Source: Thermodesulfobacteriota bacterium (GTDB lineage Bacteria > Desulfobacterota_D > UBA1144 > Nemesobacterales > UBA2774). From it: a stretch of DNA of 64,000 nt. The translations under genes and the position numbers were made by a program. Shown here one piece after another: positions 1 through 64,000 of this stretch. Location of the stretch: NCBI GenBank assembly GCA_040754335.1, contig JBFMCV010000001.1, positions 124,001-188,000 on the forward strand. Direction: 5' to 3'. Positions within the stretch are counted from its first letter, which is position 1; each line of letters opens with the position of its first letter. A model generated the notes under the pieces. It was not told the origin of the DNA, made no database searches, and worked only from the letters and a program-made list of their open reading frames with translations.

Positions 1-119
1 CGCTCTCGGTGCTCCAGGACGAGGACAGGTTCTTCCTCGTCTTCAGGAACAAGGACACGGGTGACCTCAACGTCGTCTACAGGAAGAAGTCCGGGAAGTA
101 CGGCGTCATTACGCCCTAG
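1..119 (+). CDS. hpf: Ribosome hibernation promoting factor, C-terminal fragment
   Basis: Only the last 38 codons are present; the gene starts before the window. Reading from base 3, the peptide contains FLVFRNKDTGDLNVVYRKK and ends KYGVITP before a TAG at 117-119. This matches the C-terminal dimerisation domain of long-form HPF/YfiA proteins (typical FVFRN..TG.VNVVYRR.DG.YGLI.P), which pairs 70S ribosomes into inactive 100S dimers. The N-terminal ribosome-binding domain is outside the window, so the long-form assignment rests on this tail alone. Confidence 0.75.
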   Translation, partial: LSVLQDEDRFFLVFRNKDTGDLNVVYRKKSGKYGVITP

Positions 120-173
120 GGAAGTCCGGTGCGGGATGGGGGCTCAGAAAATTTTCTTATAGAGAAGTGAACG

Positions 174-1619
174 GTGAATGAAAGGATAGAAGTCAGAAAG
201 ATACACGACTACCTCTGGGAGATTCCCAGGACAGGCGGGATGCTCGTCCCCGGGCGCGTATATACGACCGAAAAAATGCTCGAAGCCATAAGAGAAGAAA
301 AGGCCCTCGAGCAGGTGATGAACGTCGCCTATCTCCCCGGCATCCAGAAATACTCCATAGCCATGCCCGACATACACTGGGGATACGGCTTCCCCATCGG
401 CGGCGTCGCTGCTTTCGATGCAGAAGACGGGGTTATATCTCCGGGGGGAGTAGGCTATGACATAAACTGCGGCGTGAGGCTCATGAGGACTAACCTCACG
501 GAGGGGGAGGTGAAGCCCGCGCTCAGGGACCTCGTCACGGAGATATTCCGCCGCGTCCCCTGCGGGCTCGGCGAGGGGGGCAAGATAAAGCTCACGCAGG
601 AGGACTACAAACAGATAATATCGAAGGGGATCAATTGGGCTATACAGAACGGGTACGGAGAGAAAGAGGACTCCGAAAGGGTCGAGGACTACGGAACGTT
701 TCCCGGCGGAGACCCGGCCGCAGTTAGCGAGAGGGCTTACGAGAGGGGGAAGGACGAGATAGGCACGCTCGGCTCGGGGAACCACTTTCTCGAAATAGAC
801 GTCGTAGACGAGGTCTACATCCCGTTTGTCGCAAACTCGTTCGGCCTCTTCAAGGGCCAGGTGTGCGTCCTCATTCACTGCGGGTCGAGGGGGTTCGGAC
901 ACCAGATATGCACCGACTACATAGACGTCATGCTCTCCTACATGAGGAAGAAGAGCCTCGAGCTCCCGGACAAGCAGCTCGCCTGCGCCCATATCAATTC
1001 CGAAGAAGGGAGGAGGTACCTCTCGGCGTTCGCGGCCGCGGTGAACTATGCCTGGGTGAACAGGCAGGTGATCATGTCCTTCGTCAGGGACTCCTTTTAC
1101 TCCATATTCGGGATCGGCCCCTCCGAGCTCGGAGGAAGCCTAGTCTACGACGTGAGCCATAATATAGCGAAGTTCGAAACGCACAAGGTGAACGGGGAGA
1201 GGAAAAAGGTGTGCGTCCACAGAAAAGGCGCGACGAGGGCTTTCCCCAAGGGTCATCCGCTCATCCCGGACATATACAAGAACGTGGGCCATCCAGTGTT
1301 CATACCCGGCGACATGGGGAGGGCGTCCTTCGTGCTCGTAGGCACCGAAGCGGCGCTCGACGAAACGTTCGGCTCGAGCTGTCACGGAGCTGGGCGCGTG
1401 CTCTCGCGCACCAAGGCGCTCAAGCTCGGGAGGGGCAGGGACATCATCTCCGAGCTCGGCGAGAAAGGGATAGTGGTCATGGCAAGGGGCAGGAAGACCG
1501 TGTACGAGGAGATGCCCGAGGCGTATAAGCAGATCGAGGAAGTAGTCGACGTCGTCCATAACGCGGGCATAGCGAACAAGGTCGCACGCTTGAGACCCAT
1601 AGGCGTAGTTAAGGGATGA
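174..1619 (+). CDS. rtcB: RtcB-family RNA-splicing ligase
   Basis: A GTP- and Mn-dependent RNA ligase that joins 2',3'-cyclic phosphate (or 3'-phosphate) to 5'-OH ends, used in RNA repair or tRNA healing. The 481 residues carry the family signatures in order: IAMPDIHWGYGFPIGG near residue 65, the metal-binding DINCGVRL near 100, GTLGSGNHFLEI near 200, HCGSRGFGHQ near 235, and SCHGAGRVLSR near 400 with the guanylated histidine. Translation starts at a GTG at 174 with only a weak ribosome-binding site. It directly follows the hibernation-factor gene; no archease gene is adjacent. Length is normal. Confidence 0.95.
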   Translation: MNERIEVRKIHDYLWEIPRTGGMLVPGRVYTTEKMLEAIREEKALEQVMNVAYLPGIQKYSIAMPDIHWGYGFPIGGVAAFDAEDGVISPGGVGYDINCGVRLMRTNLTEGEVKPALRDLVTEIFRRVPCGLGEGGKIKLTQEDYKQIISKGINWAIQNGYGEKEDSERVEDYGTFPGGDPAAVSERAYERGKDEIGTLGSGNHFLEIDVVDEVYIPFVANSFGLFKGQVCVLIHCGSRGFGHQICTDYIDVMLSYMRKKSLELPDKQLACAHINSEEGRRYLSAFAAAVNYAWVNRQVIMSFVRDSFYSIFGIGPSELGGSLVYDVSHNIAKFETHKVNGERKKVCVHRKGATRAFPKGHPLIPDIYKNVGHPVFIPGDMGRASFVLVGTEAALDETFGSSCHGAGRVLSRTKALKLGRGRDIISELGEKGIVVMARGRKTVYEEMPEAYKQIEEVVDVVHNAGIANKVARLRPIGVVKG

Positions 1620-1714
1620 TCTGAATACGCAGCGTTCGGTGACACCCTGGTTACTTGGGTGCTGACTCCTCATAAATAGAAATAAAACGGAAGAAGCGTA
1701 GAATTAACCCGGCC

Positions 1715-2026
1715 TCATTTTGCGGCTTTTCTGAGCCTCCTCTTAACCGAAGCCACCTTGCTCTTCATCGTCACTTCCTTGTCCCGACGGTCGTCGATAA
1801 CGATAGTGGTTACGACGCGCTTGATCCCTTTCCTGAAAGACGCCGAATGCATCTTTGCTGCTATCCTGAATAAATCGGCATTATCGCCTTCGAGGAGCGT
1901 GCCCACCGGGCTCACCTCGTACTTCACTTTTTCCTTTTCCAGAACCTTCACCGCTTCGGCAATCCAGTCCCCTATGCTTGGCGACGGCGTGCCTATCGGT
2001 ATGACCGTAATCTCGGCTATAGCCAT
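1715..2026 (-). CDS. MTH1187/YqgV-type thiamine-binding protein (UPF0045)
   Basis: A 103-residue protein of the MTH1187/YkoF-like ferredoxin-fold family, members of which bind thiamine or related pyrimidines and form tetramers in the cytoplasm. Family features seen: AEITVIPIGT at the N-terminus, the SPVGTLLEGD segment near residue 40, and a basic C-terminus (VKRRLRKAAK). The ATG at 2024-2026 follows an AAGGGGGG ribosome-binding site. It faces rtcB convergently and its own promoter must lie in 2027-2240. No thiamine gene is next to it, so its ligand here is inferred from the family. Confidence 0.85.
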   Translation of the reverse strand: MAIAEITVIPIGTPSPSIGDWIAEAVKVLEKEKVKYEVSPVGTLLEGDNADLFRIAAKMHSASFRKGIKRVVTTIVIDDRRDKEVTMKSKVASVKRRLRKAAK

Positions 2027-2312
2027 ATCAAGCCCCCCTTGAAATGAGATTCCGCGCGCGGCGCTCTTTGGATTCCGGTGTTTGTACGAAGAGATCGGCC
2101 TCGATCATGCGGCATGTCTTGCGGAGAACGAGCGTCGCGGCCGCTCGATCTCATTATATCACGGACACGGCTTCCGGTTACAAGGTTAATTCTCCTGATA
2201 ACCGGTACTCGGCGGTTCTCCCCGGGAAGGCAGATGTGGGATGTATTATTTGAGGCAAATGTTATATAATAATTATCAGGATATTGGCAGAGGTCAGAGG
2301 GAGGTGATAAGC

Positions 2313-2786
2313 ATGGGTGTGCTCAAAAGATTAGAGGACTATCTGGACGGCAATACGGTAAATTACCGTAAGCTTCATCATAGTCCGGCCTTTACTGCGC
2401 AGGAAATAGCGGCTTCCGCGCACGTCCCGGGAAAAGAGCTGGCCAAATCTGTGGTCGTAAGAACCGACGAAGGCTACGCTCTCGTGGTCTTGCCCGCGTG
2501 TTATAAAATCAATCTTAAAAACTTGAGAAGCGCGATGGCCAGGAAACGTGTCGAGATCGCCGAAGAGAAAGAGTTCGAGAAGATGTTCCCCGATTGTGAG
2601 GTTGGGGCAATGCCTCCGTTCGGGAACCTTTACAGCCTGCCGGTCTACGTGGCGAAGGCGCTCTCGGACGACGAGGAGATCGTGTTCAACGCTGGGACGC
2701 ATACGGACATGATAAGGATGAGCTACCGGGATTTCGAGAAGCTGGTAAAACCTGTAGTGGCCGATTTCTCGGAACCGATGAATTAA
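2313..2786 (+). CDS. YbaK/ProX-family aminoacyl-tRNA deacylase
   Basis: A 157-residue YbaK/EbsC/ProXp-type protein; the family hydrolyses mischarged aminoacyl-tRNAs in trans. Seen are the conserved KLAK-like segment (GKELAKSVVV, residues about 38-47) with the key lysine, LVVLPA near 55, and the GAMPPFG loop near 100 that shapes the substrate pocket. The start is set by a strong site, GGGAGGTGATAAGC, just before the ATG; an in-frame ATG 72 bases upstream lacks one. It stands alone between divergent and downstream genes. The cognate tRNA cannot be told from sequence. Confidence 0.85.
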   Translation: MGVLKRLEDYLDGNTVNYRKLHHSPAFTAQEIAASAHVPGKELAKSVVVRTDEGYALVVLPACYKINLKNLRSAMARKRVEIAEEKEFEKMFPDCEVGAMPPFGNLYSLPVYVAKALSDDEEIVFNAGTHTDMIRMSYRDFEKLVKPVVADFSEPMN

Positions 2787-2988
2787 GCCGTTATCTGTTC
2801 GGGTCCGGCGCCTCGCACGCCGGCATGCTTGAAGGCGGCAAGCCGGTTCCTCTCCTGAGCCGAGCTCGGAACGGGCCCGGTCTTAGCACGGGGTTTAGCA
2901 TATTTTATTAACGCTCATAAGCACATTTATTTAGGTTCCCTGTCGCTCCAATATTTTCTGTCCTATACTTCCTAGACCGGAGAACCCA

Positions 2989-4767
2989 TTGTATCTGTCC
3001 GAAAACGCGAAGAAGGTGCTTAAGGCGAGGTATCTCAGGAGGGACGACAAGGGGTCTGTGATCGAGACCCCTGAAGAGCTCTTCGGGAGGGTCGCGAAAG
3101 GGGTTTCCGAGGCCGAGCTCGTCTACGGAGGTTCCTCCTCGGCCCGTATGTGGGAAGAGCGGTTTTTCGAGATGCTGAGCAAGCTCCGGTTCCTTCCCAA
3201 CTCGCCCACGCTCATGAACGCAGGCACACCTCTCGGCCAGCTGAGCGCCTGTTTCGTCCTGCCCGTGGACGATACGATCGAGGATATTTTCGACGCGGTA
3301 AAGAACATGGCCCTCATACAGAGGACGGGCGGAGGCACGGGATTTTCATTCTCGAGGCTCCGCCCCAAGGGCTCGGTCGTCTCGAGCACGGGAGGGGAGT
3401 CCTCGGGCCCCGTGTCCTTCATGAAGATATTCGACAGCGCAACGGAGAATATAAAGCAGGGCGGGAGAAGGAGGGGCGCCAACATGGGGGTCCTCCGGGT
3501 CGACCACCCGGATATTCTCGAATTCGTCACGGCCAAGCTCGGGGAAGGCGAGCTCAGGAACTTCAACCTCTCCGTAGGCATAACGGACGTCTTCATGAAG
3601 GCCCTAGAAAGCGGCGGGACGTACGAGCTTATCGACCCGAGATCGGGCGGTGTCTCGGGGAGTCTCCGGGCAAGGGAAGTTTTTGAGAAGATCTCCGAAT
3701 GCGCATGGAAGACCGGGGACCCGGGCGTATTGTTTCTCGACACCATAAACAGGGCTCATCCCCTGAGGGACCTGGGTGAGATAGAGTCTACCAACCCCTG
3801 CGGCGAGCTCCCGCTCCTCCCAAACGAGAGCTGCAACCTGGCTTCCGTCAACCTTTCCGCCATGCTCGACGATAAAGGGGCGGCTGTCGACTGGGAGAAG
3901 CTTGGAAGACACGTCAGGGACGGAGTCCGTTTCCTCGACGACGTGATCGACGTGAATAAATTTCCGACCCCCGAGATCGGCTCGGTCACGAGAGCAAACA
4001 GAAAGATAGGCTTGGGCGTTATGGGATTCGCGGAGATGCTCATCAGGCTCGGCATCCCGTATAATTCGGCTGAGGCCGTGGATTACGCGGACAGGCTCAT
4101 GTCCTTCGTTTACGACGAGGCGTTTAAGGCGTCGGCCGGACTCGCGGAGGAGAGGGGAGCGTTCCCGAACTGGGAGAAGAGCGATTATGCGCGGCAGGGA
4201 AAGAGGTTAAGGAATGGAACGCTCGCCTCCATAGCCCCGACGGGCACGATAAGCATCATAGCGGGGACGACTTCCGGAATAGAGCCGCTCTTTGCGCTCG
4301 CTTACAGAAGAAAAAACGTGCTCGGGGGCGAGACCCTTTATGAAATAAACCCCGTATTCCTAGAATACGGCACGAAGCTGGGACTATCTCCCGGAGAATT
4401 CCATGACCGCGTTATCCGCGAGATGCTTGAGAAGGGCGGCATAAGCGGGGTTGGGGGCGTCCCGGAGGATATGAAGAGGTTATTCGTTACGGCCCTCGAT
4501 ATACCTTACGTGCAGCATATAAAAATGCAGGCTGCGTTCCAGATGCACGTCGACAATTCCGTCTCGAAAACCATAAACATGCCCGAGAGCGCGGGCGTCA
4601 GTGAAGTGAAGGACGCATATCTCAAGGCCTACGGCCTGGGCTGCAAAGGGATTACCGTCTTCCGATACGGATCGAGGAGTCAGCAGGTGCTCGAGATAGA
4701 GACCGACGAGAAGGCGTTCGAAAGGGAATATTTCACCAGGTGCGATCCCGAGGCCTGCAGGCTTTAG
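2989..4767 (+). CDS. nrdJ: Adenosylcobalamin-dependent ribonucleotide reductase (class II)
   Basis: Reduces ribonucleotides to deoxyribonucleotides using adenosylcobalamin as radical source, so it works with or without oxygen. In order: substrate-site cysteine in LSACFVLPVDD near residue 85, GGGTGFSFSRLRP near 112, NPCGELPLLPNESCNLASVN near 270 with the catalytic N-x-C-x-E triad, and the phosphate-binding ASIAPTGTISII near 418. The C-terminus CDPEACRL carries the Cys pair expected to shuttle electrons. Start is a TTG at 2989 behind CCGGAG. At 592 residues it is the short, ATP-cone-free form. Activity demands cobalamin; a BtuB-like receptor lies at 12.5 kb. Confidence 0.93.
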   Translation: MYLSENAKKVLKARYLRRDDKGSVIETPEELFGRVAKGVSEAELVYGGSSSARMWEERFFEMLSKLRFLPNSPTLMNAGTPLGQLSACFVLPVDDTIEDIFDAVKNMALIQRTGGGTGFSFSRLRPKGSVVSSTGGESSGPVSFMKIFDSATENIKQGGRRRGANMGVLRVDHPDILEFVTAKLGEGELRNFNLSVGITDVFMKALESGGTYELIDPRSGGVSGSLRAREVFEKISECAWKTGDPGVLFLDTINRAHPLRDLGEIESTNPCGELPLLPNESCNLASVNLSAMLDDKGAAVDWEKLGRHVRDGVRFLDDVIDVNKFPTPEIGSVTRANRKIGLGVMGFAEMLIRLGIPYNSAEAVDYADRLMSFVYDEAFKASAGLAEERGAFPNWEKSDYARQGKRLRNGTLASIAPTGTISIIAGTTSGIEPLFALAYRRKNVLGGETLYEINPVFLEYGTKLGLSPGEFHDRVIREMLEKGGISGVGGVPEDMKRLFVTALDIPYVQHIKMQAAFQMHVDNSVSKTINMPESAGVSEVKDAYLKAYGLGCKGITVFRYGSRSQQVLEIETDEKAFEREYFTRCDPEACRL

Positions 4768-4845
4768 GCGTTTTCCCTGCGGAGCCTTGTCACGCCAAGC
4801 ACGGCTCTCAAAACTATGCCATAATCGTCAAGAGCGTGAAAAGAC

Positions 4846-4902
4846 GAAGAAGCGCGAGCTTCTTCATGCGCGCGTTTTTGTTTTTTGCGCGCTTCTTTTT
4901 TT
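4846..4902 (+). terminator. Double hairpin with T-tract after nrdJ
   Basis: A perfect 8-bp stem GAAGAAGC/GCTTCTTC around a GCGA loop (4846-4865) is followed by a second stem GCGCGC/GCGCGC with a T-rich loop (4868-4892), then TTCTTTTTTT. It lies 78 bases past the nrdJ stop and fits intrinsic termination. Confidence 0.6.
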
Positions 4903-4950
4903 ACTGTGTCTTCCTTCCCCGTGCTTCCTTCAACTGTGTATTCCTTAGGG

Positions 4951-5013
4951 TTCAAATTTTGAACACCCGGGTGTTCGTTATCTGAACACCGGTGTTCATA
5001 TTCTGAACGGGTG
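4951..5013. repeat. Cluster of GAACACC palindromes
   Basis: Within 63 bases there are TTCAAATTTTGAA (4951-4963), the perfect 16-bp palindrome GAACACCCGGGTGTTC (4961-4976), the perfect 16-bp palindrome TGAACACCGGTGTTCA (4983-4998) and a half-site TGAACGGGTG (5004-5013). The TGAAC half-sites recur along the cluster, as in an operator array, but no start codon of a convincing gene is close. Function unknown. Confidence 0.55.
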
Positions 5014-5033
5014 GGGGACGTTTTCTTCAGCAT

Positions 5034-5701
5034 GACCGCCGCGCCTGTCCTGAGCGAAGTCGCTCATCTCGATCAAAGCCCTAGCCCTAGCCGGGAAGGA
5101 TCGAAGTATGAACGGGTTTGAATTCGTTGCTGATTTGAGCAGAGGACTTGGAAGGAATCGTAAAACAGATTATATGATTGGTTTATAAAAGAATAAGAGA
5201 CAACTAAATTCTTTCTTCTTTTCCTTGATGAAAAGAAGCAAAAATCATCCGACTACACAGAATTTCGGCTAAAATCGTTCGTAAACGCTAAAAATCTATC
5301 AATTCCGCCCCAAATAGCATGGTAGTTTAGTGATGTCCGAAGCTAATTAACTTCTTTCTGATAGGGAAGGGCGTCCGAATGCGCGCTCGCTTGCATTCGT
5401 TCCCTGATAGATTTTTCCGTGCGTTTGCGACCGATTCCTTAACGCCGATTCTGTGAATGTCGGTAAAACGACAAAGCAAAGAAAAAACCGTTCGTACTGA
5501 GGCGCAGAACCTGCGCTCGTATACGATCCTTAAATCACTCCACTGATTTAACGGAATAATGGACCCAAGATAATCCTGAACTCGCTGTCCTTGCGTGCCA
5601 TCTCCTGAGCGAAGTCGAAGGATCGAAGTATGAATGGTTTAGTATTGGAGACGTTAAACGGAGGAGTTGGAAGGGATCATAGAACGCACTATGTGCGTGT
5701 G
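5034..5701. repeat. Repeat-rich intergenic region
   Basis: No gene is credible here. Two related blocks, 5047-5178 and 5603-5695, both carry TCCTGAGCGAAGTCG, AAGGATCGAAGTATGAA and a GGAG/CTTGGAAGG.ATC tail; the first has about 35 extra bases inside. GGCGCAG...TATACGATCCT at 5501-5530 recurs at 46897-46926 with two mismatches. The TCCTGAGCGAAGTCGAAGGA type of sequence belongs to a REP-like family widespread in bacterial genomes. Confidence 0.6.
5249..5463. repeat. Imperfect inverted repeat (MITE-like)
   Basis: The arm 5249-5301, reverse-complemented, aligns with 5405-5463: both begin TGATAGATTTTT and end near ATTCTGTG...GTCGG with moderate mismatches between. The 103-base spacer holds a second hairpin, CGAATGC...GCATTCG with flanking GGGAA/TTCCC. 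No coding capacity. This looks like a small non-autonomous element or its remnant. Confidence 0.45.
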
Positions 5702-6190
5702 CTATTCGCCTATCCATCTCCCCTCGGCCTCCCTGTCGCCTAGAGGCATTTCTTCCTGCACGGGCGCCTGGTTTTCGAGAGGGTATTCCTCCCCCTCGGG
5801 TCCGGGGGGCAATACTTCAGACGCCTGCTCGGCCGTTTCCGAATCCTCGCCTACTTCCTCGGAAGCCTGATCGTCCGTCTCGGAGACTTCATCGAGGGAC
5901 TCGGTGGGCGCTATATCGTCGCCGACTTCTTCAGACGCCTGGTCGTCCGTTTCCGATACCTCGTCGAGCGACTCTGTAGGCGCGCCGACAGGCTCCCCGG
6001 ACAGGTCGCCAACGGGCTCGGATACCTGGTCGAGCTCTTCCGTCTCGGGGTCTATCTGGAGCATTATGCCTCTTGCGTGTCCGTAGGCCGCGCCGTCCAG
6101 GGCTTCTGCTCCCGTTACGGTCAGAGTTATTCCTGCGCAGAGCACGGCCAGGCAGAGATACGTCAGGGCTCTACTCAATAAATTTTTCAT
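5702..6190 (-). CDS. Secreted acidic repeat protein, unknown function
   Basis: A 162-residue protein with a clear signal peptide (MKNLLSRAL then a hydrophobic core to about residue 28, AEA-like cleavage site). The mature part is very acidic and low in complexity. A unit APTESLDEVSETDDQASEEVG occurs twice nearly exactly around residues 70-115, with degenerate copies on both sides. The ATG follows AAGGAGAAGTTAA, a good ribosome-binding site, which supports a real gene. No known domain; disordered and probably periplasmic or exported. It could bind cations through its Glu/Asp clusters, which is speculation. Confidence 0.7.
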   Translation of the reverse strand: MKNLLSRALTYLCLAVLCAGITLTVTGAEALDGAAYGHARGIMLQIDPETEELDQVSEPVGDLSGEPVGAPTESLDEVSETDDQASEEVGDDIAPTESLDEVSETDDQASEEVGEDSETAEQASEVLPPGPEGEEYPLENQAPVQEEMPLGDREAEGRWIGE

Positions 6191-6577
6191 TTAACTTCTC
6201 CTTTTCCGGACGTCTTAACAATTCCTTAACATTGATGCGTATAATTCTAATAATAGAGCTTATATCCGGATTCGGCAACGGATGGCTGGGCTGAACACGT
6301 ACAGAAGCTAAATACGTGAAGCCCTTCCCGCCGCGACAGGGACGGATGAGGTGATTTGAAATAATCGGTGTATTTTTATATAATAATCGGAGCAGCGAAT
6401 CCGACCTGCCGTAGCGATACTGAGCCGTGCTTGTATGTAAATTTAATTTCACCAACTGCCCCGGATTAAATAAAAAGGGGAGAGGTGCAGCCGGCCATAT
6501 GCAAGCCGTTGGGACCGTGTTTAAAGACTCTCTACAGCCGACGATCGGCCGGAAAGACAGTACGGAGGACTGACTGC
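6191..6577. other. Intergenic region between divergent genes
   Basis: 387 bases between the start of the acidic repeat gene and ppk2. It is AT-rich near 6360-6390 (TATTTTTATATAATAATCGG) where promoters for either gene could lie, but I cannot place one with confidence. No RNA gene or repeat recognised. Confidence 0.4.
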
Positions 6578-7465
6578 ATGAAAAAACTCACGGGCGGCAG
6601 CGTAGAAAAGATCGAATCCCCGTACGAGGGGATAAGCCTGAAGGACTACTATATCGAGAAGAGACGCCTCCAGCTCGAGCTGCTCCTGATACAACAGAGC
6701 ATAGTGAAAAACGGGGAGAGGTGGTGCATCTGTTTCGACGGGCGCGACGCCGCAGGCAAGGGCTCGACCATACTTAGGTTCACTCAGAACCTGATGCCGA
6801 AATATTACCGTATAGTGGACCTCGGGGTGCCGACGCCAAAGGAGTCCAAATACTGGTTCCACAGGTACGAGCAGCACCTTCCGAACCCGGGCGAGATGGT
6901 GTTCTTCGACCGGTCGTGGTATAACCGCGCGCTCATAGAGCCTACGATGGGTTACTGCACGCAGAAGCAGTACGAGTATTTCATGGCCAAAGTGCTCGAC
7001 TGGGAACACGAGCTCATAGACGGCGGCCTTAAGCTCGTGAAGTTCTACCTCTCCGTCGACCCCGAGCACCAGCTCTACCGTTTCCAGGAGCGCCTGACCG
7101 ACCCTCTCAAATTTTGGAAATTCTCGGAAAACGATTACAATGCTCGGAAGAAATGGGAGACCTTCACGAAATACAAGGAGCAGATGTTCGACCATACGGC
7201 ATCGGAAAAGTCGCCGTGGATTCTCATAAACTCGAATTCCAGAAAGACGTCCAGGCTCACGTGCATGCTCTACATCGTGAGGCTCTACGGGAACAAGAAA
7301 TTCGTCCCCCTTACCGGAGAGGACGTGACGGAGACGCATACTATAGAAATAAACGGAGTCGCCTTCGACGGACTCAATAAATTACAATACTCAGTGCTGA
7401 AGGATTTGGCCGACGAGCGTAAGCTCGAGGCTCAGGATGTGCTGACAGGACCCCAAAATGGATGA
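6578..7465 (+). CDS. ppk2: Polyphosphate kinase 2 family protein
   Basis: Transfers phosphate between polyphosphate and nucleotides in the cytoplasm. The 295 residues hold a Walker A variant FDGRDAAGKGST (near residue 52), the lid region VPTPKESKYWFHRYEQHLP near 86, the Walker B segment VFFDRSWYNRA near 110, and EERLTDPLKFWKFS-type sequence (QERLTDPLKFWKFS) near 175. Start chosen at 6578 because GGAGG sits nine bases upstream; a longer frame to 6485 lacks one and adds an unrelated segment. It overlaps the Nudix gene by 8 bases, so the two are probably co-translated. Class I versus II/III cannot be settled by eye. Confidence 0.9.
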   Translation: MKKLTGGSVEKIESPYEGISLKDYYIEKRRLQLELLLIQQSIVKNGERWCICFDGRDAAGKGSTILRFTQNLMPKYYRIVDLGVPTPKESKYWFHRYEQHLPNPGEMVFFDRSWYNRALIEPTMGYCTQKQYEYFMAKVLDWEHELIDGGLKLVKFYLSVDPEHQLYRFQERLTDPLKFWKFSENDYNARKKWETFTKYKEQMFDHTASEKSPWILINSNSRKTSRLTCMLYIVRLYGNKKFVPLTGEDVTETHTIEINGVAFDGLNKLQYSVLKDLADERKLEAQDVLTGPQNG

Positions 7466-7928
7466 AGACATCACATTAGCAAATACCCTTAACCTGCCCC
7501 GCGTGAGATCCGCGGGCGGGCTCGTTTATAACGATAATTACCATATCCTTCTCATTTTCAAGCGCGGGAAATGGGACCTCCCGAAGGGGAGGTTCGAAAT
7601 GGGCTCCGACCCACTCGAGACAGCGCTCAGGGAGATAAGCGAGGAGACAGGCCTCGACAAGGACAAGCTCACGATCCAGGGGAAGCTCGTATCCACATGG
7701 CATACGACGAGGCACGAGAAAACGAAGTACCTCAAGAAAACCCACTGGTACCTGGTCCACTACCACGGCGAGGATTCGGACGTCGCACCCCAGTTCAGGG
7801 AGGGCATTATAGAATGCCGCTGGGTGCACCTTCCCGACCTCGACAAGTACAGGTCGCTGCTCCTTCCGAGGATCGAGTACGTAATAGATTTCTGGCTCCA
7901 GAACCTGGCGTACGCCCCTAGGTTTTGA
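7458..7928 (+). CDS. Nudix hydrolase
   Basis: A 156-residue Nudix protein, cleaving a nucleoside-diphosphate-X substrate with Mg. The Nudix box is complete: G-R-F-E-M-G start, then ETALREISEETGL (REISEE core) near residue 60, preceded by RSAGGLVYN and WDLPKGR. The start ATG lies inside the end of ppk2. Linkage with a polyphosphate/nucleotide kinase suggests a diadenosine polyphosphate or nucleotide substrate; this is inference. Single domain, normal length. Confidence 0.9.
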   Translation: MDEDITLANTLNLPRVRSAGGLVYNDNYHILLIFKRGKWDLPKGRFEMGSDPLETALREISEETGLDKDKLTIQGKLVSTWHTTRHEKTKYLKKTHWYLVHYHGEDSDVAPQFREGIIECRWVHLPDLDKYRSLLLPRIEYVIDFWLQNLAYAPRF

Positions 7929-8029
7929 GGACGGTGCGCGTGGCCGGAAACTGCGCCTGGCTCAAGCGATTAGTTCGGATTCGGTTGAAATCTTCCGGTT
8001 AGTGCGGAAAGGCCGCGGCTCGCGGACCG

Positions 8030-8374
8030 CTATTCTTTTATTAGCTTGTTGATCCTTTCCCTGTAGGCGCTTTTAACGGTGTCCCCCGAGTCGTCGATTA
8101 TCTCCACCCCCATCTTTCCGGAGAGGCTCCCGGCGAGGCGGGTAGACCATCTTACAATTCCTTCCACCCTTATTTCCTCGATGTCTTTCCCGGATTCGCC
8201 TTCTTCCTGCAAGCTTATCACGATCCTCGTGCCGGCGGGGAATACATTCCTCGCCTCGACCTCGAGGCCTTGCTCGGAAATGTTTACGGCGTACCCCATA
8301 AATGTCGGGTTCTCCTTACCGAGCCTTATCCGCTTCCTGAAGGGAAGTCTCCTCGATTTTCTTTTCTCGCCCAC
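8030..8374 (-). CDS. PilZ-domain protein
   Basis: A 114-residue stand-alone PilZ domain, the usual cyclic-di-GMP receptor. Both halves of the binding signature are visible: the arginine-rich RRLPFRKRI near residue 8 (RxxxR type) and NISEQGLEV near residue 31 ([D/N]xSxxG). The start is GTG at 8374 with GAGGAG seven bases upstream. Convergent with the Nudix gene and divergent from the PQQ dehydrogenase pair. Partner unknown. Confidence 0.85.
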   Translation of the reverse strand: MGEKRKSRRLPFRKRIRLGKENPTFMGYAVNISEQGLEVEARNVFPAGTRIVISLQEEGESGKDIEEIRVEGIVRWSTRLAGSLSGKMGVEIIDDSGDTVKSAYRERINKLIKE

Positions 8375-8541
8375 AGGGACTCCTCAGCCAATTATAACCC
8401 CATTTCTGCGCTCCGATGAACGTGCCCCTGGGCTGCAGGCGCTCAAAAATCCGGCGGGCCGCCTGGTTGCATATAACTCCCGTATGGATAATATTCATTA
8501 GGATGTAAGGGCCCCCGGCTGCCCCGTCCCGGATATCCGAT

Positions 8542-10359
8542 ATGAATCATATCGTCTCTATAACATATAAGGCGGGACTCTTCGCCTGCCTTTTCATCGC
8601 TCTCGCCATCCCGCCCCGGTCAAGCCCTGCCGCTCAGAATAACGACTGGATGGGAGACTGGTCCCTCGAAGAGGGCTTCAATATAAGCATCGACACGGAA
8701 GGCTATCATTTCCCCACGGCGATTGCGTTCGTCCCCGAGCCGGGCAGCGGACCCAAGGACGCCCTCTATTTCGTAACCGAGCTAAGGGGAAAGGTTAAAG
8801 TCGTTACGAACGACAGGAGCGTATATACGTTCGCCCGGGACTTCTTCAGATTCGAGCCCGACGAGGAGCTTCCCTCCCGCTCCGGGGAAGGAGGGCTCGC
8901 CGGCATCTGCCTCGACCCGGTTCACGGATATGTCTTCGTTACGTTCGTCTACGAGGACGAGAACAGGGTCCTCAGGAACAATATTGTGAGGTTCCAGTCC
9001 GAGCCGGGCAGGTTTTCCCTCGAACCGAGCTCCAAACTCGCCTTTACCGATGTCTTAAATAATGCGGTGACGGGATTGTCGCACCAGATAGGGTCGTGCC
9101 AGGTCGACGGCGGTACGCTCTACGTGGGGGTGGGTGACGGATACACCGTGACCGAACGGGATGCCGAGGGACGGAATACGAGCCGTAGCGTCGACTCCGT
9201 ACTCGGAAAGATACTGCGTATGACGCTTGACGGTAAGCCTCTGGAATCGAATCCGTTTTACGTCGACGACGACGCGGGCAAGGCAAGGAATTACGTATGG
9301 GCGAAGGGGTTCAGGAACCCCTTCGGGCTCAAGGTGCTGAACGGGCGCGTGTTCACCGCCGACAACGGCCCTTCCGTCGACAGGTTCACGGAGGTGAAGG
9401 CGGGGGACGACTACCTGTGGGACGGTACGAACTGGAGCATCGGGGCTAATTCTGCCCAGGTTCTGTCCCCTGCGACCGGAGTGACCCAGATGGAGTTCAT
9501 TCCAGCGGATTCGGAGATTTTCCCCGAAGGGTACAGGGCCAGGTTTTATCTGACCCTCTGCGGTTTCCCGAACAGCGACCTAAAGAGGGACGCCGCGAGG
9601 GGCATTATCAGCATCCGTTACGGTTTTGAAGTCGACTTGATAACAGGGACGCCCCGATACTTATTAAAATACAGGGGAGAGAGCCTTCAGATGGTCGTCG
9701 GCCTCGCGGCTGGTCCCGACGGTCTGTATTTCCTCCCGCTTTATCCCGATGCATCGGGAAGGAGTTATGCGCTCAAAATCAGATATGATAGAGACAGCCG
9801 GCATCCTTACGGTTTCGAGGATACGGAGGATGCCTCCAGGTATATCGAAGAGCGCGGCTGTTTCACCTGCCACACGCTCAACGGATACGGGGCGGGCGGG
9901 GACGGGCCGAGCCTCGATAAGGCGGGTCTCGTCGCAAGGATAGAGGAGAGGATTACATCCCCTGAATATTCCGAATTGGCAGGCGAGCTCGACGAGATCG
10001 ACAGCGAACCGTATAAGAGATTCAGGGAGGCGAGGAAGGAGGTCCTCGAGAAGCGCGGGATGGATAAGGTCAGGGCGTGGATAAAATACCGTATAATGGA
10101 GCCGAGGTTCGATGACCCTCACGCGCGCATGCCGAATATGGACGTAACGGAGCCTAACGCGCAGATGATCGCCGACTACCTGCTTGGAGAAGTCAGGATT
10201 GATCAAAACAGACCGGATATGAGGGTGAGGAAGTTCATGAAGCGTTTCATTCCGGAGCTCAAATACAGGCATATATTGGTTTCCTTCGCGCTCGGCTTCT
10301 CCCTGGCGCTCCTGGTTACAGGCGGCTATGCCGTGATCAGGAAAAGGACGCGCCGCTGA
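8542..10359 (+). CDS. PQQ-type sugar dehydrogenase fused to cytochrome c, membrane-anchored
   Basis: A 605-residue exported protein. Residues 1-31 form a signal peptide. Residues about 40-420 are a glucose/sorbosone dehydrogenase-type beta-propeller: GLAGICLDP near 115, LSHQIGSCQVDGGTLYVGVGDG near 180, and the hallmark KGFRNPFGLKV near 255. A cytochrome c segment with CFTCH near 435 and a later Met-rich RMPNMDV follows. One transmembrane helix (ILVSFALGFSLALLVTGGYAV) ends in RKRTRR, so the protein is tethered facing the periplasm. It would oxidise a sugar or aldehyde and pass electrons to its own haem. Substrate unknown. A close paralogue follows in tandem. Confidence 0.82.
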   Translation: MNHIVSITYKAGLFACLFIALAIPPRSSPAAQNNDWMGDWSLEEGFNISIDTEGYHFPTAIAFVPEPGSGPKDALYFVTELRGKVKVVTNDRSVYTFARDFFRFEPDEELPSRSGEGGLAGICLDPVHGYVFVTFVYEDENRVLRNNIVRFQSEPGRFSLEPSSKLAFTDVLNNAVTGLSHQIGSCQVDGGTLYVGVGDGYTVTERDAEGRNTSRSVDSVLGKILRMTLDGKPLESNPFYVDDDAGKARNYVWAKGFRNPFGLKVLNGRVFTADNGPSVDRFTEVKAGDDYLWDGTNWSIGANSAQVLSPATGVTQMEFIPADSEIFPEGYRARFYLTLCGFPNSDLKRDAARGIISIRYGFEVDLITGTPRYLLKYRGESLQMVVGLAAGPDGLYFLPLYPDASGRSYALKIRYDRDSRHPYGFEDTEDASRYIEERGCFTCHTLNGYGAGGDGPSLDKAGLVARIEERITSPEYSELAGELDEIDSEPYKRFREARKEVLEKRGMDKVRAWIKYRIMEPRFDDPHARMPNMDVTEPNAQMIADYLLGEVRIDQNRPDMRVRKFMKRFIPELKYRHILVSFALGFSLALLVTGGYAVIRKRTRR

Positions 10360-10503
10360 ACTGCCCGTCAACCGGACCCGTCTCCTCGGGGCGCGGGACT
10401 GGCGGCGTGAATTTGCATACTTGCGGGGTACATATAATATTGAGTACGTGAGAGGAACTGGCTTTATGCAGGGATCTCTATATTCCTATATAACCATATA
10501 CTG

Positions 10504-12345
10504 ATGAAACTTGGAATGTCGATGACGGATAACTTCTCAATCATGATCCTGCGCGGGGTTTTCATTCTCCTGGCAGCGTTATTGCTGTTTTGTCCCCTGT
10601 CCGCGCGGGCAGATGAAAACGCCGGCGAAAAGAAGGAATGGTGGAGGGACTGGTCCCTCGAGGAGGGTTTCGATATAAGCATCGACACGGAGGGGTACCA
10701 TTTCCCCTCGGCTCTCGCCTTCGTCCCCGACCCCGGGAAAGACCCCAAGGACCCGCTCTATTTCGTCCTCGAGCTGAGGGGCAAGATAAAGGTCGTCACT
10801 AACGACAGGAGCGTGTACACGTTCGCCGAGGATTTCTTCAAATTCACCCCTTCCACAGAGCTTCCGGCGTTCTCGGGCGAGAACGGGCTTGCCGGAATCT
10901 GTCTCGACCCTGAAAACGGCTATGTCTTCGTAACCTTCGCCTATCAGGATGAATCCGGGATTTTGCGGAACAATATCGCGAGGTTCGATTCAAAACCGGG
11001 GACCTTTTCCCTCAAGCCCGGCCCGATGACCGCGTTTACAGACATATTCTCGCGGGAGGGGTCGAGCCCTTCTCATCAGATAGGACCGTGCCGGGTCTAT
11101 GAAGGCGCGCTATACGTGGCGGTCGGAGACGGGTTCGACATAATATTGACCGAGGAGCATGATTACAAGCGTAGCCAGAGCCCGGATTCCGTCCTCGGAA
11201 AGATACTCCGCATGACGCTTGACGGGAAGCCCTTGAAATCGAATCCGTATTACGTCGACGACGACGTTAAAAAGGCACGGAATTATGTCTGGGCCGTTGG
11301 GTTGAGGAACCCGTTCGGGTTAACGATTGCGGACGGGCATGTGTTCGTAGCCGATAACGGCCCTTCCGTCGACAGGATCATCGAGGTGCGTGAAGGGGGG
11401 AATTATCTCTGGGACGGGACGGACACGAGCTTCGCGACGAACTCTTTGGTCGTGTTCGTGCCCGGAGCGGGGATCACACAGCTCGTATATCTGCCCCCGG
11501 ACTCGGAAATGTTCCCGCCGCCCTACATAGGGAAATTCTATGTATCCCAGTGCGGAGACCCTGACGTCGATCCCAAAACTTCCAAGGGCAGAAACATTGA
11601 AATGTTCGACTATGATTTCAGGGTGGGTAAAGTAGTTTCCCCTCCGGCGACGCTGCTCAGGTATACGGGCTCGGCGTTCCAGACGCTGGCGGGTCTCGCG
11701 ATAGGCCCCGACGGGCTTTATATCGTCCCCATACTGCCGCTTGCCGACGGGAGGAGCGTGGTGCTGAAGGTCACGTATAATCCGGAAAGCACCCATCCCA
11801 ACACGCTCGGGAGCGAAACGAGCGCGCGCGTGCTCCTCGAATCCCGCGGATGTTACGGCTGCCATACTTTCGGCACGAGCGGCTGGGGCACGGCAGGGCC
11901 CAATCTGGACAGCGACGGTCTCGTCGCGAGGGTCACCGAGAGGCTCGGCTCAGGCGAATACAGGACACATGTGAAGGAGCTCGAAGGGCTCGAAACCGAG
12001 CCGTACAAGAGCTACAGGGAGGAACGGGCCGAGGTGCTCGATAAAAGCGGGATCGAGAGGGTGAGGACCTGGATGAAGTATCACATCATGGAGCCCAAGT
12101 TCGATAACCCGGAATCGGCCATGCCTAACCTCGGCATAAATGAAAAGGAGGCGGAGCTTATCACGATGTTCCTCGTACCGGAAGAGTTCGATGCGAGGTC
12201 CGTCGGTTTTAAGGACATCACGGTTGTGATCCCTCACCTCAGGTACAGGCACATTGTTTATTCCTTTCTTCTGGGGATCGCCGTAACGCTTCTAGCAGGC
12301 GGCGTTTACGCCGTGACGCGGAAGCGTAAGCGGATGCGGGCATAG
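10504..12345 (+). CDS. PQQ-type sugar dehydrogenase-cytochrome c fusion, paralogue
   Basis: Tandem paralogue of the preceding gene, 613 residues with the same layout: signal peptide to about residue 37, propeller with GLAGICLDP, SHQIGPCRV and GLRNPFGLT, a cytochrome segment with CYGCH near 450, and a C-terminal transmembrane helix ending RKRKRMRA. The N-terminal block WSLEEGF.ISIDTEGYHFP is nearly identical in both; the mid-propeller and the haem neighbourhood have diverged more, which suggests different substrates or redox partners. 144 bases separate the genes, including TATAATATTGAG at about 10433, so it may have its own promoter. Confidence 0.82.
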   Translation: MKLGMSMTDNFSIMILRGVFILLAALLLFCPLSARADENAGEKKEWWRDWSLEEGFDISIDTEGYHFPSALAFVPDPGKDPKDPLYFVLELRGKIKVVTNDRSVYTFAEDFFKFTPSTELPAFSGENGLAGICLDPENGYVFVTFAYQDESGILRNNIARFDSKPGTFSLKPGPMTAFTDIFSREGSSPSHQIGPCRVYEGALYVAVGDGFDIILTEEHDYKRSQSPDSVLGKILRMTLDGKPLKSNPYYVDDDVKKARNYVWAVGLRNPFGLTIADGHVFVADNGPSVDRIIEVREGGNYLWDGTDTSFATNSLVVFVPGAGITQLVYLPPDSEMFPPPYIGKFYVSQCGDPDVDPKTSKGRNIEMFDYDFRVGKVVSPPATLLRYTGSAFQTLAGLAIGPDGLYIVPILPLADGRSVVLKVTYNPESTHPNTLGSETSARVLLESRGCYGCHTFGTSGWGTAGPNLDSDGLVARVTERLGSGEYRTHVKELEGLETEPYKSYREERAEVLDKSGIERVRTWMKYHIMEPKFDNPESAMPNLGINEKEAELITMFLVPEEFDARSVGFKDITVVIPHLRYRHIVYSFLLGIAVTLLAGGVYAVTRKRKRMRA

Positions 12346-12474
12346 CAGCTTCCGCGGAGACCAGCTCACCCTGCCCCTTCTTCCCCGGACTTTACTATTA
12401 GCGGTTTACTAAATATCATCATCCCCGAGGATCGGGCGCTGCCCGAATCACGCCCGCTCCCATGAGCCGTACGT

Positions 12475-14403
12475 ATGAAATACAAATTATTACTGAGATT
12501 GTTGATATGCGTATGCCCGGTTCTCTATGCCGTCCCTTCACCTGCGGAGGATGAAAGCCTCGGTTTCACGGGCGCTCGGACTCTCGAACCGGTCGTCGTA
12601 ACGGGCACGGCGTACCCGGCCGAGCTCGGCAAGAGCACGGGGAGCGTTACCGTCATAACGGAAGAGGAGATAGAGGCGAGCCATGCCGTAAGCGTGGGCG
12701 AGCTGCTCGAGGACGTACCCGGGCTCTACGTCGACCAGCCCGCCTCGCGCGGAGGAGTGACGTCAGTTTATATAAGGGCCGGCGACCCTAACTTCACTCT
12801 GGTTCTCATCGACGGGGTGAAGGTGAACGACCCGACGAACAGCAGGGGCGGGTCGTTCGATTTCTCATCGCTCAGCACGGACAACATCGAGCGCATCGAG
12901 ATCGTGCGCGACCCGATGTCGTCGCTTTACGGCTCGGACGCGCTAAGCGGCGTAATCAACATCATCACGAAAAAAGGGAAGGGGAAGCCCGAGGCGTCCG
13001 CCGAAGCCATGGCGGGGAGATACGGGCAGTATCAATTCCTTGGCGGCGTCTCGGGCGCGGGGCCGTTCTACGATTTCTCGGTCACGGGTTCCTGGCTCGA
13101 CGACGGGGAGGAGGTGGAGGGGAGCACCTTCAAGAGCCCGAGCGTGACGGCGAAGGCTGGGCTTGTTAACGGGGACGATATGGAGCTCGCTTCCACATTC
13201 AGGTATTCGCATATCGACAGCACGAGCTTTCCTGACGACAGCGGCGGCCCCGAGTTCGCGGTGCTCCGCGCTACCGACGACAGGAACATAGACCAGCTCC
13301 TCATGGGGCTCAACTACACCCACGGCCCCCTCGAGTGGTGGGAATACAGCCTCAAGCTCTCCTATTACAATACCAAAGAAAAGTTCACGTCCCCTGGCGT
13401 CGCGCCCGGAGAGCGCGACCCGTTCGGCATCCCACCCAACGAATCCGACAGCGATTACAAGAGCTACGACGCGAACGCTGCGAGCACGTTCTCCCCTTAC
13501 GCGGGTCTCGATATAACCGCGGGTTTCGAGGCCGAATACCAGGACGGGTCGAGCCGCGGAATGATAATCGTTGGATTCCCCCTACCTACCGCCTTCGACC
13601 TGAGCAGGTACATATTTTCCCCGTATGCGGAGGTCCAGTTCAGCGTGGTGGAAAACCTCCTGGTCGTGCTGGGCGCGAGGGAAGATTTCCCGGAGGGGTT
13701 CGACCCCGAGTTCAGCCCCAGGGCGGGCGTATCGTACAAGCTCGCGGCTACGGACACGATACTCCGGGGGAGCTGGGGGGAGGGGTTCAAGCTCCCGTCC
13801 TTCTTCTCCCTCGCGAACCCCATAGTGGGCAACCCGGACCTCGTCCCCGAGGAGAGCAGGAGCCTCGACCTCGGCCTGACGCAGGGGGTCTGGGGCGGCA
13901 GGCTGAGCGCTCAACTCAACGTCTATTACAACGAGTTCAAGAACCTAATAGACTTCGAGGAAGGGCCTCCTCCCATACTCGTTAACCGCTCCCGCGTAAC
14001 GGTAAAGGGGTTCGAGTTAATCGGAAACGTCCGCCCGTGGGAAGAGCTTCGGTTAAACGGCAGCGTGAGCTACGCCGACAGCGATATAAAGGGAACGGAC
14101 GAGCCCTTAAGGAACAGGCCCAGGTGGTGGGGGGAGCTCACTCTTGTCTACAACCCCTCGGCGAGCGTGACTTTCAGTCTCGACGCGGTCTTTACCGGGA
14201 GCGTCCCGGATTCGTCGGTACCCACGGGGGATGTCACCCTCGACCCCTACGACGTTTACAACGTCGCTCTCACCTGGGCGCCAGGGGACTGGATAAGTCT
14301 CTATGTCGCCGTCGATAACCTCTTCAACGAGGAGTACGAGCAGTATGTGGGCTTCCCCGCGCCTGGAGTGAGCCCGAGGGCGGGTCTACGCGTCACTTTC
14401 TGA
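12475..14403 (+). CDS. TonB-dependent outer-membrane receptor, BtuB/CirA-like
   Basis: A 642-residue TonB-dependent transporter. After a signal peptide (to about residue 25) comes a TonB box-like segment LEPVVVTGT, then a plug domain with GELLEDVPGLYVDQ, the VYIRAGDPNFTLVLIDGVK block and IERIEIVRDPMSSLYGSDAL, GVINIITKKG; the rest is beta-barrel ending in the terminal phenylalanine of RAGLRVTF. Substrate may be cobalamin, a siderophore or another chelate. The class II RNR upstream makes cobalamin attractive, but no cobalamin riboswitch is seen in the 129-base leader and no BtuFCD genes are adjacent. Confidence 0.87.
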   Translation: MKYKLLLRLLICVCPVLYAVPSPAEDESLGFTGARTLEPVVVTGTAYPAELGKSTGSVTVITEEEIEASHAVSVGELLEDVPGLYVDQPASRGGVTSVYIRAGDPNFTLVLIDGVKVNDPTNSRGGSFDFSSLSTDNIERIEIVRDPMSSLYGSDALSGVINIITKKGKGKPEASAEAMAGRYGQYQFLGGVSGAGPFYDFSVTGSWLDDGEEVEGSTFKSPSVTAKAGLVNGDDMELASTFRYSHIDSTSFPDDSGGPEFAVLRATDDRNIDQLLMGLNYTHGPLEWWEYSLKLSYYNTKEKFTSPGVAPGERDPFGIPPNESDSDYKSYDANAASTFSPYAGLDITAGFEAEYQDGSSRGMIIVGFPLPTAFDLSRYIFSPYAEVQFSVVENLLVVLGAREDFPEGFDPEFSPRAGVSYKLAATDTILRGSWGEGFKLPSFFSLANPIVGNPDLVPEESRSLDLGLTQGVWGGRLSAQLNVYYNEFKNLIDFEEGPPPILVNRSRVTVKGFELIGNVRPWEELRLNGSVSYADSDIKGTDEPLRNRPRWWGELTLVYNPSASVTFSLDAVFTGSVPDSSVPTGDVTLDPYDVYNVALTWAPGDWISLYVAVDNLFNEEYEQYVGFPAPGVSPRAGLRVTF

Positions 14404-14422
14404 ATAAATGCGTTGATACGGT

Positions 14423-15541
14423 TTATCGCAGGCGGGTGTGACTATACCGATTCGTTTCTTTTGTTTTGGACAGCAGCTCCGCGGCTATGACATCGGCGAA
14501 CTTTTCCCCGCCCTTTTTCGTGAAGTGGCCGTCGTCGATGAAGTCGTCCTGTTCCCATTTTACGTCCAGGACCCCGTCAATGTACAAGCATTTAGGATCG
14601 TCCTTGGCGCAAACGGACCGCATTATTGAATTGAACCTGTCCATTAATTGCGGCATCGCCCCGTTCTTTATATGGAAGCTCCAGCCGTTGCAGCCGATGT
14701 CATCCTCCTTTCCCGTGAACGCGGGGTAATTTAACACCTGGGGGACGAATATAGTATATGGGGCGATATGCTCGGACAAGAGCTTTAAGGTTTCAAGATT
14801 CCTCGCGTAAATTTTGTTAACGTACTCATCCGGTGTATCGTACTTGGGGCAGGAAGGGACGTCCGCTCCGGCAAGCTCCCTTTTTATCTTCGCAGCCAGT
14901 CTCCCCATGGCCGACATCTCGTACAGCTTCCCCCAGAAATCCTGCCTGTGCATCGGAGGTATCTCTAAATTACCGTACTGCGACATTCCGTGAACGTAGT
15001 AGTCCCCGCCTAAATCGGGGACGTGATAATTATGTATGTCGTTCCAGCCCTCGTAGAAGATCACGAACTCTGGCTCGAGCTCGGGAACGATAAGGGCCGT
15101 CTGAACTATGGCTTCAGCCGTCGAATAGCCGGGGACGCCGTAATTAATAACGCTGAAACCCTCCCCGAGCTTTCTCTGCAGAATGGCGGGCCAGGTGTCG
15201 AGGTCCGTCAACCCGGTGCCGAACGTGCTTGAGCCGCCCAGTACGGCTACCCTTATCAAGTCACCGTCTTCCTCGGGAGCCCCCGTCGAGCGGGTATGGT
15301 ATTTCGTGGCGGTGATACGCTTTCCCGACTTTACGTCCGTAACGGCGGCGTCTTTTTTTAGCCGCCCTGCGAGGTACGGATGGAGCTCGAACACTTCCAT
15401 GTACTGGTCTCCCTCGACCATCTGGTATGGAAACATTCCGTACCTCATGTAGTAGGCAATCTGACCGAAGGACTCTATGACGATAATAAAAATGAAGACA
15501 AGAATGACGTTAATTATTACGGGAACGAGTTTTCGTTTCAT
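14423..15541 (-). CDS. Membrane-anchored SGNH/GDSL hydrolase-like protein
   Basis: A 372-residue protein with one N-terminal transmembrane helix (residues about 6-24), then an SGNH-hydrolase domain: block I as VAVLGGSSTFGTG near residue 100 with the nucleophile serine, block III as YEGWNDIHNY near 165, and block V as DDGHFTKKGGEKFAD near 340 carrying the Asp-x-x-His pair. Family members remove or transfer acyl groups on glycans or lipids in the periplasm. I chose the ATG at 15541; an upstream ATG at 15574 has no better ribosome-binding site. No glycan genes are beside it, so its substrate is open. Confidence 0.8.
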   Translation of the reverse strand: MKRKLVPVIINVILVFIFIIVIESFGQIAYYMRYGMFPYQMVEGDQYMEVFELHPYLAGRLKKDAAVTDVKSGKRITATKYHTRSTGAPEEDGDLIRVAVLGGSSTFGTGLTDLDTWPAILQRKLGEGFSVINYGVPGYSTAEAIVQTALIVPELEPEFVIFYEGWNDIHNYHVPDLGGDYYVHGMSQYGNLEIPPMHRQDFWGKLYEMSAMGRLAAKIKRELAGADVPSCPKYDTPDEYVNKIYARNLETLKLLSEHIAPYTIFVPQVLNYPAFTGKEDDIGCNGWSFHIKNGAMPQLMDRFNSIMRSVCAKDDPKCLYIDGVLDVKWEQDDFIDDGHFTKKGGEKFADVIAAELLSKTKETNRYSHTRLR

Positions 15542-15919
15542 CGTCTGTGTATTCCGGTCACGGAGACCCGCCATAAATATGTGATTGAGCGGTAATGAAG
15601 GACCGGTCCATCGGGCCCGGCTTCAAAAATCAGTCTCTCCTTTGCGCATCCGGCCTGACGGTACATGCCGGTATTGCTGATTATAGAATATCGGCGATTT
15701 ACTTTCAATCGGTTCCCCGGGTCCCGTTTATTGTGCGGTACGATGCTTGACGGTCCGCAAGCATACCTCTTTATGGTCAGGCCGGGCATTTCACAACCCC
15801 CTTGTTGAAGTGCCGGAAGGGTGCAGGTAAATTAAAAAATTCCCCGTGTTAGAAGAATGTTAGAAATATTGAACAGGGAAACATATAATATCCATGTAAC
15901 TATCCGTAAACATTACTCT
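15542..15919. other. Intergenic region upstream of tRNA-Arg
   Basis: 378 bases with no credible gene. It contains the probable tRNA promoter near 15860-15889 and the leader of the divergent SGNH hydrolase gene. Nothing else recognised. Confidence 0.4.
15860..15889 (+). promoter_or_regulatory. Probable promoter of tRNA-Arg
   Basis: TTAGAA (15860-15865) and a perfect TATAAT (15884-15889) are 18 bases apart, with the -10 about 30 bases before the tRNA 5' end. Spacing fits a sigma-70-type promoter. Confidence 0.4.
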
Positions 15920-15996
<77 letters not shown>

Positions 15997-16339
15997 TATT
16001 ATATAATTATATCAGTATGTTATGCCAGCCACGCAAATTATCCTTAAACTTGCTTTCAAAGAATTGTCAAAGAATGATTCGAGCAAAAACGAATTTATTC
16101 GTCCATACAAATTTTTTCGAAAAATAAACATTGTCTCTATTCCGCTGATTACGAGAAGCGAATATGGACTCATCCCTCCTTTTTAATAGAGCAACTGGTC
16201 TATAGTCCGTTAGTCGGCAAGAGCGTTTCTGCGGTAATAGATATATGAGAAAATCCAGCTGTTGCCGATGTTTCATAGACAACCAGAGATAGAAATTTTT
16301 TTGACTATCGGCAGCGGATTAGCTAGAATTTATTTCAAC
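15997..16339. other. AT-rich left end of the island
   Basis: 343 bases without a convincing gene. At 16185-16217 the sequence AATAGAGCAACTGG... matches the D-arm/anticodon-arm part of the tRNA-Arg at 24 of 33 positions, which looks like a decayed tRNA fragment. Several short hairpins and T-runs occur. No integrase fragment was recognised. Confidence 0.4.
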
Positions 16340-16729
16340 ATGAGACTGTTAAGTCTGTATATAGTATTCAACCTCATCCTTTGCACTACTGGCATCTATT
16401 CCGTAACGAATATATTTGCAGAAGAATCAACGCATTTAAGCTCAAATTGCCATGATCATGAATACAGTGACGTTCATGATTCGTTACAGCATAATTCTAA
16501 TCCGGGAATAATCGCAGCGGATGTGGAATGTTACGACTGCTGCTTGGAAGTACTCCCAGGCTCCAACGATAGCGGCAATTTTAATGCCACACCTTCGGTT
16601 GTTGCTTTATTGCCGTTACTTTCATCCGAAAGCGATTCCAGCAAATCACAATTTTTAAATTCGGCATTCACAAAACGACCTCACGGTCCTCCGGATATAT
16701 ATTTGTTACACTCCTCGTACTTACTATAG
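16340..16729 (+). CDS. Small exported His/Cys protein leading the RND operon
   Basis: A 129-residue protein with a signal peptide (residues 1-27), a histidine-containing stretch (NCHDHEYSDVHDSLQH), a Cys cluster ECYDCC near residue 68, and a C-terminus with KRPHGPPDIYLLHS. Placement in front of a CzcCBA/CusCBA-type operon, small size and a RPxxPP-like tail recall CzcI/DUF2946-type leader proteins, but the resemblance is loose. It could bind metal in the periplasm. Start taken at the ATG at 16340, the last one before the signal peptide; its ribosome-binding site is weak. Confidence 0.55.
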   Translation: MRLLSLYIVFNLILCTTGIYSVTNIFAEESTHLSSNCHDHEYSDVHDSLQHNSNPGIIAADVECYDCCLEVLPGSNDSGNFNATPSVVALLPLLSSESDSSKSQFLNSAFTKRPHGPPDIYLLHSSYLL

Positions 16730-16899
16730 TTCCCTCTAATCGATCCGTCCCGTGCTCATTGATAGTCTACTAAACTATCAAATTGGGCCTCTCCGTAAAT
16801 TCTTGTTTTTTACAAAAGAAGTCAGTGCCATATAAAACCTTCGATTTAAGGGGTTGTAATTTGCTCATGGTCGATGTTTCGCAATGGAGGAAAAATAGA

Positions 16900-18219
16900 A
16901 TGAAAGTATTCCTCATCATATTATTTATCACAGTTATTGCCGGAACTAACGCTCAAGCTCAAGAGCCGATTCAAAGCTTAACAATTGATCAGGCAGTCGA
17001 TATTGCCCTCAAAGAAAACCGGGATCTCGCAGCAGCCAGGGTGCAAACTGAGGAAGCAAGAGGCAGATTAAAACAGGCGGGACTCTATCCCAACCCGGAT
17101 GTAGAATCCAGTTTCGGGTTCGACACCATATTTGCTAACGACGGCGAACGGAATTTTACAGCTGGCATAAACCAGCCTATTCCCATAAGCGGGCGTATCG
17201 GTGCTCAAAAGGAAGTCGCAAATCTGAATGTCAACCTTACCCTTTCAGACATCGCAAATTCAGAGCGTCTGCTTGTACGAAATGTCCGTCAGACATTCAT
17301 AGAACTCCTTGCAATCGAGGAACAGCTCAAGCTTCAGGAAACCTTGATAAACCTCAATAGCGAATTGCTTAAAGGTATAGAAACCGGAATTAAAGAGGGT
17401 CTTGCATCACAGCAAGACCTCAATGCCGTTGCGATAGCCTTCCAGCAAACAAGGCAGGAAAAAGAGGTACTTACAGCTCTCAGAAGAAGTAAGATTTTTG
17501 CAATAAACAACTTGATAGGAAAGCCGCCCGGCTTCGACTTCACCCCGGAGGGCTCGCTTACATACGAACCCTTAAGTGATTTAAATAACTACAATATCGA
17601 TACCGCTTTTTCTCAGAGGCCGGATGTAAGACTTGCGGAACTTAACATTGAACTCGCTAAAGCCGACACGAAGTTGGCGAAGACTTTGCGCTTTGAAGAC
17701 ATAACGGCGGGGATTTTCTATGAAAACGACCGCCTGGTTTTAGACAGCTCCGGCGGGCAAATCACGGATAACGATCAGTTGATTGGCTTTAAGCTGACTA
17801 TTCCCATACCAATTTTCGATCGCAAGCAGGGTCTCATTGCCGAAGCGCAGTCTCGCGAGAATAGAGCGGAAGAGAATTTCAGGGCATTGAAGTTGACAAT
17901 CAGCCAGGAGGTAAGCGATGCCCTAAATAGAGTAACAACCCTCTCACAACTATTAGACACTTACCGAACTGGAATTTTAAGGACTGCGGAAGACAATGTG
18001 AAACTTGTGGAAGACGGCTTTAAGCAAGGACTTGCCGGTATCACTGATGTTATACAGTCCCGCCAGCAATTTGCTACATTGTCATCATCTTATATCAATT
18101 CGGTTCGAGATTATCAGATTGCCCTCAACGATCTTCAGATATCTACGGGCTACTACCCGACGTCTGTCACGTTTAATGAGACCAAGGAGGTTGAAACCAA
18201 TAACGATGGCAAGGAATAA
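16900..18219 (+). CDS. TolC-family outer-membrane efflux protein (CusC/CzcC-like)
   Basis: Outer-membrane duct of a tripartite efflux pump. 439 residues: signal peptide to about residue 21, then two outer-membrane-efflux repeats rich in long helices (LTIDQAVDIALKENRDLAAAR at the start, and TISQEVSDALNRVTTLSQLL in the second half). Start set at 16900 by GGAGG eleven bases upstream; an in-frame extension to 16783 reads through unlikely sequence. Its last codons overlap the start of the adaptor gene by 14 bases. Works with the adaptor and RND pump that follow. Confidence 0.88.
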   Translation: MKVFLIILFITVIAGTNAQAQEPIQSLTIDQAVDIALKENRDLAAARVQTEEARGRLKQAGLYPNPDVESSFGFDTIFANDGERNFTAGINQPIPISGRIGAQKEVANLNVNLTLSDIANSERLLVRNVRQTFIELLAIEEQLKLQETLINLNSELLKGIETGIKEGLASQQDLNAVAIAFQQTRQEKEVLTALRRSKIFAINNLIGKPPGFDFTPEGSLTYEPLSDLNNYNIDTAFSQRPDVRLAELNIELAKADTKLAKTLRFEDITAGIFYENDRLVLDSSGGQITDNDQLIGFKLTIPIPIFDRKQGLIAEAQSRENRAEENFRALKLTISQEVSDALNRVTTLSQLLDTYRTGILRTAEDNVKLVEDGFKQGLAGITDVIQSRQQFATLSSSYINSVRDYQIALNDLQISTGYYPTSVTFNETKEVETNNDGKE

Positions 18220-19159
18220 CACCTGTATTTCGGTTTTTATTACAGCTTTCGCGTTGCTCACGGCAATAGCATCACCGCGATATGCCAATGCAGACGGTGA
18301 AGAACATTTAGGGGGAGAGGAGAAAGATACTGTTTCTACTTCGGAGAGCAGCGGTATAGAGCTATCCGACATAGCCCAAAAAAGCATAGGTCTCAAAGTA
18401 GTCGAAGCCGATATAAGACCTATTGAGGAAGTGCTTCCAGTTAGCGGAATAGTGAAGGCTGAGCCCAACAGAATTGCAGAGGTGAGCACGAGAGCCGAAG
18501 GCCGCATTCAGGAACTCTATGCAAGCCTCGGTGATCGGGTTAAGAAGGGGCAAAAACTCGCCGCATTCCTTCCGCGTCAGATCGGAGACCCTCCTCTCGT
18601 ATCAATCACTGCGCCGCTTTCGGGAACAATAGTCGAAAGAAACGTCTCGCTTGGCGGTTCAATAGAGCCGAATGCGACGCTTTTTCGAATTGCGGATTTA
18701 TCCGGGGTAATAGTAGAAGGCGATGTATTCGAAAGCGACGTCTCCAAGGTGAAACCCGGTCAGTATGCGCGTGTGAGGATGGATGCCTACCCAGACATGG
18801 TTTTAGACGGGACGGTGAGCTTTATCGCCGATCAGATCGATCCCGAGAAGCGAACTTTACGCATATGGGTCTCTATAGACAACAACGAAGGATTGCTCAA
18901 GCCCGAATTCTTTGCAAAAGTCGACCTCGTGGTCAGACCGGGCAGTGAGGTTTTAGCCGTTCCTGTAGAAGCGATCATCGACGACGGGGCTGAAAAATTC
19001 GTATTTGTAAAAAACGGGAACGAGTTCATCCGTCAGGACGTCGCAACCGGCATGAGTGATGACCGCTATATCGAAATCACGGACGGTCTTTATCCCGGAG
19101 ACCAGGTAGTCACAGACGGCAACCGTCAGATCTATACGAAATGGTTATTCAGCAGATAG
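18206..19159 (+). CDS. RND efflux periplasmic adaptor (CusB/CzcB-like)
   Basis: Membrane-fusion protein linking the RND pump to the TolC-like duct. 317 residues with a signal peptide (residues about 1-30), a short acidic/His start to the mature part (DGEEHLGGEE), then the barrel-sandwich/lipoyl halves (GRIQELYASLGDRVKKGQKL and LVSITAPLSGTIVERNVSLG) and a beta-barrel domain. The hairpin between lipoyl halves is very short, as in some metal-efflux adaptors. Start at 18206 gives a clean signal peptide and a 14-base overlap with the previous stop; the AAGGAGG is rather far upstream, so coupling to TolC-gene translation is likely. Confidence 0.87.
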   Translation: MARNNTCISVFITAFALLTAIASPRYANADGEEHLGGEEKDTVSTSESSGIELSDIAQKSIGLKVVEADIRPIEEVLPVSGIVKAEPNRIAEVSTRAEGRIQELYASLGDRVKKGQKLAAFLPRQIGDPPLVSITAPLSGTIVERNVSLGGSIEPNATLFRIADLSGVIVEGDVFESDVSKVKPGQYARVRMDAYPDMVLDGTVSFIADQIDPEKRTLRIWVSIDNNEGLLKPEFFAKVDLVVRPGSEVLAVPVEAIIDDGAEKFVFVKNGNEFIRQDVATGMSDDRYIEITDGLYPGDQVVTDGNRQIYTKWLFSR

Positions 19160-19171
19160 GAGAATTGCTTA

Positions 19172-22100
19172 ATGTTTAACGCAATCATAAGAGGATCGCT
19201 TAATAATAAGTTGCTGGTTGTTGTGGCTACTCTTATCTTCTTAGGCGCTTCGGCATACCTCGTAACGCGTATGCCCGTGGACGTCTTTCCTGAGTTTGCG
19301 CCGCCCCAGGTCGTGATACAGACGGAAGCGCCGGGACTTTCCCCGGAAGACGTCGAGGCGCTGATAACTTTCCCGATCGAGAGTGCCGTAAACGGTACGC
19401 CGGGAGTCGATACCGTCCGCTCGTCGTCCTCCGTTGGCCTTTCGACGATCATCATTGTTTTTAACTGGGGCACAAATATATATACCGCGCGTCAGCTTGT
19501 GACCGAGCGAATACAGTCGGTTCAGGACCGCTTTCCTCCAGGGACGAAGCCGCCCGTCATGCTCCCAGTCACATCCGCCGTCGGATGGATGGTTAAGTAC
19601 AGCTTGACTAGCCCGGAGCTCTCGCCTATGGAGCTCCGGACGATCTCGGACTGGCAGATACGCCCTAGGATCCTCGCAATAGGCGGTGTGGCCTCGGTCG
19701 TTTCGATCGGCGGGGAGGTCAAGCAATATCAAGTCCTTGTTGACCCTCTGAAGCTGCGCTCATACGATGTCACCCTGTCTCAAGTGAAGGACGCGGTTGA
19801 GAAATCGAATATAAACGTCCCTGGGGGATTCGTGTACCGCGGCGGGGAAGAGTTTACGATTACCGGCGTCGGGCGAATCACGACCCTCGATGATCTCAAG
19901 AGGACCGTAGTCTCCGTCCGCAGTGACGGCACTCCCATTACCCTGAGCCAATTGGCCGAGGTGAAGCTAGGCCCCGAGATAAAGCGTGGCGACGGCGCTT
20001 TCATGAATAGCCCTGCCGTCATCGGTACGATTTCAAAGGCTTACGGGGCGGACACGCTGGCCACGACATATAAGGTCGAGAAAGCCCTGGAGGAAATCAA
20101 AGCCGGCCTGCCTAAAGGAATTGACATGAATTACGAGGTCTTCAGACAGGCCGATTTCATCGAATCCGCCATCTCAAATTTAAAGAGAGCCCTGTGGGAG
20201 GGCGGAGTCATAGTGACAATTATCCTGTTTCTATTTCTAGTCAACTTCCGCGCCTCTTTTATCAGCCTTCTCGCCATGCCGCTCTCGCTCCTAGGGGGGT
20301 TAATGGTTTTAAAATCACTGGGTATCGGTATAAATGCGATGACGCTCGGGGGTCTGGCCGTCGCGCTCGGAGAGGTAGTGGATGATGCGATTGTCGATGT
20401 GGAGAACATATTCAGACGGTTGAGGCTCAACCGTAACTTGCCTGACCCGGAACCCGTGATCAGGGTAGTATTCAACGCCTCGACCGAGATACGGAATTCT
20501 ATTGTTTATGCAACTTTTATTGTCATAATCGCCTTCACTCCGGTCTTTTTGCTTTCTGGTCTCGAGGGCCGGATTTTTACCCCCCTCGGTATCGCCTATG
20601 TAGCGAGCATCCTATTTTCTCTGCTTGTTGCTGTGACTATCACACCTGTGCTCTGTTACCTTCTCCTTACGCGTAAGCTGGAAAGGAAGCGAGAAAGGGG
20701 AATGGCCCAGGCAGGAGTGCCTTTATTACAGCCGGCATTCGCTTATGGTAATCCCGGCAATCCCGCGAACCCATCGGAAACAACTGGGAATCCAGGCGGC
20801 GGGAATAGCGGCGGCTCGGGCCGCGAGGAAATCGAGAAAGAGGGGTTCTTAGTCCGGTTCCTCAAGAAAAACTATGAGCGTGTCCTGAATCTTACGCTCA
20901 AAGGTTTCTACCCTGTAGTCGGCTTATCCTTGATTCTCCTAATTGGAGCAATTGCTATGATCCCGTTCTTCGGACGGTCTTTCCTCCCGGAGTTCCGAGA
21001 GGGGAATTTCATCATAGCTCTGACTACCCTCCCCGGCACGTCCCTTCAGGAATCGATGAGGCTCGGGTCAATAATCCGGGAGAATCTCGGTGATAAATCA
21101 AAGTACCCGGAAATCGTCTCCGTAGCCCAAAGGGCGGGGCGCTCGGAGCTCGACGAAGATGCACAACCCCCCAACTTCAGCGAATTCGATCTGAAAATCG
21201 AGTACGGGGAGCGTCCGGCGGATGAGCTGCTTGAATCCATACGTTCGGACTTAAAGCAGATACCGGGGGTCGCAGTGAACGTAGGGCAGTTTATATCGCA
21301 CCGATTTGACGAGGTCCTTTCGGGAATCCGTGCACAGATAGCAATAAAAATTTTTGGCCCTGACCTTAATACCCTGCGCAGCATAGGCAAAGAGGTCAGA
21401 GAAATCATGGAAACAGTGGATGGGATAGAAGACCTCCAGCTCGAGCAGCAGTTGGACGTTCCTCAGGTGATTGTCAGGTATGACCGAGAGAAAGCCGCCC
21501 GCTACGGACTCAATGTTGGAGATCTGGCGGAAATCACGGAAACCTCCTTAAACGGCGCTGCAGTCTCGCAGGTACTTGAGGGACAAAAAACTTTTGACCT
21601 GTTCATCAGGCTAAACGAGGAATCCCGGAGCGGCGTTGACACCCTGAAAAACGTTCTGATAGATACGCCTTCGGGAGCGAAGATTCCGCTTCACCAGGTT
21701 GCGGAGATCAATTTGGAAAACCGTCCCTACTTTATTAACCGGGAGCAGGTACAGCGAAGGATAGTAGTGCAGTCTAACGTTGCCGGGCGCGACCTGAACA
21801 GTGTCATAACCGAAATTCAAAATAAGATTAACTCACAGGTCAAGCTCCCGCAGGGCTATTTCATAGAATACGGCGGGCAATTCGAAAGCCAGCAGCAGGC
21901 TGCCAGGGTGCTCACGATATTCGGGTTTGTTGCCGTGATTGCAATCTTCATGCTCCTCTTCCAGGCTTTCGGGAACACCCGCGAAGCCCTACTCGTAATG
22001 ATCAATCTGCCTCTCGCGCTCATAGGAGGAATATATGCGGTTTTCCTCACAGGGGCCGAGCTCAGCATTCCGGGGCTGATCGGTTTTATCACCCTCTTCG

Positions 22101-22426
22101 GTATCGCCACAAGAAACGGAATTATCCTCGTCAGTCACTACAACCAATTAAGAAGAGAGGGACTTTCGATACGCGATACGGTAATTCGGGGTTCTCTCGA
22201 CCGGCTTAGTCCGGTTTTAATGACAGCGTCCACAGCCGCGCTTGCGCTCATTCCGCTTCTAATCGGCGAGCCAACAGGGAAAGAGATAGAGCGGCCATTG
22301 GCGATAGTAGTCATAGGCGGTCTTTTCACTTCCACTTTCTTAAACCTGATCGTGGTCCCTACGATCTACAATAAAGTCGAAAGCTGGGCGGAGAGAAGAA
22401 AGCAAGCTGCGGAGGGGAAAGCATGA
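19172..22426 (+). CDS. Heavy-metal-type RND efflux pump (CusA/CzcA-like)
   Basis: The inner-membrane proton-driven pump of the system. 1,084 residues: first transmembrane helix at 10-28, periplasmic porter loop, helix block with the TM4 motif GEVVDDAIVDVENIFRRLR near 405 (the heavy-metal RND type, with the paired Asp of the proton relay), a second porter loop from about 600, and the C-terminal helices. The central cytoplasmic region near residues 515-555 carries an unusual Gly/Pro/Asn-rich stretch (repeats of GNPxNP and GGGNSGGSG). Metal is inferred from neighbours (copper or silver); no biochemical residue test can be done by eye. Confidence 0.9.
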   Translation: MFNAIIRGSLNNKLLVVVATLIFLGASAYLVTRMPVDVFPEFAPPQVVIQTEAPGLSPEDVEALITFPIESAVNGTPGVDTVRSSSSVGLSTIIIVFNWGTNIYTARQLVTERIQSVQDRFPPGTKPPVMLPVTSAVGWMVKYSLTSPELSPMELRTISDWQIRPRILAIGGVASVVSIGGEVKQYQVLVDPLKLRSYDVTLSQVKDAVEKSNINVPGGFVYRGGEEFTITGVGRITTLDDLKRTVVSVRSDGTPITLSQLAEVKLGPEIKRGDGAFMNSPAVIGTISKAYGADTLATTYKVEKALEEIKAGLPKGIDMNYEVFRQADFIESAISNLKRALWEGGVIVTIILFLFLVNFRASFISLLAMPLSLLGGLMVLKSLGIGINAMTLGGLAVALGEVVDDAIVDVENIFRRLRLNRNLPDPEPVIRVVFNASTEIRNSIVYATFIVIIAFTPVFLLSGLEGRIFTPLGIAYVASILFSLLVAVTITPVLCYLLLTRKLERKRERGMAQAGVPLLQPAFAYGNPGNPANPSETTGNPGGGNSGGSGREEIEKEGFLVRFLKKNYERVLNLTLKGFYPVVGLSLILLIGAIAMIPFFGRSFLPEFREGNFIIALTTLPGTSLQESMRLGSIIRENLGDKSKYPEIVSVAQRAGRSELDEDAQPPNFSEFDLKIEYGERPADELLESIRSDLKQIPGVAVNVGQFISHRFDEVLSGIRAQIAIKIFGPDLNTLRSIGKEVREIMETVDGIEDLQLEQQLDVPQVIVRYDREKAARYGLNVGDLAEITETSLNGAAVSQVLEGQKTFDLFIRLNEESRSGVDTLKNVLIDTPSGAKIPLHQVAEINLENRPYFINREQVQRRIVVQSNVAGRDLNSVITEIQNKINSQVKLPQGYFIEYGGQFESQQQAARVLTIFGFVAVIAIFMLLFQAFGNTREALLVMINLPLALIGGIYAVFLTGAELSIPGLIGFITLFGIATRNGIILVSHYNQLRREGLSIRDTVIRGSLDRLSPVLMTASTAALALIPLLIGEPTGKEIERPLAIVVIGGLFTSTFLNLIVVPTIYNKVESWAERRKQAAEGKA

Positions 22427-22487
22427 TGGATAACGGAATAATAAGGACACGAGTTCAATAAAAATATCAAATTTCAGGAGGTGTAAA

Positions 22488-22991
22488 ATGAAATTACACA
22501 AGAAGTCTATTTTGAAGTGGACAATCGGCGTCTGCCTTTTAGTGACTCTGTTAGTATCGCCCAAACTAACCGTAGGGGCTTGGGCGCACGGGGACCAGCT
22601 TGGTGGAGACGAGGACGGCGGCGCCGTGAAAGAAGAAGAGAAAGGCCCGCACGGCGGTGCGGTTGTTGTATCCGGCGACAACCATCTTGAATTTACAGTT
22701 GACCATGGAAGCGGGGAGATTGTCCTTTTCCTGCTCGATAAAGAGTTGAAGGCGATACCGATGCCGGAGAGTTATTCGGGTGTCGTTTATCTCACTATGT
22801 CCGACAACTCTAAGAAAACCTTTGATCTGAAGCGCGGGACGGAAGGCCAGGTTTCCCATCTTGAAGCGGATACGGGGATTAAAGAAATCGGTTCTTTTAA
22901 AGCCGTTGTCAGCTTAAAAATCGGAGACAAGCGTGAAAACTTCCGGTTCAGCTGGGCGCCCGCTGCGCATTCGGATGACGAGAGTAGCTAG
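22488..22991 (+). CDS. Periplasmic HG-rich protein, paralogue A
   Basis: A 167-residue exported protein with no family I can name. Signal peptide to about residue 34 (VGAWA then HGDQLGG), a short acidic linker, the motif KGPHGGAVV near residue 49, and a beta-rich body ending with TGIKEIGSFKAVVSLK and NFRFSW. AGGAGGTG sits seven bases before the ATG. It lies 61 bases after the RND pump gene and is followed by a paralogue with the same motifs. Likely a periplasmic metal-binding or pump-accessory protein; the body resembles the small metal-chaperone-like domain found beside Cus-type pumps, by inference only. Confidence 0.7.
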   Translation: MKLHKKSILKWTIGVCLLVTLLVSPKLTVGAWAHGDQLGGDEDGGAVKEEEKGPHGGAVVVSGDNHLEFTVDHGSGEIVLFLLDKELKAIPMPESYSGVVYLTMSDNSKKTFDLKRGTEGQVSHLEADTGIKEIGSFKAVVSLKIGDKRENFRFSWAPAAHSDDESS

Positions 22992-23098
22992 GTTAGAGGG
23001 ATATGAATAGAAGTATTTCATAATAAGCAGCGACCTTGCCTTGATATTATAGGCATTATGCAGGGCGTATCGATTACTTGGTTCTATGGAGGTGTGAA

Positions 23099-23569
23099 GT
23101 GAATCTGCATGTGAAGCATGTCTTAGGATGGGTCATTGCCATAAATTTCTTAACAATGGTCTTGGCATTATCTGAATTTACGAACACAGTGTGGGCGCAT
23201 GGTCCAATGGACCATCAGGAAGAACTGAAAAAAGGCCCTCATGGCGGACCTGTATTTCAATTTGGGATGAATTACGTGGAATGTATGGTTGATCATGAAA
23301 TTGGATACATCGTGATTTTTTTCTTTGATGAAGATATGAAACCAATTCCGCTGCCAAAGTATCATTCGGCCAGCGGCTATCTTACCATGGCAGACGGTTC
23401 GATCATTTGGGTTACCTTCAGAGCTGCGGAAGAAGATACGACCTCACACCTCAAAGCCGAGACAGGAATTAAAGAAATCGGTTCATTTAAAGCAGTCGTC
23501 AGCATAAAAGACGGAGAGAACCGTGAGAATTTCCGGTTCAGGTGGGTGCCCGCTGCGGCATCTGAATAA
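23099..23569 (+). CDS. Periplasmic HG-rich protein, paralogue B
   Basis: 156 residues, clearly related to the preceding gene: HGPMDHQEELKKGPHGG after the signal peptide, LPKYHSASGYLTMADGS in the middle, and TGIKEIGSFKAVVSIK plus NFRFRW at the end. Start is GTG at 23099, set by GGAGG six bases upstream; a TTG 21 bases earlier is the alternative. The DNA around the shared C-terminal motif is also very similar, pointing to tandem duplication. Copy B has extra His and Met residues (HGPMDH, EDMKPIPLPKYH), as expected for a metal binder. Confidence 0.7.
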   Translation: MNLHVKHVLGWVIAINFLTMVLALSEFTNTVWAHGPMDHQEELKKGPHGGPVFQFGMNYVECMVDHEIGYIVIFFFDEDMKPIPLPKYHSASGYLTMADGSIIWVTFRAAEEDTTSHLKAETGIKEIGSFKAVVSIKDGENRENFRFRWVPAAASE

Positions 23570-23657
23570 TCGGAGGGAAGATCATGCGGGGAGCAACGAA
23601 AAGGAAGTTAGAGTACAAGAGGGATCTTGACATATCTATAAACGGAGGCGAGAAACA

Positions 23658-24233
23658 ATGAAGAGGCTTTTACCTTTAACAATCTGGTTACCTGTATCTT
23701 TTCTGCTTTTGCTTACTGCCTGCAAACACGAGGAAAGGGCGAGCACGGTACATATTGTAACAGGCGATTTTTTCTTCAAACCGGAAACAATCGAGCTCAA
23801 GGCCGGTCGGGAGGTAAAGATCGAGCTAGTCAACGACGGGAATATCGAACATGAATTCATGGTGGGCCGCGGGGTTAAGACGGCGGAAGACGAAGCCCAC
23901 GAAGAGACGGATGAGGCCGGTGAACATGAATCGTCCGAAACCGGACACGAGCACCACCACGAACACGACGGGGGAATGAGCAGCGCCCATGCTGGAGCGT
24001 CGAGGGGCTTTGACAAAGACTTCTTTGAAGGGATCGATGTCAAGGCCGAAACCGGGAACGGAGCCGAATTTATGAGAATGCCCGGCCATGGGACCATGGT
24101 TTTACTCAAACCACATAGTAAAGCCACGATCACCTTCATGGTGCCGACAGACCGGATTGGAAAGTGGGAGATGGCCTGCTTTATCCCGGGTCACTACGAG
24201 GCAAAGATGAAGGGGAACGTTACAGTTGAATAA
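23658..24233 (+). CDS. Cupredoxin-like lipoprotein with His-rich insert
   Basis: A 191-residue lipoprotein: lipobox LLTAC with Cys22, then a cupredoxin fold. The type 1 copper ligands are all visible: His65 in IEHEF, then Cys174, His179 and Met184 in CFIPGHYEAKM. Between strands, residues about 78-115 form an acidic, His-rich loop (EHESSETGHEHHHEHDGG) that ordinary cupredoxins lack and that could load extra copper or silver. It belongs to the metal cluster and has GGAGG-type signal upstream of the ATG. Role: periplasmic copper binding or electron transfer to a copper oxidase. Confidence 0.8.
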   Translation: MKRLLPLTIWLPVSFLLLLTACKHEERASTVHIVTGDFFFKPETIELKAGREVKIELVNDGNIEHEFMVGRGVKTAEDEAHEETDEAGEHESSETGHEHHHEHDGGMSSAHAGASRGFDKDFFEGIDVKAETGNGAEFMRMPGHGTMVLLKPHSKATITFMVPTDRIGKWEMACFIPGHYEAKMKGNVTVE

Positions 24234-24268
24234 GTGCATTAATCAGTAAAGAAGGAAAGGAGCATACA

Positions 24269-24364
24269 GTGACTCAAATATGCATATACAATTGCTCGGC
24301 GGATTGTCAGAAAGTCAGACACTCTTTGTCTGGTACGGACGATAGATGCTGTAACTATATGTAA
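24269..24364 (+). CDS. Putative 31-residue Cys-rich small protein
   Basis: GTG start at 24269 with AAGGAG six bases upstream; 31 codons encode a peptide with five cysteines (CIYNCSADC near the N-terminus and RCCNYM at the end). No homologue recognised. The strong ribosome-binding site and its place in a metal-resistance cluster make it plausible as a metal-binding microprotein, but at this length chance is possible. Confidence 0.3.
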   Translation: MTQICIYNCSADCQKVRHSLSGTDDRCCNYM

Positions 24365-24459
24365 ACAAAATAAATTATTTTGGCATTAAATATGCTCGAC
24401 AAAATTATAAAGAAGAAGAGGGAATCAAGTAACGGGTAAGACAAGTTAGGGAATTGATT

Positions 24460-24669
24460 ATGCCTGTTCATGAGATCTTAGGTTGGCACTGGGGAATGTG
24501 GATATTTTTCATCATTTTTTGGCTCCTGATCGTATTGTTAATTGCGGCAATTGTAAGATGGTTCAATGACAAAACTAAGAATGAATAATCACCCATTCAG
24601 ATACTGGAATAGAGGTATGCAAAGGGCGAAATAAGTAAAGAGGAATTTGAAAGAAGAAGAAAAAAATAA
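24460..24669 (+). pseudogene. Small SHOCT-type membrane protein broken by two stops
   Basis: The frame from the ATG at 24460 gives one transmembrane helix (MWIFFIIFWLLIVLLIAAIV), then TAA at 24586. Without changing frame it continues SPIQILE, TAG at 24610, and RYAKGEISKEEFERRRKK before TAA at 24667. ILxxRYAxGEIxxEEF is the C-terminal SHOCT motif of many small membrane proteins, so the intact protein would be about 69 residues. Both halves keep frame, so two point mutations (for example AAG or GAG to TAG) explain it. The first 42 codons may still be expressed. Confidence 0.65.
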
Positions 24670-24688
24670 CAGAACGGAGGTATTAGAC

Positions 24689-25291
24689 ATGAAAAGATTA
24701 ATCGCTTCAGCTCTTATTTTGATATGCCTTACGAGTCTGTCGCTCGCCCAGGAAATGGGCCAGAAGATGGGCGATCAAAAAGAAGGCATGATGTCCAAAG
24801 GCATGATGATGGGGATGGAAAAGGGGATGGGGAGCCATATGATGGGTTCCATGATGTACGACATGATGATTCAGCATATCCTGATGAAAGCGAGCGCCCT
24901 CGACCTCACGGATGCTCAGAAAAAAGAACTGGCCGGCATCAAGGAAAAGTATCTCTATCCGATCGTCAGGAAGGAAGCCGATTTCAAGATCTCTCACATG
25001 AAGATTATGGACATGATACACGACCCCGGCTTCGACCCCGCAAAGCTGAAATCGGAGATAAAGACGTCTAATCAGCTGAGCCTAGAGCAGGCGGATATGA
25101 TGGTGGATGCCCTATCGGCTGTTAGAAAAACCGTAGGGACAGAAAACTTTACGAAGATGATGAAGGCGATGCCTATGGAATGCGGAATGATGAAGAGCGG
25201 AATGATGATGGAAAAAGGAGATACGATGGGGAACGAACCCGCGCAAGAGGAAGAAGAGAATCCTCCGGGTGAACACGAAGGACACCATTAA
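24689..25291 (+). CDS. Met-rich Spy/CpxP-like periplasmic protein
   Basis: 200 residues: signal peptide ending LSLAQ near residue 20, a methionine- and glycine-rich segment (MMSKGMMMGMEKGMGSHMMGSMM), then an all-helical body with LTDAQKKELAGIKEKY, the LTxxQ-like motif of Spy/CpxP/heavy-metal-sensor-type proteins, and a Met-rich, His-ending tail (GEHEGHH). Such proteins bind soft metals (copper or silver) or shield proteins in the periplasm. Start set at 24689 by GGAGG nine bases upstream. An in-frame start 42 bases earlier would overlap the broken SHOCT gene. Confidence 0.75.
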   Translation: MKRLIASALILICLTSLSLAQEMGQKMGDQKEGMMSKGMMMGMEKGMGSHMMGSMMYDMMIQHILMKASALDLTDAQKKELAGIKEKYLYPIVRKEADFKISHMKIMDMIHDPGFDPAKLKSEIKTSNQLSLEQADMMVDALSAVRKTVGTENFTKMMKAMPMECGMMKSGMMMEKGDTMGNEPAQEEEENPPGEHEGHH

Positions 25292-25339
25292 AAGCAGTGA
25301 GATATTTAAACTACGTCATAAAAAAGGGAGGTGATACAA

Positions 25340-25714
25340 ATGAAGAAGTCGATGCTACTTTTGGCAGCATTCGCTGCGGCGCTCTGGGTTTTCTCCCACT
25401 ACAGAGAAACCCCGACGAGCGCCCAAGAGGAAGTGGACATTACAGTGCTGATCGAAACGGCGGACACGCCCGAAGACCATCTCAAGATCGCGGAATACTA
25501 CGAAGAGCAGGCGGTCTTGATGGAGAAGAAGGCGACGCTGCACGAGTCGATGGCTAAGGCGTACGAGGGGGGGAAGATGGGCGGCATGAGCACACACTGT
25601 AAGAATCTGGCGAAGGATTCGACCTCTTCCGCCGAGCAGTATAGGGCGATGGCGGCTGAGCACAAGAAGATGGCGCAAGAGACGCAGGGCCAGAAAACCA
25701 CAGAGCCTCAGTAA
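25340..25714 (+). CDS. Small exported helical protein, unknown
   Basis: 124 residues with a signal peptide (residues 1-26, ending TSAQ), then a mostly helical body: HLKIAEYYEEQAVLMEKKA, LHESMAKAYEGGKMGGM, one cysteine-histidine pair (THCKNLA) and QYRAMAAEHKKMAQE. The pattern of helices with spaced His/Met/Glu resembles periplasmic four-helix metal or stress proteins, but I cannot name a family. AAAGGGAGGTGATACAA precedes the ATG. Probably co-transcribed with the Met-rich gene 48 bases upstream. Confidence 0.6.
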   Translation: MKKSMLLLAAFAAALWVFSHYRETPTSAQEEVDITVLIETADTPEDHLKIAEYYEEQAVLMEKKATLHESMAKAYEGGKMGGMSTHCKNLAKDSTSSAEQYRAMAAEHKKMAQETQGQKTTEPQ

Positions 25715-25880
25715 ATGGGAAATTCCCCGGGTGAGGGCTTCCTCAGGTCCCAAGAACCCGGGGGGCAATAATAGTGATTTTTATGAAGAGATATTGAATT
25801 GAAAAAACGGCGCAAGACATACAAGAGAGCCGTTGAATATTCAATGTAGTAGATGTGCAAAATATAAAACGGAGGGCAGC

Positions 25881-28253
25881 ATGGCTAATCCCGACAGTGT
25901 GCATATCGATAAGATTCACAGGTATTGGCAAGCCGCAAATTACCTGTCTGTCGGACAAATTTATCTCTATGATAACCCCCTTCTTAAAAAGCCCCTTAAG
26001 CTGGAACACATAAAACCGAGGCTCCTCGGACACTGGGGAACTACGCCGGGACTCAACTTCATTTACGTGCATTTAAACCGTGTTATTAAGGAAAAGTATT
26101 TAAACATGATATATATCGCCGGGCCAGGTCATGGCGGTCCCGCCATCGTGGCTAATGCTTATCTCGAAGGTACGTACAGCGAATATTATCCCGAGATCAG
26201 TCAAGACGAAGAAGGCATGAAAAAACTTTTTAAACAATTCTCATTCCCCGGGGGCGTACCCAGCCACGTTGCGCCGGAGACTCCGGGTTCCATTCATGAG
26301 GGCGGAGAATTGGGATATTCGTTATCTCATGCATATGGTGCAGCCTTTGACAATCCCGACCTAATAGTAGCCTGTATAGTCGGCGACGGCGAAGCCGAAA
26401 CAGGGCCGCTCGCCACTGCCTGGCATTCGAACAAATTTCTTAATCCGGTTACAGACGGCGCAGTTCTTCCGATTTTGCACTTGAACGGTTACAAGATCGC
26501 CAACCCCTCGATATTGGCGCGAATAGGCCGGGAGGAGCTGGGGAGCTTGCTCGTAGGTTACGGTTACCATCCTTATTTCGTCGAAGGCTCTAACCCTAAA
26601 GTCATGCACGGAATGATGTATGAGACCCTCGATATGGTCATCGATGAGATTAAGAAAATCCAGAAGATCGCGCGTACCAAGGGAGTTATTAAGCGTCCTA
26701 AATGGCCTATGATAGTCCTGAGAACTCCCAAAGGATGGACGGGACCTAAGTCCGTTGACGGTAAGAAGACAGAGAATTTCTGGCGATCCCACCAGGTTCC
26801 TTTCGGCGAGATGGCGACTAAACCAAGTCATGTGAAACTGCTTGAAAAGTGGATGAGGAGTTACAAGCCTGAAAAGCTCTTCGACAAAAAAGGAAAGCTG
26901 ATTCCCGAATTGGCGGAGCTGGCTCCCGCGGGTAAGCGCAGGATGAGCGATGACCCTCATACTAACGGCGGATTACTGCTTAAGGAATTGAAGATGCCCG
27001 ATTTTCGAGACTACGCCGTAGAGGTACCCAAGCCCGGACGGGTTGAGGCGGAAGCGACAAGAATCATGGGGCGATTCTTGCGTGACGTTATGAAGCTGAA
27101 TATGAACGAACGGAATTTCCGCGTATTCGGACCTGACGAGACCGCCTCGAATCGGTTAAGTCCGTTATTCGAAGTGACCGATAGGGCATGGATGGCCGAG
27201 CGGCTTCCCGAGGACAATGACAAAGAATCGCATCTCGATCCAAGCGGCCGCGTGATGGAGATATTAAGCGAACACACGTGTCAGGGCTGGCTCGAAGGTT
27301 ACCTCCTGACAGGCAGACACGGGTTCTTCTCATGTTATGAAGCCTTTATCCATATAGTCGATTCAATGTTCAATCAACATGCAAAGTGGCTCAAGGTCAC
27401 ATCTCACGAAATTCCCTGGCGCCGGCCTATCGCGTCCCTCAATTATCTCCTGACCTCTCATGTATGGCGGCAGGATCATAACGGATTCAGTCATCAGGAC
27501 CCGGGGTTTATAGATCATGTCGTAAACAAAAAAGCGGACGTCATACGTGTTTATTTTCCGCCCGACGCGAATACGCTACTCTCGGTGACCGACCATTGCT
27601 TGAGGAGCCGCAATTACGTCAATGTGATAGTGGCCGGCAAGCAGCCTGAATTACAGTGGCTAAATATGGACGCTGCAGTCAAGCATTGCACTGCAGGGGT
27701 AGGAATCTGGGAGTGGGCGAGCAATGATATGGGAAGTGAACCGGACGTCGTAATGGTATCTTGCGGTGATGTGCCGACCATAGAGACCTTAGCAGCGGTT
27801 GATATACTCCGCCGAAAGCTACCGGGGCTCAAAGTAAGAGTGATTAATGTGGTTGACCTCATGAAACTGCAACCGAAAGAGGAACACCCCCACGGCTTGT
27901 CGGATTGGGAGTTCGACACTTTATTCACGACTGATAAGCCTATAATCTTCGCATATCACGGCTACCCCTGGCTTATTCATCGTTTAACGTACCGAAGAAG
28001 AAATCATAATAATCTTCACGTTCGGGGCTATAAGGAAGAGGGAACTACTACAACTCCATTCGATATGGCGGTACGAAACGATATAGACCGCTTTCACTTA
28101 GTAGAAGATGTGGTCGATCGAGTACCCAAGTTAGGTTATACGGCAGCTTATATAAAACAGGAGATGCGGAACAGAATAATCGATCACAAAGAGTATATCG
28201 AAAAATACGGTCAGGATATGCCCGAGATTCGCAATTGGAGATGGAAGTCATGA
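25881..28253 (+). CDS. xfp: Phosphoketolase (XFP family)
   Basis: Splits xylulose 5-phosphate (and often fructose 6-phosphate) with phosphate into acetyl phosphate and an aldose phosphate, using thiamine diphosphate. 790 residues, normal length. Family motifs visible: [19 protein letters not shown] near 48, GPGHGGPA near 78, the ThDP/substrate region [31 protein letters not shown] (in pieces around 125), [11 protein letters not shown] near 170 and [11 protein letters not shown] near 200. Start set at 25881 by GGAGGG. Its stop overlaps the next gene's start (ATGA). Lies inside the metal island, which is unusual for a central-carbon enzyme. Confidence 0.95.
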
Positions 28254-29434
28254 ATGACGAAGGAATCAAAAGGCTGGCAAACAAAGATTCAGGAGTCCAT
28301 ATCGTCGGAGCCGGACCTGCTTCTCTTGTCGCAGCTATCAACCTCGCCAGAGCGGGCATGGAAACAGTAATTCACGAACAGAAAAGGGATGTTGGCTCCA
28401 GATTTAATGGCGACTTTCAGGGGATTGAAAATTGGTCTACCAATATAGACGCGCTTGAATTCTTATCATCGATCGGAGTCACGATAAACTTTCTGTGTGA
28501 ACCATATTCTATCGGGCAATTTTATGGGCCGAGTTTGAAAAAACACGTAATAGAGACCTCAAGGCCTCTGTTTTACATGGTCAAACGGGGCACCGGGGCC
28601 GGCACTCTTGATCAGGGGTTAAAGCGGCAAGCAATCGACGCCGGTGTAAAAGTACTATGGAACGACAAGGTCGAGAGAGCACGGAATCGAACCACCATAG
28701 TCGGCACGGGTCCCAGGGCTGCAGATATGATCGCAAAAGGAATAATATTCAGAACACCACATCCGGATTCTTGCTACGGTTTTTTGGATAACCGGATTGC
28801 GCCTAAAGGTTATGCATATCTTTTAGTTAACAACGGTGACGCCACATTCGCAACAGTTTTGTATGAAGATTTCCAGAAAACCAAAGATTATTTCCTGCGA
28901 GCGCTCGAAATAATGAAGAGTGTCGTGGACATCGAAATAAACGGACCAAAGGAATTCGGCGGTTATGGGAATTTTGTGCTGAATCACAGATCGGAAAAGA
29001 AGAGCGACGTTCTCCTTGTTGGAGAAGCTGCCGGATTTCAGGATGCCCTGTGGGGCTTCGGATTAAGGTACGCGATGCTCTCGGGCTATTTGGCGGCGAA
29101 AAGTATCTTGACGGGGACTTCCTATTTTCAATTGTGCGAGGAGAAAATCATGCCAATGATGGAGACCTCGCTTGCTAACCGGTGGCTCTTCGCACATCTA
29201 GGCAATTATGGATATGACAAAGTTCTAAGCCTTATTTCAAGGCGGAATGACATTATCGAGATGTTGCAAAGACAGCATACGCCATCACAGTTCAAGAGCT
29301 TGATATTTCAACTTGCTAAACAATGGTATCACACGAGATTGATCGATAAGCAATGCTTGCATCGGAACTGTGATTGCGTCTGGTGTAGGCGCTGTGAAGA
29401 TCCTTATGAATCCAAGGAGGTTATGTCGGCATGA
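28250..29434 (+). CDS. FAD-dependent oxidoreductase (geranylgeranyl-reductase-like)
   Basis: 394 residues. Rossmann FAD-binding start [21 protein letters not shown] near residue 18, and a second FAD contact [27 protein letters not shown] near 255, the pattern of the geranylgeranyl reductase/digeranylglycerophospholipid reductase group. The C-terminus is cysteine-rich ([14 protein letters not shown]), possibly binding iron-sulphur or metal. The ATGA overlap with xfp at 28250-28253 indicates coupled translation. Substrate unknown; an enzyme acting on isoprenoid or quinone-like double bonds is one possibility. Confidence 0.75.
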
Positions 29435-29532
29435 AGCTTCATAATCACTCTAAACATAAACGCTTGGAACATGAAGATCACACCAGTCGTGAGCATAAGG
29501 AGGGAACACAAATGCAGCAATCAACTCTTTAA
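29431..29532 (+). CDS. Putative 33-residue His-rich small protein
   Basis: ATG at 29431 overlaps the stop of the FAD gene (ATGA), with AAGGAGG about ten bases upstream. The 33-residue peptide starts [17 protein letters not shown] and holds six histidines. No homologue recognised. The coupling signal and His content in a metal cluster suggest a real metal-binding microprotein, with the caution due to its length. Confidence 0.4.
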   Translation: MKLHNHSKHKRLEHEDHTSREHKEGTQMQQSTL

Positions 29533-29584
29533 TTACTGATTTTAGGATCTTACCAAAGCAACGAAAGATAAGGAGGTATTACCG

Positions 29585-29764
29585 ATGGCAAAGGAAACCA
29601 AACCAAAAACATCCAGGATGAGAAAGAAAGTAGATGAAAGATCAATAAGAGATATTATTGAAAGAAAGGCTTACGAGATTTTTGAACAAAGAGGCAGACA
29701 GCCGGGTAAGGAGCTCGATGACTGGCTTGAAGCTGAGAGGATAGTTAAGGGCAAAAAAAGATGA
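29585..29764 (+). CDS. DUF2934-domain protein
   Basis: 59 residues with a basic N-terminus and the DUF2934 pattern [17 protein letters not shown], then [32 protein letters not shown] precedes the ATG at 29585. Its stop overlaps the start of the P-type ATPase gene (ATGA at 29761-29764). DUF2934 proteins are small and uncharacterised, often near stress and metal genes. Confidence 0.8.
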
Positions 29765-32502
29765 CTAAAATGACAAGAGACCCTGTTTGCGGAATGGAAA
29801 TTGAGGAAAGCTCTGCGTTCTCTTCCCGGACGGTAGACGGAAAGGTATATTATTTTTGCTCTAAGGCATGCGAAGAGAAATTCCTATCCGAACCCGGTAA
29901 ATATACCGTCGAACCTTCTGCAACACTCAACCCTGTGGAATCCGTGGGCTCAAATACACAGCAACTGAAGCAAAATACTCCTTCGGCAACGACCGGTATC
30001 GGGCTTCCTTCTGAAATCGTACGAATCGAGATACCGGTCTTCGGAATAACCTGCTCCGAGTGCTCCCGAAACATCGTAAAAGCGCTCCAAGGAGTAAAAG
30101 GAGTTCACCATGCTATGGTAAATACCGCAACCGGACATGCGCACATCTTCTACGACCCGAAAACAGCAAATACGCTTGATCTCTATAAGGCGATCAAGGA
30201 AGCGGGATACCGCACTGGCACGAATACTCTCCGCATGAGGATTAACGGCATTTACTGCTCAGGCTGTATTCCGCAAATCGAGGAAGCTCTAAAGAAAGTC
30301 GAAGGAGTCGCAGCCGCGGTACTGAATCCCGCAACCGAAGAAGCTTCGATCGAATACATGCCGGATTCATTCGACATGAAGAAACTCGAGAGAGCAGTTG
30401 AATCGGCCGGTCCGTATAAAGCCGTCAATCCTACGGCGCCTACTTCTGAGGCTGTACACAAAGAAGAGGACGATTCCGCAAGAGAATACCGCCAGCTTAT
30501 GCGAAAGTGGTGGTTCGGTGCTGCGGTCGGGGTCTTTACCATGATTTTTTCCTACCCGCAGATCTTTCCGGGGCTGAGAGATTGGCTGCCTCGCGGCAGC
30601 TTGCAGTTACGTTATCTATGGATGTTCATGGGCCTCGCGTCCCTCGCTGTCATGGCATACAGCGGTAGTCAATTCTTTACCGGCATGTGGGAATCGCTAC
30701 GGAGGCGTACAGCGAACATGCATACACTGATCGCTATCGGCACCGGTGTAGCCTGGATCTATTCGACCGTAGCTGTCCTTTTCCCGCGGATATTCCCTTC
30801 AATCGAGATGGCGGACGTCTACTATGATGTAACGGTTGTAGTGACAGCTTTGGTAGTACTGGGCTTGGCAATGGAGATAAAAGCCAAAGGGCGAACAAGC
30901 GAAGCAATCAAGAAGCTTATCGGACTACAGGCCAAAACCGCCCGCGTCTTGCGCAATGGGAAGGAAATGGATATTCCGGTAGAAGAGGTCTTGGTCGGTG
31001 ATATCGTAGTCATACGGCCCGGGGATAAGATACCCGTCGATGGCGAGATTATCGAAGGAGCTTCGGCGGTAGACGAGTCAATGATTACCGGCGAAAGCAT
31101 ACCCCTAGAGAAACGAATCGGTGACGAGGTTATAGGTGCTACGATTAATAAGACCGGTTCTTTCAAATTCAGCGCAACCAAAGTTGGAAAGGATACGGCA
31201 TTGGCAAATATAATCCGCATGGTGCAGGATGCGCAAGCTACAAAAGTTCCAATCCAGAGGATCGTCGATGTTGTAAGCGGCTACTTTACACCGGTTGTGA
31301 TTATTCTCGCCGTTATAGGTTTTATGATATGGTACGACTTCGGACCCGCGCCCGCTATTGCTTATGCCTTAATAGTGGGTGTCACGACATTGATCATTGC
31401 CTGTCCCTGTGCGTTGGGCATGGCTACGCCTATTTCGCTGACGACGGGAATAGGTTTAGGAGCTCTTAACGGTATCCTCATACGTGGAGGTGAATCATTA
31501 CAAACGGCGAAGGAGCTTAACACAATTATTCTTGACAAAACGGGAACTATCACCCACGGAAAGCCTGTACTCACTGATATTGTCATAGCAACAGAGAGAA
31601 ATCAAGAAACAATAACGATAACCGAAAATGAGCTGTTGCGATTGTCTGCGTCGATAGAGAAAGGTTCGGAACACCCGCTTGCCAGCGCTATCGTCGAGGG
31701 TGCTGAAGCACGGGATCTTACATTGCCCGAAGTTCGGGATTTCAACGCAATACCCGGACATGGTGTAGAGGCGGCTGTAGAAGACAAGAAACTGCTACTT
31801 GGCAACCTGAAGCTGATGCGCGGCCGAGGGATAGATGTCGGCGTTCTGGAAAATGATGCAAGAAGGCTTTCCGAGGACGGCAAAACGCCAATGTACGTAG
31901 CTATAAACAGTGAAATCGCGGGCATAGTTGCAGTCGCTGATACCGTCAAAGAAGATTCGAAACAGTCGATTCAGATTCTTAAACGGATGGGGTTGGAAGT
32001 AGTTATGATCACGGGGGATAACGAACGTACCGCGAAGGCGATTGCCGGCAAGGTCGGTATAGAGCGCGTGCTCGCGGAAGTATTGCCGCAGGATAAGGCT
32101 TACAATGTGCAGAAGCTTCAGCTAGAGGGTAAGAAAGTAGGAATGGTAGGGGACGGGATCAACGACGCACCGGCACTCGCCCAGTCCGATGTGGGTTTCG
32201 CGATCGGCACGGGGACGGATGTCGCTATCGAGGCGAGCGACATCACGCTCATTAAAGGAAGCTTGAGGGGTGTTGTTATGGCAATTCAGATTAGTCGGTC
32301 TACAATGCGAAATGTTTATCAGAACCTCTTCGGGGCTTTCATCTACAACACGATAGGCATACCAATCGCAATGGGCATTCTCTATCCGTTCTTCGGCGTG
32401 CTGTTATCACCTTTAATGGCAGCGGCTGCCATGTCGTTTAGCTCGGTAACTGTTATTGCCAATGCCAACAGGCTAAAGAGATTCAAACCGAAAGGAGTGT
32501 AA
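29761..32502 (+). CDS. Copper/silver-type P1B ATPase with YHS and two HMA domains
   Basis: Pumps soft metal ions out of the cytoplasm using ATP. 913 residues in order: a YHS domain (residues 5-47, DPVCGMEI and [12 protein letters not shown]), HMA domain 1 with CSEC (98-101), HMA domain 2 with CSGC (166-169), transmembrane helices from about 250, an actuator domain with TGES, the ion-site motif [10 protein letters not shown] near 548, the phosphorylation motif DKTGTITHG near 592, and the [10 protein letters not shown] hinge near 800. The CPC motif fits Cu(I)/Ag(I). Overlaps the DUF2934 gene by four bases. A YHS domain in front of two HMA domains is a less common order. Confidence 0.93.
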
Positions 32503-32507
32503 ATCAA

Positions 32508-32885
32508 ATGGCGCCGGACAAAATCTACGTAACACTTGGCGGACTAGGGGTTATCGCTTTCATCGTATGGTTCTTCTGGATGGGTAAACGGAAGGGCGTT
32601 AAAGCGGGAGTAACTTCCTCGGGATATCAAGAGGTCATGGTGCTTGTGAAGGGGGGCTACACCCCTGACGTGATTGTGGTAGAGCAAGGCAAGCCTTTAC
32701 GTTTGAATTTTCGTCGGGAAGAGACTGCGTCATGCTCCGAAATGGTTATATTTCCGGATTTCAACAAAAATGCGAAACTGCCTACCGGCGAAACAGTGTC
32801 TATCGAGCTTATGCCTGACAAACCGGGTGAATACGAGTTTAGCTGCCAGATGGGTATGTTTCGCGGAAAACTAATAGTGGAATAG
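32508..32885 (+). CDS. Membrane-anchored cupredoxin-like protein
   Basis: 125 residues: one N-terminal transmembrane helix (VTLGGLGVIAFIVWFFWMG), then a cupredoxin-like domain with YTPDVIVVEQGKPLRLNFRR and the pair of motifs TASCSEMVIFPDF and FSCQMGMFRGKLIVE. The canonical His ligands are absent; Cys and Met residues could make a Cu(I)/Ag(I) site. Six bases after the P-type ATPase gene, so co-translated, and probably hands metal to or from the pump at the membrane. Confidence 0.75.
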   Translation: MAPDKIYVTLGGLGVIAFIVWFFWMGKRKGVKAGVTSSGYQEVMVLVKGGYTPDVIVVEQGKPLRLNFRREETASCSEMVIFPDFNKNAKLPTGETVSIELMPDKPGEYEFSCQMGMFRGKLIVE

Positions 32886-32897
32886 GAGGTATAAAAT

Positions 32898-33164
32898 ATG
32901 GATACCAAACAACAATCGCAGACACGGAGTTGGCTCAGGTCGCCCGCGTTTCTTGTGCTATGCGGATTCCTCATCATTGCCATCTTCTTCCTAGTTACTG
33001 AACACAGGGCGCATGCACTCGGCGTACTGCCATTCATATTATTACTGCTTTGCCCGATACTGCATTTTCTTATGCACGGAAAGCACGGGGGACACGGCGG
33101 TGGCGACGGAGGACATGCAGGCCATAACGGTGGGCGCAAGCACGATTCCGGAGGTGACCAATGA
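32898..33164 (+). CDS. DUF2933-like membrane protein with His-Gly tail
   Basis: 88 residues: two transmembrane helices (LVLCGFLIIAIFFLVTEH and LGVLPFILLLLCPILHFLMH) followed by a His/Gly-rich tail (HGKHGGHGGGDGGHAGHNGG). This is the DUF2933 layout, common in copper/metal operons. TAGGAGGTATAAAAT precedes the ATG. The four-base overlap with the next gene points to coupled translation. The tail could bind metal. Confidence 0.8.
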   Translation: MDTKQQSQTRSWLRSPAFLVLCGFLIIAIFFLVTEHRAHALGVLPFILLLLCPILHFLMHGKHGGHGGGDGGHAGHNGGRKHDSGGDQ

Positions 33165-33817
33165 ACGACTCTGCACCCGCATACGGACTCTGGTTCCTGG
33201 TAATAATCAACTCTCTTGTATTCATTATTTTTGCGTTCAGTTTCACTCGTCCGCGCACACGCCGCGACTGGCGGTCGTTCGGCGCCTTCTCTGCATTCAT
33301 CGTCGCACTGTTCGTCGAAATGTACGGATTCCCGCTGACGATTTACCTGATCTCTGGCTGGCTCGGCAGCCGCTATCCGGAGCTCGATCTATTCTCTCAC
33401 GATACCGGGCACCTCTGGGAGACACTCCTCGGATGGAAAGGCGACCCGCATCTGAACCCCATTCATATATTAAGCGATATACTCATTATCGCAGGATTCA
33501 TCCTCCTCTCCGCTGCCTGGAAAGTCCTCTATGAAGCACAGCGGAGCCGTAAGCTCGCAGTCACGGGACCTTATGCCTGGGTTCGCCACCCGCAGTATGA
33601 CGGCTTTATACTCATCATGTTCGGATTCCTTCTGCAGTGGCCGACGATTCTGACGCTCGTGATGTTCCCGATATTGGTCTATATGTATGTCCGGCTCGCG
33701 CACGCAGAGGAACGGGAAGTGCTTGAGGAATTCGGAGACGAATACGCGCGATATGCGGCGATCACGCCGGCTTTTATTCCTCATCTAATGAGAGCTGAGA
33801 AAGTTAGAGGGACTTAA
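33161..33817 (+). CDS. Isoprenylcysteine-methyltransferase-like membrane protein
   Basis: 218 residues with several transmembrane helices and the C-terminal ICMT/PEMT-type SAM-binding signature: GPYAWVRHPQYDGFILIMFGF near residue 142 and the acidic AEEREVLEEFGDEYARYA near 183. Such proteins are frequent partners of DUF2933 and metal pumps; what they methylate there is unknown. ATGA overlap with the DUF2933 gene. End of the metal block; the next gene is 218 bases away. Confidence 0.8.
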   Translation: MNDSAPAYGLWFLVIINSLVFIIFAFSFTRPRTRRDWRSFGAFSAFIVALFVEMYGFPLTIYLISGWLGSRYPELDLFSHDTGHLWETLLGWKGDPHLNPIHILSDILIIAGFILLSAAWKVLYEAQRSRKLAVTGPYAWVRHPQYDGFILIMFGFLLQWPTILTLVMFPILVYMYVRLAHAEEREVLEEFGDEYARYAAITPAFIPHLMRAEKVRGT

Positions 33818-33855
33818 GAAAAGCATTTTTTATTTGTTTTTCATGCTTCGTCTAA

Positions 33856-33996
33856 GTATGGATACGACGAAGTGTTAATCTATATTTTGGTTTTCAAATC
33901 TCTGGCGGATTATTTTACTCAATCGGGGTATTGGCGACGATGGTATATACGCTCATGGCGGACATGAGAGACGTGGGGATGAAAAGATATGGATGA
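33856..33996 (+). pseudogene. Possible C-terminal remnant of a membrane protein gene
   Basis: An open frame of 46 codons just after a stop encodes a membrane-like segment (GGLFYSIGVLATMVYTLMA) ending in MRDVGMKRYG, with no start codon suited to a full protein. It could be the tail of a lost gene between the metal block and the glucan phosphorylase. Evidence is only the peptide character. Confidence 0.22.
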
Positions 33997-34035
33997 GTTG
34001 ATAAAGCTGAACTAATTTACTGTAGCAGGAGAGGA

Positions 34036-35790
34036 ATGCTTCTAATGGAACCTGAGAATAAAACCACCCATGATGTCACAGTCGCTTATTTCTCTATGGA
34101 GATCGGCCTTGACCCCGCCATGCCGACCTATAGCGGAGGGCTGGGAGTTCTGGCAGGGGACACCTTGCGTGCCGCAGCCGATCGTGGCTTATCCATGGTG
34201 GGAGTGACTTTATTATATAGAAAAGGCTACTTTCGTCAGCACCTCGATGCTCATGGCAATCAATCTGAAAGTCCCTACGAGTGGTCGCCCGAGAAATTTC
34301 TCGAACCTATGTCCGCTCGCGTGACAATGACAATCGAGGGGCGGCAGGTGCAGGTACATGCTTGGCGGTATTTCGTAAATGGTTTGCAAGGGGCTGATCT
34401 GCCTGTTTATTTTCTGGATACGGCATTGCCGGAAAACGACCCCTGGGATCAATCTCTGACCGACTACCTCTACGGAGGAGAAAACCGCTACCGTCTGTGC
34501 CAGGAAGCTTTGCTCGGCATAGGCGGTGTGGCCATGCTGCGTGCCCTCGGACATGACAATATAAATGTCTATCATAAGAACGAAGGTCATGCCTCTCTCC
34601 TCGCTCTGGCGTTACTTGAAGACGAAACTGGGGGACGAGGCCTCAAAAATTTTACACCGAAAGACATAGAGGCCGTACGACGGAGGTGTGTATTCACCAC
34701 CCACACGCCCGTTCCCACGGGCCATGACCAGTTTCCCATTGAATTAGTTCGAAAGGTATTGGGCAATGAGAGGACTTCCGCTCTCGAGGCGGCTGGGTGC
34801 TGTCCCAAAGGGATACTGAACATGACTTACATGTCCCTCTTTTTTTCCTATTATATAAACGGTGTGTCCATGCGGCACGAAGAACTCTCACAGAGCATGT
34901 TCCCCAATTACCCCGTGAACTCTATCACCAATGGTGTGCATGCCGGCTCATGGGCATCTTCACATTTTTGTGCCCTTTATGACAGGCACATACCCGAATG
35001 GCGTTATGATAATTTATACCTCCGGTATGCAATAAATATCACTCTGGACGAAATCCTTGAGGCACACGCCCAGGCAAAACATGAGTTGATAGCGGAAGTA
35101 GAAAGACGCACAAATAAACGTTTCGATCGGACTGCATTGACCATAGGTTTTGCCAGGCGTGCCACACCGTATAAAAGGGCGGACTTACTCTTCTCCGGCC
35201 CGGACCGCTTGAAAAGGATTGTAAGACGCGTCGGCCCTATACAGGTGATATATGCGGGCAAGGCGCACCCCAAGGACGAGGGCGGCAAGACGCTTATCAG
35301 AAGTATCTTCAGATACGGTGCTTCCTTGGCGGATACGGTGCGCGTCGTATATCTCGAAGAGTACGACATGGCATTAGCAAAGTATCTGTGCGCGGGGGTG
35401 GATTTGTGGTTAAACACACCTCACAAACCACACGAGGCTTCCGGCACAAGCGGCATGAAGGCCGCACTGAACGGCGTGCCGAGTCTTAGTGTTCTGGACG
35501 GGTGGTGGATCGAGGGACATGTAGAGGGCGTGACAGGCTGGTCCATAGGCGACGGGTGGGAGACTGAAAGCGATCCCTCCCGGGAAGCTCTTTCTCTTTA
35601 TGATAAGCTCGAATACGTGATAGGTCCTATGTTTTACAAAAGACCGGATGCATTCGCTCAGGTTATGCGCTCGGCCATCTCACTCAACGCTTCATTCTTT
35701 AATACGCAGCGCATGGTGTCGCAGTATCTGGGGAATGCATATAAAAGAACGAGAGTAATTTTCAATAATAATAAGAATAAGATCTTATAA
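34036..35790 (+). CDS. Alpha-glucan phosphorylase (GT35, short type)
   Basis: Releases glucose 1-phosphate from alpha-1,4-glucans using pyridoxal phosphate. 584 residues, the short form of the alpha-glucan phosphorylase family. Motifs: VAYFSMEIGLDPAMPTYSGG at the N-terminus, GVTLLYRKGYFRQ near 55, VFTTHTPVPTGHDQF near 220, GFARRATPYKRADLL near 375 and the PLP-lysine region PHEASGTSGMKAALNG near 475. CAGGAGAGGA precedes the ATG. Together with phosphoketolase it could feed stored glucan into acetyl phosphate, but glucose 1-phosphate must first be converted by enzymes elsewhere. Confidence 0.9.
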   Translation: MLLMEPENKTTHDVTVAYFSMEIGLDPAMPTYSGGLGVLAGDTLRAAADRGLSMVGVTLLYRKGYFRQHLDAHGNQSESPYEWSPEKFLEPMSARVTMTIEGRQVQVHAWRYFVNGLQGADLPVYFLDTALPENDPWDQSLTDYLYGGENRYRLCQEALLGIGGVAMLRALGHDNINVYHKNEGHASLLALALLEDETGGRGLKNFTPKDIEAVRRRCVFTTHTPVPTGHDQFPIELVRKVLGNERTSALEAAGCCPKGILNMTYMSLFFSYYINGVSMRHEELSQSMFPNYPVNSITNGVHAGSWASSHFCALYDRHIPEWRYDNLYLRYAINITLDEILEAHAQAKHELIAEVERRTNKRFDRTALTIGFARRATPYKRADLLFSGPDRLKRIVRRVGPIQVIYAGKAHPKDEGGKTLIRSIFRYGASLADTVRVVYLEEYDMALAKYLCAGVDLWLNTPHKPHEASGTSGMKAALNGVPSLSVLDGWWIEGHVEGVTGWSIGDGWETESDPSREALSLYDKLEYVIGPMFYKRPDAFAQVMRSAISLNASFFNTQRMVSQYLGNAYKRTRVIFNNNKNKIL

Positions 35791-35808
35791 TAGCCCTAGG
35801 AAAAGATT

Positions 35809-36825
35809 ATGTACCAAATACGGTATTTGGTTTTAGCTGTTGTAATTATTCTGATTGTATCGGCTGCGCTATGGTTTTATTTTCGCAGTAATCAAGTAGA
35901 CGAAGGAGTTCTAGAGGCTAATGGACAAGTAAGAGGGATTGAAATCACTATCAGCTCCAATATACCCGGAAGACTGGATAAAGTGCCGATTAATGAAGGA
36001 CAGCAGGTCAAAAAAGATGATTTAATTGCGGAGATATCTTCAGAGGAGATCCAGGCAAGGATTGAGCAGGCTAATGCCCAGGTTGAAATATACAAAAAAC
36101 AGCAGGATGTGGCTTTTCACAGCGTTCATGAGGCGAAAGCCGCTCTACAAAGAGTCGAGTCCACAATAACAGAAGTCGAATCCCGGCTAAACCTTGCAAG
36201 CTCCGACTATGAAAGGTCATCCCAACTTGCGGACAAGGGAATAATTTCACGAAGGCAGCTGGAAGAGGCTGAAACTCAGTTTAAGTCAGCTCAGGCAAAT
36301 GTCGATGCGGCGATAGAAGCTAAGGAGGAAGCGATTGCATCGATAGAACGCGCCGAGGCGTCGCAGGAAGTGATTGTCAGCCAATTAGCTTCGGCAGTCG
36401 CCCAGTTAAAGGAAATAAATGCAACCTTCGAGGACACTAAAATTTACGCACCATCGGACGGGACTGTCATCAATAAGCTTGTAGAGCAGGGTGAATTGGT
36501 CGTTCAGGGTACTCCCATCGCGGTGATCATAGACCTTTCCGATATATACGTCAGAGTCTATATTCCGCAAATAGATATCGGAAAAATAAGAATCGGCAAT
36601 CCCGCCAGAATCTACGCCGACTCTTTCCCGGACAGATTTTTCGGCGGGAGGGTTACGGAAGTCTCTCAAGAGGCGGAGTTCACTCCAAAAGAGGTGCATG
36701 TGAAAGAGGAGAGAACAAAGCTCGTCTTCGGGGTCAAGGTTCAGATAGAAAATCCCCAGGGTTACCTCAAGCCTGGCATGCCTGTCGATGTAAAGATAAA
36801 ATGGGATGAAGATGCTCCCTGGTGA
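35809..36825 (+). CDS. HlyD-family adaptor of an ABC exporter (YbhG-like)
   Basis: 338 residues: one N-terminal transmembrane helix (YLVLAVVIILIVSAALWFYF), lipoyl half SSNIPGRLDKVPINEGQQVKKDD near 50, a long coiled coil from about 85 to 200 (QARIEQANAQVEIYKKQQ to AVAQLKEINATFEDTKI), then the second lipoyl half APSDGTVINKLVEQGELV and a beta-barrel. Overlaps the ABC ATPase gene by 20 bases. With the ATPase and two permeases this matches the YbhGFSR-type exporter; it would need a TolC-like duct, which the island also supplies. Confidence 0.88.
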   Translation: MYQIRYLVLAVVIILIVSAALWFYFRSNQVDEGVLEANGQVRGIEITISSNIPGRLDKVPINEGQQVKKDDLIAEISSEEIQARIEQANAQVEIYKKQQDVAFHSVHEAKAALQRVESTITEVESRLNLASSDYERSSQLADKGIISRRQLEEAETQFKSAQANVDAAIEAKEEAIASIERAEASQEVIVSQLASAVAQLKEINATFEDTKIYAPSDGTVINKLVEQGELVVQGTPIAVIIDLSDIYVRVYIPQIDIGKIRIGNPARIYADSFPDRFFGGRVTEVSQEAEFTPKEVHVKEERTKLVFGVKVQIENPQGYLKPGMPVDVKIKWDEDAPW

Positions 36826-38320
36826 AACTGTTATAGAAATCAAAGGCCTTGGCCGTAGATTCAAAAAGACCCAGGCATTACAAAACATAGAACTCCGAAT
36901 CAGAAAGGGAGAGCTGTTCGGAATTGTAGGCCCCGATGGCTCGGGGAAGACCACGCTGCTCCAGTCCATATGCGCGATCCTAGACCCGACTCAGGGTACG
37001 GTAATTGTAAATGGCCTTGATACGGTAAAGGACGCATCGGTCATAACATCACAACTTGGTTATATGTCTCAAGCATACTCACTGTACGGGGACCTGACGG
37101 TCGAGGAAAATCTGGAGTTTTTTGCAAAAATTCGGGAGGTACCCGAGGAAAGTCTTACCGAAAGGAAAACGAAGCTCCTTGAATTCTCAGGCCTCTCTCC
37201 GTTCCTAAAGAGAAGGACAAAACTTCTGTCAGGCGGGATGCAGAAGAAGCTCGCCTTATGCTGCAACCTCATACATGAGCCCGATATCCTTATCCTGGAT
37301 GAACCGACACTGGGAGTCGATCCTCTTTCAAGACGGCAGCTCTGGGATATCATACGCGAGTACCATGACCAAGGAAAAACCATAATCGTCGCCACTTCCT
37401 ATATGGACGAGGCGGCAAAATGCGAACGGGTCGCGTTCTTATTGGAAGGAAAGATCCTAGCCTGTGATGTTCCGAGCACTATGGGCGAGAGGCTGGAAGA
37501 CCTGTTTTTTGCCCATATACCTAAGAGGCCCGTCGGAAAGCAAATTATTCCTTTTTTGAGAAAAGAGGGGAAAGAAACCCTGGTTGAAGTCAAAGAGCTT
37601 GTAAAAAAATTCGACAGTTTTACCGCAGTCAACCGCGTAAGCTTTTCGGTGAAAAGGGGTGAGGTATTCGGCTTCGTAGGTCCTAACGGTTCGGGCAAGA
37701 CTACGACTATCAAAATTCTTTGCGGAATCATATCGCCGACCAGCGGCGAAGTAACAATCATGGGGGAAAACGTAGTCCTGAGACCCGAAGACGTAAGAGG
37801 GAAAATCGGATATATGTCTCAGAAATTTTCGCTTTATATGGACCTCACTGTTGAGGAAAACATAAACTTCTTTGGAAGAATTTACGGTGTCGACCGGGAC
37901 ACGCTCTATAAACGCAAGAGATGGTTAATAGAGATGGCGGAACTTCGGGGGAAAGAAAACATAATTACGAAAGATCTTTCAGGAGCCCTTAGACAAAGAC
38001 TAGCCCTAGGCTGTGCCCTCATTCACCACCCGGACATATTATTCCTCGACGAGCCAACGTCTGGAGTAGATCCTGTATCAAGACAGTCATTCTGGGAGAT
38101 GATAAAAAGCCTGGCTGAGATGGGGACGAGTATTTTCGTAACTACTCACTATCTTGATGAAGTGGAAAATTGCCACAGAGTGGCCTTTCTTCACAGGGGG
38201 CGCACTTTGACCATAGAAAACCCGGCTAGGTTGAAGTCTTTATATAGTATGGAATCAATGGAAGAAATCTTTATTAAGATGGTGAGAAAAGCCGATGAAA
38301 ATTCTCCTGGCGCTTATTAA
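36806..38320 (+). CDS. Double ABC ATPase of the exporter (YbhF-like)
   Basis: 504 residues carrying two full ABC cassettes. Cassette 1: Walker A GPDGSGKTT near 44, signature LSGGMQKKLALC near 142, Walker B DILILDEPTLG. Cassette 2: Walker A GPNGSGKTT near 293, signature-like DLSGALRQRLALG, Walker B DILFLDEPTSG near 412. Both look catalytically competent, though the second signature has A-L in place of G-x. Start ATG at 36806; an ATG six bases later is equally possible. Overlaps neighbours on both sides, as in one tightly coupled operon. Confidence 0.9.
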   Translation: MKMLPGETVIEIKGLGRRFKKTQALQNIELRIRKGELFGIVGPDGSGKTTLLQSICAILDPTQGTVIVNGLDTVKDASVITSQLGYMSQAYSLYGDLTVEENLEFFAKIREVPEESLTERKTKLLEFSGLSPFLKRRTKLLSGGMQKKLALCCNLIHEPDILILDEPTLGVDPLSRRQLWDIIREYHDQGKTIIVATSYMDEAAKCERVAFLLEGKILACDVPSTMGERLEDLFFAHIPKRPVGKQIIPFLRKEGKETLVEVKELVKKFDSFTAVNRVSFSVKRGEVFGFVGPNGSGKTTTIKILCGIISPTSGEVTIMGENVVLRPEDVRGKIGYMSQKFSLYMDLTVEENINFFGRIYGVDRDTLYKRKRWLIEMAELRGKENIITKDLSGALRQRLALGCALIHHPDILFLDEPTSGVDPVSRQSFWEMIKSLAEMGTSIFVTTHYLDEVENCHRVAFLHRGRTLTIENPARLKSLYSMESMEEIFIKMVRKADENSPGAY

Positions 38321-39419
38321 AAAGGAATCGAAAGAAATCCTGAGAGACCCCGTTACTTTGGCAACAGGGATTATTCTTCCATTGGTTTTACTATTCATAT
38401 TCGGTTATGCAATTTCATTGGATATAGAACATATTTCCATGGCCGTATATGATCAGGACAGAAGCCAAGAGAGCAGTAAACTCATAGAGACATTTACAGC
38501 TAGTGGGTATTTCGACTTAAAATACCATCTTGTTTCTTTCGAGGGAGTGGATAATGTACTCGATAGAGGAAATGCCTCGATAGTAGTTATCATACCCCCT
38601 GATTTTTCAATGGACTTACATTCCGAAAGAAATGCAAAGATCCAAATGCTCTTGGATGGAACCTTTTCGACTAAGGCGCTTATAATATCGAATTATGCCA
38701 CAGCCGTTGTGAATGAATATTCTCTAGAGCTTATAGACAGATACCTTACCGGCAAGGGACTGGTAGTTGAAGCACCTGTCAGAATAGTTCCCAGGGTATG
38801 GTACAACCCCCCTCTGAGCAGTGTGAATTACATTGTGCCGGGACTATTTGCTGTCTTGCTCATGGCCTTTCCTCCCATGCTCACTGCTTTGTCGATTGTG
38901 CGTGAAAAGGAAAGAGGCACAATAGAACAGATTTATGTCTCTCCGATAAAGCCGTCTCTCTTTATTCTCGGAAAGATTATACCCTATGGCGCAATAGCAT
39001 TCGGTGAGATGCTTTTGATATTAGCATCCGGCACTCTCTGGTTCCGAATTCCATTCGAGGGAAGCATTACTCTCTTAATAGTTATGTCTCTTATATATGT
39101 TTTGACCACAGTTAGCATTGGGCTATTCGTGTCTACAATAACCAGGACTCAGCTCGCTGCTGTGCTTCTATCACTGATTATAGCCCTTATGCCCTCATTC
39201 TTATTCTCGGGCTTCCTTTTTCCCATTACAAGTATGCCATACATACTTCAGCTCTATACTTACGTCTTCCCGGCCAGATACTTCAATGATATCAGCAGAG
39301 ACATATTTTTAAAAGGAGTGGGGATAGAATATCTGTGGGGTAATATGCTTTCCTTGATTATTTATACCTTGGTCCTTTTTGTGATAACCAGCCTCAGATT
39401 TAAAAAGAAGATAGCCTGA
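38295..39419 (+). CDS. ABC-2 type permease (YbhS/YbhR-like) 1
   Basis: 374 residues: first helix VTLATGIILPLVLLFIFGYAISL, then a periplasmic loop with MAVYDQDRSQESSKLIETF, then five helices from about 175 (VPGLFAVLLMAFPPMLTALSIVREKERGTIEQI), the usual ABC-2/DUF-type exporter layout. Overlaps the ATPase gene by 26 bases and shares the base A of TGATG with the next permease. Substrate not predictable; drug, solvent or lipid export is typical of the group. Confidence 0.88.
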   Translation: MKILLALIKKESKEILRDPVTLATGIILPLVLLFIFGYAISLDIEHISMAVYDQDRSQESSKLIETFTASGYFDLKYHLVSFEGVDNVLDRGNASIVVIIPPDFSMDLHSERNAKIQMLLDGTFSTKALIISNYATAVVNEYSLELIDRYLTGKGLVVEAPVRIVPRVWYNPPLSSVNYIVPGLFAVLLMAFPPMLTALSIVREKERGTIEQIYVSPIKPSLFILGKIIPYGAIAFGEMLLILASGTLWFRIPFEGSITLLIVMSLIYVLTTVSIGLFVSTITRTQLAAVLLSLIIALMPSFLFSGFLFPITSMPYILQLYTYVFPARYFNDISRDIFLKGVGIEYLWGNMLSLIIYTLVLFVITSLRFKKKIA

Positions 39420-40546
39420 TGAATAGAGTACTTGCGGCAATTAAAAAGGAATTTCTTCAGTTTTCAAGAGATAAGATGCTCATACTATTAATACTATTTA
39501 CTTACAGCGCTGAGATTGTACTTTGCACTTATGCACTTGACTTCGATGTAAGTAACCTGCGTATGGTTGTTTATGACCAGGATAAAAGTCAGACAAGTCA
39601 GATACTCATCGAGAGATTCATCTCCAGTGAGTATTTTGGCAAGACATTTTTTGTCGTAGACGAGAATGAAGTAAATCGTTTGTTAGATAAAGGTGAGGCT
39701 GACATAGGAATTATCATTCCCCAGGATTTTTCAGAAAGCATAAGTGAAGGACGAACGGCGGATATTCAGGCCGTCTTCAGCGGAACCAACTCGAATACAG
39801 CAAATATTGCAAGGAATTACGCCATATCAATAATAAACGGTTTTTCACTTGACGAATTTGTCGAGTTCGCGGGCATGAAAGGATTATCAATAACAAATAT
39901 TCCCAACATAGAGCCGGAAATCAGGATTTGGTATAACTCGGAACTTGAATTCCGCTACTTCATGGCTATCTCGATGATTGTGGTAGCCGGAATTCTCATA
40001 GGAATAGTTCATATAGCGGCTACAATGGTTCGTGAGAAGGAATCAGGTACTATAGATCAGCTTATTGTCACCCCTTTAAGAAAGTACGAAATCATTCTGT
40101 CAAAGGTTGTCCCGACTATGACGGTAGGCCTGCTGGCTCTTATTCCCAGTCTTTTAATTGCCATCTGGTTCAGAGTCCCCATCAGGGGAAGTGTCCCCTT
40201 ATTCTTTTTTACATCAGCGATAGCACTCTTTTCGAGTATGGGTATTGGGGCGTATATATCTACAGTATCTAGCAACCTGCAACAGGCTCTTCTCATAGCG
40301 TTCTTTGTTCTCTTCCCGTTAATGTTTTTATCAGGAACTCTTGTGCCTATTGAAAGTATGCCTGCATCACTCCAGTACCTATCTTATTTAAGTCCTGTAC
40401 GATATTACATGGAAATCACGCTAGGGATCTTTCTGAAAGGCAACGGGTTAACCATTTTATGGCCCAAATTAATCTCACTTTTTGCTTTCGGCGTTATATT
40501 GTTTTCTTTTAGTCTCTATAGATTGGGAAAGAAAATGTACGTTTAG
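39419..40546 (+). CDS. ABC-2 type permease (YbhS/YbhR-like) 2
   Basis: 375 residues, paralogue of the preceding permease with the same layout: helix near 20-38, loop with MVVYDQDKSQTSQILIERF, then IVVAGILIGIVHIAATMVREKESGTIDQL and a further set of helices ending LFSFSLYRLGKKM. Likely heterodimer partner. Last gene of the island; its stop lies 202 bases before the right attachment repeat. Confidence 0.88.
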   Translation: MNRVLAAIKKEFLQFSRDKMLILLILFTYSAEIVLCTYALDFDVSNLRMVVYDQDKSQTSQILIERFISSEYFGKTFFVVDENEVNRLLDKGEADIGIIIPQDFSESISEGRTADIQAVFSGTNSNTANIARNYAISIINGFSLDEFVEFAGMKGLSITNIPNIEPEIRIWYNSELEFRYFMAISMIVVAGILIGIVHIAATMVREKESGTIDQLIVTPLRKYEIILSKVVPTMTVGLLALIPSLLIAIWFRVPIRGSVPLFFFTSAIALFSSMGIGAYISTVSSNLQQALLIAFFVLFPLMFLSGTLVPIESMPASLQYLSYLSPVRYYMEITLGIFLKGNGLTILWPKLISLFAFGVILFSFSLYRLGKKMYV

Positions 40547-40748
40547 ACCAATCTCTCAGGGCACCTTAACCACTTTCAGGTAAATCATCCATTTAAGATA
40601 TTCCTTTCTAAGAATATTCTAAGAATCACCCATAATTCTTGACATCATCCATACTCAATAGACCAAGTGGAATAGATGTAATTCTTTTTTTTCAAGGCAA
40701 GTTGCGAATATCTTAATGGTATCAGCGAGTTATACAATTCTCTCTGAT

Positions 40749-40794
40749 CGGACTTCTAATCCGTAGGTCGGGGATTCGAATCCCTCCGGGCGCG
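40749..40794 (+). repeat. Right attachment-site repeat (attR)
   Basis: 46-base copy of the 3' half of tRNA-Arg, one mismatch (G to A in the T-stem). The 5' half of the tRNA is absent, so it is not a functional tRNA. It marks the distal boundary of the island. Confidence 0.85.
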
Positions 40795-41144
40795 TACCTC
40801 CTTCCCTGGACACAGTGACATCGTTGCATTCATCCAAGGGCGTCCGGTTCCTCCTATTCGTCGGAACCGTTCCCTCCGGGCGCGCACCTCCTTCCCTGGA
40901 CACAGTGACATCGTTGCATTCATCCAGGGGCGTCCGGTTCCTCCTATTCGTCGGAACCGTTCCCTCCGGGCGCGATCCACTTTCCCGAAGTAAACACAGG
41001 GTGATGCCATTTTCCGACAGCGACCGATTCCTCCTATTTTGGATTTAGACTCCTCATCACTTCGATTAAAGGACTCGCCCAAATTAGACCGATTTCTCAC
41101 TAGTTCGAAATCGTTGCTCGCAATCGTTCCCTCCGGGCCCGCCA
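40795..41144 (+). repeat. Tandem units ending in the tRNA-Arg 3' tail
   Basis: Two adjacent 90-base units (40795-40884 and 40885-40974) are identical but for two bases and each ends CGTTCCCTCCGGGCGCG, the tRNA acceptor end. Each also has the inverted pair GGTTCC...GGAACC. A third, diverged and longer unit (40975-41144) keeps the same opening and middle and ends CCCTCCGGGCCCGCCA, including CCA. No protein should be called here: the long minus-strand frame is an artefact of the repeat. Confidence 0.8.
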
Positions 41145-41458
41145 ATATTCTCAGTTAAATCGGGTCATAGGTCGGGTTATGAATTCTCCTGAGGCACCTG
41201 TATCAAGCATAGTGTCTTTCTAAGTTCTCAGCTCCCCCAAGTCCTTACAAAGCTCGAGCCGAGCCTCTTCGCTCCTCGCAATGACGGATTAACCATCCGG
41301 CATATCCGACACATCCGCCTTTGTAAAAGGGACAAATATGAGCACACATTGCCTTACTGCTGCCCCCCTTTACCTTCCTTTCATTATCATTGTGAGATAT
41401 TCTATAGACGTATTTCGATGTATCTCACACGTCTCTGTGGGGGTGACGGAGGCAGTGA
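41145..41458. other. Intergenic region after the island
   Basis: 314 bases, no gene. It includes CTTCGCTCCTCGCAATGACGG at about 41268, a sequence type that recurs between genes in many bacterial genomes. The end holds the ribosome-binding site of the next gene. Confidence 0.4.
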
Positions 41459-41890
41459 GTGAAAGTGGTAATCTGCGGGTCTCCGCAGTGGACACGCGCC
41501 GAAATAGTTAAGGACGAGATAGTCCGGCTCCGCCGGGAATCGCTGAAGTCCGGCAAGAAGCTCCTTATCATTCACGGAGGCGAGCCCGGCCCCGAGACCG
41601 TCGCGCAGGAGTATTGCCGCGAGATCGGCGTCGACACGATTTTGCAGGAAGCCGTAAGGCGCCGTGGGGAGGACTCCTATTTCCGCAGAAACGAGCTCAT
41701 CCTCGTCTATCATAAACCCGACCTGGTCGTGGGTTTCGCCCATTCATTCAAGGAAAGCAAGATTGTCACCGATATGCTGACGAGGGCCCGGGAAAAGGGC
41801 ATCGAGATCAGGCCGTTGGATTATAAGGCTATTACGACGTATAACACGGACGGTACCCCCATAGGACACTATAAGTGCGGTTTGTTATAA
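41459..41890 (+). CDS. DUF2493/YspA-type SLOG-fold protein
   Basis: 143 residues of a Rossmann-like SLOG fold: MKVVICGSPQW at the start, IIHGGEPGPETVAQEYC near residue 37 (the glycine-rich ligand loop) and VVGFAHSFKESKIVTDML near 92. The family binds nucleotides or nucleotide-like ligands; many are linked to stress or defence signalling. GTG start at 41459 with GGAGG close upstream. First native gene beyond the island's right border. Confidence 0.75.
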   Translation: MKVVICGSPQWTRAEIVKDEIVRLRRESLKSGKKLLIIHGGEPGPETVAQEYCREIGVDTILQEAVRRRGEDSYFRRNELILVYHKPDLVVGFAHSFKESKIVTDMLTRAREKGIEIRPLDYKAITTYNTDGTPIGHYKCGLL

Positions 41891-42102
41891 GGAGGAGGGG
41901 CGCTCGCTTTGTCCGAATTCAGCGTCGGCTGCCGTGCCAACCCCTTCTTTTCTTTCAGGTAGTTACAACCGTTTTCCTGTGGTACACTCCTTCTCCGGTA
42001 TTTATATGCCGGAAGTTAATAGGATGGAGTGATCTTAAGGTAAGGGCGTCCGGTTCTTGCGCACGCTCAGAACCGTTATCCCGCGCCTGCCCAATATCGA
42101 CC

Positions 42103-42723
42103 ATGCATATACCGTTTCTCGAAATCGACCTCGTGGCCCTGATCAAGTGGGCCGGATACATAGGCATATTCATCATAATATTCGCCGAATGCGGCGTCTT
42201 ACTGGGCATATTCCTCCCGGGGGACTCGCTCCTCTTCACGGCGGGGTTCCTCGCGTCCCAGGGACACCTCGACCTGACACTGCTCATTGCTATATGCTTC
42301 GTAAGCGCTGTGCTGGGGGATAACTTCGGCTACGCGTTCGGGCGCAGGGTGGGGCCCGCGATATTCAAGAAGGAGGACTCGTTCTTCTTCCACAAGAAGC
42401 ACCTCGAGCGGGCGGCCCGCTTCTACGACGCCCACGGTGGGAAGACCATAATCCTCGCCCGCTTCATGCCGATCATAAGGACGTTCGCCCCTATACTCGC
42501 CGGGGTAGGCAGGATGAACTACAGGGTGTTCATCTTGTACAACCTCGTAGGCGGCGCGCTCTGGGCGATCGGCCTGACGACCCTCGGCTATTATCTCGGC
42601 TCCACTATACCGGGCGTCGACAGGTACCTCTTCCCGATTGTGCTTATGATCATAATCATATCGATGCTTCCGGGGATCATCGCTTATCTCAGGACCGTCC
42701 TCGCCAAAAAGCAGCAGCAGTGA
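42103..42723 (+). CDS. DedA/SNARE-associated family membrane protein
   Basis: 206 residues of the DedA family, thought to act as lipid (undecaprenyl-phosphate or phospholipid) flippases. Motifs: FAECGVLLGIFLPGDSLLFTAG near residue 27, GDNFGYAFGRRVG near 73, the signature FMPIIRTFAPILAGVGRMNYRVF near 125 and the last helix FPIVLMIIIISMLPGIIAYL. Start at 42103 sits just before the first helix; a frame extending back to 41875 adds a non-membrane segment overlapping the previous gene and is unlikely. Confidence 0.9.
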   Translation: MHIPFLEIDLVALIKWAGYIGIFIIIFAECGVLLGIFLPGDSLLFTAGFLASQGHLDLTLLIAICFVSAVLGDNFGYAFGRRVGPAIFKKEDSFFFHKKHLERAARFYDAHGGKTIILARFMPIIRTFAPILAGVGRMNYRVFILYNLVGGALWAIGLTTLGYYLGSTIPGVDRYLFPIVLMIIIISMLPGIIAYLRTVLAKKQQQ

Positions 42724-42745
42724 CCTCGGCCGCGAAACCCGCATT

Positions 42746-42958
42746 CTATTTTCTCGCGCCCGAAAAGAGCCGCTTCAACAGAAGGCCCAGGATGTCCGGC
42801 CTTAATAGCATCGAGATAATGAACTTAAAGTCTTCGGGGCCGAGATAGACCTTTACGTCCCAGAGCCCCACGCCCGTGTCGACGACGACGCTCCCGCCCT
42901 CTACCTTAGTCCCCTTGATTATGACGTCAAGCTCCCCTGCGGGGCTCGCCACCTTCAT
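42746..42958 (-). CDS. Conserved-looking 70-residue protein, unknown
   Basis: Compact mixed alpha/beta protein without a signal peptide: MKVASPAGELDVIIKGTKVEGG, VVDTGVGLWDVKVYLGPEDF, then a hydrophobic helix FIISMLLRPDILGLLLKRLF. A strong GGAGGGAGAACCGGA precedes the ATG, so the gene is likely real. No family recognised. It faces dedA convergently. Confidence 0.6.
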   Translation of the reverse strand: MKVASPAGELDVIIKGTKVEGGSVVVDTGVGLWDVKVYLGPEDFKFIISMLLRPDILGLLLKRLFSGARK

Positions 42959-43333
42959 TCCGGTTCTCCCTCCTCGCGGTCATGGCTTCCCCCCAGCATC
43001 GCCGCCTTTGCCGGATTTCTGATTATCGTTCCCGCCCGTTCATGACTCCGCCGGGTTCCGCCCGATCCCGATAAAGAAAAGGCAATAAGGGTGCCAGCGT
43101 ATTCTCTATTATTTGCCGTATGAGAGCGCAGGGGAGCGGTGTAAGGTGTCAGAAAGTCTTACGAATTACGGGGTGTCAGCCGGGCTCGCCGAGGCCGCGA
43201 TCCGGCGGTCATGCCCTGTCGGGTTCCGTCTCCTCCGCGTATGCCCCTGAAATATCCGCATATTCGCCCGGAGCCCCCGGCGGCTCGCCCTTCTGGCATG
43301 GGATTTGCACTCTATTTCAAGATGGAGACGTCC
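42959..43333. other. Intergenic region before the radical SAM pair
   Basis: 375 bases. The + frame running in from 43211 is proline-rich and lacks a ribosome-binding site, so I treat it as untranslated. Promoters for the flanking divergent genes should be here, but none stands out. Confidence 0.35.
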
Positions 43334-44491
43334 ATGAAAGACATATATGATATGGATTTTTCCATGACCCCGTTCGTGGTGATCTGGGAGGTTACGCAGG
43401 CATGCGACCTCGCCTGCCGCCACTGCAGGGCCGCGGCGATCAATCTGAGGAGCCCGCTTGAGCTTTCGACGGAGGAGGGGTTCGACCTCATCGATAAAGT
43501 CCGCTCCATGGGTACGAATATCTTCGTCCTCAGCGGCGGAGACCCTGTAAAAAGAGAAGATATTTTCGACCTGATCGCGTACGGGGCCCGGAAGGGACTG
43601 CGTATGGCGACCATCCCCGCGGCTACCACCAGCCTGACAGAAGGGCTTGTCGCGAAGCTCAAGGAGGCGGGACTATCTCAGATAGCGTTCAGCCTGGACG
43701 GGCACGACAGGGAGACCCACGACTCTTTCAGAGGGGTTCCGGGTGCCTTCGATCTCACGATGAAGGGAGCGGATTACGCTCATTCGGAGGGCATTCCGCT
43801 CCAGGTCAACACGACTCTGGGCGCCCATAATATCGACTGCTTCGACGAAATCGCCGCGCTCGTAAGGGACCTGGGTGTCGTATTCTGGGAGGTGTTCTTC
43901 CTCGTGCCCATGGGCAGGGGGCGGCTCCTTAAACAAATGAAGTCCCGCCAGTACGAAAGGTTGTTCGAGAAGCTTTACAGGTTTTCAAAAGAGGTCGATT
44001 TCATTGTCAAGATCACGGAGGCCCAGCATTACAGGCGGTACGTTATGGAGCGGGAGGCGGAGGGGAGGGCCCCCGGCGGGAGCCCCTTTCCGGCGGATCT
44101 GCCCGATCGCATGACGCGTGATTTCGGGCCCGGCGGGAGCATAGGTCTTGCCCCGAAGGGCGTCAATTCGGGAAACGGCTTCGTGTTCGTCTCGCACACT
44201 GGCGAGGTGTATCCGAGCGGGTTCCTGCCTTTATCCGCCGGGAACGTGAAGAACGAAAGCATAGTGGATATTTACAGGAGCTCGCCCCTTTTCAGGGAGA
44301 TAAGGGATTACGGGAGGCTCAAGGGCAAGTGCGGCGCGTGCGAGTTCAGGAACATCTGCGGAGGCTCGAGGGCGCGGGCTTATGCCCTCACGGGCGACTA
44401 CATGGAGTCCGAGCCCTGCTGCGCCTTCGTGCCCGAAACCTACAGGCGGAGGGCCCGCGAAGGAGCGGGCGTCCGGCATGCCGGTGCGTGA
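43334..44491 (+). CDS. Radical SAM/SPASM enzyme, AhbD/NirJ-like (TIGR04053 type), copy 1
   Basis: 385 residues. Radical SAM cluster CDLACRHC near residue 27, GGDPVKRED near 78, FSLDGHDRETHDSFRGV near 124, and a SPASM-type C-terminus with CGACEFRNICGGSRARA and EPCC that binds a further iron-sulphur cluster. The sequence follows the TIGR04053 group, close to haem-modifying enzymes AhbC/AhbD and NirJ. It may decarboxylate or modify a tetrapyrrole or a peptide; which is not visible. Start at 43334 has GGAG six bases upstream. Paired with a paralogue and a Crp/Fnr gene. Confidence 0.88.
   Translation: MKDIYDMDFSMTPFVVIWEVTQACDLACRHCRAAAINLRSPLELSTEEGFDLIDKVRSMGTNIFVLSGGDPVKREDIFDLIAYGARKGLRMATIPAATTSLTEGLVAKLKEAGLSQIAFSLDGHDRETHDSFRGVPGAFDLTMKGADYAHSEGIPLQVNTTLGAHNIDCFDEIAALVRDLGVVFWEVFFLVPMGRGRLLKQMKSRQYERLFEKLYRFSKEVDFIVKITEAQHYRRYVMEREAEGRAPGGSPFPADLPDRMTRDFGPGGSIGLAPKGVNSGNGFVFVSHTGEVYPSGFLPLSAGNVKNESIVDIYRSSPLFREIRDYGRLKGKCGACEFRNICGGSRARAYALTGDYMESEPCCAFVPETYRRRAREGAGVRHAGA
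44177..44423 (+). repeat. Gene-conversion tract, copy 1
   Basis: 247 bases encoding the SPASM end of radical SAM copy 1. Identical to 45371-45617 except C/T at 44401 (silent, Tyr). Identity stops abruptly at both ends. Confidence 0.92.
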
Positions 44492-44545
44492 AGCGGGTCC
44501 GTGGGCGCATCCGTGTTTTCCGATTCGCGGTGACGGGGTATAACA

Positions 44546-45685
44546 ATGGCTGCTGAAAGACCTGATATAAACTTCGACCTTTCCCCCTTCATAGTTATAT
44601 GGGAGGTGACACAGTCGTGCGACCTCGTCTGCCTACACTGCAGGGCCGACGCGCGCAGATGCCGGGACCCGCGCGAGCTCACTACGTACCAGGGACGGAA
44701 CCTCATAGACGACATATCCGGGTTCGGATCGCCGCTGCTCGTGCTCACGGGCGGCGACCCTTTGAAAAGGGACGACATATACGACCTTATCTCGTACAGC
44801 GTAAAGAAGGGACTGCGGACGACCGTGTCCCCGAGCGTGACCCCGCTACTTACGGACGAATCCGTCCGCAAGCTCAGGCAGGCCGGCATTTCGAGGCTCG
44901 CTGTTAGCCTCGACGGCTCGGAGCCCTGCATACACGACTCGTTCAGGGGCGTCGAGGGGAGCTTTGCGAGGACGGTCGAGATACTCTCTCTATGCGTCCT
45001 CGAGGGCATACCGATTCAGGTCAATACTACGGTGACCAGGTACAACCTTGACGACTTCGAGAACATAGCGAATCTCATCGGAGGATTCAGCCCTGTCCTC
45101 TGGAGCGTGTTCTTCCTCGTCCCGACGGGGAGGGGGAGGGCGTCGGACGGCGTGAACGCGGAGGAATACGAAGAGGTCTTTGCCAAGATGTACGAACTTT
45201 CGAAGACTGTCCCTTACGACATCAAATCGACCGAGGCCCCTCATTACAGAAGGTATGCGGCTCAGGCGAGGGTGAGGGAAAGGAGGGCCGGCGAATGTCC
45301 GCTCGACGCCTCGGCCGAAAGGAAACGTGACGCGATAGGCAGGGCGCCACGCGGGATAAACGACGGCAAGGGCTTCGTGTTCGTCTCGCACACTGGCGAG
45401 GTGTATCCGAGCGGGTTCCTGCCTTTATCCGCCGGGAACGTGAAGAACGAAAGCATAGTGGATATTTACAGGAGCTCGCCCCTTTTCAGGGAGATAAGGG
45501 ATTACGGGAGGCTCAAGGGCAAGTGCGGCGCGTGCGAGTTCAGGAACATCTGCGGAGGCTCGAGGGCGCGGGCTTATGCCCTCACGGGCGACTATATGGA
45601 GTCCGAGCCCTGCTGCGTTTACGTGCCTAAGGGTTTCGATATGAAAGAACCCGGGGAGGAGTCTGCCCGTGCGGCGGAAATTTAA
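44546..45685 (+). CDS. Radical SAM/SPASM enzyme, AhbD/NirJ-like (TIGR04053 type), copy 2
   Basis: 379 residues with the same architecture: CDLVCLHC near residue 26, TGGDPLKRDD near 74, VSLDGSEPCIHDSFRGV near 118, FFLVPTGRGR near 190, TEAPHYRRYAA near 230 and the SPASM tail. N-terminal two thirds differ markedly from copy 1, but the last 80 codons are almost identical at the DNA level. The stop overlaps the Crp/Fnr start. The TEAPHYRR motif marks the haem-related subgroup. Confidence 0.88.
   Translation: MAAERPDINFDLSPFIVIWEVTQSCDLVCLHCRADARRCRDPRELTTYQGRNLIDDISGFGSPLLVLTGGDPLKRDDIYDLISYSVKKGLRTTVSPSVTPLLTDESVRKLRQAGISRLAVSLDGSEPCIHDSFRGVEGSFARTVEILSLCVLEGIPIQVNTTVTRYNLDDFENIANLIGGFSPVLWSVFFLVPTGRGRASDGVNAEEYEEVFAKMYELSKTVPYDIKSTEAPHYRRYAAQARVRERRAGECPLDASAERKRDAIGRAPRGINDGKGFVFVSHTGEVYPSGFLPLSAGNVKNESIVDIYRSSPLFREIRDYGRLKGKCGACEFRNICGGSRARAYALTGDYMESEPCCVYVPKGFDMKEPGEESARAAEI
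45371..45617 (+). repeat. Gene-conversion tract, copy 2
   Basis: Second copy of the 247-base tract, in direct orientation 1,194 bases downstream of the first, inside radical SAM copy 2. Confidence 0.92.
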
Positions 45686-46367
45686 AAGCTGCAGCACGTG
45701 CGTGCTCAGGGCCGACACCATTTTTTCGGGGCTCGATAATGAAAGCGCCCTCGGGCTCGAGAACATGCTCCAGAAATCTGTTTATCCCGAAGGGGTCGTC
45801 GTTTTTCTCAAGGGTGAGAAGCCCCGCGGAATTTACTGTATCTGCTCGGGACGCGTGAAGCTGTCCGCTCATTCGCCCGACGGCAGGGGTATCGTTGCGG
45901 GTTATCCTTCGGCCGGGAGCGTTATAGGCGTAAGAGAGGTAATGTCGGGCGAGCCGCACGATTTCACGGCGCGCACCGTCCGGGAATCGGAGATCGGCTT
46001 CATGGACCAGGAGCAGTTCCTGGGGCTGCTGAGGAAAAACGGCGGCGTATGTCTCAGACTCGCCGAGTCTCTCGGAGAAGAGCTTTCGAGGGCGTACGCT
46101 GACTTAAGGAATGCGGCCCTCGCCGGGCCCGAAGAGCGCCTCGCATCACTCCTTTTGAGACTCTGCGAGGAGTACGGCGAGACTTCGCCCGAAGGGATAG
46201 CGATAAGACTCGGCGTGAGCCAGGAGGAGATGGCGGAAATGGCGGGTATGTCGAGGAGGACCCTCACGAGGGCGCTCGACAAGCTCAAGAAAATGGAGCT
46301 CATCAAGTGCGGGAGGCGCATTACTATAGTGAGGGATAAGTCGGCGCTTAAAAACCTGATTCCTTGA
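45669..46367 (+). CDS. Crp/Fnr-family transcription regulator
   Basis: 232 residues: N-terminal KFKSCSTCVLR, a cyclic-nucleotide-binding-like beta-roll (FLKGEKPRGIYCICSGRVKL near 45), a long dimer helix, and a C-terminal winged helix with IRLGVSQEEMAEMAGMSRRTLTRALDKL near 180. GTG start with GGGGAGGAG upstream and a 17-base overlap with the radical SAM gene, so one operon. The N-terminal CSTC pair could ligate an iron-sulphur cluster as in Fnr, but only two cysteines are close, so an NO- or haem-sensing DNR type is also possible. Confidence 0.87.
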   Translation: MRRKFKSCSTCVLRADTIFSGLDNESALGLENMLQKSVYPEGVVVFLKGEKPRGIYCICSGRVKLSAHSPDGRGIVAGYPSAGSVIGVREVMSGEPHDFTARTVRESEIGFMDQEQFLGLLRKNGGVCLRLAESLGEELSRAYADLRNAALAGPEERLASLLLRLCEEYGETSPEGIAIRLGVSQEEMAEMAGMSRRTLTRALDKLKKMELIKCGRRITIVRDKSALKNLIP

Positions 46368-46591
46368 AGTGGCTTGAAGTCCCGGACCATTCCCGCGTCT
46401 GTAATACGCTGAAATAACAATGGGACAAATGACTCCGTTTGGCCGCGTCAATTGTCCTTGACGGGCTTCTGCTGCGCGAGCGATAATTTTAAGTGCGCGC
46501 AACCGGAGCGGTGAACTTGTAAACGTGGGTGACGTACAGTCTCACGCGGACGTACCGGGGAATGGGGGCAATAAGATGAGCGGAGGCAAGA

Positions 46592-46867
46592 ATGGGAATA
46601 TATGAAGGCATGGAAAAAAGCAGTTACAAATGGCTGCCCGACGTGGATCTCGAGAAATGCACCGGATGCGGGAGGTGCGTCGATGTATGCACGCCGAAAT
46701 CCCTCAAGGTCGTGAATAACGATTTTGCGATACTAGTCCGCGCCGATACCTGCGGCAGCGAGGGGCACTGCGTCGAGTCCTGCCCCGACGACGCCATTCA
46801 CATGGAGTGGATAGAGATGACGGGGGAGCATACCGCGGGCGAGTGGAAAACGGTCATGAGGTTGTGA
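46592..46867 (+). CDS. 4Fe-4S ferredoxin-type protein
   Basis: 91 residues with one canonical cluster motif CTGCGRCVDVC near residue 23 and a second, altered one, CGSEGHCVESCP near 54 (fewer ligands than CxxCxxC). Likely carries at least one 4Fe-4S cluster and transfers electrons in the cytoplasm. CGGAGG precedes the ATG. It lies just after the Crp/Fnr gene and could supply electrons to the radical SAM enzymes. Confidence 0.82.
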   Translation: MGIYEGMEKSSYKWLPDVDLEKCTGCGRCVDVCTPKSLKVVNNDFAILVRADTCGSEGHCVESCPDDAIHMEWIEMTGEHTAGEWKTVMRL

Positions 46868-47072
46868 GCGGGAACCCGGCACGGCACATAATGTGCGGCG
46901 CAGAATCTGCGCTCATATACGATCCTACCCTTCCTCCTGCGTTCAGGCCGGCTACGAAACGGAACCCGTTCGTCCTGAGCTTGTCGAAGGACGCGTTTTT
47001 ATACCCACTCTCCAGAGTGGGTGGTAGCACCTTAGAAAATATATAAACGCAGACACAACCTGAAGGACAAAG
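46868..47072. repeat. Repeats and hairpin between ferredoxin and PPOx genes
   Basis: 46897-46926 repeats 5501-5530 with two mismatches. At 46973-46995 CGTCCTGAGCTTGTCGAAGGACG is a REP-like hairpin (CGTCCT/AGGACG). At 47003-47022 ACCCACTC-TCCA-GAGTGGGT is a perfect 8-bp stem without a T-tract. No gene. Confidence 0.55.
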
Positions 47073-47564
47073 ATGAAGGACAAGACATTACCTCGCCAAT
47101 GCGGACGCGAAGAGCGGGTGACGAGAGAGACGGTCGCCGGAATTCTCGAAGGACACAATACGATGAGCCTCGCGACATCCAAGGACGGCTCGGTCTATGC
47201 CGCTTCGCTCTTTTACGCGAGCGACGGGCTCACGTTGTATTTCCTATCGAATCCCGATTCGGCTCATTCGGTCAATATATCCCTCGACCCCAGGGCCGCG
47301 GTTACGATAAGCAAGGACCATTCCGACTGGAAGACGGTGCGCGGGCTTCAGATACGGGGGAAGGTATACGAGGTGCCCGAAAGCGAATCGGAAGCGGCCG
47401 GAAAAATATTCGGGAAAAAATACCCTTTCCTGGCCGGGCTCCTCGATAACCCGGAATTATTCCGGGGAGCAGGGGGTATCTCTTTTTATAAAGTCGTCCC
47501 TGAAACCGTGAGGCTCATAGACAACACCGTGCGCTTCGGATACAGGGCCGAGCTCGATCTGTGA
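47073..47564 (+). CDS. Pyridoxamine-5'-phosphate-oxidase-like flavin-binding protein
   Basis: 163 residues of the split-barrel PNPOx-like fold: HNTMSLATSKDGSVYAASLFYASD near residue 28, LYFLSNPDSAHSVNISLDPRAAVTI near 55, then LQIRGKVYEVP near 92 and FYKVVPETVRLID. Such proteins bind FMN, F420 or haem. AAGGACAAAG precedes the ATG. It sits after the radical SAM-Crp-ferredoxin group; a haem-related role is conceivable but unsupported. Confidence 0.78.
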   Translation: MKDKTLPRQCGREERVTRETVAGILEGHNTMSLATSKDGSVYAASLFYASDGLTLYFLSNPDSAHSVNISLDPRAAVTISKDHSDWKTVRGLQIRGKVYEVPESESEAAGKIFGKKYPFLAGLLDNPELFRGAGGISFYKVVPETVRLIDNTVRFGYRAELDL

Positions 47565-47589
47565 CGCCGTTTGTATAAACGTCCGGGCT

Positions 47590-48576
47590 TCACGAGTACC
47601 TGAGCACGGGAAGCTCCAGGTCCCGCAACATGTCCATGTCCTCTCCGGGCGGGCTTCCCTTCGTGGTGAGATAGTCGCCCGAGATGATGGCGTTTGCGCC
47701 CGCGAAAAAAGCCCAGGGCTGATATTCCCCGAGTACCGCTTCCCTGCCTCCTGCGCAGAGGAGAATGCACTCGGGGAGAATGAGCCTGAATATCGATATA
47801 TATCTCAACGCTTCGAGCGGATGGAGTTCGTGCATTCCACCGAGCCTCGTGCCCGGCCTGGGGTTAAGGAAATTGAGCGGCACCACTTCTGGCGCGAGGT
47901 CTCTAAGTTCGAAAGCAAGGCTTATCCTGTCGAGGGCGCTCTCTCCGAGCCCGAGTATCCCGCCTGAGCAAAGTCTCATCCCGTTTTTCTTCACGAGGCG
48001 GGCCGTATAGATGCGGTCGTCGTATCCGTGCGTGGTGCAGACCCTCGGGTAATAGTCTCTCGATGTCTCGAGGTTATGGTTATAACGGCTCACTCCGGCC
48101 TCTGCGAGAAGCCTCGCCTGCTCATCAGTCAATATTCCGAGGGAGCAGCCGACACTGAGACCCGTGTGCGTTCTGACGAGGCGTACGGATTCGAGCACCT
48201 TTTCCAGGGTCCTTCCATTAGGCCCTCTCCCGCTCATCACGATGCAGAATTCAGATGACCCTCCGGCTTCCGCCCTCTTCGCCGACTCAAGTATATTCCG
48301 GGGCTCGATGCGCGTACGGGGCTCCACGGGGCGCTCGCTGTAAACGGACTGCGCGCAGAAGCTGCAGTCTTCAGGGCAAGCCCCTGTCCTGGCGCTCGTT
48401 ATGCCGCATAGATACACCCCCCGCTCGTGGCGCCTCGAAGTTACCGAATTCGAAAGGACCATTATCTCCGGGAGCCGGTTGATTCCGCAAACGGCGAGCT
48501 CCGTCGCCTCGTCAGGTGTTATGTGTCTTCCGCTCTCCGTCTTTTCTCTCACACGATCGATTATATTGTCGTCCAT
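47590..48576 (-). CDS. bioB: Biotin synthase
   Basis: Radical SAM enzyme inserting sulphur into dethiobiotin. 328 residues with the BioB cluster CPEDCSFCAQS near residue 70, SRYNHNLETSRDYYPRVCTTHGYDDR near 165 and FLNPRPGTRLG near 240. The start at 48576 has GGGGAG nine bases upstream; an ATG 24 bases further upstream is less well placed. Stands alone (no bioA/D/F next to it). Convergent with the PPOx-like gene, 25 bases between stops. Confidence 0.93.
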   Translation of the reverse strand: MDDNIIDRVREKTESGRHITPDEATELAVCGINRLPEIMVLSNSVTSRRHERGVYLCGITSARTGACPEDCSFCAQSVYSERPVEPRTRIEPRNILESAKRAEAGGSSEFCIVMSGRGPNGRTLEKVLESVRLVRTHTGLSVGCSLGILTDEQARLLAEAGVSRYNHNLETSRDYYPRVCTTHGYDDRIYTARLVKKNGMRLCSGGILGLGESALDRISLAFELRDLAPEVVPLNFLNPRPGTRLGGMHELHPLEALRYISIFRLILPECILLCAGGREAVLGEYQPWAFFAGANAIISGDYLTTKGSPPGEDMDMLRDLELPVLRYS

Positions 48577-48831
48577 ATCTGTCTCTCCCCTCTCATGCAA
48601 TTCGCATCACGGAGCTATCGGGCGTTAACGGCTCGCCTTCACACGGGAATGATAATGTGACTGTCCCGTATCTCAACATCTCCGGCAGGATAATTTTAGT
48701 GACAACGGCTGCCGTGCGTATGAGGATTGCTTTCCCGGAACGCGGCTATATGTTGCCAGTGTCGAGCGGTACCCTTTCCCGGGCATTTTCCCGGATTCCG
48801 AGTCTTATCTTGATTCCGGAGAGTCTTATTG

Positions 48832-49602
48832 TTACTTCTGCGAGATAGAAAAAATGAAGTTCATTACGCCCGGTCCGCTTTCACCGTTTACGAAGGAGAT
48901 GCCGTAATCTATGCTCGCGTCTTCGAAAAATTTAAGCGGAATACCTCCGCTGACCCCCACCCCTATATTCCTCAGGTCGGATAATATGTCCCGGGAGGGC
49001 CTGTCCTCGGTGCGCGGGTAGAGGGTAGGAATATACTGCGTGTTTTGAACCCAGGAAGAGAAGGTGTTTTCTGATAGTACGGTGAAAGGGGACAGCAGCT
49101 TCCCGCCGCGGATCGTCAGATAATCATTGAGAAAAAGATCCACTTCTCCGACCCCGAGACCTACGTCGATCTTGTCCTCTTCGAGCATGAATTCGGGCTT
49201 GAGGACGAAATGCAGGTTGTTTGCCAGCTGACGATGGAACATGGGCGAAAAGAGGGCATTGAATTTACGAGGGTCGTCGCTGTCGGCTAAATTCACGGAC
49301 CCGCTGCCGGTGAATAGAGTCTTGGGGGGATTTGGTTCGCTCGTTTTTTTTATACCGGCGCCGGATGAGCTTAGAAATGTGACGGGGTCCGGGATTGAGG
49401 ACTCGCTCTTTTGTGCCCCTCCCTCCTTCTCCTCACCGCTTTTCTCCGCCTCGAGCTCGCGCAGCCTCCGGTTCAGCTGTTCTATCTTTTCCTTGACGAG
49501 TTTTATTTCTTCATCCGTGGTTTCAGACGCGACGGACTTGAAGGATAAAAGTATTGAAATAAGTATCATGAAAAGAATGTAGAAAGTGCCCTCTGCCCTC
49601 AT
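48832..49602 (-). CDS. Porin-like outer-membrane protein, probably truncated
   Basis: 256 residues: signal peptide to about residue 26, a coiled-coil segment (EEIKLVKEKIEQLNRRLRELEAEKSGEE), a Ser/Pro linker, then barrel-like strands with IRGGKLLSPFTVLSENTFSSWVQ and NIGVGVSGGIPL, resembling the first half of phosphate-selective-type (OprO/P) porins. The barrel breaks off after FIFSISQK, well short of the usual length, and I cannot find the missing strands in the 255 bases before bioB. A truncated gene or a small barrel. Confidence 0.55.
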   Translation of the reverse strand: MRAEGTFYILFMILISILLSFKSVASETTDEEIKLVKEKIEQLNRRLRELEAEKSGEEKEGGAQKSESSIPDPVTFLSSSGAGIKKTSEPNPPKTLFTGSGSVNLADSDDPRKFNALFSPMFHRQLANNLHFVLKPEFMLEEDKIDVGLGVGEVDLFLNDYLTIRGGKLLSPFTVLSENTFSSWVQNTQYIPTLYPRTEDRPSRDILSDLRNIGVGVSGGIPLKFFEDASIDYGISFVNGESGPGVMNFIFSISQK

Positions 49603-49947
49603 TTTCTTACACCCTCTTGTATCATTTTATTCGAAGTCGATTATTTCTTTCGATTCGATTGTGACGATGATGCCGTCATTAATTCCCGCAGCAGCCCTCT
49701 TCCGGTGACGACTTCGTTTTAAGTTTAATACAAGTCAAATCCCAAGGGAATGAAAACAGCCGTGGAATTTCGGTAAATCTGCAAATTGTGCGATATGACG
49801 AAATCGTGATATGTTTAACTGCGGCGAGGTAATCAGGCGGACGGGATAATTTTAATGATATGTATTTATTTTGCCGGGGATTTATTTACCGTCGCAGCCT
49901 GATGTGTATAATCCATAGCGAAATATAACGAATGTGAGGGGTGTGGC
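49603..49947. other. Intergenic region between divergent genes
   Basis: 345 bases without a gene, AT-rich towards 49840-49915. It carries a likely promoter for the CBS-domain gene at 49885-49912 and the leader of the porin-like gene. No other signal. Confidence 0.4.
49885..49912 (+). promoter_or_regulatory. Probable promoter of the CBS-domain gene
   Basis: TTTACC (49885-49890) and TATAAT (49907-49912) with a 16-base spacer, 36 bases before the ATG. Fits a sigma-70-type promoter with a short leader. Confidence 0.45.
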
Positions 49948-50370
49948 ATGATCGAGAATATTAAGGTAAAGGAAATAATGACGTCGGACGTTCTTTCCGT
50001 TCACGACAGCGAGAACCTGAGCGCCGTGGCGAGGATATTCAGGGAAAACCCCGTACACCATGTGCCCGTACTCAAGGGTAAGAGACCCGTGGGCATCATC
50101 TCGACCCAGGACATCTTCAAGCTGATATTTGACTTCGACTCGACGGACACGAGGATGCTCGACACGCTGCTTGACCACACGTATAACATAAAGGACGTCA
50201 TGACAGACAAGCTCGTCATATTCGAAGAGGAATCGACACTGAAGGACGTGGCGAAGATACTATCTGACAGCTCGCTCCACTCGATTCTGGTCGTTAACGC
50301 TAAAGGCGATCTCACCGGTATCATAACTACGACAGACCTGATGAGGTTCCTCTACAAGAATATCGAATAG
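49948..50370 (+). CDS. Stand-alone CBS-pair protein
   Basis: 140 residues forming two CBS motifs: VKEIMTSDVLSVHDSENLSAVARIF with HHVPVLKGKRPVGIISTQDIFK, then IKDVMTDKLVIFEEESTLKDVAKIL with HSILVVNAKGDLTGIITTTDLMRFLY. Such Bateman domains bind adenine nucleotides and sense energy state. GTGAGGGGTGTGGC precedes the ATG. Convergent with the electron-transfer cluster, three bases from the next stop. Confidence 0.9.
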   Translation: MIENIKVKEIMTSDVLSVHDSENLSAVARIFRENPVHHVPVLKGKRPVGIISTQDIFKLIFDFDSTDTRMLDTLLDHTYNIKDVMTDKLVIFEEESTLKDVAKILSDSSLHSILVVNAKGDLTGIITTTDLMRFLYKNIE

Positions 50371-50372
50371 CG

Positions 50373-50594
50373 CTAGAGAACGCCCCGTTGTCTGAGGTCT
50401 GTTATTACCACAGCTATATAAAGTAATATAGCCGCCCCCATAAGTATCCCCCCGACGGATATTGCAATTATGAGCGTCAGAGGGGTGAACTTGACGAGGG
50501 AGAGGACGATCGTAAGGAGGGCCAAGACGTTAAGCAGACCCGCTGTTACGACCACTTTCCTTATCCAGCCTTTAGTGCTCAATGCTCTTTCCAT
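50373..50594 (-). CDS. Small two-helix membrane protein at the end of the cytochrome cluster
   Basis: 73 residues with two transmembrane helices (VVVTAGLLNVLALLTIVLSLV and LIIAISVGGILMGAAILLYIAVVI). It overlaps the NapC-like gene by 16 bases, so it is co-translated and may be a small membrane partner of that quinol dehydrogenase. No family recognised. Confidence 0.65.
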   Translation of the reverse strand: MERALSTKGWIRKVVVTAGLLNVLALLTIVLSLVKFTPLTLIIAISVGGILMGAAILLYIAVVITDLRQRGVL

Positions 50595-51217
50595 GCCTCC
50601 TCAGGGTGGGGTTTTACGTGGCAGTCGACGCCGATGCAGGACATCTTGCTGGAGAGTATATCATCCGCATTCTCCTCGTGCTCTTCAATCTCCTGATACG
50701 AGTTAACTGGAGCATGACAGCGGAGGCATATCCCGTTGTCGTATGTCCCGTAAAGCTCTACAGGCGTCTCGTATCCGGTGTAATAGGCCCACACGTGTCG
50801 GATGCCCGTCATCTTCGCCTTCATATTGCCGAACAGGCCGTAGTCGGAGTGGCACGTGAAGCACTGGTCGTCTGCGATCCACCGGTACTGGTAGTGTACG
50901 GAGGAAAGGTCCTCGCTGTCCGGGTCTTTCAGCCCCATCACATATCCGTGCATTATATGACATGAATTGCAGAACTCGACCTTTTTCGAATCCTCTATAG
51001 CCACGCTGAAATTGAGGAGATATGCGATGGGGGAAATGACGAAGAAGACTACGAGGAGCGCCCATTTCACGAAGGGATCGGATATCCTGTCCTCGTCCCG
51101 CCTCAGTATAGATACTATAAGGACTATGCACAGGAGTGATATCGCAAGCACGACCCAGGCGATGAGGGACAGCCCTCCGCCCGCTGCAGAATTCACGCTT
51201 TCTTCAAAAGGGTTCAT
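50579..51217 (-). CDS. NapC/NirT/CymA-like membrane tetrahaem cytochrome
   Basis: 212 residues: two N-terminal transmembrane helices (IAWVVLAISLLCIVLIVSIL and WALLVVFFVISPIAYLLNF), then haem sites CNSCH near residue 83, CFTCH near 119, CLRCH near 164 and an expanded CIGVDCH (CX4CH) near 194. This is the layout of quinol dehydrogenases that take electrons from the quinone pool to periplasmic cytochromes. It is the inner-membrane entry point of the electron-transfer cluster. One more transmembrane helix than classic NapC. Confidence 0.8.
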   Translation of the reverse strand: MNPFEESVNSAAGGGLSLIAWVVLAISLLCIVLIVSILRRDEDRISDPFVKWALLVVFFVISPIAYLLNFSVAIEDSKKVEFCNSCHIMHGYVMGLKDPDSEDLSSVHYQYRWIADDQCFTCHSDYGLFGNMKAKMTGIRHVWAYYTGYETPVELYGTYDNGICLRCHAPVNSYQEIEEHEENADDILSSKMSCIGVDCHVKPHPEEAWKEH

Positions 51218-51238
51218 GTTTCTGTACGCTCCGCGCCG

Positions 51239-51715
51239 TTATTCCTTGAGGCAGGACTCGAAGCCCGCCTCCTGCATGTTCCCGTATTTAAGCGTCTCGA
51301 GCCAGGCGAGAAGGTCCTGAAACTCCGCGTCCGTACCCTTGAACTTCTTCCTCTCCTTCTTCTTCGCGAGCTTCTTGCAGTCGGGGGTGTCATTGAAATA
51401 GTCCTTGGGGTTCTTCAGGAACTCGGTCAGCCATTTCCCGTCCCTGTCCGCGCCGACGTTCGAAAGGTCTCCGCCCTTGGACTCTTCCTTGTCTTCCTCG
51501 CTCTCCTTGAGCTCGACCCCTTTGGATTTGGCGAAAGCCTCCTTCGCCGCCTCGACCTGGGCCGCCTCGGCCTTTACCGTATGGCAGGTGTAGCACCGTT
51601 TCTCGACGAATACAGCGATACCCTTCTGCTGAACGCTCCCGTCTTGGGCGAACGCCGCAGCCGGCATCATAAGTATCAGCGCTAATACGTAAACATATCC
51701 GTGAACTTGAACCAT
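51239..51715 (-). CDS. Monohaem cytochrome c with charged insert
   Basis: 158 residues: signal peptide ending AAAFAQ near residue 23, CYTCH near 40 with a class I-like fold, a highly charged Lys/Glu stretch (EESEEDKEESKGG region), KNPKDYF and a C-terminal helix with LLAWLETLKYG. Start at 51715 overlaps the previous gene by 34 bases and has an AAGGGGG site; an in-frame ATG 39 bases upstream is the alternative. Periplasmic electron shuttle. Confidence 0.78.
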   Translation of the reverse strand: MVQVHGYVYVLALILMMPAAAFAQDGSVQQKGIAVFVEKRCYTCHTVKAEAAQVEAAKEAFAKSKGVELKESEEDKEESKGGDLSNVGADRDGKWLTEFLKNPKDYFNDTPDCKKLAKKKERKKFKGTDAEFQDLLAWLETLKYGNMQEAGFESCLKE

Positions 51716-52263
51716 GGTGTGTAGACCCCCTTGAATTTTATGGTTTCGTGACACGTGCTGCAGATCTTGTTCATGGGCTCTCGCAGATAGACTTCCTTTT
51801 CGGGGTCGAGCTTTATTTCCATACCCAGCTCTTCGCTGAGCTCGGGGGCGGTGACGATTCTGAGGAAATCCAGACTCCTCTGGTTATAATCGGCGCCGTA
51901 GACCTTCCTGCCCTCTATCACGCCCTCCGGGTGCGGGTCGTGACAGGTGAAGCAGGCGATCTTCCCGTTCTCGTCCCCGGGTAACGGTTTAGAGTCCATC
52001 CCCTCGTGCTCTTTCGAGCCCGGGTGCGCAGTTTCATCGTGGCATCCGAGGCAGTTCTCCGAAGGAGCGTCCACGAGGAAATACGTCGGGCTCTTCATCC
52101 CCTCCTTCGGGACCTCCGTGTGGCAGTCGAGGCATACGAACTCATCGTCCACCATCCCGGTATGAGGGTTCTCTTCCTCTTCCTCACCCTCTTTTTCCTG
52201 GGAGATGAGGAGGGTCGGAATGAGCAGTAAGAAAACGGCTATGAGAATAAATCTAGTAATCAT
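51682..52263 (-). CDS. Periplasmic tetrahaem cytochrome c
   Basis: 193 residues with a signal peptide (to about residue 21) and four CXXCH sites: CLDCH near 44, CLGCH near 70, CFTCH near 104 and CSTCH near 170. Short acidic N-terminus (EKEGEEEEENPHTG). The doubled-CXXCH spacing resembles periplasmic cytochromes of porin-cytochrome systems. Strong GGGGGG ribosome-binding site. Overlaps both neighbours. Confidence 0.85.
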   Translation of the reverse strand: MITRFILIAVFLLLIPTLLISQEKEGEEEEENPHTGMVDDEFVCLDCHTEVPKEGMKSPTYFLVDAPSENCLGCHDETAHPGSKEHEGMDSKPLPGDENGKIACFTCHDPHPEGVIEGRKVYGADYNQRSLDFLRIVTAPELSEELGMEIKLDPEKEVYLREPMNKICSTCHETIKFKGVYTPWFKFTDMFTY

Positions 52264-52873
52264 AACCCCCCTGCGTGTGACATGTGTTGCAGAACGTAAC
52301 CTCGTGACAGTTCCCGCACTCCCTCGGATTGGCCCGCGCCTCGATACCGTGGATGAACCTGAAATTCCTGTCGTGGACCATGATCGTGGGGAGATCTCTC
52401 CGCTTGTGGCAGTCCTCGCAGAACCTGGGCGAATGGCAAGTCTCGCACGATTCCTCGTCTGCCTTGGAGAATACGGCGTGTTTTTCCATCCAGTTGAAGT
52501 TGTGGTTCTTTGGCTCGATCTCGGCCATATTGAAATGGCAGAGGCTGCACTCGCCCGGAGCTACGTTTCCGGCCTCGGGATTGAAATGACAGAAATGACA
52601 GGTCTCCTTTCCCGGGAAGAAGGACTGCTTGGAAAGCTTAATTGCCTCTTCGATGCTCTTTTCGTCTTTCGCTTCAACGTTCATCGGGTGGCAGACGAAG
52701 CAGTCGAACCCCTCCTTCTCCATCACCTTCTTATGAGTCTCGTGGGAGTAGTTCATGCTCACGTCGAGCGGTACTTTGGGTTTCGCGCTCGACGCGTTCT
52801 CCTCCTTGTTCTGGGCGCCGCACCCTATGAGCGCGAACACAGCAGCTGTCAGTATCAATATCGCTCTATTCAT
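52253..52873 (-). CDS. Heptahaem cytochrome c lipoprotein
   Basis: 206 residues: lipobox LIGC near residue 18, then seven CXXCH sites (CFVCH, CHFCH, CSLCH, CETCH, CEDCH, CGNCH, CNTCH) with additional His for bis-His ligation (NYSHETHKK). ATG at 52873 shares a base with the stop of the barrel gene (TGATG); a GTG one codon earlier is possible. Likely the periplasmic-side cytochrome that docks into the outer-membrane barrel. Confidence 0.85.
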   Translation of the reverse strand: MNRAILILTAAVFALIGCGAQNKEENASSAKPKVPLDVSMNYSHETHKKVMEKEGFDCFVCHPMNVEAKDEKSIEEAIKLSKQSFFPGKETCHFCHFNPEAGNVAPGECSLCHFNMAEIEPKNHNFNWMEKHAVFSKADEESCETCHSPRFCEDCHKRRDLPTIMVHDRNFRFIHGIEARANPRECGNCHEVTFCNTCHTQGGYDY

Positions 52874-54174
52874 CACATGCTCGTCGAGAAGAAATAACTC
52901 AGTCCCAAATCGACCCTGAAATCTTCGTTAAAATCAGGGTTGGTATTGAACTCTACGGCGGTTCTCAGCACCAGGTCCTTCAGGAGCACGTAGTCGCTCC
53001 CGACGATGTAGCTGAATGCGTTGCCGCTCTGGTTCGTGATCTTGTCATAATAAGCGTAGGCGAATGCGAACTGGAGCTGCCATCCGCTCATCACCTGCTC
53101 GTAGAGGCTCGTGTTGAGTCCTACTGCATAGTCGGTGTTCCCGCTCCCGTCGATATAGTAGAACCCCTGAAAGGCACGGAGACCTATGTCCTTCCAGAAG
53201 TCGAACATGAAGCCGAGCTTCGCTATGTTCCCGTTCGTGTTATTGTCGTCACCGGGATCGTAATTGGAATAAGCATAGCTGCCGTTGATTTCCAGGTAGG
53301 AAACCGGAACGAACGTGACGCCTACTCTCGCCTGCTGTAGCCTCCCTACGGAGAAAATGTCGAATATCGGGTCGAGCCTGTACTCGTCCCTGTCCTGGTC
53401 CAGATTGTAGTTGTCGTATTCGAGGTTCAGGTAAAGCGACCTCAGCACCGTGATCCCGACCCCTGTCGTGAGAAGACCTAGATTCCCTTCGCCTATGTCT
53501 ATCTCGGCGAGTCCGTAAATGTCCGCGTAATCGGTAAACGGCACCGCCCTGTTGAAGGCGACGTTTATGAACTGCCTCGACGAGAAATCGTCAGGCGCGT
53601 AGAGCTCGTAGCCTACGGATATTATGGAACCGAGTATCGCGTCCGTTTTGAGCTTGATTCCGAACAGGCCGAAGCTGTCGCCCGGCCTCTCGGGCTCGGG
53701 CTGGAGGTCGTTTTCCTGGTAGCCTCCGTAAGCCGTTATTTCAAGCCCCTTGAGAGGCTTCACCCTGACGAGCGCGCCGTCCATCAGTATGTAGTTCACC
53801 CCTTCGGTCACCGCCTGCCTGCCGAGCCTCACCTCGTACGTGCCGGGCGTGTTCGATATATTGACGAAAGCGTTGTAGACGTCGAGCGATTCCTGGTCGC
53901 CGTTGAATATCTCTCTCCCTCTGAGGAAGGTGTTGAAGTAAACGTTGTGCCCGGGAGAATTCGCGCTCAGGTCGAGGTACTGGTAGAAGGGATAGACGTA
54001 TTTTTTGTCCCCGTCGGCGTTAAGCAGCGGTGTGGGGGCCTGGAAAAGCATAAAGGCGTTTCCGTAGAGGCCGAGGCTCCTCGGACGTATAATCTCCGTC
54101 TGCCCGAAGGCCGCGACTCCCCCTGACGCCGTGATCAAGAGCAATGTTGCGGCACATAAAATCTTGTTCGCCAT
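52873..54174 (-). CDS. Outer-membrane beta-barrel of the porin-cytochrome complex
   Basis: 433 residues: signal peptide to about residue 25, then alternating amphipathic strands throughout (YEVRLGRQAVTEGVNYI, LEITAYGGYQEND, YLEINGSYAYSNYD, LQFAFAYAYYDKI) and a C-terminal aromatic strand DLGLSYFFSTSM. Size and position between periplasmic and surface cytochromes fit the OmbB-type barrel of porin-cytochrome conduits; it is shorter than MtrB and has no N-terminal CXXC. Confidence 0.78.
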   Translation of the reverse strand: MANKILCAATLLLITASGGVAAFGQTEIIRPRSLGLYGNAFMLFQAPTPLLNADGDKKYVYPFYQYLDLSANSPGHNVYFNTFLRGREIFNGDQESLDVYNAFVNISNTPGTYEVRLGRQAVTEGVNYILMDGALVRVKPLKGLEITAYGGYQENDLQPEPERPGDSFGLFGIKLKTDAILGSIISVGYELYAPDDFSSRQFINVAFNRAVPFTDYADIYGLAEIDIGEGNLGLLTTGVGITVLRSLYLNLEYDNYNLDQDRDEYRLDPIFDIFSVGRLQQARVGVTFVPVSYLEINGSYAYSNYDPGDDNNTNGNIAKLGFMFDFWKDIGLRAFQGFYYIDGSGNTDYAVGLNTSLYEQVMSGWQLQFAFAYAYYDKITNQSGNAFSYIVGSDYVLLKDLVLRTAVEFNTNPDFNEDFRVDLGLSYFFSTSM

Positions 54175-54182
54175 TAGAAAGA

Positions 54183-54494
54183 CTACTCCGCAAGTTCAGG
54201 TACGCCGTTATCTCCGTGACATATCGGACAGCTCGCAAGCCCTTCCTGCTTTGTAAACTCCCGTATTTCCTCCAGCAGCAGGACCCCGAAGCCGGAGCGG
54301 TCCTCCTGGTGTATCACCTCGAGCGGGTGACACACGAAACAGTCTTCTCTCCCCCATCCGTCGGGATGGTCCTCCTCGGTCAGTATGAGTCCTTCGACCC
54401 CGTCGAATATGTTTCCCCAATCCTGTCCCTCGTCCTCTTCGCTCACGCAGGAGGCTAGTAATAATAGTAAGATCAGCAGGACGAGCATTTTCAT
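54183..54494 (-). CDS. Small dihaem cytochrome c lipoprotein
   Basis: 103 residues: lipobox LLASC (Cys16), an acidic linker, then CFVCH near residue 52 and CPICH near 90. Sits between the decahaem surface protein and the barrel genes. Could bridge haem chains across the barrel or sit at either face; no homologue named. Confidence 0.75.
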   Translation of the reverse strand: MKMLVLLILLLLLASCVSEEDEGQDWGNIFDGVEGLILTEEDHPDGWGREDCFVCHPLEVIHQEDRSGFGVLLLEEIREFTKQEGLASCPICHGDNGVPELAE

Positions 54495-54513
54495 ATAGTG
54501 TTAGTCCTTTCGT

Positions 54514-56748
54514 TCATTCCGACTCGGGGCGGTTTATGCGCTCTGCCGGCGGGAGCGGAGGCAGATGAACCTCCGCCGCTCCGAGAGGCAACCCCGCTCC
54601 GTGGCAGTTTTTACAATCGCTTTCCGACTGTGGACCCGCCTGGTGATTTTCACCGGTCAGAGCGTTTCCTGCCGCATTTACACCCACATTGTCATGACAT
54701 GATACGCATGCATCAATCACTGGCTGGGTCGAGAAAGTGGCTAGTACCACGTTCTCTTCGCCGACTTTTTCAAATTCCCTGAAGAAGGAAGCTTGAATTC
54801 CGTTTCCTAAGACCCCTACTCCCGGACTGAGTGTGTTCGTGTTTGGAAGATGGCACGCCCTGCAATCGCTCGTGTTCCCGGGATAGAGGACTTCGCTGAA
54901 ATCGTGCAGGCTCCCCATGAAGCCGTATATAATATAAGGCTTCAGAGAGAGGTTCTCGCCCGTATGTATCTTGTGGATCATCTCCTTGAAATCAATCGAC
55001 GCCGTAGTGGGTGTCAGGCTTCCCGTCCAGTCGGGCACCGGCCTTACCTCTATGTCGTCGCTCGACGGGTTGTGGCAGAGGACGCAGTATTCGGTGTTGT
55101 TGCGGAGGTTTCCGTGGACGCGGAAGTCCTTGGAGAACACACCGTGACAGGAATTGCAGAATTCGTCCTCGGTGGAGTTGTCGACCACGACCCTCCTCGG
55201 CACCGGCACGGCATCAGTGACGGCGAAGTAGCGGACTTCGTTCCTCCCCGCCTCTTCGACTTCCTCGAACAGTATCAGGTTCTCACCGCCGACCATCCTC
55301 ACGATCCTACCCTCAATACCCACGGCATACGTTCCGGTGGCATTATCCGGGATTATTCCCTCGAACGTGTACGTGTAGTTTCCTTCCGCATCTGGCCCTT
55401 CTGCGCTTTCCGGGGACTCGCGGAGGAAATTATCTACACCGGGGGTTTCCACACCTGTCCCGCTGTAATCCTGTATGAAGTAATCCGTTGTAGGTCCCGC
55501 TATTACGAGGCTTATGGAGTCCATATCCGCGATGTCCACTACCTCGCCCGCATCCGTCTTGATGCTGAACGTGACTTCCGCGTGGTCGCCGGGACGGACC
55601 CTCGCCTGGCCTGTCTCGGCGCTCCTCACGTCGACTATGGCGAAGTTGAGTCCGGGGAGGCTCGAAGCCTTGAGCGGTACCGTGTGTGAGCCCGTGACAG
55701 AGATATCGAACTCTGTATTCGACTGCGGGATGTGACACCCCGAGCAGTTGTTGTCGTTTAGCTGCACGACGGGGTGATTCTCAGCAGTGGCGAAGTCGAC
55801 ATTGTCGTGGCACGAGCCGCAGGAAGCCCTTGTCGGGTCGTTCTTGTAGTCGACAGCCTGGGTCGCGAGGGATTCGTCGTGACACTTGGTGCAGTTCCTG
55901 TTGTCCTGCGGGAACACCACTGTCGAATAGTCGTGCACAGATCCCATGAAGCCGACTATGAAATAGGGGTTCCCCGCTTCGACGCTCGGGAGCATCTCCC
56001 CCATGTGTATCTTGTGGATCATAATATTGAAGCCGATATTGTTGCCCGAATCGGGATCTATCTGGTCGACTGTCACGCCTTCGGGAGTAATGATCTTGCT
56101 CGAATGGCAGGTTATACAGACGCCCACGTCCCTCCTGACCCCGCCGTGGAGCGCGAGCGGGTCGTGGCAGTTATTGCAGGATTCGGTCGCTACTATGTCC
56201 CTCACGGTCCTGACCTCGCCGCCGTTCGGGACGAAGTCGAATGTCGCATTCGACACCCATGTCTGACTGTCTATCGTCTTTTCGCCGTATAATGCTACCG
56301 TGTGAGTCTGTCCTCTGTTATAATCGCCGGGCAGCATCGTGGCGAATGTATAGTTGTACATGCCTCCGCCGAGGTCCTGATATTCGCCTTCGTCCTCCGA
56401 GTCTGCCTGTGTGGCGCCATTCTGATCCCTCGTAATGTAATCGATGTACTCACCGCTCTCGACTATCCGCGCGATTATAAAGCTTATCTCTACCCCGTCT
56501 CTGCTTATCGGGTTCCCGTTCTCATCGGTGAGCTTGATCATCGCGACAGGACGATTGTCGTCACCAATAAAGGCGTCGAGTATCTCTATATTCAGCTTGT
56601 TCCCGTCGAAGGGCGGCGGCGGAATTACGCCTCCTCCACCGTTGCTGCAACCACCATAGACGGATATGAGAAGGAATGGCACCAAAATAAGACGGGACAG
56701 GAAAAACAGGAAGACATTGTCGCCAGGGTCTTTTACCCAGCCAAGCAT
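54514..56748 (-). CDS. OmcA/MtrC-family decahaem outer-membrane lipoprotein
   Basis: 744 residues, a cell-surface terminal reductase for electron transfer to metals or other extracellular acceptors. Lipobox Cys34 (SVYGGC). Ten CXXCH sites in two pentahaem sets: residues 191, 211, 286, 310, 335 and 531, 555, 629, 681, 712. The two halves repeat internally: MIHKIHMGE...GFMGSVHD and MIHKIHTGE...GFMGSLHD. Between them are beta domains like those of OmcA/MtrC. GGGAGGAGGATAACT precedes the ATG. A 22-base element upstream is shared with the next cytochrome gene. Confidence 0.93.
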   Translation of the reverse strand: MLGWVKDPGDNVFLFFLSRLILVPFLLISVYGGCSNGGGGVIPPPPFDGNKLNIEILDAFIGDDNRPVAMIKLTDENGNPISRDGVEISFIIARIVESGEYIDYITRDQNGATQADSEDEGEYQDLGGGMYNYTFATMLPGDYNRGQTHTVALYGEKTIDSQTWVSNATFDFVPNGGEVRTVRDIVATESCNNCHDPLALHGGVRRDVGVCITCHSSKIITPEGVTVDQIDPDSGNNIGFNIMIHKIHMGEMLPSVEAGNPYFIVGFMGSVHDYSTVVFPQDNRNCTKCHDESLATQAVDYKNDPTRASCGSCHDNVDFATAENHPVVQLNDNNCSGCHIPQSNTEFDISVTGSHTVPLKASSLPGLNFAIVDVRSAETGQARVRPGDHAEVTFSIKTDAGEVVDIADMDSISLVIAGPTTDYFIQDYSGTGVETPGVDNFLRESPESAEGPDAEGNYTYTFEGIIPDNATGTYAVGIEGRIVRMVGGENLILFEEVEEAGRNEVRYFAVTDAVPVPRRVVVDNSTEDEFCNSCHGVFSKDFRVHGNLRNNTEYCVLCHNPSSDDIEVRPVPDWTGSLTPTTASIDFKEMIHKIHTGENLSLKPYIIYGFMGSLHDFSEVLYPGNTSDCRACHLPNTNTLSPGVGVLGNGIQASFFREFEKVGEENVVLATFSTQPVIDACVSCHDNVGVNAAGNALTGENHQAGPQSESDCKNCHGAGLPLGAAEVHLPPLPPAERINRPESE

Positions 56749-56818
56749 AGTTATCCTCCTCCCTTAAGACAAACTCGATGCTCTCGTTTTCATTCTAATA
56801 TGTGCATTAACGATGCGT

Positions 56819-56840
56819 AAAGAGTTAATTTTAATCACAA
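56819..56840 (-). promoter_or_regulatory. Shared upstream element, copy before the decahaem gene
   Basis: TTGTGATTAAAATTAACTCTTT read on the - strand, 71 bases before the decahaem start. The identical 22 bases occur before the ethylbenzene-dehydrogenase-like gene. Could be a promoter core plus operator; the AATTTTAATT centre is partly palindromic. Confidence 0.55.
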
Positions 56841-56869
56841 TAAATAACAGCGACACAAAATACCAAAGT

Positions 56870-58348
56870 CTAGGGAACCAAGAACTCCAGCGTTAACCTG
56901 GTGTTGCCGATATGATTAATTCCGTCATTATCCATCAAAGCGACCCCGAAAATATAGCTCTGAGAAGTATCGAACTGCGTGTCATCATCGTGGCCCGTCA
57001 CCAGATCCCTTATCAGCACGACACAGTAACCGTCCTGCTGAAATTTATGCTTATTTAAAATCTCGTTAAAGTCGGGACCCTGCGGATCTGTGATATTTGT
57101 GAGACTATCGATGCCTGCTTCGGAATAATCAAGGTCGGTTGCTGTTGTTACATCTGCCACGCTTCCGTCAGGCATCCGCAAGTAATAGCCGGGTACGCCC
57201 CAAAAGCCGAATACTCTCAACCTTAGATCAGCCTTATCGGTATCGCCAAGAGCATTATAAGCCCCTGCTCCGGGATGAGCGCCGACTGCAATTATTGCAT
57301 CAAGTTCGGAATCGGACAGACGTCCGAATTTTATGCTATCCAGTATAGGGCCTGCTCCGCCCTCACCGTTTGCACCATGGCATCCTGCACAATTGGTTTG
57401 GTATAAAGTATTCCCATTATCGGCATCTCGACCTTCGGCTCCAACATCGAAGAGGTGTCCGTCAAGCAAGGTAAACGCAGGGTCGAGTACTTGACCGGTC
57501 CTGGGTCCAAAGGTAATGGCTTCATCCGTACCGTCCCATATATATTGTGGTCCGCCGCGGTCGCTGCCACCAGCCCTGTTTCTAACTTCGATTCCTGTCC
57601 CGGCATCGTCTCGACGACCATCGACCGGCTCTGCAAACTGGTCGGCTGCATGACCCACCGGTTCAGAACGCGATGTTTTCCAGTGCCATATATCGGCCTT
57701 TCCGGTTTCCGGACGCATATCCATACCTTCCCCCGCCACATTATGGCAAGATGCGGCACAGCCGACCTCTTGAAATGTCCCGAACAAGCTCGATGTTCCG
57801 GGTTCTATTTCAAATGCGAACCCTATCTTGTCATCGTTTAGTTGAGAAGTCCAACCTGCCGGATCATCTGTTTTGTCAGGATCCGCAGGCCCGTTATAAA
57901 GTGCTCTTCTGCGGTCTAAATTGAATATCACGTCATTCCAACGTGCTCTGATAAAAATTTGACCGGAACCGGATGTGTATAACCCTGTTAATTTGAGCTC
58001 AGCCGGGTTCCCTCTGTTGAAATATATCGTGGCGTCGAGGGTGCCTGTCATATTTAATTGACCGTCTCCATAGAGATTACCGAAAACGACTGTAGATGTT
58101 GCGACAGAAATTTCTTCGGCTTCATTCCAAATGGGGTCGTCACAACTTACAGGTTCATCCCCCGGATCTATTAAAACTGCACTCAATACTGTAGATGTGG
58201 GTGGAGCTGGGGGCGTCGGCTGAGGAGTTATCCCTCCCCCTCCGTTACAACCGCCATAGACTGATATTAGCAGGAAGGAAAGAACGAAAAACCGGAAAAG
58301 TAAAGAACGGATAATGCCACTACGTTTGACACTCACCCTGCCGTCCAT
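56870..58348 (-). CDS. Ethylbenzene-dehydrogenase-type haem lipoprotein with cytochrome c domain
   Basis: 492 residues: lipobox near residue 34 (ISVYGGC, then NGGGG), followed by a beta-rich domain of the ethylbenzene-dehydrogenase gamma type with GCAASCHN near 200 and the DIWHWKTSRSEPVGHAAD signature near 225, and then a class I cytochrome segment with CAGCHGANGEGG near 330. The first haem motif is CX3CH rather than CX2CH. The start at 58348 is set by AAGGAGAGGGCGCT; a 31-codon longer frame has no site. Probably an outer-membrane-attached electron carrier co-regulated with the decahaem protein. Confidence 0.8.
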   Translation of the reverse strand: MDGRVSVKRSGIIRSLLFRFFVLSFLLISVYGGCNGGGGITPQPTPPAPPTSTVLSAVLIDPGDEPVSCDDPIWNEAEEISVATSTVVFGNLYGDGQLNMTGTLDATIYFNRGNPAELKLTGLYTSGSGQIFIRARWNDVIFNLDRRRALYNGPADPDKTDDPAGWTSQLNDDKIGFAFEIEPGTSSLFGTFQEVGCAASCHNVAGEGMDMRPETGKADIWHWKTSRSEPVGHAADQFAEPVDGRRDDAGTGIEVRNRAGGSDRGGPQYIWDGTDEAITFGPRTGQVLDPAFTLLDGHLFDVGAEGRDADNGNTLYQTNCAGCHGANGEGGAGPILDSIKFGRLSDSELDAIIAVGAHPGAGAYNALGDTDKADLRLRVFGFWGVPGYYLRMPDGSVADVTTATDLDYSEAGIDSLTNITDPQGPDFNEILNKHKFQQDGYCVVLIRDLVTGHDDDTQFDTSQSYIFGVALMDNDGINHIGNTRLTLEFLVP

Positions 58349-58412
58349 AGCGCCCTCTCCTTTAAGAAAAACCCTTGTCAAAATATTAAGTATCATGGAA
58401 CTGAGAGCCGTG

Positions 58413-58434
58413 AAAGAGTTAATTTTAATCACAA
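58413..58434 (-). promoter_or_regulatory. Shared upstream element, copy before the ethylbenzene-type gene
   Basis: Second exact copy of the 22-base element, 64 bases before the start of the gene. Confidence 0.55.
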
Positions 58435-58721
58435 GTGACAATAGGTTAGACTGGCATATGAAGACTCCGTGTACGCCTGTCTGTGAAGCCCGGCCGTAAC
58501 CACACTGGGCATCTGCTGATAGCCGGCCGGGAGGTAACAGGGGGTAGAAATGTGATTGAATGTTGAACCGGTTTCGTTATATAATGTGGAATAACCGAAT
58601 CTCATTTGAACGCTCTGTCCACTGTCAGATAATAAGACGGATTCACGCTGAATAACTCTCATATTCTCTTGTGATAACAGGCGGTTAAGTTTGGCATAAA
58701 AGTTGTATTGAGTAGGGTATT

Positions 58722-59117
58722 ATGACCAAGCGAGCAGAGAGGGTGAAAAGAGAAATCAAGACTATATTCCGGCCCGATGCGGAGAAACCGACGAATATAG
58801 CGAAAAGTCATTCGTCCCTGTATGTTAAGGCCTGCAAAGCATTCGGCTCCTGGAGGAACGCTCTCGAGGCGTGCGGTATAGATTACGAGAGGGCGAGGAA
58901 CAACAGGAAGTGGACTAGGGAAAGAATAGTTAGGGAAATAAAAAGGCTTGGTGCGGGGGGATGCTGCCTTAGGCCGTCGGTCCTCAGAAAAAACGGTATG
59001 ACGACACTCGTATCCGCTGCCGAGTATCATTTCGGCTCATGGAGGAGGGCAGTCGAGCACTGCGGTCTCGATTATTCCTTCGGGAGACGGAAGAAAGGGA
59101 TGAGGCTCACGGCGTGA
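58722..59117 (+). CDS. Homing-endonuclease-associated-repeat (HNR-like) protein
   Basis: 131 residues with two copies of a helical unit. The first is partial at its start and ends KACKAFGSWRNALEACGIDY; the second runs WTRERIVREIKRLG to AAEYHFGSWRRAVEHCGLDY. The FGSWRxAxExxGxDY signature is that of the homing endonuclease-associated repeat, usually a DNA-binding module beside nucleases. Here no nuclease domain is attached. Very basic (ends GRRKKGMRLTA). Possibly a DNA-binding regulator. Start ATG at 58722. Confidence 0.72.
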   Translation: MTKRAERVKREIKTIFRPDAEKPTNIAKSHSSLYVKACKAFGSWRNALEACGIDYERARNNRKWTRERIVREIKRLGAGGCCLRPSVLRKNGMTTLVSAAEYHFGSWRRAVEHCGLDYSFGRRKKGMRLTA

Positions 59118-59384
59118 GCCGTTTCGAGTTCCGACCATATCGCCTTCCTGAACATGCAAAGGCGTATATTATATCCATCCTTCGAGCTCCGTGAACGTGA
59201 GTGCTGCTCGCAGAGTCTGATGCATGCATCCGTAAGCGCTTGATCCCGTCTTATAGTTTAGTCTAAGCATATATAATAATTTCAGGGAGCGGTCACGTGA
59301 AGACAGGATCACGGACAATGCGTTTCGACCTGCGGGAGGTGATCCGCGCTGTCGCGGGGTTTAACTTACATCTTTGGAGAGTCC

Positions 59385-60020
59385 GTGGGTAAACGTCCGA
59401 GGTTCGCCCTCTGGCTTGAGTTCATCCTTATATTTGCAGGTGCGCCTGTGCTCGTACTTATCCTTAGGGACAGGTGGCTCACGGTCGGGCTTCTCTGGGC
59501 GGGAGCGGCCGGAGCATACATCTATAGCCGTCGGTTCAATGCGGACACGGTCCCGGGGGACATATCGCTCCGCGAAGGCATCAGAGATGTCATGATCAGA
59601 TTCGCGGTACTGGCTCCGTTAATAACCTCAGCTGCGTGGATTGCGATGCCGGGATCATTCCTCTCGTTCCCCCGCGAGCGCCCCGGTATATGGATTCTCG
59701 TGATGCTATTGTATCCGCTCCTCTCTGTCTGGCCTCAGGAAATGGTATACCGGGCGTTCATCTTCCGCCGCTACGCGCCCCTCTTCGGCGCCTGGGGCGG
59801 GTATATCCTCGCGTCTGCGCTCGCCTTCGGGTACATGCACATTATATTTATCAATTCCATAGCGGTAGTGGTGTCGGTCCTGGGCGGGCTGCTGTTCGCC
59901 AGGAATTATGTGCGGCACAGGTCGCTCGCCCTCGTCTCCATAGAGCACGCCCTTTACGGATGCCTGATCTTCACTGTCGGGCTCGGGAGATTCTTCTTCA
60001 CGGGATATGCCTGGGGCTGA
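59385..60020 (+). CDS. CPBP-family intramembrane protease-like protein
   Basis: 211 residues, multi-helix membrane protein with the CPBP/CAAX-type motifs: WPQEMVYRAFIFRRY near residue 118 (Q-E in place of the usual E-E, followed by xxxR), SALAFGYMHIIF near 148 and LVSIEHALYGCLIF near 187. The first glutamate of motif 1 is replaced, so catalysis may be altered. GTG start at 59385 behind GGAGAG. Stands between the HNR gene and tRNA-His. Confidence 0.75.
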   Translation: MGKRPRFALWLEFILIFAGAPVLVLILRDRWLTVGLLWAGAAGAYIYSRRFNADTVPGDISLREGIRDVMIRFAVLAPLITSAAWIAMPGSFLSFPRERPGIWILVMLLYPLLSVWPQEMVYRAFIFRRYAPLFGAWGGYILASALAFGYMHIIFINSIAVVVSVLGGLLFARNYVRHRSLALVSIEHALYGCLIFTVGLGRFFFTGYAWG

Positions 60021-60137
60021 GGGCTCCTCCCATCCGCGTAAGGATATCTGGCATGCACTACTTGCAAAGCCGCATTCTTTGTCGCATCTTATTTGTATGG
60101 TACTATTTTCCCTCCTCTCCGAACCGGAATAATCAAT

Positions 60138-60216
60138 GGTGGGTGTAGCTCAGCTTGGTTAGAGCGCTAGGTTGTGGCCCTAGAGGTCGCGGGTTCAAGT
60201 CCCGTCACTCACCCCA
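60138..60216 (+). tRNA. tRNA-His (anticodon GTG), CCA encoded
   Basis: Acceptor GTGGGTG/CACTCAC with the extra G-1 at 60138 opposite C73, which is specific to tRNA-His. Anticodon stem CTAGG/CCTAG around TTGTGGC gives anticodon GTG; the T-arm has GGTTCAAGTCC; CCA at 60214-60216. A T-run (60219-60225) follows and may terminate transcription. Confidence 0.95.
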
Positions 60217-60476
60217 TCTTTTTTTAGGGGGAATATTCCCGGCCCTCCAATCCCCGGCGAGAGCCGAACGCGGTGTACGGGGCGCATGCGCAGGGTCCGA
60301 TAGATACACTGTTATGCAGAAGTAAAAAAACGAACTTTTCCCGAAACTTCTTGGATTCCCGATTTCCAAACTTTAATAGAACACACGAAAAATACTATCA
60401 ACCGACATGAATTAAAAATTTGTATGTAATCGAGTCGATATTCAGTATACTGGTTTTTTATGCTTGAAGAGGTTAT

Positions 60477-61397
60477 ATGATCAAGGAGAAATTCGATGGT
60501 ATGAGTATTTTAAATGAGCTTGGAAAGAAATTGAATTTAGTATTGAAACATTTTGATCTTAGACTGGACCGAATTGGCGACGAAAAAATTTCAATAAATG
60601 ATTATTCATATTTTCCTAAAACAAGATCATGGTTGGAAACAGTTGGGATTTCAACCTTGCAGGAACAGTTAATCCAAGACGAACCTGCGTTTGCGGATAT
60701 ACTATTATCATTTTCACAATATTCGGAGTGCTTTGAAGCAATACCACTGTATAATAATGGGGATGATACTTGCCCTTACTGGATTAACGACTGGCTACCG
60801 GGTCTCGACGCAGTCTCTATATACGGCCTTCTAGCAACCAACAATCCTTCCGTATATTTTGAAATAGGTTCGGGTATTTCAACAATGTTTGCAAAAAGAG
60901 CTATCGAAGATCATTATCTCTCAACAAGAATAATGTCGCTTGATCCGGAGCCTAGAGCATCTATTGATGTTATATGCGACGATTTAATACGTTTACCTTG
61001 TGAGGAAGTACCTATTTCGCTTTTTGAGAATTTACCGGGTGATATGGTTTTTTTCGTAGATAGTAGCCATAGGGCGTTTCAAAATTCTGATGTAACTGTT
61101 TTTTTTACTGAGATATTGCCGTCTCTTCCTGAAGGGTGCGTCTGGGGGCTTCACGACATAGAGCTCCCATACGATTATAAAAGTGATGTGAGAGACCGTT
61201 ATTATAACGAACAGTACCTTTTGGCAGCTTACCTGTTGGGGGGCGGAGGCGACGATAATATTCACTTGCCGAATGCGTTCATTTCCAGTCGTCTCAAATT
61301 GGTCAATATTATCAGAGAAAATATATTTACTTCGAAATACTTTGATGGTGTTAAAAAACACGGTACTTGTTTTTGGATGACGAGAGAGTGTAGCTAA
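60477..61397 (+). CDS. SAM-methyltransferase-like protein, AT-rich gene
   Basis: 306 residues. A class I SAM-binding core is suggested by VYFEIGSGISTMFAKRAI near residue 130, IMSLDPEPRA near 155, MVFFVDSSHRAFQN near 195 and PEGCVWGLHDIELP near 222, as in the Methyltransf_24-like group. Substrate unknown. The DNA is clearly richer in A/T than the neighbouring native genes, and it lies just downstream of tRNA-His, so it may have been acquired. Start ATG at 60477; AAGAGG lies close upstream. Confidence 0.62.
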   Translation: MIKEKFDGMSILNELGKKLNLVLKHFDLRLDRIGDEKISINDYSYFPKTRSWLETVGISTLQEQLIQDEPAFADILLSFSQYSECFEAIPLYNNGDDTCPYWINDWLPGLDAVSIYGLLATNNPSVYFEIGSGISTMFAKRAIEDHYLSTRIMSLDPEPRASIDVICDDLIRLPCEEVPISLFENLPGDMVFFVDSSHRAFQNSDVTVFFTEILPSLPEGCVWGLHDIELPYDYKSDVRDRYYNEQYLLAAYLLGGGGDDNIHLPNAFISSRLKLVNIIRENIFTSKYFDGVKKHGTCFWMTRECS

Positions 61398-61469
61398 TCT
61401 TATTATTGTATTATACCACTCATGACAATTACTGCAGGTTGGCTTTGAGTTATCAAAATAATTGATTCG

Positions 61470-61658
61470 TCAGCTTTCCACCAACCCTAATTCGGATATT
61501 GTCATGATTCTCCTAACTTTATGTCCCCACCTGATTACTACGGCCTGCCCTGCTTGCGCCAGCCGTTCTGCTTCCTCCCGCGATACTGCATGGACCTGAT
61601 AGGTAATGTTGGTGGTCTCTTGACATTGCAATTCATACAGCTTCAATGATTGTTTCAT
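61470..61658 (-). CDS. Small 62-residue protein, unknown
   Basis: MKQSLKLYELQCQETTNITYQ then VHAVSREEAERLAQAGQAVVIRWGHKVRRI: a short beta-alpha-beta-like unit. Start at 61658 chosen because GGAGG lies upstream; a longer frame to 61712 has no site. No family recognised. Confidence 0.55.
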   Translation of the reverse strand: MKQSLKLYELQCQETTNITYQVHAVSREEAERLAQAGQAVVIRWGHKVRRIMTISELGLVES

Positions 61659-61940
61659 GATGAATCCTCCAGTGACGCTCATTATTACAACATGATGCAT
61701 CCACCATGCCACCGGATTCCGAAAATAATAATAAGTGATACAGTATAGTTACAACGCTCAATAAGTATTAATTTGAGAATTATGGGTTTTACTGTTTAAG
61801 CTGAGCCAAAAGGGATTGTATATTATTGTACAAACGAATCTGTTTACGTTGCGGCAAAGTAAAGTACTCGATATCAATCACCCGTCAGCGACTTACTATG
61901 CTCGAGCGGAAGTGGACAGTCTGAGAATACAGATCCCGAA

Positions 61941-62309
61941 TCAGTGGAGGACAGCAACCGTTTTAGGATCGGAATTAAGCTCCGGCATGTTCAGGCACCT
62001 TTTCTGGCATCTCACCTTGTCTTTGAAGGCGGAGCATTTGAGAACATCGTCATAGGTCCTGTATGTGAAAATACTCGGCCTGAGTTTCGCTTCCACTATC
62101 ATCTTCCTGAAGGGGCAGTAAAAAGTCTTCATCGCGGCCCTACGCGACAAGCTGCTGTCTTCTTTTAGAAAATAGATGGATATGGCGACGAGAACACCGA
62201 ACGCAACGAGCACGGGCAGCACAACGTATGGAATCGCAAACGAAACTAATAGTAAAACAGCCAGAATCAAACCGCCGAAAATTGAAATAACTATATTGAA
62301 CTTACCCAT
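61941..62309 (-). CDS. Small membrane protein with Cys-rich tail
   Basis: 122 residues: two transmembrane helices (IVISIFGGLILAVLLLVSFA and VVLPVLVAFGVLVAISIYFL), then a soluble tail with conserved-looking cysteines: YCPFRKMIVEAKLRP, DVLKCSAFKDKVRCQKRCL. The four or five cysteines could bind zinc or an iron-sulphur cluster. GGGGGTG precedes the ATG at 62309. Family unknown to me. Confidence 0.6.
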   Translation of the reverse strand: MGKFNIVISIFGGLILAVLLLVSFAIPYVVLPVLVAFGVLVAISIYFLKEDSSLSRRAAMKTFYCPFRKMIVEAKLRPSIFTYRTYDDVLKCSAFKDKVRCQKRCLNMPELNSDPKTVAVLH

Positions 62310-62568
62310 TATATTCACCCCCTTTCAACGTTATTTCAATGTGATTTATGGTGCATAATTTGTGCCGGATGGCGGTGACGTTATAACCCGTAAGAACTTG
62401 CTATTTTTTATCTATATATTTTGAAATGCCCTTATTGTCGGATATTCTGACACTATCCTGCTAAACCGATCGATATGGTAGTGAGGTTACTGCGGCTGGA
62501 TAGGCTGGTTATAGTAATGTCCGTATAGCGGAATATAAGTTCTTATTCTTCCGCGCCAGGAGGAATAA

Positions 62569-63048
62569 ATGTCACAAGATAAAAGGCCGGTCGCCGTCAA
62601 TGCAGCCGATGCGCCTGTAAGGTCAAAGCCCTCGAACTACCCCGAGCCGTTCGCTTCCCGGATGGCGGGCAGGGAGAAGCGCCCGCTAGGAGACCTGTTT
62701 GGCCTTGCCAACTTCGGCGTCAACCTCACGCGCCTGGCGCCGAACGCAATGTCGTCTGTCCGGCACTACCACACCAGGCAGGACGAGTTTATTTACATCC
62801 TGGAGGGGCGCCCTACCTTGCATACCGATGAAGGCCGCACTGTGCTCTCTCCCGGTATGTGCGCGGGCTTCAAGGCCGGCATTGGCAATGGACATCACCT
62901 TATCAACGAAACCGATAGGGACGTCGTGTACCTCGAAATAGGGGACAGAACTCCGGGTGACGAAGGACACTATCCCGACGACGATCTCAAGGCTGCGCTT
63001 GAGGACGGCAAGTGGCGGTTCGTCCACAAGGACGGAACGCCTTACTGA
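62569..63048 (+). CDS. Cupin-domain protein
   Basis: 159 residues. The double-stranded beta-helix metal site is visible: VRHYHTRQDEFIYILEG near residue 65 (HxH...E) and GNGHHLINETDRDVVYLEIG near 107 (second His). The N-terminal half is polar; the family includes isomerases, oxygenases and sugar-binding forms, so function cannot be set. AGGAGGAATAA precedes the ATG. Native-type base composition, unlike its upstream neighbours. Confidence 0.85.
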   Translation: MSQDKRPVAVNAADAPVRSKPSNYPEPFASRMAGREKRPLGDLFGLANFGVNLTRLAPNAMSSVRHYHTRQDEFIYILEGRPTLHTDEGRTVLSPGMCAGFKAGIGNGHHLINETDRDVVYLEIGDRTPGDEGHYPDDDLKAALEDGKWRFVHKDGTPY

Positions 63049-63344
63049 TTGTCTTAACTCAAGGCCTGATCGTTCTCAAAGCTTAATCAACCCGCACCTA
63101 CTATTATGTCGGAAACGACATGGCAAGGCGTACAATCGAATCAGGCCGTGTTAATTGATTTTGAGCCGGTTTCTTCGGAAGCGGCTTGCTCCCCGCATGT
63201 CTTGTTAGCTTCCTCGCTAAATTACTATCGAAATTCAATTCAATTGACATTAGAATTATGCGTGCTATTAGCCACTTGTGCGCAGCATATCTTTACTATT
63301 CCAAATTTCCGGTTCTCACCCGGTTTAAGAAAAAGGAGTGGAAG

Positions 63345-64000
63345 ATGATAAGACATTGTATATCTGTTCTCGCGGTTATTTTTTTAGGTCATTCTTTATT
63401 CTTTGCGGATTCAGCTTCTGCTCAACTATTGAGCCAGTTAGTAAGTGAAGAAGAGCTGCGTCCCGCTGTAGAGGTTCAAAGAAAAAATGAAAATAAACTC
63501 TTTGATAACCCCGGGGTGGTTGCAGTAGGAGTAGGTTTAACCGAGGATGGGAGCGGACCGGCTGTACACGTTTACTTAAATACAAACGCACCCGGAGCCT
63601 CGGCTTCCGCCATTTCGAGCCGGTTAAACGGTGTGCCCGTGAGGGTATTCGAAACGGATGAGGTTATCGCATTGGACGGTCCGCCGGGAAATAACCATAA
63701 GCAGACATTCGCTCCCCCCGTTCCGATGGGTGTATCCACCGGAAGCGTCAGCATATCCGGGGGATTTGTTACTATAGGGACTCTGGGATATAGAGTCTTT
63801 CGGTTAGGGCAGCCGAATAATGTGGGTTACATCACGAACAACCATGTTGCCGGAAGCTCGGGTACAAATCTCTGCCCGGCCATGATTAACCCCGCAAATT
63901 TACCTCCGTTCCGCCTGGCTCAGTGTCAGCCCTCTCTCTCCGATGGTGTCGGCTGTGCATCCTCGATAGGAAACCTGGTCCAGGCAGTCCCTATTATCAT
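63345..64000 (+). CDS. Secreted trypsin-like protease family protein, 5' part
   Basis: The gene runs off the window; 218 codons are present. Signal peptide to about residue 26 (FADSASAQ), a propeptide-like part with NPGVVAVGVGLTEDGSGPAVHVYLN and LNGVPVRVFETDEV, then VPMGVSTGSVSISGGFVTIGTLGYRVFR and VGYITNNHVAGSSGTN, where NNHV fits the catalytic histidine of a chymotrypsin-like protease. The group resembles Nal1-type/trypsin-like periplasmic peptidases. The catalytic Asp and Ser would lie beyond the window. AAGGAG lies upstream of the ATG. Confidence 0.75.
   Translation, partial: MIRHCISVLAVIFLGHSLFFADSASAQLLSQLVSEEELRPAVEVQRKNENKLFDNPGVVAVGVGLTEDGSGPAVHVYLNTNAPGASASAISSRLNGVPVRVFETDEVIALDGPPGNNHKQTFAPPVPMGVSTGSVSISGGFVTIGTLGYRVFRLGQPNNVGYITNNHVAGSSGTNLCPAMINPANLPPFRLAQCQPSLSDGVGCASSIGNLVQAVPII

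Follow-up and report, generated by a model that had tools for sequence, protein, structure and literature searches.

Sequence comparison identifies the dense palindrome cluster at 4949-5009 of the window, by which the whole analysed stretch of 64,000 nucleotides is meant, as belonging to an incomplete and decaying copy of a segment of a gene that encodes a 309-aa HTH_36 protein and is intact on another contig (C3) of the same genome. In the C3 gene, this segment carries three TGTTCA-N5-TGAACA dyads separated by about two helical turns, together with a fourth, different site, as well as a short direct repeat and two inverted repeats. The window therefore probably contains a copy of an intragenic iteron array that was displaced and is now decaying; protein binding and origin activity are inferred for the array, and an otherwise odd palindrome cluster is explained as a displaced origin-like module.

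The first-pass annotation had reported two perfect 16-bp palindromes, a 13-base palindrome and a half-site within this region. Both 16-bp palindromes (GAACACCCGGGTGTTC and TGAACACCGGTGTTCA) and the half-site TGAAC, at about 5004, are indeed present, and the 13-base palindrome is real but forms the inner part of a 15-bp palindrome, GTTCAAATTTTGAAC, at 4950-4964. The clustering is beyond chance: none of 300 dinucleotide shuffles of the window has three palindromes of 14 or more paired bases whose starts fall within 50 bp, and with looser limits (at least 12 paired bases, 70 bp) three palindromes were reached by 3 of 60 shuffles. The sequence TGAACACC occurs four times in the window against 1.21 expected, with three of the four lying within the cluster, and a count of four was reached by 2 of 100 shuffles. 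A better description of the repeated unit is the 17-bp dyad TGTTCA-N5-TGAACA, of which there are three sites with starts 23 and 21 bp apart, the 16-bp palindromes being the junctions of neighbouring units (Table 1). The picture of a spaced array of dyad sites without an adjacent gene start is thereby retained.

Table 1. Features of the window element, its copies in the genome and the matching fragments of the 309-aa protein
Feature	Position (window, unless stated)	Strand	Basis and remarks
Whole element, about 210 bp, decayed copy of the HTH_36 gene segment with the array	4820..5032	-	89-92% identity to three other genome copies; right end (5032) set where the decayed fourth site ends
Relic open frame, 89 aa	4764..5033	-	part matches the 309-aa HTH_36 protein (residues below); 81% amino-acid identity, no stop
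Site 3, TGTTCA-N5-TGAACA type, 1 mismatch	4949..4965	-	genome pattern scan; holds the 13-base palindrome
Site 2, TGTTCA-N5-TGAACA type, 1 mismatch	4972..4988	-	genome pattern scan
Site 1, TGTTCA-N5-TGAACA type, 1 mismatch	4993..5009	-	genome pattern scan
Junction palindrome GAACACCCGGGTGTTC, sites 3/2	4961..4976	.	palindrome search
Junction palindrome TGAACACCGGTGTTCA, sites 2/1	4983..4998	.	palindrome search; exact 16-mer occurs once in genome
Decayed fourth site, GGGTGA-N8-TCACCC type	5013..5032	-	four mismatches (counted by eye); perfect in the other three copies
CTAAGGAATACACAGT block after array	4933..4948	-	first 14 bases = CTAAGGAATACACA; imperfect second copy at 4903-4916
20-bp inverted repeat GAAGAAGCGCGAGCTTCTTC	4846..4865	.	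read in sequence; hairpin in predicted DNA fold
GCGCGC ... GCGCGC inverted repeat, A/T-rich loop	4868..4892	.	read in sequence; predicted DNA fold
C3 copy	query 41-250 = window 4820-5029		92% identity, BLAST
C4 copy	query 41-263 = window 4820-5042		89% identity, BLAST
C1 copy	query 62-250 = window 4841-5029		91% identity, BLAST
C4 fragment of 309-aa protein	residues 168-266		one stop; protein search
C1 fragment of 309-aa protein	residues 166-238		protein search
Window fragment of 309-aa protein	residues 175-244		protein search

The distribution of the sites over the genome follows that of the element. With at most one mismatch allowed, TGTTCA-N5-TGAACA has 17 distinct sites in the genome, 12 of which lie in four element copies, three in each, and the other five are single sites with one mismatch each. 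All seven perfect sites fall within the four copies and none outside them, and one copy lies upstream of rplU. The genome-wide motif scan that had been proposed as a way of linking the sites with a regulator consequently showed no regulon. In gene orientation, the left edge of the element is formed by the fourth dyad, GGGTGA-N8-TCACCC, which is also found in perfect form three times inside a paralogous gene on contig C10 and twice elsewhere in the genome. A BLAST search of window 4780-5720 against its own genome, in which 40 of the 142 first candidates were scored, returned, besides the window itself, another three copies of the left part of the queried stretch, while the remaining matches belong to other repeat families. 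Weak further copies might escape a search of this kind; the pattern scans gave the same four only.

The C3 copy is the only one that resides in an intact gene, where the element lies in frame and encodes the linker of the HTH_36 protein (PF13730, E 2.5e-16, above cut-off). Among the PHROG families, this protein matches a replication initiation family (phrog_270, 3.4e-12) and the O-like families phrog_8540, 391 and 678, and by family resemblance it may thus be regarded as a helix-turn-helix replication initiator. NCBIfam has no family for it, and tblastn gave no phage match and, among plasmids, two Alicyclobacillus records. A search by sequence among solved structures yielded three chains with E values of 0.26-0.71, which are not meaningful. 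In the own genome, the protein search found one full-length copy and fragments, including four shorter pieces. Over 189 nt, the window copy and the C1 copy each differ from the C3 gene at 14 positions (4 synonymous, 10 nonsynonymous) and the C4 copy at 3 (none synonymous, one leading to a stop), numbers that are too small for measuring selection.

Within the C3 gene, the three sites of the array begin at 0.59 of the ORF and occupy codon phases 0, 0 and 2. As the sites are read in two codon phases, it is the DNA that is repeated and not a peptide. The 60 bp following the array rank at the 84th A+T percentile of the gene, yet the 40 bp with the highest A+T content of the gene are found 330 bp ahead of the array. 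With a dN/dS of 0.44-0.50, the C-terminal part is under moderate constraint only. Neither an integrase nor a phage gene was found with Pfam among four ORFs neighbouring the C3 gene, and its flanks are shared with two sister species, so that a present role in replication does not have to be assumed for it.

The window copy has lost this gene context. Its relic frame matches no Pfam family and the HTH domain is absent, so there is no intact initiator gene around the window array. The 14 bases CTAAGGAATACACA that open the block after the array are identical across nine aligned copies. The non-coding DNA past the element carries two more dispersed repeat families with many diverged genome copies (5208-5470 and 5485-5642), and TCCTGAGCGAAGTCG occurs twice in the same stretch, at 5048 and 5603. 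Further along, at 5702-6190 on the minus strand, lies a 162-aa ORF with acidic repeats (ESLDEVSETDDQASEEVG) and without a Pfam match; in genome G001, homologous DNA also comes after the RNR gene. Rfam at gathering scores returned two tRNAs only for the whole window.

Related arrays also occur beyond this genome. A search of 60 genomes, the own one (G000) included, gave matches in 4. The chance frequency and lack of conservation that the first-pass annotation had contemplated were not what was found: related arrays with altered half-sites are present in two sister species and in one other genus. Both G002 and G003 have the C-terminal part of the gene close to the flanking gene and the tRNA-Leu that also accompany it in C3, and their contigs break off inside the array and show this part only; such contig ends inside the array of the HTH_36 gene (L113 and L114) would be expected if the array is repeated in these genomes. 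Solo copies were found upstream of rplU in G002, adjoining a pckA-like ORF in G003 (both gene names were read by eye from ORFs) and in G009, and their half-sites differ, being of the CTTCA, GTTCA and GGTCA types. In G000 and G002, the copy upstream of rplU has the same location, at which none was seen in G008, G015, G006 and G012, a comparison in which L169 provides 49 upstream bases only and L170 and L171 were left out. In the own genome this copy has three TGTTCA-type sites, two perfect and one with a mismatch, whereas the sister species has CTTCA- and GGTCA-type half-sites at the same place. Changes that are mirrored in both arms affect dyad pair 3 (TA to GC) in all three sites of G009 and in one site of the rplU copy of G002. 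These mirrored half-site changes come from few sequences in which several other cells break the pair, and are suggestive. The blocks on either side of the window element (the RNR gene and the next gene) are separated by 30 bp in G001 and by about 950 in the own genome, owing either to an insertion in the latter or to a deletion in G001. With only distant matches (38-42%) to the RNR gene of the window, G002 and G003 cannot decide between the two.

A second HTH_36 gene of this genome, the paralogue on C10, encodes 337 aa and is divergent from parA (AAA_31). Matches to it, some of them partial, were found within the class in 12 of 57 genomes and within the family in 10 of 16. Nine of the 12 paralogue loci showed parA and eight showed TGAC-type dyads, a reading from which L179 and L184 were left out; L182 has two sites of another type, and L183 comprises the N-terminal part only and has no sites. 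The divergent arrangement of parA and an HTH_36 gene with four internal dyads was seen at L149:25-3155 and among L173-L183. The four dyads of the paralogue array stand in two codon phases and have corresponding positions across several genomes. An A+T-rich tract beside the sites is clear in this gene, whose A+T maximum over 40 bp (0.80) starts 90 bp after the array start. Among three species, the dN/dS of the paralogue is 0.10-0.18. Its synonymous rate is 0.09-0.23 in the array versus 0.38-0.52 elsewhere, but rates as low as that of the array are reached by 28-45 of 321 sliding windows. Together, parA and the 337-aa gene possibly form a domesticated plasmid replication and partition module. 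An initiator-like gene with linkage to parA and an internal array, matched in 10 of 16 genomes of one family, would then represent a possible domesticated replicon.

Arrays of this kind were also found inside viral genes. Scans of viral contigs for tandem pairs of sites gave 9 contigs for TGTTCA, 14 for GGTGAC and 13 for GGGTCA, and the ORF over the array matches replication initiation families (E at most 1e-3) in 24 of these 36 (6/9, 9/14 and 9/13, respectively), with L051 scanned by NCBIfam alone and L188 covered only within the tally of one family scan. Control palindromes, which cover TGTTCA only of the three site types and have its composition, gave no contig (TCTGTA) and three contigs (TTGTAC), with no ORF matching an initiation family. 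As a marker of viral contigs, TAAGGAATACA was discarded, since its 18 contigs showed coding or unrelated DNA and no initiator array. For measurements on the arrays, 27 ORFs were picked by the authors: 25 viral ones, L073 and the C3 gene. Eleven of the 36 viral contigs (L051, L056, L186, L188, L192, L193, L197, L202, L205, L206 and L207) were excluded because the array lies outside a recognisable initiator ORF or, for L207, at the end of the contig; L053 and L208 stayed in the set without a PHROG match, and L149, whose sites are off pattern, was not counted. In 20 of the 27 ORFs, the sites occupy two codon phases. The 60 bp following the array are A+T-rich for the gene (mean percentile 0.75, Wilcoxon p 8e-5, an optimistic value as some of the phage ORFs are related), and the 60 bp before it have a mean percentile of 0.58 (p 0.15). 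Spacings of 21-23 bp account for 37 of 55 in these ORFs, the scan having admitted 18-27 for the sought pair. Tandem dyads 21-23 bp apart, read in two codon phases within an HTH ORF, may thus provide a DNA-only route to initiator genes and their likely sites. A literature search over titles and abstract openings met no description of two-phase intragenic dyad arrays as a general feature, although absence from print is not claimed.

In bacterial genomes, the same scan for the TGTTCA pair gave 47 loci, of which 22 are from Pelagibacter as judged by title. A family search on 8 of the 47 identified six MarR_EPS genes, one ParB-like gene and one initiator (L073). Since the pair mostly lies elsewhere in bacterial genomes, the motif alone does not name its protein. 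In SAR11 (L061, L080, L087, L089, L093 and L099), all six ORFs tested are MarR_EPS (TIGR04176) genes with tandem TGTTCA-N5-TGAACA sites at the gene or a short distance upstream of it, and here these sites are likely the operator of this regulator family. Two or three close sites of this type were likewise observed at Bacteroides and Mediterranea loci (L062, L068, L074, L076, L079, L094, L104 and L105), and two TGTTCA dyads lie within the coding sequence of a Streptomyces ParB-like ORF (L081:3710-4636, minus strand; PHROG ParB-like 3.4e-12).

The SAR11 sites are an argument for the view of the first-pass annotation, in which the cluster is a cooperative operator array for a transcription factor or the relic of a lost promoter, and the element copy upstream of rplU, seen in two species, could be read in the same way. 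However, MarR_EPS is unmatched in all four genomes of this genus and was rejected as the cognate regulator, no promoter-like site was found in window 4700-5750, and perfect sites are confined to the four element copies. The aligned DNA is moreover coding sequence of the HTH_36 gene, and an operator array or a promoter relic is very improbable; a relic it may well be, but the promoter part of that proposal is not supported, as the intact copy is an in-frame coding sequence in the linker of a replication-initiator-like gene. Still less credible is a transcription terminator retained for its hairpins and T-run beside gene 3' ends: the predicted single-strand fold is strong (z -4.4) and the rplU copy has a terminator-like score on the plus strand, but no terminator was called within the element of the window, C4 and G003 C88 copies by a tool that admits loops of 3-8 only.

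The array might instead be a parS-like centromere, with HTH_36 proteins as DNA-binding partners of ParA and the scattered copies as partition sites. The paralogue divergent from parA in 9 of 12 loci, the recurrence of its 20-bp site type at one edge in three of the four elements and the dyads in the Streptomyces ParB-like ORF all agree with such a role. It is nevertheless unlikely, given that parA was not seen beside the C3 gene and that the 24 viral ORF sets mentioned above match replication initiation families. A mobile or palindromic DNA element, comparable to a MITE or RPE, that was also inserted in frame into the HTH_36 gene would account for the similar left and right limits of the copies, for the location of the window copy within a stretch of about 950 bp missing in one sister species and for the other dispersed repeats nearby. 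This explanation is quite unlikely: inspection of the copy alignments by eye revealed no terminal inverted repeats or target duplications, and the C4 copy reaches beyond the window copy on both sides. In addition, arrays occupy similar positions within the paralogue and the phage genes, which assigns an array to the gene family.

The preferred reading, a displaced copy of an intragenic iteron array, can be put into the following scheme. The dyads of the C3 gene would serve as iterons bound by the protein that the gene itself encodes, and the array with adjoining DNA would serve this protein as an origin or control site, in the way that ori-lambda serves lambda O. The replicon would be of plasmid or phage descent and now resident in the chromosome. 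The window copy would have been displaced to its present location by a route that can only be surmised, losing the consensus there, and may at most act as a weak extra binding site. A stronger version, in which the solo arrays are kept on purpose as extra binding sites for an initiator of plasmid or phage type that the chromosome has adopted, as second origins like SPP1 oriR or as titrating sinks, and have their half-sites rewritten together in each species, seems rather unlikely. The homology, the place in the gene, the distribution of the sites and their coding in two phases are the observations on which this scheme is built.

Several known systems share parts of this arrangement. The SAR11 MarR_EPS loci have the same tandem TGTTCA-N5-TGAACA sites, but these lie at or upstream of a small regulator gene instead of inside an initiator, and the regulator is unmatched in this genus. 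On an Alicyclobacillus dauci plasmid, parA is followed by a small gene and then by an HTH gene, two genes from parA, with internal direct repeats spaced 31, 21 and 21 bp; in contrast to the C3 gene, this is a complete plasmid with another site sequence, and the stretch of the record that was read carries no origin annotation. In phage SPP1, oriL lies within gene 38, whose product, the initiator gp38, binds direct repeats in its own gene, and a second origin, oriR, with its set of repeats outside gene 38, lies elsewhere (PMC6316719). Repeats inside an initiator gene with a second set outside are likewise found here, although the sites here are 17-bp dyads and the solo copies are decayed gene fragments with a putative origin role. 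In phage lambda, the origin is located inside gene O, the initiator gene, whose middle part has the iterons and an A+T-rich tract (PMC7466680). Plasmid-borne pieces of the lambda origin can inhibit replication of the phage, for which the oop transcript is also required (PMC3349717), and by analogy it is thinkable that the solo copies titrate the initiator. The lambda sites differ in sequence, the C3 gene is embedded in flanks common to three species and the window copy has lost the surrounding gene. The lambda origin and the C3 array have in common the position of tandem sites in the middle of a gene, which for C3 is of initiator type by family resemblance, with O-like PHROG matches.

Follow-up and report, generated by a model that had tools for sequence, protein, structure and literature searches.

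The tandem array at 40749-41144 of the window (the whole 64,000-nucleotide stretch analyzed) is a tRNA-tail repeat of known architecture; its new part is the dispersed, loop-seeking palindrome that it contains. The stack is probably the work of this tiny repeat of mobile type, not of the neighboring island. When tRNA tails are repeated in tandem next to an island, they are readily mistaken for attachment-site scars; the comparison presented here shows that a process both older and independent has acted at several tRNA genes. On balance, we favor an origin in which a palindromic, non-autonomous element inserted serially at the T-arm of the tRNA gene and units were in addition duplicated locally.

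The array and the neighboring island

The features of the window on which the analysis rests are as follows.

5327-5401, + strand: further dispersed copy of the element (model R1, 34.4 bits)
15920-15996, + strand: intact tRNA-Arg(tct) with CCA, at the left end of the island (ARAGORN; Rfam tRNA, 75.7 bits)
15997-40748, unstranded: island at tRNA-Arg(tct) (GC drop; Pfam; absent between tRNA and array in congeners)
40749-40794, + strand: attR, the displaced 3' part of tRNA-Arg(tct) (46-bp match to 15948-15993)
40781-40794, + strand: first tRNA tail, TCCCTCCGGGCGCG, closing attR (attR match)
40795-40871, + strand: element 1, with hairpin CGGTTCC (40845-40851) / GGAACCG (40863-40869) (model R1, 80.6 bits)
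40871-40884, + strand: second tRNA tail, TCCCTCCGGGCGCG (sequence comparison of units)
40885-40961, + strand: element 2, near-identical to element 1 (98%; model R1, 80.2 bits)
40961-40974, + strand: third tRNA tail, TCCCTCCGGGCGCG (sequence comparison of units)
40975-41128, + strand: element 3, its hairpin loop broken by a nested copy (model R1 at 40975-41046, 31.5 bits; sequence reading)
41036-41115, + strand: nested dispersed-type copy inside the hairpin loop of element 3 (model R1 at 41087-41115, 25.9 bits; end motif analysis)
41128-41144, + strand: last tRNA tail, one base changed, plus CCA (sequence reading)

The original neighbor of the array is tRNA-Arg(tct) at 15920-15996: attR is 98% identical over 46 bp to positions 15948-15993 of this gene, 25 kb away, and the 46 repeated bases are the stretch just before its CCA. 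As the initial annotation described, attR is followed by two 90-bp units (40781-40870 and 40871-40960) that are identical at 88 of 90 positions, each unit contains a GGTTCC (40846-40851, 40936-40941) / GGAACC (40863-40868, 40953-40958) pair, and the units bear the tRNA 3' tail, the final one with CCA (41142-41144). The array is not a product of chance, because Tandem Repeats Finder assigns it a score of 374 at a 98% match. Each unit in the window combines a 12-14-nt tRNA tail with an element of ~75 bp bearing the hairpin. The third unit, annotated as diverged and longer, is indeed longer, but it is not merely diverged, since a second element of the family, starting with ATTTTGGATTT and ending with GAAATCGTT (41036-41115), is nested in its hairpin loop. 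The last tail reads TCCCTCCGGGCCCG (41128-41141), one base off the others.

The island carries genes for RND efflux, a phosphoketolase, a heavy-metal P-type ATPase and an ABC-2 exporter (Pfam), and no integrase was recognized among the ORFs of 15997-40748 tested with Pfam. In three congeners (G001, G002 and G003) the array directly follows an intact tRNA-Arg(tct) with no island in between, and the gene upstream of the tRNA in G002 and G003 is that of the window (81-83% identity over 1.5 kb). The number of units at this tRNA varies by species (three in the window's genome, G000, two in G001, one in G002 and two in G003), all genomes compared being MAGs or drafts, in some of which short tandem arrays are possibly collapsed or broken. 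In G007, G008, G011 and G012 tRNA-Arg(tct) has no array (0 units), the array being absent at this site outside the genus. Together, the island-free arrays of congeners and these array-free relatives indicate that the array arose within the lineage, before the island. The initial annotation suggested that the array would offer several alternative recombination points; island integration used the full 46-bp site and has displaced the older array by 25 kb from tRNA-Arg(tct). Elsewhere in the window, 54514-56748 encodes a 744-aa protein with MtrC/MtrF-like outer-membrane cytochrome domains.

Arrays behind other tRNA genes and in relatives

When the window's own genome, that of a Dadabacteria relative (3.26 Mb, 98% complete), was searched with the array, partial copies turned up at many places. 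A survey of its tRNA genes located further tail copies at +88 and +177 of tRNA-Arg(acg) and at +88 of tRNA-Glu(ttc), and three more at the displaced end of tRNA-Arg(cct) at C2:72.5 kb, ~54 kb downstream of the intact gene and on the same strand. This displaced end belongs to a second island of ~54 kb at tRNA-Arg(cct) (L043, G000:C2:72500-126585), in which a tyrosine integrase adjoins the tRNA and whose far end holds the displaced tRNA end with a three-unit array, paralleling the Arg(tct) locus. Among relatives, tails recur at +87, +176 and +263 of Arg(acg) in G001 and at +88 of Arg(cct) in G006; Glu arrays occur in G002, G003 and G006, and G004 has a single unit at Arg(acg). In eight array steps, covering four tRNA types and four genomes, the element between tails measures 74-77 bp, the tail 12-14 nt and the period 87-89. 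The 3' strand of the acceptor stem starts with CGGG in the four array tRNAs and, by eye, in none of the other surveyed tRNAs, a link that may be only a reflection of their shared tails.

The distal units look older than the proximal ones. G001 and G003 have the distal unit in common, with a decayed tail (TCAAGAYGCCC) between units, while their proximal units differ, and the distal unit of the window has an altered tail and the nested insertion. Recombination or conversion has also had a part in forming the arrays: the Arg(acg) array of G001 is an A-B-A series whose first and third units are identical, and hairpins are swapped between array units. The tRNA-Glu of G006 reads CCCCTTGGGG, and its unit tail bears the same variant T; a repeat of tail plus flank that carries the local variant base is the pattern that would be expected from a target duplication restoring the tRNA.

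Other arrangements occur at several loci. At tRNA-Arg(acg) of G007 (L236) a 225-bp unit ending in a tail with CCA contains an incomplete copy of the tRNA together with a reversed element. At L103, L011, L031 and L101 a different palindromic repeat, ACACAATGTGTGCTCATA, comes immediately after tRNA tails or the ends of arrays. At tRNA-Ala(cgc) (L045), tail copies with CCA at +363 and +1159, both with a TCAGGGGGTTGC-type flank, are probably true integration scars, different in kind from the array.

A dispersed family of palindromes in hairpin loops

The inner element is ~75-90 bp long, has no coding capacity and occurs in many intergenic copies. An alignment of 17 copies has a mean column identity of 73% and contains a 7-bp hairpin near the 3' end, in which five of the seven pairs show compensating changes. 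Of the hairpin cells 92% are paired; the figure for shuffles is 81% and, with the partner slid, never exceeds 51%. Double changes number 15 against 4.7 in shuffles. A model built from this alignment detects at least 137 copies in the window's genome, a lower bound with 150 of 884 candidates scored. Model searches found the element in 11 of 44 relatives, all of one family; G000-G003, G005, G006 and G009 have it, whereas G004, G007, G008, G011 and G012 have few copies or none. Scanning named genomes for the pattern yielded a single contig, from a Candidatus Dadabacteria MAG corresponding to G002; phage and plasmid sequences gave no match.

More than 100 of the copies are dispersed and lack the tRNA tail. 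Most of these start with ATTTTGGNTT or AATTTGGNTT and reach a GTT end 86-92 bp further on; scored for the 5' motif ATTTTGG/AATTTGG-NTT, 61 of 95 copies reach 9-10 of 10, as do 11 of 475 shuffles. The family prefers the loops of inverted repeats, its own kind included. Dispersed copies tend to lie between the arms of other inverted repeats, among them the element's own hairpin as well as gagattgc..gcaatgaca, gagatgctgaa..ttcagcatgaca and cctccct..ggaggga, and the copy at 5327-5401 of the window occupies the loop of another such repeat with 12-bp flanking arms. Flanking arms of 73 anchored copies pair with a mean of −10.7 kcal/mol, compared with −7.0 when partners are permuted, the lowest of 30 permutation means being −8.1 kcal/mol. 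A test of the longest exact arms is weaker than the anchored duplex test and has the same direction (arms of at least 7 in 46% vs 17% permuted). Members of one inverted-repeat family measure 137-138 bp between landmarks when filled and 45-50 bp when empty, and the surplus is accounted for by the element lodged in the loop. This comparison is between paralogous repeats, and loss could in principle explain the difference. No orthologous empty site for a dispersed copy was found in the one 18-kb congener region compared, which is strongly rearranged.

No transposase linked to the family was found. The genome has a single RAYT (Y1 transposase) gene (C8:99575; L213, G000:C8:99500-99970), which is preceded by another, GTAG-tagged palindrome, the REP GTAGGAGCGGCTTCCAGCCGCGA, common in the genome. 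This gene was considered as the mobilizer and rejected: it is flanked by that REP, and the nearest copy of the element is ~0.9 kb away.

Origin of the array

Junctions read from the sequences place the GTT end of the array element against the 3' strand of the T-arm stem (CCCTC.. of TTCGAAT-CCCTC), and the GTT end of dispersed copies likewise abuts the 3' strand of a stem. The opposite ends differ, arrays having the tRNA tail where dispersed copies have ATTTTGGNTT. Beyond the tail, units of the same array share 9-26 identical bases in 6 of 10 pairs, as against at most 6 in pairs from different arrays (one orthologous pair excepted). Conversion between units is a possible source of these shared bases. 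The sharing extends past a last tail in G004 and G006, which indicates that the direct repeat round the inserted hairpin comprises the tail plus flank, ~22-40 bp in all. We infer that the family moves by transposition and that these direct repeats are target duplications. Counting against insertion by one chemistry at both kinds of site, direct repeats of 22-40 bp are seen at tRNA arrays and none is evident at dispersed copies.

These observations have led us to favor a model whereby a palindromic element of ~75 bp would have inserted repeatedly at the 3' end of tRNA-Arg(tct), its GTT end joining the 3' strand of the T-arm stem as it joins hairpin stems at dispersed sites. Each insertion would leave a direct repeat made of the tRNA tail and some following bases, keeping the tRNA gene whole while the stack of tail, element and tail grows; new units would arise beside the tRNA and distal units decay. 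The first unit would later have been duplicated locally to give units 1 and 2, and the island would have integrated at the full tRNA site, carrying the array 25 kb off. A more specific version, which we offer tentatively as possible but doubtful, is that a mobile palindrome recognizes stem-loop DNA and takes the T-arm for a hairpin, that a long target duplication regenerates the tRNA 3' end, and that the insertions are stacked by age.

A different history would begin with one tail-element-tail unit per tRNA; slippage or unequal crossing-over between tails would then have lengthened and shortened the array, while gene conversion with dispersed copies swapped the hairpin halves. The two differences in 90 bases between units 1 and 2, the identical A units at Arg(acg) of G001, the near-uniform array at E. 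coli tyrV and the sharing of the first 9-26 post-tail bases by same-array units whose hairpin sides differ all speak for it. We nevertheless regard it as rather unlikely, because it leaves unexplained why the same element, joined at the T-stem, stands behind four tRNAs, each time with that tRNA's own tail, and why tail-plus-flank repeats occur at single units (Arg(acg) in G004, Arg(cct) in G006). The array has also been read as scars of island integration and excision or as an amplified attachment site. Islands of 25 kb and ~54 kb do occupy Arg(tct) and Arg(cct), respectively, and at Arg(cct) of G006 a 4.4-kb stretch has a tail-element-tail unit at either end (L104, G006:C18:355000-362500), as if the unit were part of an island's own attachment site. 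This explanation is largely refuted and highly improbable. Arrays exist without islands, as in G001, G002 and G003; arrays of the element also stand behind three other tRNAs; the units repeat just the last 12-14 nt of a 46-bp att that begins in the anticodon arm; and the inner 75 bp recurs throughout the genome and is no island end. Its presence behind tRNA-Glu and in the tail-less dispersed copies is the kind of result that the initial annotation had named as refuting its reading. Of the tandem amplification proposed in the initial annotation, the local duplication of two near-identical units stands and the amplification of an island attachment site does not. Island ends were also tried as the source of the unit and rejected: a GTTGCA-like motif behind the tRNA at several left ends has a count near chance (10/51 vs 14%), and a profile of the unit's 5' half has no match in the DNA beside island-bearing tRNAs.

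A selected function as a trailer RNA has been proposed for rtT in E. coli, and by analogy the tails and hairpins, transcribed together with the tRNA, could give rise to an RNA that is processed or regulatory and under selection. The covarying hairpin and an architecture like that of E. coli tyrV/rttR are consistent with this, but a mobile palindrome predicts hairpin covariation equally, the unit number ranges from 0 to 3 among relatives, the array of the window is severed from its tRNA, and an Rfam scan of 15500-42000 at E≤1 returned just the tRNA and weak chance matches, with no RtT match in the array; we consider such a function very remote. Casposons use tRNA 3' ends and make duplications of ~14 bp. 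A casposon-like insertion by Cas1, with a 14-bp duplication at the tRNA 3' end, is refuted for this genome, which is 98% complete and has no Cas1, and the elements are short and hairpin-based.

Serial insertion of the palindrome bears comparison with several known systems. YPAL/RU-2 of Yersinia is a non-coding palindromic sequence that targets sites spanning or next to dyad symmetry, with target duplications of 3-26 bp (PMC2229807). Like the present element, it has many short non-coding intergenic copies, an internal inverted repeat and a dyad-symmetry target, as expected of a bacterial MITE of this type; unlike it, YPAL is 168 bp long and lives in an unrelated host, the likeness being one of description, not of sequence, and the cited paper, in which the word tRNA does not occur, mentions no stacking behind tRNA genes. 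The REP families GTAG-15 of A. variabilis, GTAG-23 of T. roseum and CGTC-1 of H. neapolitanus lie inside palindromes (PMC3733652), and thus resemble the present family as palindromes within other palindromes. However, REPs are 20-40 bp long with a GTAG or CGTC tag (PMC3733652), whereas the element described here, of ~75-90 bp, lacks that plan, and its copies do not flank the Y1 transposase gene as in a REP/RAYT system. The insertion of IS1397, ISKpn1 and IS621 is also directed to REP palindromic units (PMC1525189), but these are protein-coding insertion sequences, and no such partner is linked to the present element.

The closest architecture is that of the rtT/tpr repeats at E. coli tyrV (tyrT). 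In MG1655, as checked here, 178-bp direct repeats follow tRNA-Tyr, and the last 19 nt of the tRNA (AATCCTTCCCCCACCACCA) recur in three further copies at +178, +356 and +534. In both systems tail-bearing tandem repeats stand directly behind a tRNA, and the tail begins where the T-loop ends. E. coli has one such tRNA with long, near-uniform units, whereas here four tRNAs carry units of 87-90 bp whose inner element belongs to a dispersed, genome-wide family; we know of no dispersed relatives of the E. coli tyrT repeats. If the insertion model is true, in its general form or in the hairpin-recognizing version, it would give tRNA-tail repeats of the E. coli tyrT kind an origin that can be tested, and the present family would be a clear case of mobile palindromes that pick hairpin loops, those of their own kind included.

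Follow-up and report, generated by a model that had tools for sequence, protein, structure and literature searches.

Conversion of a part of a gene between paralogues is known from the release factors RF1 and RF2, in which a patch of 83-88 residues, covering the greater part of domain 3, was transferred in opposite directions in two lineages (PMC4530459), and long-lasting concerted evolution of prokaryote genes has been described for tuf, mtrA and others (PMC6053082). By profile score, the nearest characterised radical SAM family to the two proteins considered here is the heme synthase AhbD (TIGR04545), whose AuxII motif is CX2CX5CX20-38C (PMC10452713). No paper naming TIGR04053, the family of both proteins, was found in the literature search, and a search joining gene conversion and radical SAM returned nothing relevant by title. 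The locus lies in the window, that is, the whole stretch of 64,000 nucleotides that was analysed, and is best explained by interlocus gene conversion that was limited to one domain and took place between tandem radical SAM paralogues of family TIGR04053, an explanation to which we assign a probability of about 0.92.

Two tandem TIGR04053 genes and their shared tract

The two genes, the tracts and motifs inside them and the two genes that follow are:

43334-44491, + strand: gene A, encoding a radical SAM protein of NCBIfam family TIGR04053, its start deduced from orthologues
44177-44423, + strand: tract in A, probably converted and the likely recipient, matching 45371-45617 and placed with the B tails by the tail tree
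44330-44422, + strand: CX2CX5CX20C motif of AuxII-type ligands in A, contained entirely in the tract, with the Cys columns of B mapped by the offset of 1194
44546-45685, + strand: gene B, tandem paralogue of A, TIGR04053 (468.5 bits against a cut-off of 395)
45371-45617, + strand: matching tract in B, the likely donor, the direction being given by polarised sites
45524-45616, + strand: AuxII-type ligand motif CX2CX5CX20C in B (Cys327, 330, 336, 357)
45669-46367, + strand: Crp/Fnr-type regulator overlapping the 3' end of B (PF00027 and PF13545)
46592-46867, + strand: 2[4Fe-4S]-type ferredoxin (PF12838 and others)

Gene A, the frame of which is open from an ATG at 43211, upstream of the start given above, reaches 465.9 bits in the profile search against the TIGR04053 cut-off of 395, has the CX3CX2C motif in the form CDLACRHC, and its head groups with the A genes of relatives in the head tree. 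In the parts outside the tract, identity between A and B amounts to 48% at the protein and 56% at the DNA level. Elsewhere in the window, just downstream of ABC transporter genes, there is a tandem array at 40781-40974 consisting of 2.2 copies of a 90-nt unit which are 98% alike, and a third, more diverged copy comes after it.

The sequence-only reading had reported 247 shared bases with one silent change between diverged sides, and an ungapped comparison at an offset of 1194 reproduces this exactly: positions 44177-44423 and 45371-45617 differ at a single site, 44401, which is C in A and T in B (GAC/GAT, both Asp). The nearest mismatches are at 44173 and 44176 upstream and at 44424, 44425 and from 44427 onward downstream, and the identity between the genes is about 40-60% per 10-codon window directly upstream of the tract and about 43% directly downstream. 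What characterises interlocus gene conversion, namely sharp edges with strong divergence on both flanks, is found here. The longest agreeing run between A and B comprises 90 variable columns, and a chance origin of the tract is excluded since such a run was reached in none of 5000 site permutations (P = 2e-4). A genome-wide search with 44177-45617 matched the locus itself and the corresponding part of the A head, and nothing else.

The tract corresponds to residues 276-357 of B. In the AlphaFold2 model of B (22 sequences, mean pLDDT 78) the barrel extends to about residue 247, a low-confidence linker follows at 253-275, the C-terminal module opens with a strand at 277-280 and the C-terminus (366-379) is again of low confidence, so the tract spans from the first strand of the module to shortly before the low-confidence C-terminus. 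It encodes the complete set of four ligands for an auxiliary cluster, Cys327, Cys330, Cys336 and Cys357, which are unchanged throughout the alignment of 22 sequences. In the tract, Ser takes the fourth position of CX2CX5CX2C, Cys ligands that could hold a second auxiliary cluster are absent, and since the further Cys of the full SPASM motif are missing, a single auxiliary cluster would be expected from the sequence. The earlier identification of the tract with the SPASM end is therefore correct, with the refinement that only AuxII-type ligands are found.

Relatives, trees and the probable course of the exchange

Relatives were sought among Candidatus Dadabacteria in the genus, family and order of the window's genome, with one genome per species. 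G001 and G002, both fragmented drafts, belong to the same genus as the window and carry both A and B, which are 3.5 kb apart in G001. A was found without B in G013, G007 and G014, and B without A in G011 and G019; in G016, G021 and G022 the two genes are located on separate contigs. The Crp/Fnr-type gene is a kept neighbour in G001, G002, G011, G013 and G021, and the ferredoxin gene in G001, G002 and G013. In G013 (L129) the Crp/Fnr gene is immediately preceded by an A-headed gene with a B-type module, and B was not found; in G011 (L128), whose genome is 59% complete, B occupies this place and A was not found. One or other copy gets lost at the TIGR04053 locus, as seen in these two genomes.

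The heads of orthologues are 77-86% identical within the genus and those of A and B 43-50% everywhere. According to the sequence-only reading, ongoing conversion should leave the two tails more alike within a genome than between orthologues, and this is the case in the window, the A and B tails of which share 100% of protein and 99.6% of DNA positions compared with 83-86% DNA identity to orthologue tails. The corresponding A/B values are 91.5% and 87.8% in G002, and 87.8% and 84.6% in G001. The tails of the separate-contig pairs in G016, G021 and G022 are only 59-65% identical in protein and 58-61% in DNA, and the single-copy A genes of G007 and G014, compared with those of the window's genus, reach only 55-62% identity in the tail but about 70% in the head; with both kinds of tail so diverged, the module is not intrinsically frozen. 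Eleven acidobacterial genomes with the paralogues on separate contigs have tails 67-76% identical in DNA, and in protein 56-60% for the heads and 68-77% for the tails. The converted pairs are the tandem pair of the window and that of G002, and the unconverted ones are the separate-contig pairs of G016, G021, G022 and the 11 acidobacterial genomes, which fits the idea that closeness of A and B matters for conversion, in a small sample with few independent cases.

Two A copies of G022, A1 and A2 (L136, L137), which lie on contigs other than that of B, have B-like final ~30 bases of the module (GN[FY]M[DE]S[DE]P.CIY), possibly as a result of a very short conversion tract or of convergence.

In the head tree A and B are separated with support of 100/100. 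In the tail tree a 100/100 branch splits the native A tails (G007, G014, G016, G021 and both G022 copies) from the rest, and the A tails of the window, G001, G002 and G013 fall together with all the B tails. The A and B tails of the window pair with each other (96.5/98), and branches that would date the events relative to each other inside the genus have support of at most 66 in the tail data. AU tests on tail DNA rejected the A-versus-B split (p=0.015), the grouping of window A with G001_A and G002_A (6e-41) and that of window B with G001_B and G002_B (0.004), and the heads are compatible with all three of these orthologous groupings.

Silent sites give the same picture. By the Nei-Gojobori method (NG86), the window tails of A and B have 1.0 silent and 0 replacement differences over 59.5 silent sites (dS 0.02), compared with 23.5-29.5 silent differences (dS 0.58-0.84) between the tails of the window and their orthologues in G001 and G002 and with a dS from about 1.7 up to saturation between the heads of A and B. 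With 23.5 differences expected, the Poisson probability of one or fewer is 1.5e-9. If this count is taken literally, the last exchange would date back only a few percent of the time since the split from G002, a rough estimate which rests on one change.

That conversion was recurrent is supported by the window tract, by a tract in G002, by the B-type C-terminus of G001_A and by an older replacement of the whole module, shared with G013. G002 has its own run of 98 identical nt, equivalent to 44282-44379 of the window, with 30 differences in the remaining 148 positions of the tail (permutation P=2e-4), and in G001_A the resemblance to B continues for about 25 nt downstream of the stop codon.

The proposed course has three steps. 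In the first, which trees and diagnostic residues suggest, the module-coding 3' part of B would have been copied into A in the ancestor of the window's genus and G013, so that A received a B-type AuxII module joined immediately upstream of the GFVF codons. The diagnostic residues of A in G013 and the window's genus are A-type up to column 290 and B-type from column 298, with column 294 being neither and with an exception at column 353 in two sequences; the present tract starts at column 297, and since the switch falls at this start, the junction was probably already there in the ancestor. In the second step, the stretch of ~245 nt would thereafter have been the only part alike enough for homologous recombination, and later exchanges would be confined to the module because the heads, with only ~56% DNA identity, are too diverged to pair. 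Judging from the positions of the junction, the exact coverage of the module may be explained in this way without selection. A point against the model is that the tails were only ~57% identical when the first step began.

In the third step, which is seen in the sequence itself, the whole stretch in the window was re-homogenised very recently, most likely from B to A, which left one silent difference; the 98-nt run of G002 and the B-type C-terminus of G001_A belong to this step too. When polarised with G013 and G011, sites 44188, 44191 and 44250 are B-like in both copies and 44242 is A-like, so with few polarised sites this direction is likely but not certain. The exchange was non-reciprocal, i.e. 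a conversion or a double crossover and not a simple fusion or duplication, because A and B persist as a pair and each retains its own sequence on either side of the tract.

Alternative explanations

The sequence-only reading had left the choice between recent and recurrent conversion and selection that keeps the module the same for one partner, perhaps the ferredoxin at 46,592. The former is upheld by the tracts, the trees and the AU tests. The latter has found no support, and there is no specific pointer to the ferredoxin. Selection at the protein level alone, for example for one common electron-transfer partner, could draw on the presence of every AuxII ligand in the module and on the somewhat higher conservation of the module compared with the heads even in the separate-contig acidobacterial paralogues (68-77% against 56-60% of protein), but the silent sites are homogenised too, with 1 difference in 59.5, the modules of the three Dadabacteria with both genes, G016, G021 and G022, are very different (only 59-65% protein identity), and the single-copy A tails of g2/g5 are less similar to those of the window's genus (55-62%) than the heads are (~70%), which makes this explanation scarcely credible. 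Selection that retains converted copies, owing to the same redox partner or to joint assembly, is a different matter, being compatible with conversion as a refinement of it. The same module was hit in no fewer than three separate events within one genus, and the ferredoxin and Crp/Fnr genes are conserved neighbours; the restriction to the module is, however, already accounted for by its being the sole homologous stretch, and the A/B tails of G002 and G001 are again 12-15% different in DNA, so we consider such an added role of selection rather unlikely. Slightly more doubtful still is a wider proposal that the AuxII module is an exchangeable cassette whose copies are kept in step by recurrent conversion together with selection for a common redox partner, with the identity of the module, and not the catalytic barrel, tracking the electron-transfer partner.

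As the window's genome is a draft of 20 contigs, one tail might have been put into both genes during assembly or binning. This is very improbable, as the copies differ at 44401 and as, past the tract, A continues with PETYRRRAREG like G002_A (PEDFNRVYREG) and B with PKGF..EI like G002_B; given this differing site and the C-terminus of its own orthologues in each copy, repeat paths were not swapped. Moreover, unlike sequences are not made identical by short-read assembly, and in the independent assemblies of G001 and G002, too, A carries a B-type tail, with only a partial tract in G002. The tandem arrangement and the evident flux of the locus (only an A-headed gene in G013, only B in G011, a spacing of 3.5 kb in G001) could also speak for a recent tandem duplication, or an unequal crossover with fusion, in place of conversion. 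Against this, the heads in the window are near saturation at silent sites, both flanks of the tract are gene-specific and the C-terminus of G013_A still resembles A genes, so it is improbable as a general explanation. A simple recent duplication of the window pair is ruled out by the divergence of the heads; duplication or fusion could still apply as the source of the oldest event.

Enzyme context and comparison with known systems

AhbD makes heme from iron-coproporphyrin III; a tetrapyrrole substrate for A and B would be a guess. In six relatives (L126-L131) a second HemY/CgoX-like gene (protoporphyrinogen/coproporphyrinogen oxidase-like, TIGR00562) adjoins the TIGR04053 gene; no second TIGR00562 gene is present upstream of A in the window (42958-43334), and the window's genome has one TIGR00562 gene, located elsewhere. 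That TIGR04053 might replace the usual last step of heme synthesis is only a lead, because most genomes of the order, with or without TIGR04053, have ChdC-like (PF06778), ferrochelatase and HemN_C matches. G016 and G021, which both carry A and B, have no match to TIGR00562 or ferrochelatase. A and B share the AuxII motif of AhbD (PMC10452713) but are unlike it in scoring below the cut-off of 500 of its profile TIGR04545 (342.6 and 360.8 bits, respectively) and in having no full SPASM motif.

The case shows that the SPASM/Twitch-type module of TIGR04053 enzymes can move in nature from one catalytic barrel to a different one, and trees built on, or functions assigned by, the whole sequence or the C-terminal domain of TIGR04053 genes will be misleading.

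As in the concerted evolution of tuf and mtrA (PMC6053082), the paralogues A and B are closer within a genome than orthologues are, silent sites included; there, however, the paralogues are concerted as genes, whereas here concerted evolution is confined to a single module of two enzymes that have otherwise diverged strongly. The conversion of domain 3 between RF1 and RF2 in Bacteroidia and Chloroflexi (PMC4530459) likewise concerns anciently diverged paralogues and a patch of nearly a whole domain with a common function, and it likewise consists of separate events found by conflicting trees. Those events are single and ancient, one per lineage, and affect release factors, whereas A and B are adjacent radical SAM genes in which one event is very recent and re-homogenisation has recurred within a single genus. 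A and B are clearly an additional case of the already known domain-limited gene conversion, in which the copying of a module is well resolved: both an old and a recent event are seen, and control genomes that carry the genes on separate contigs are unconverted.
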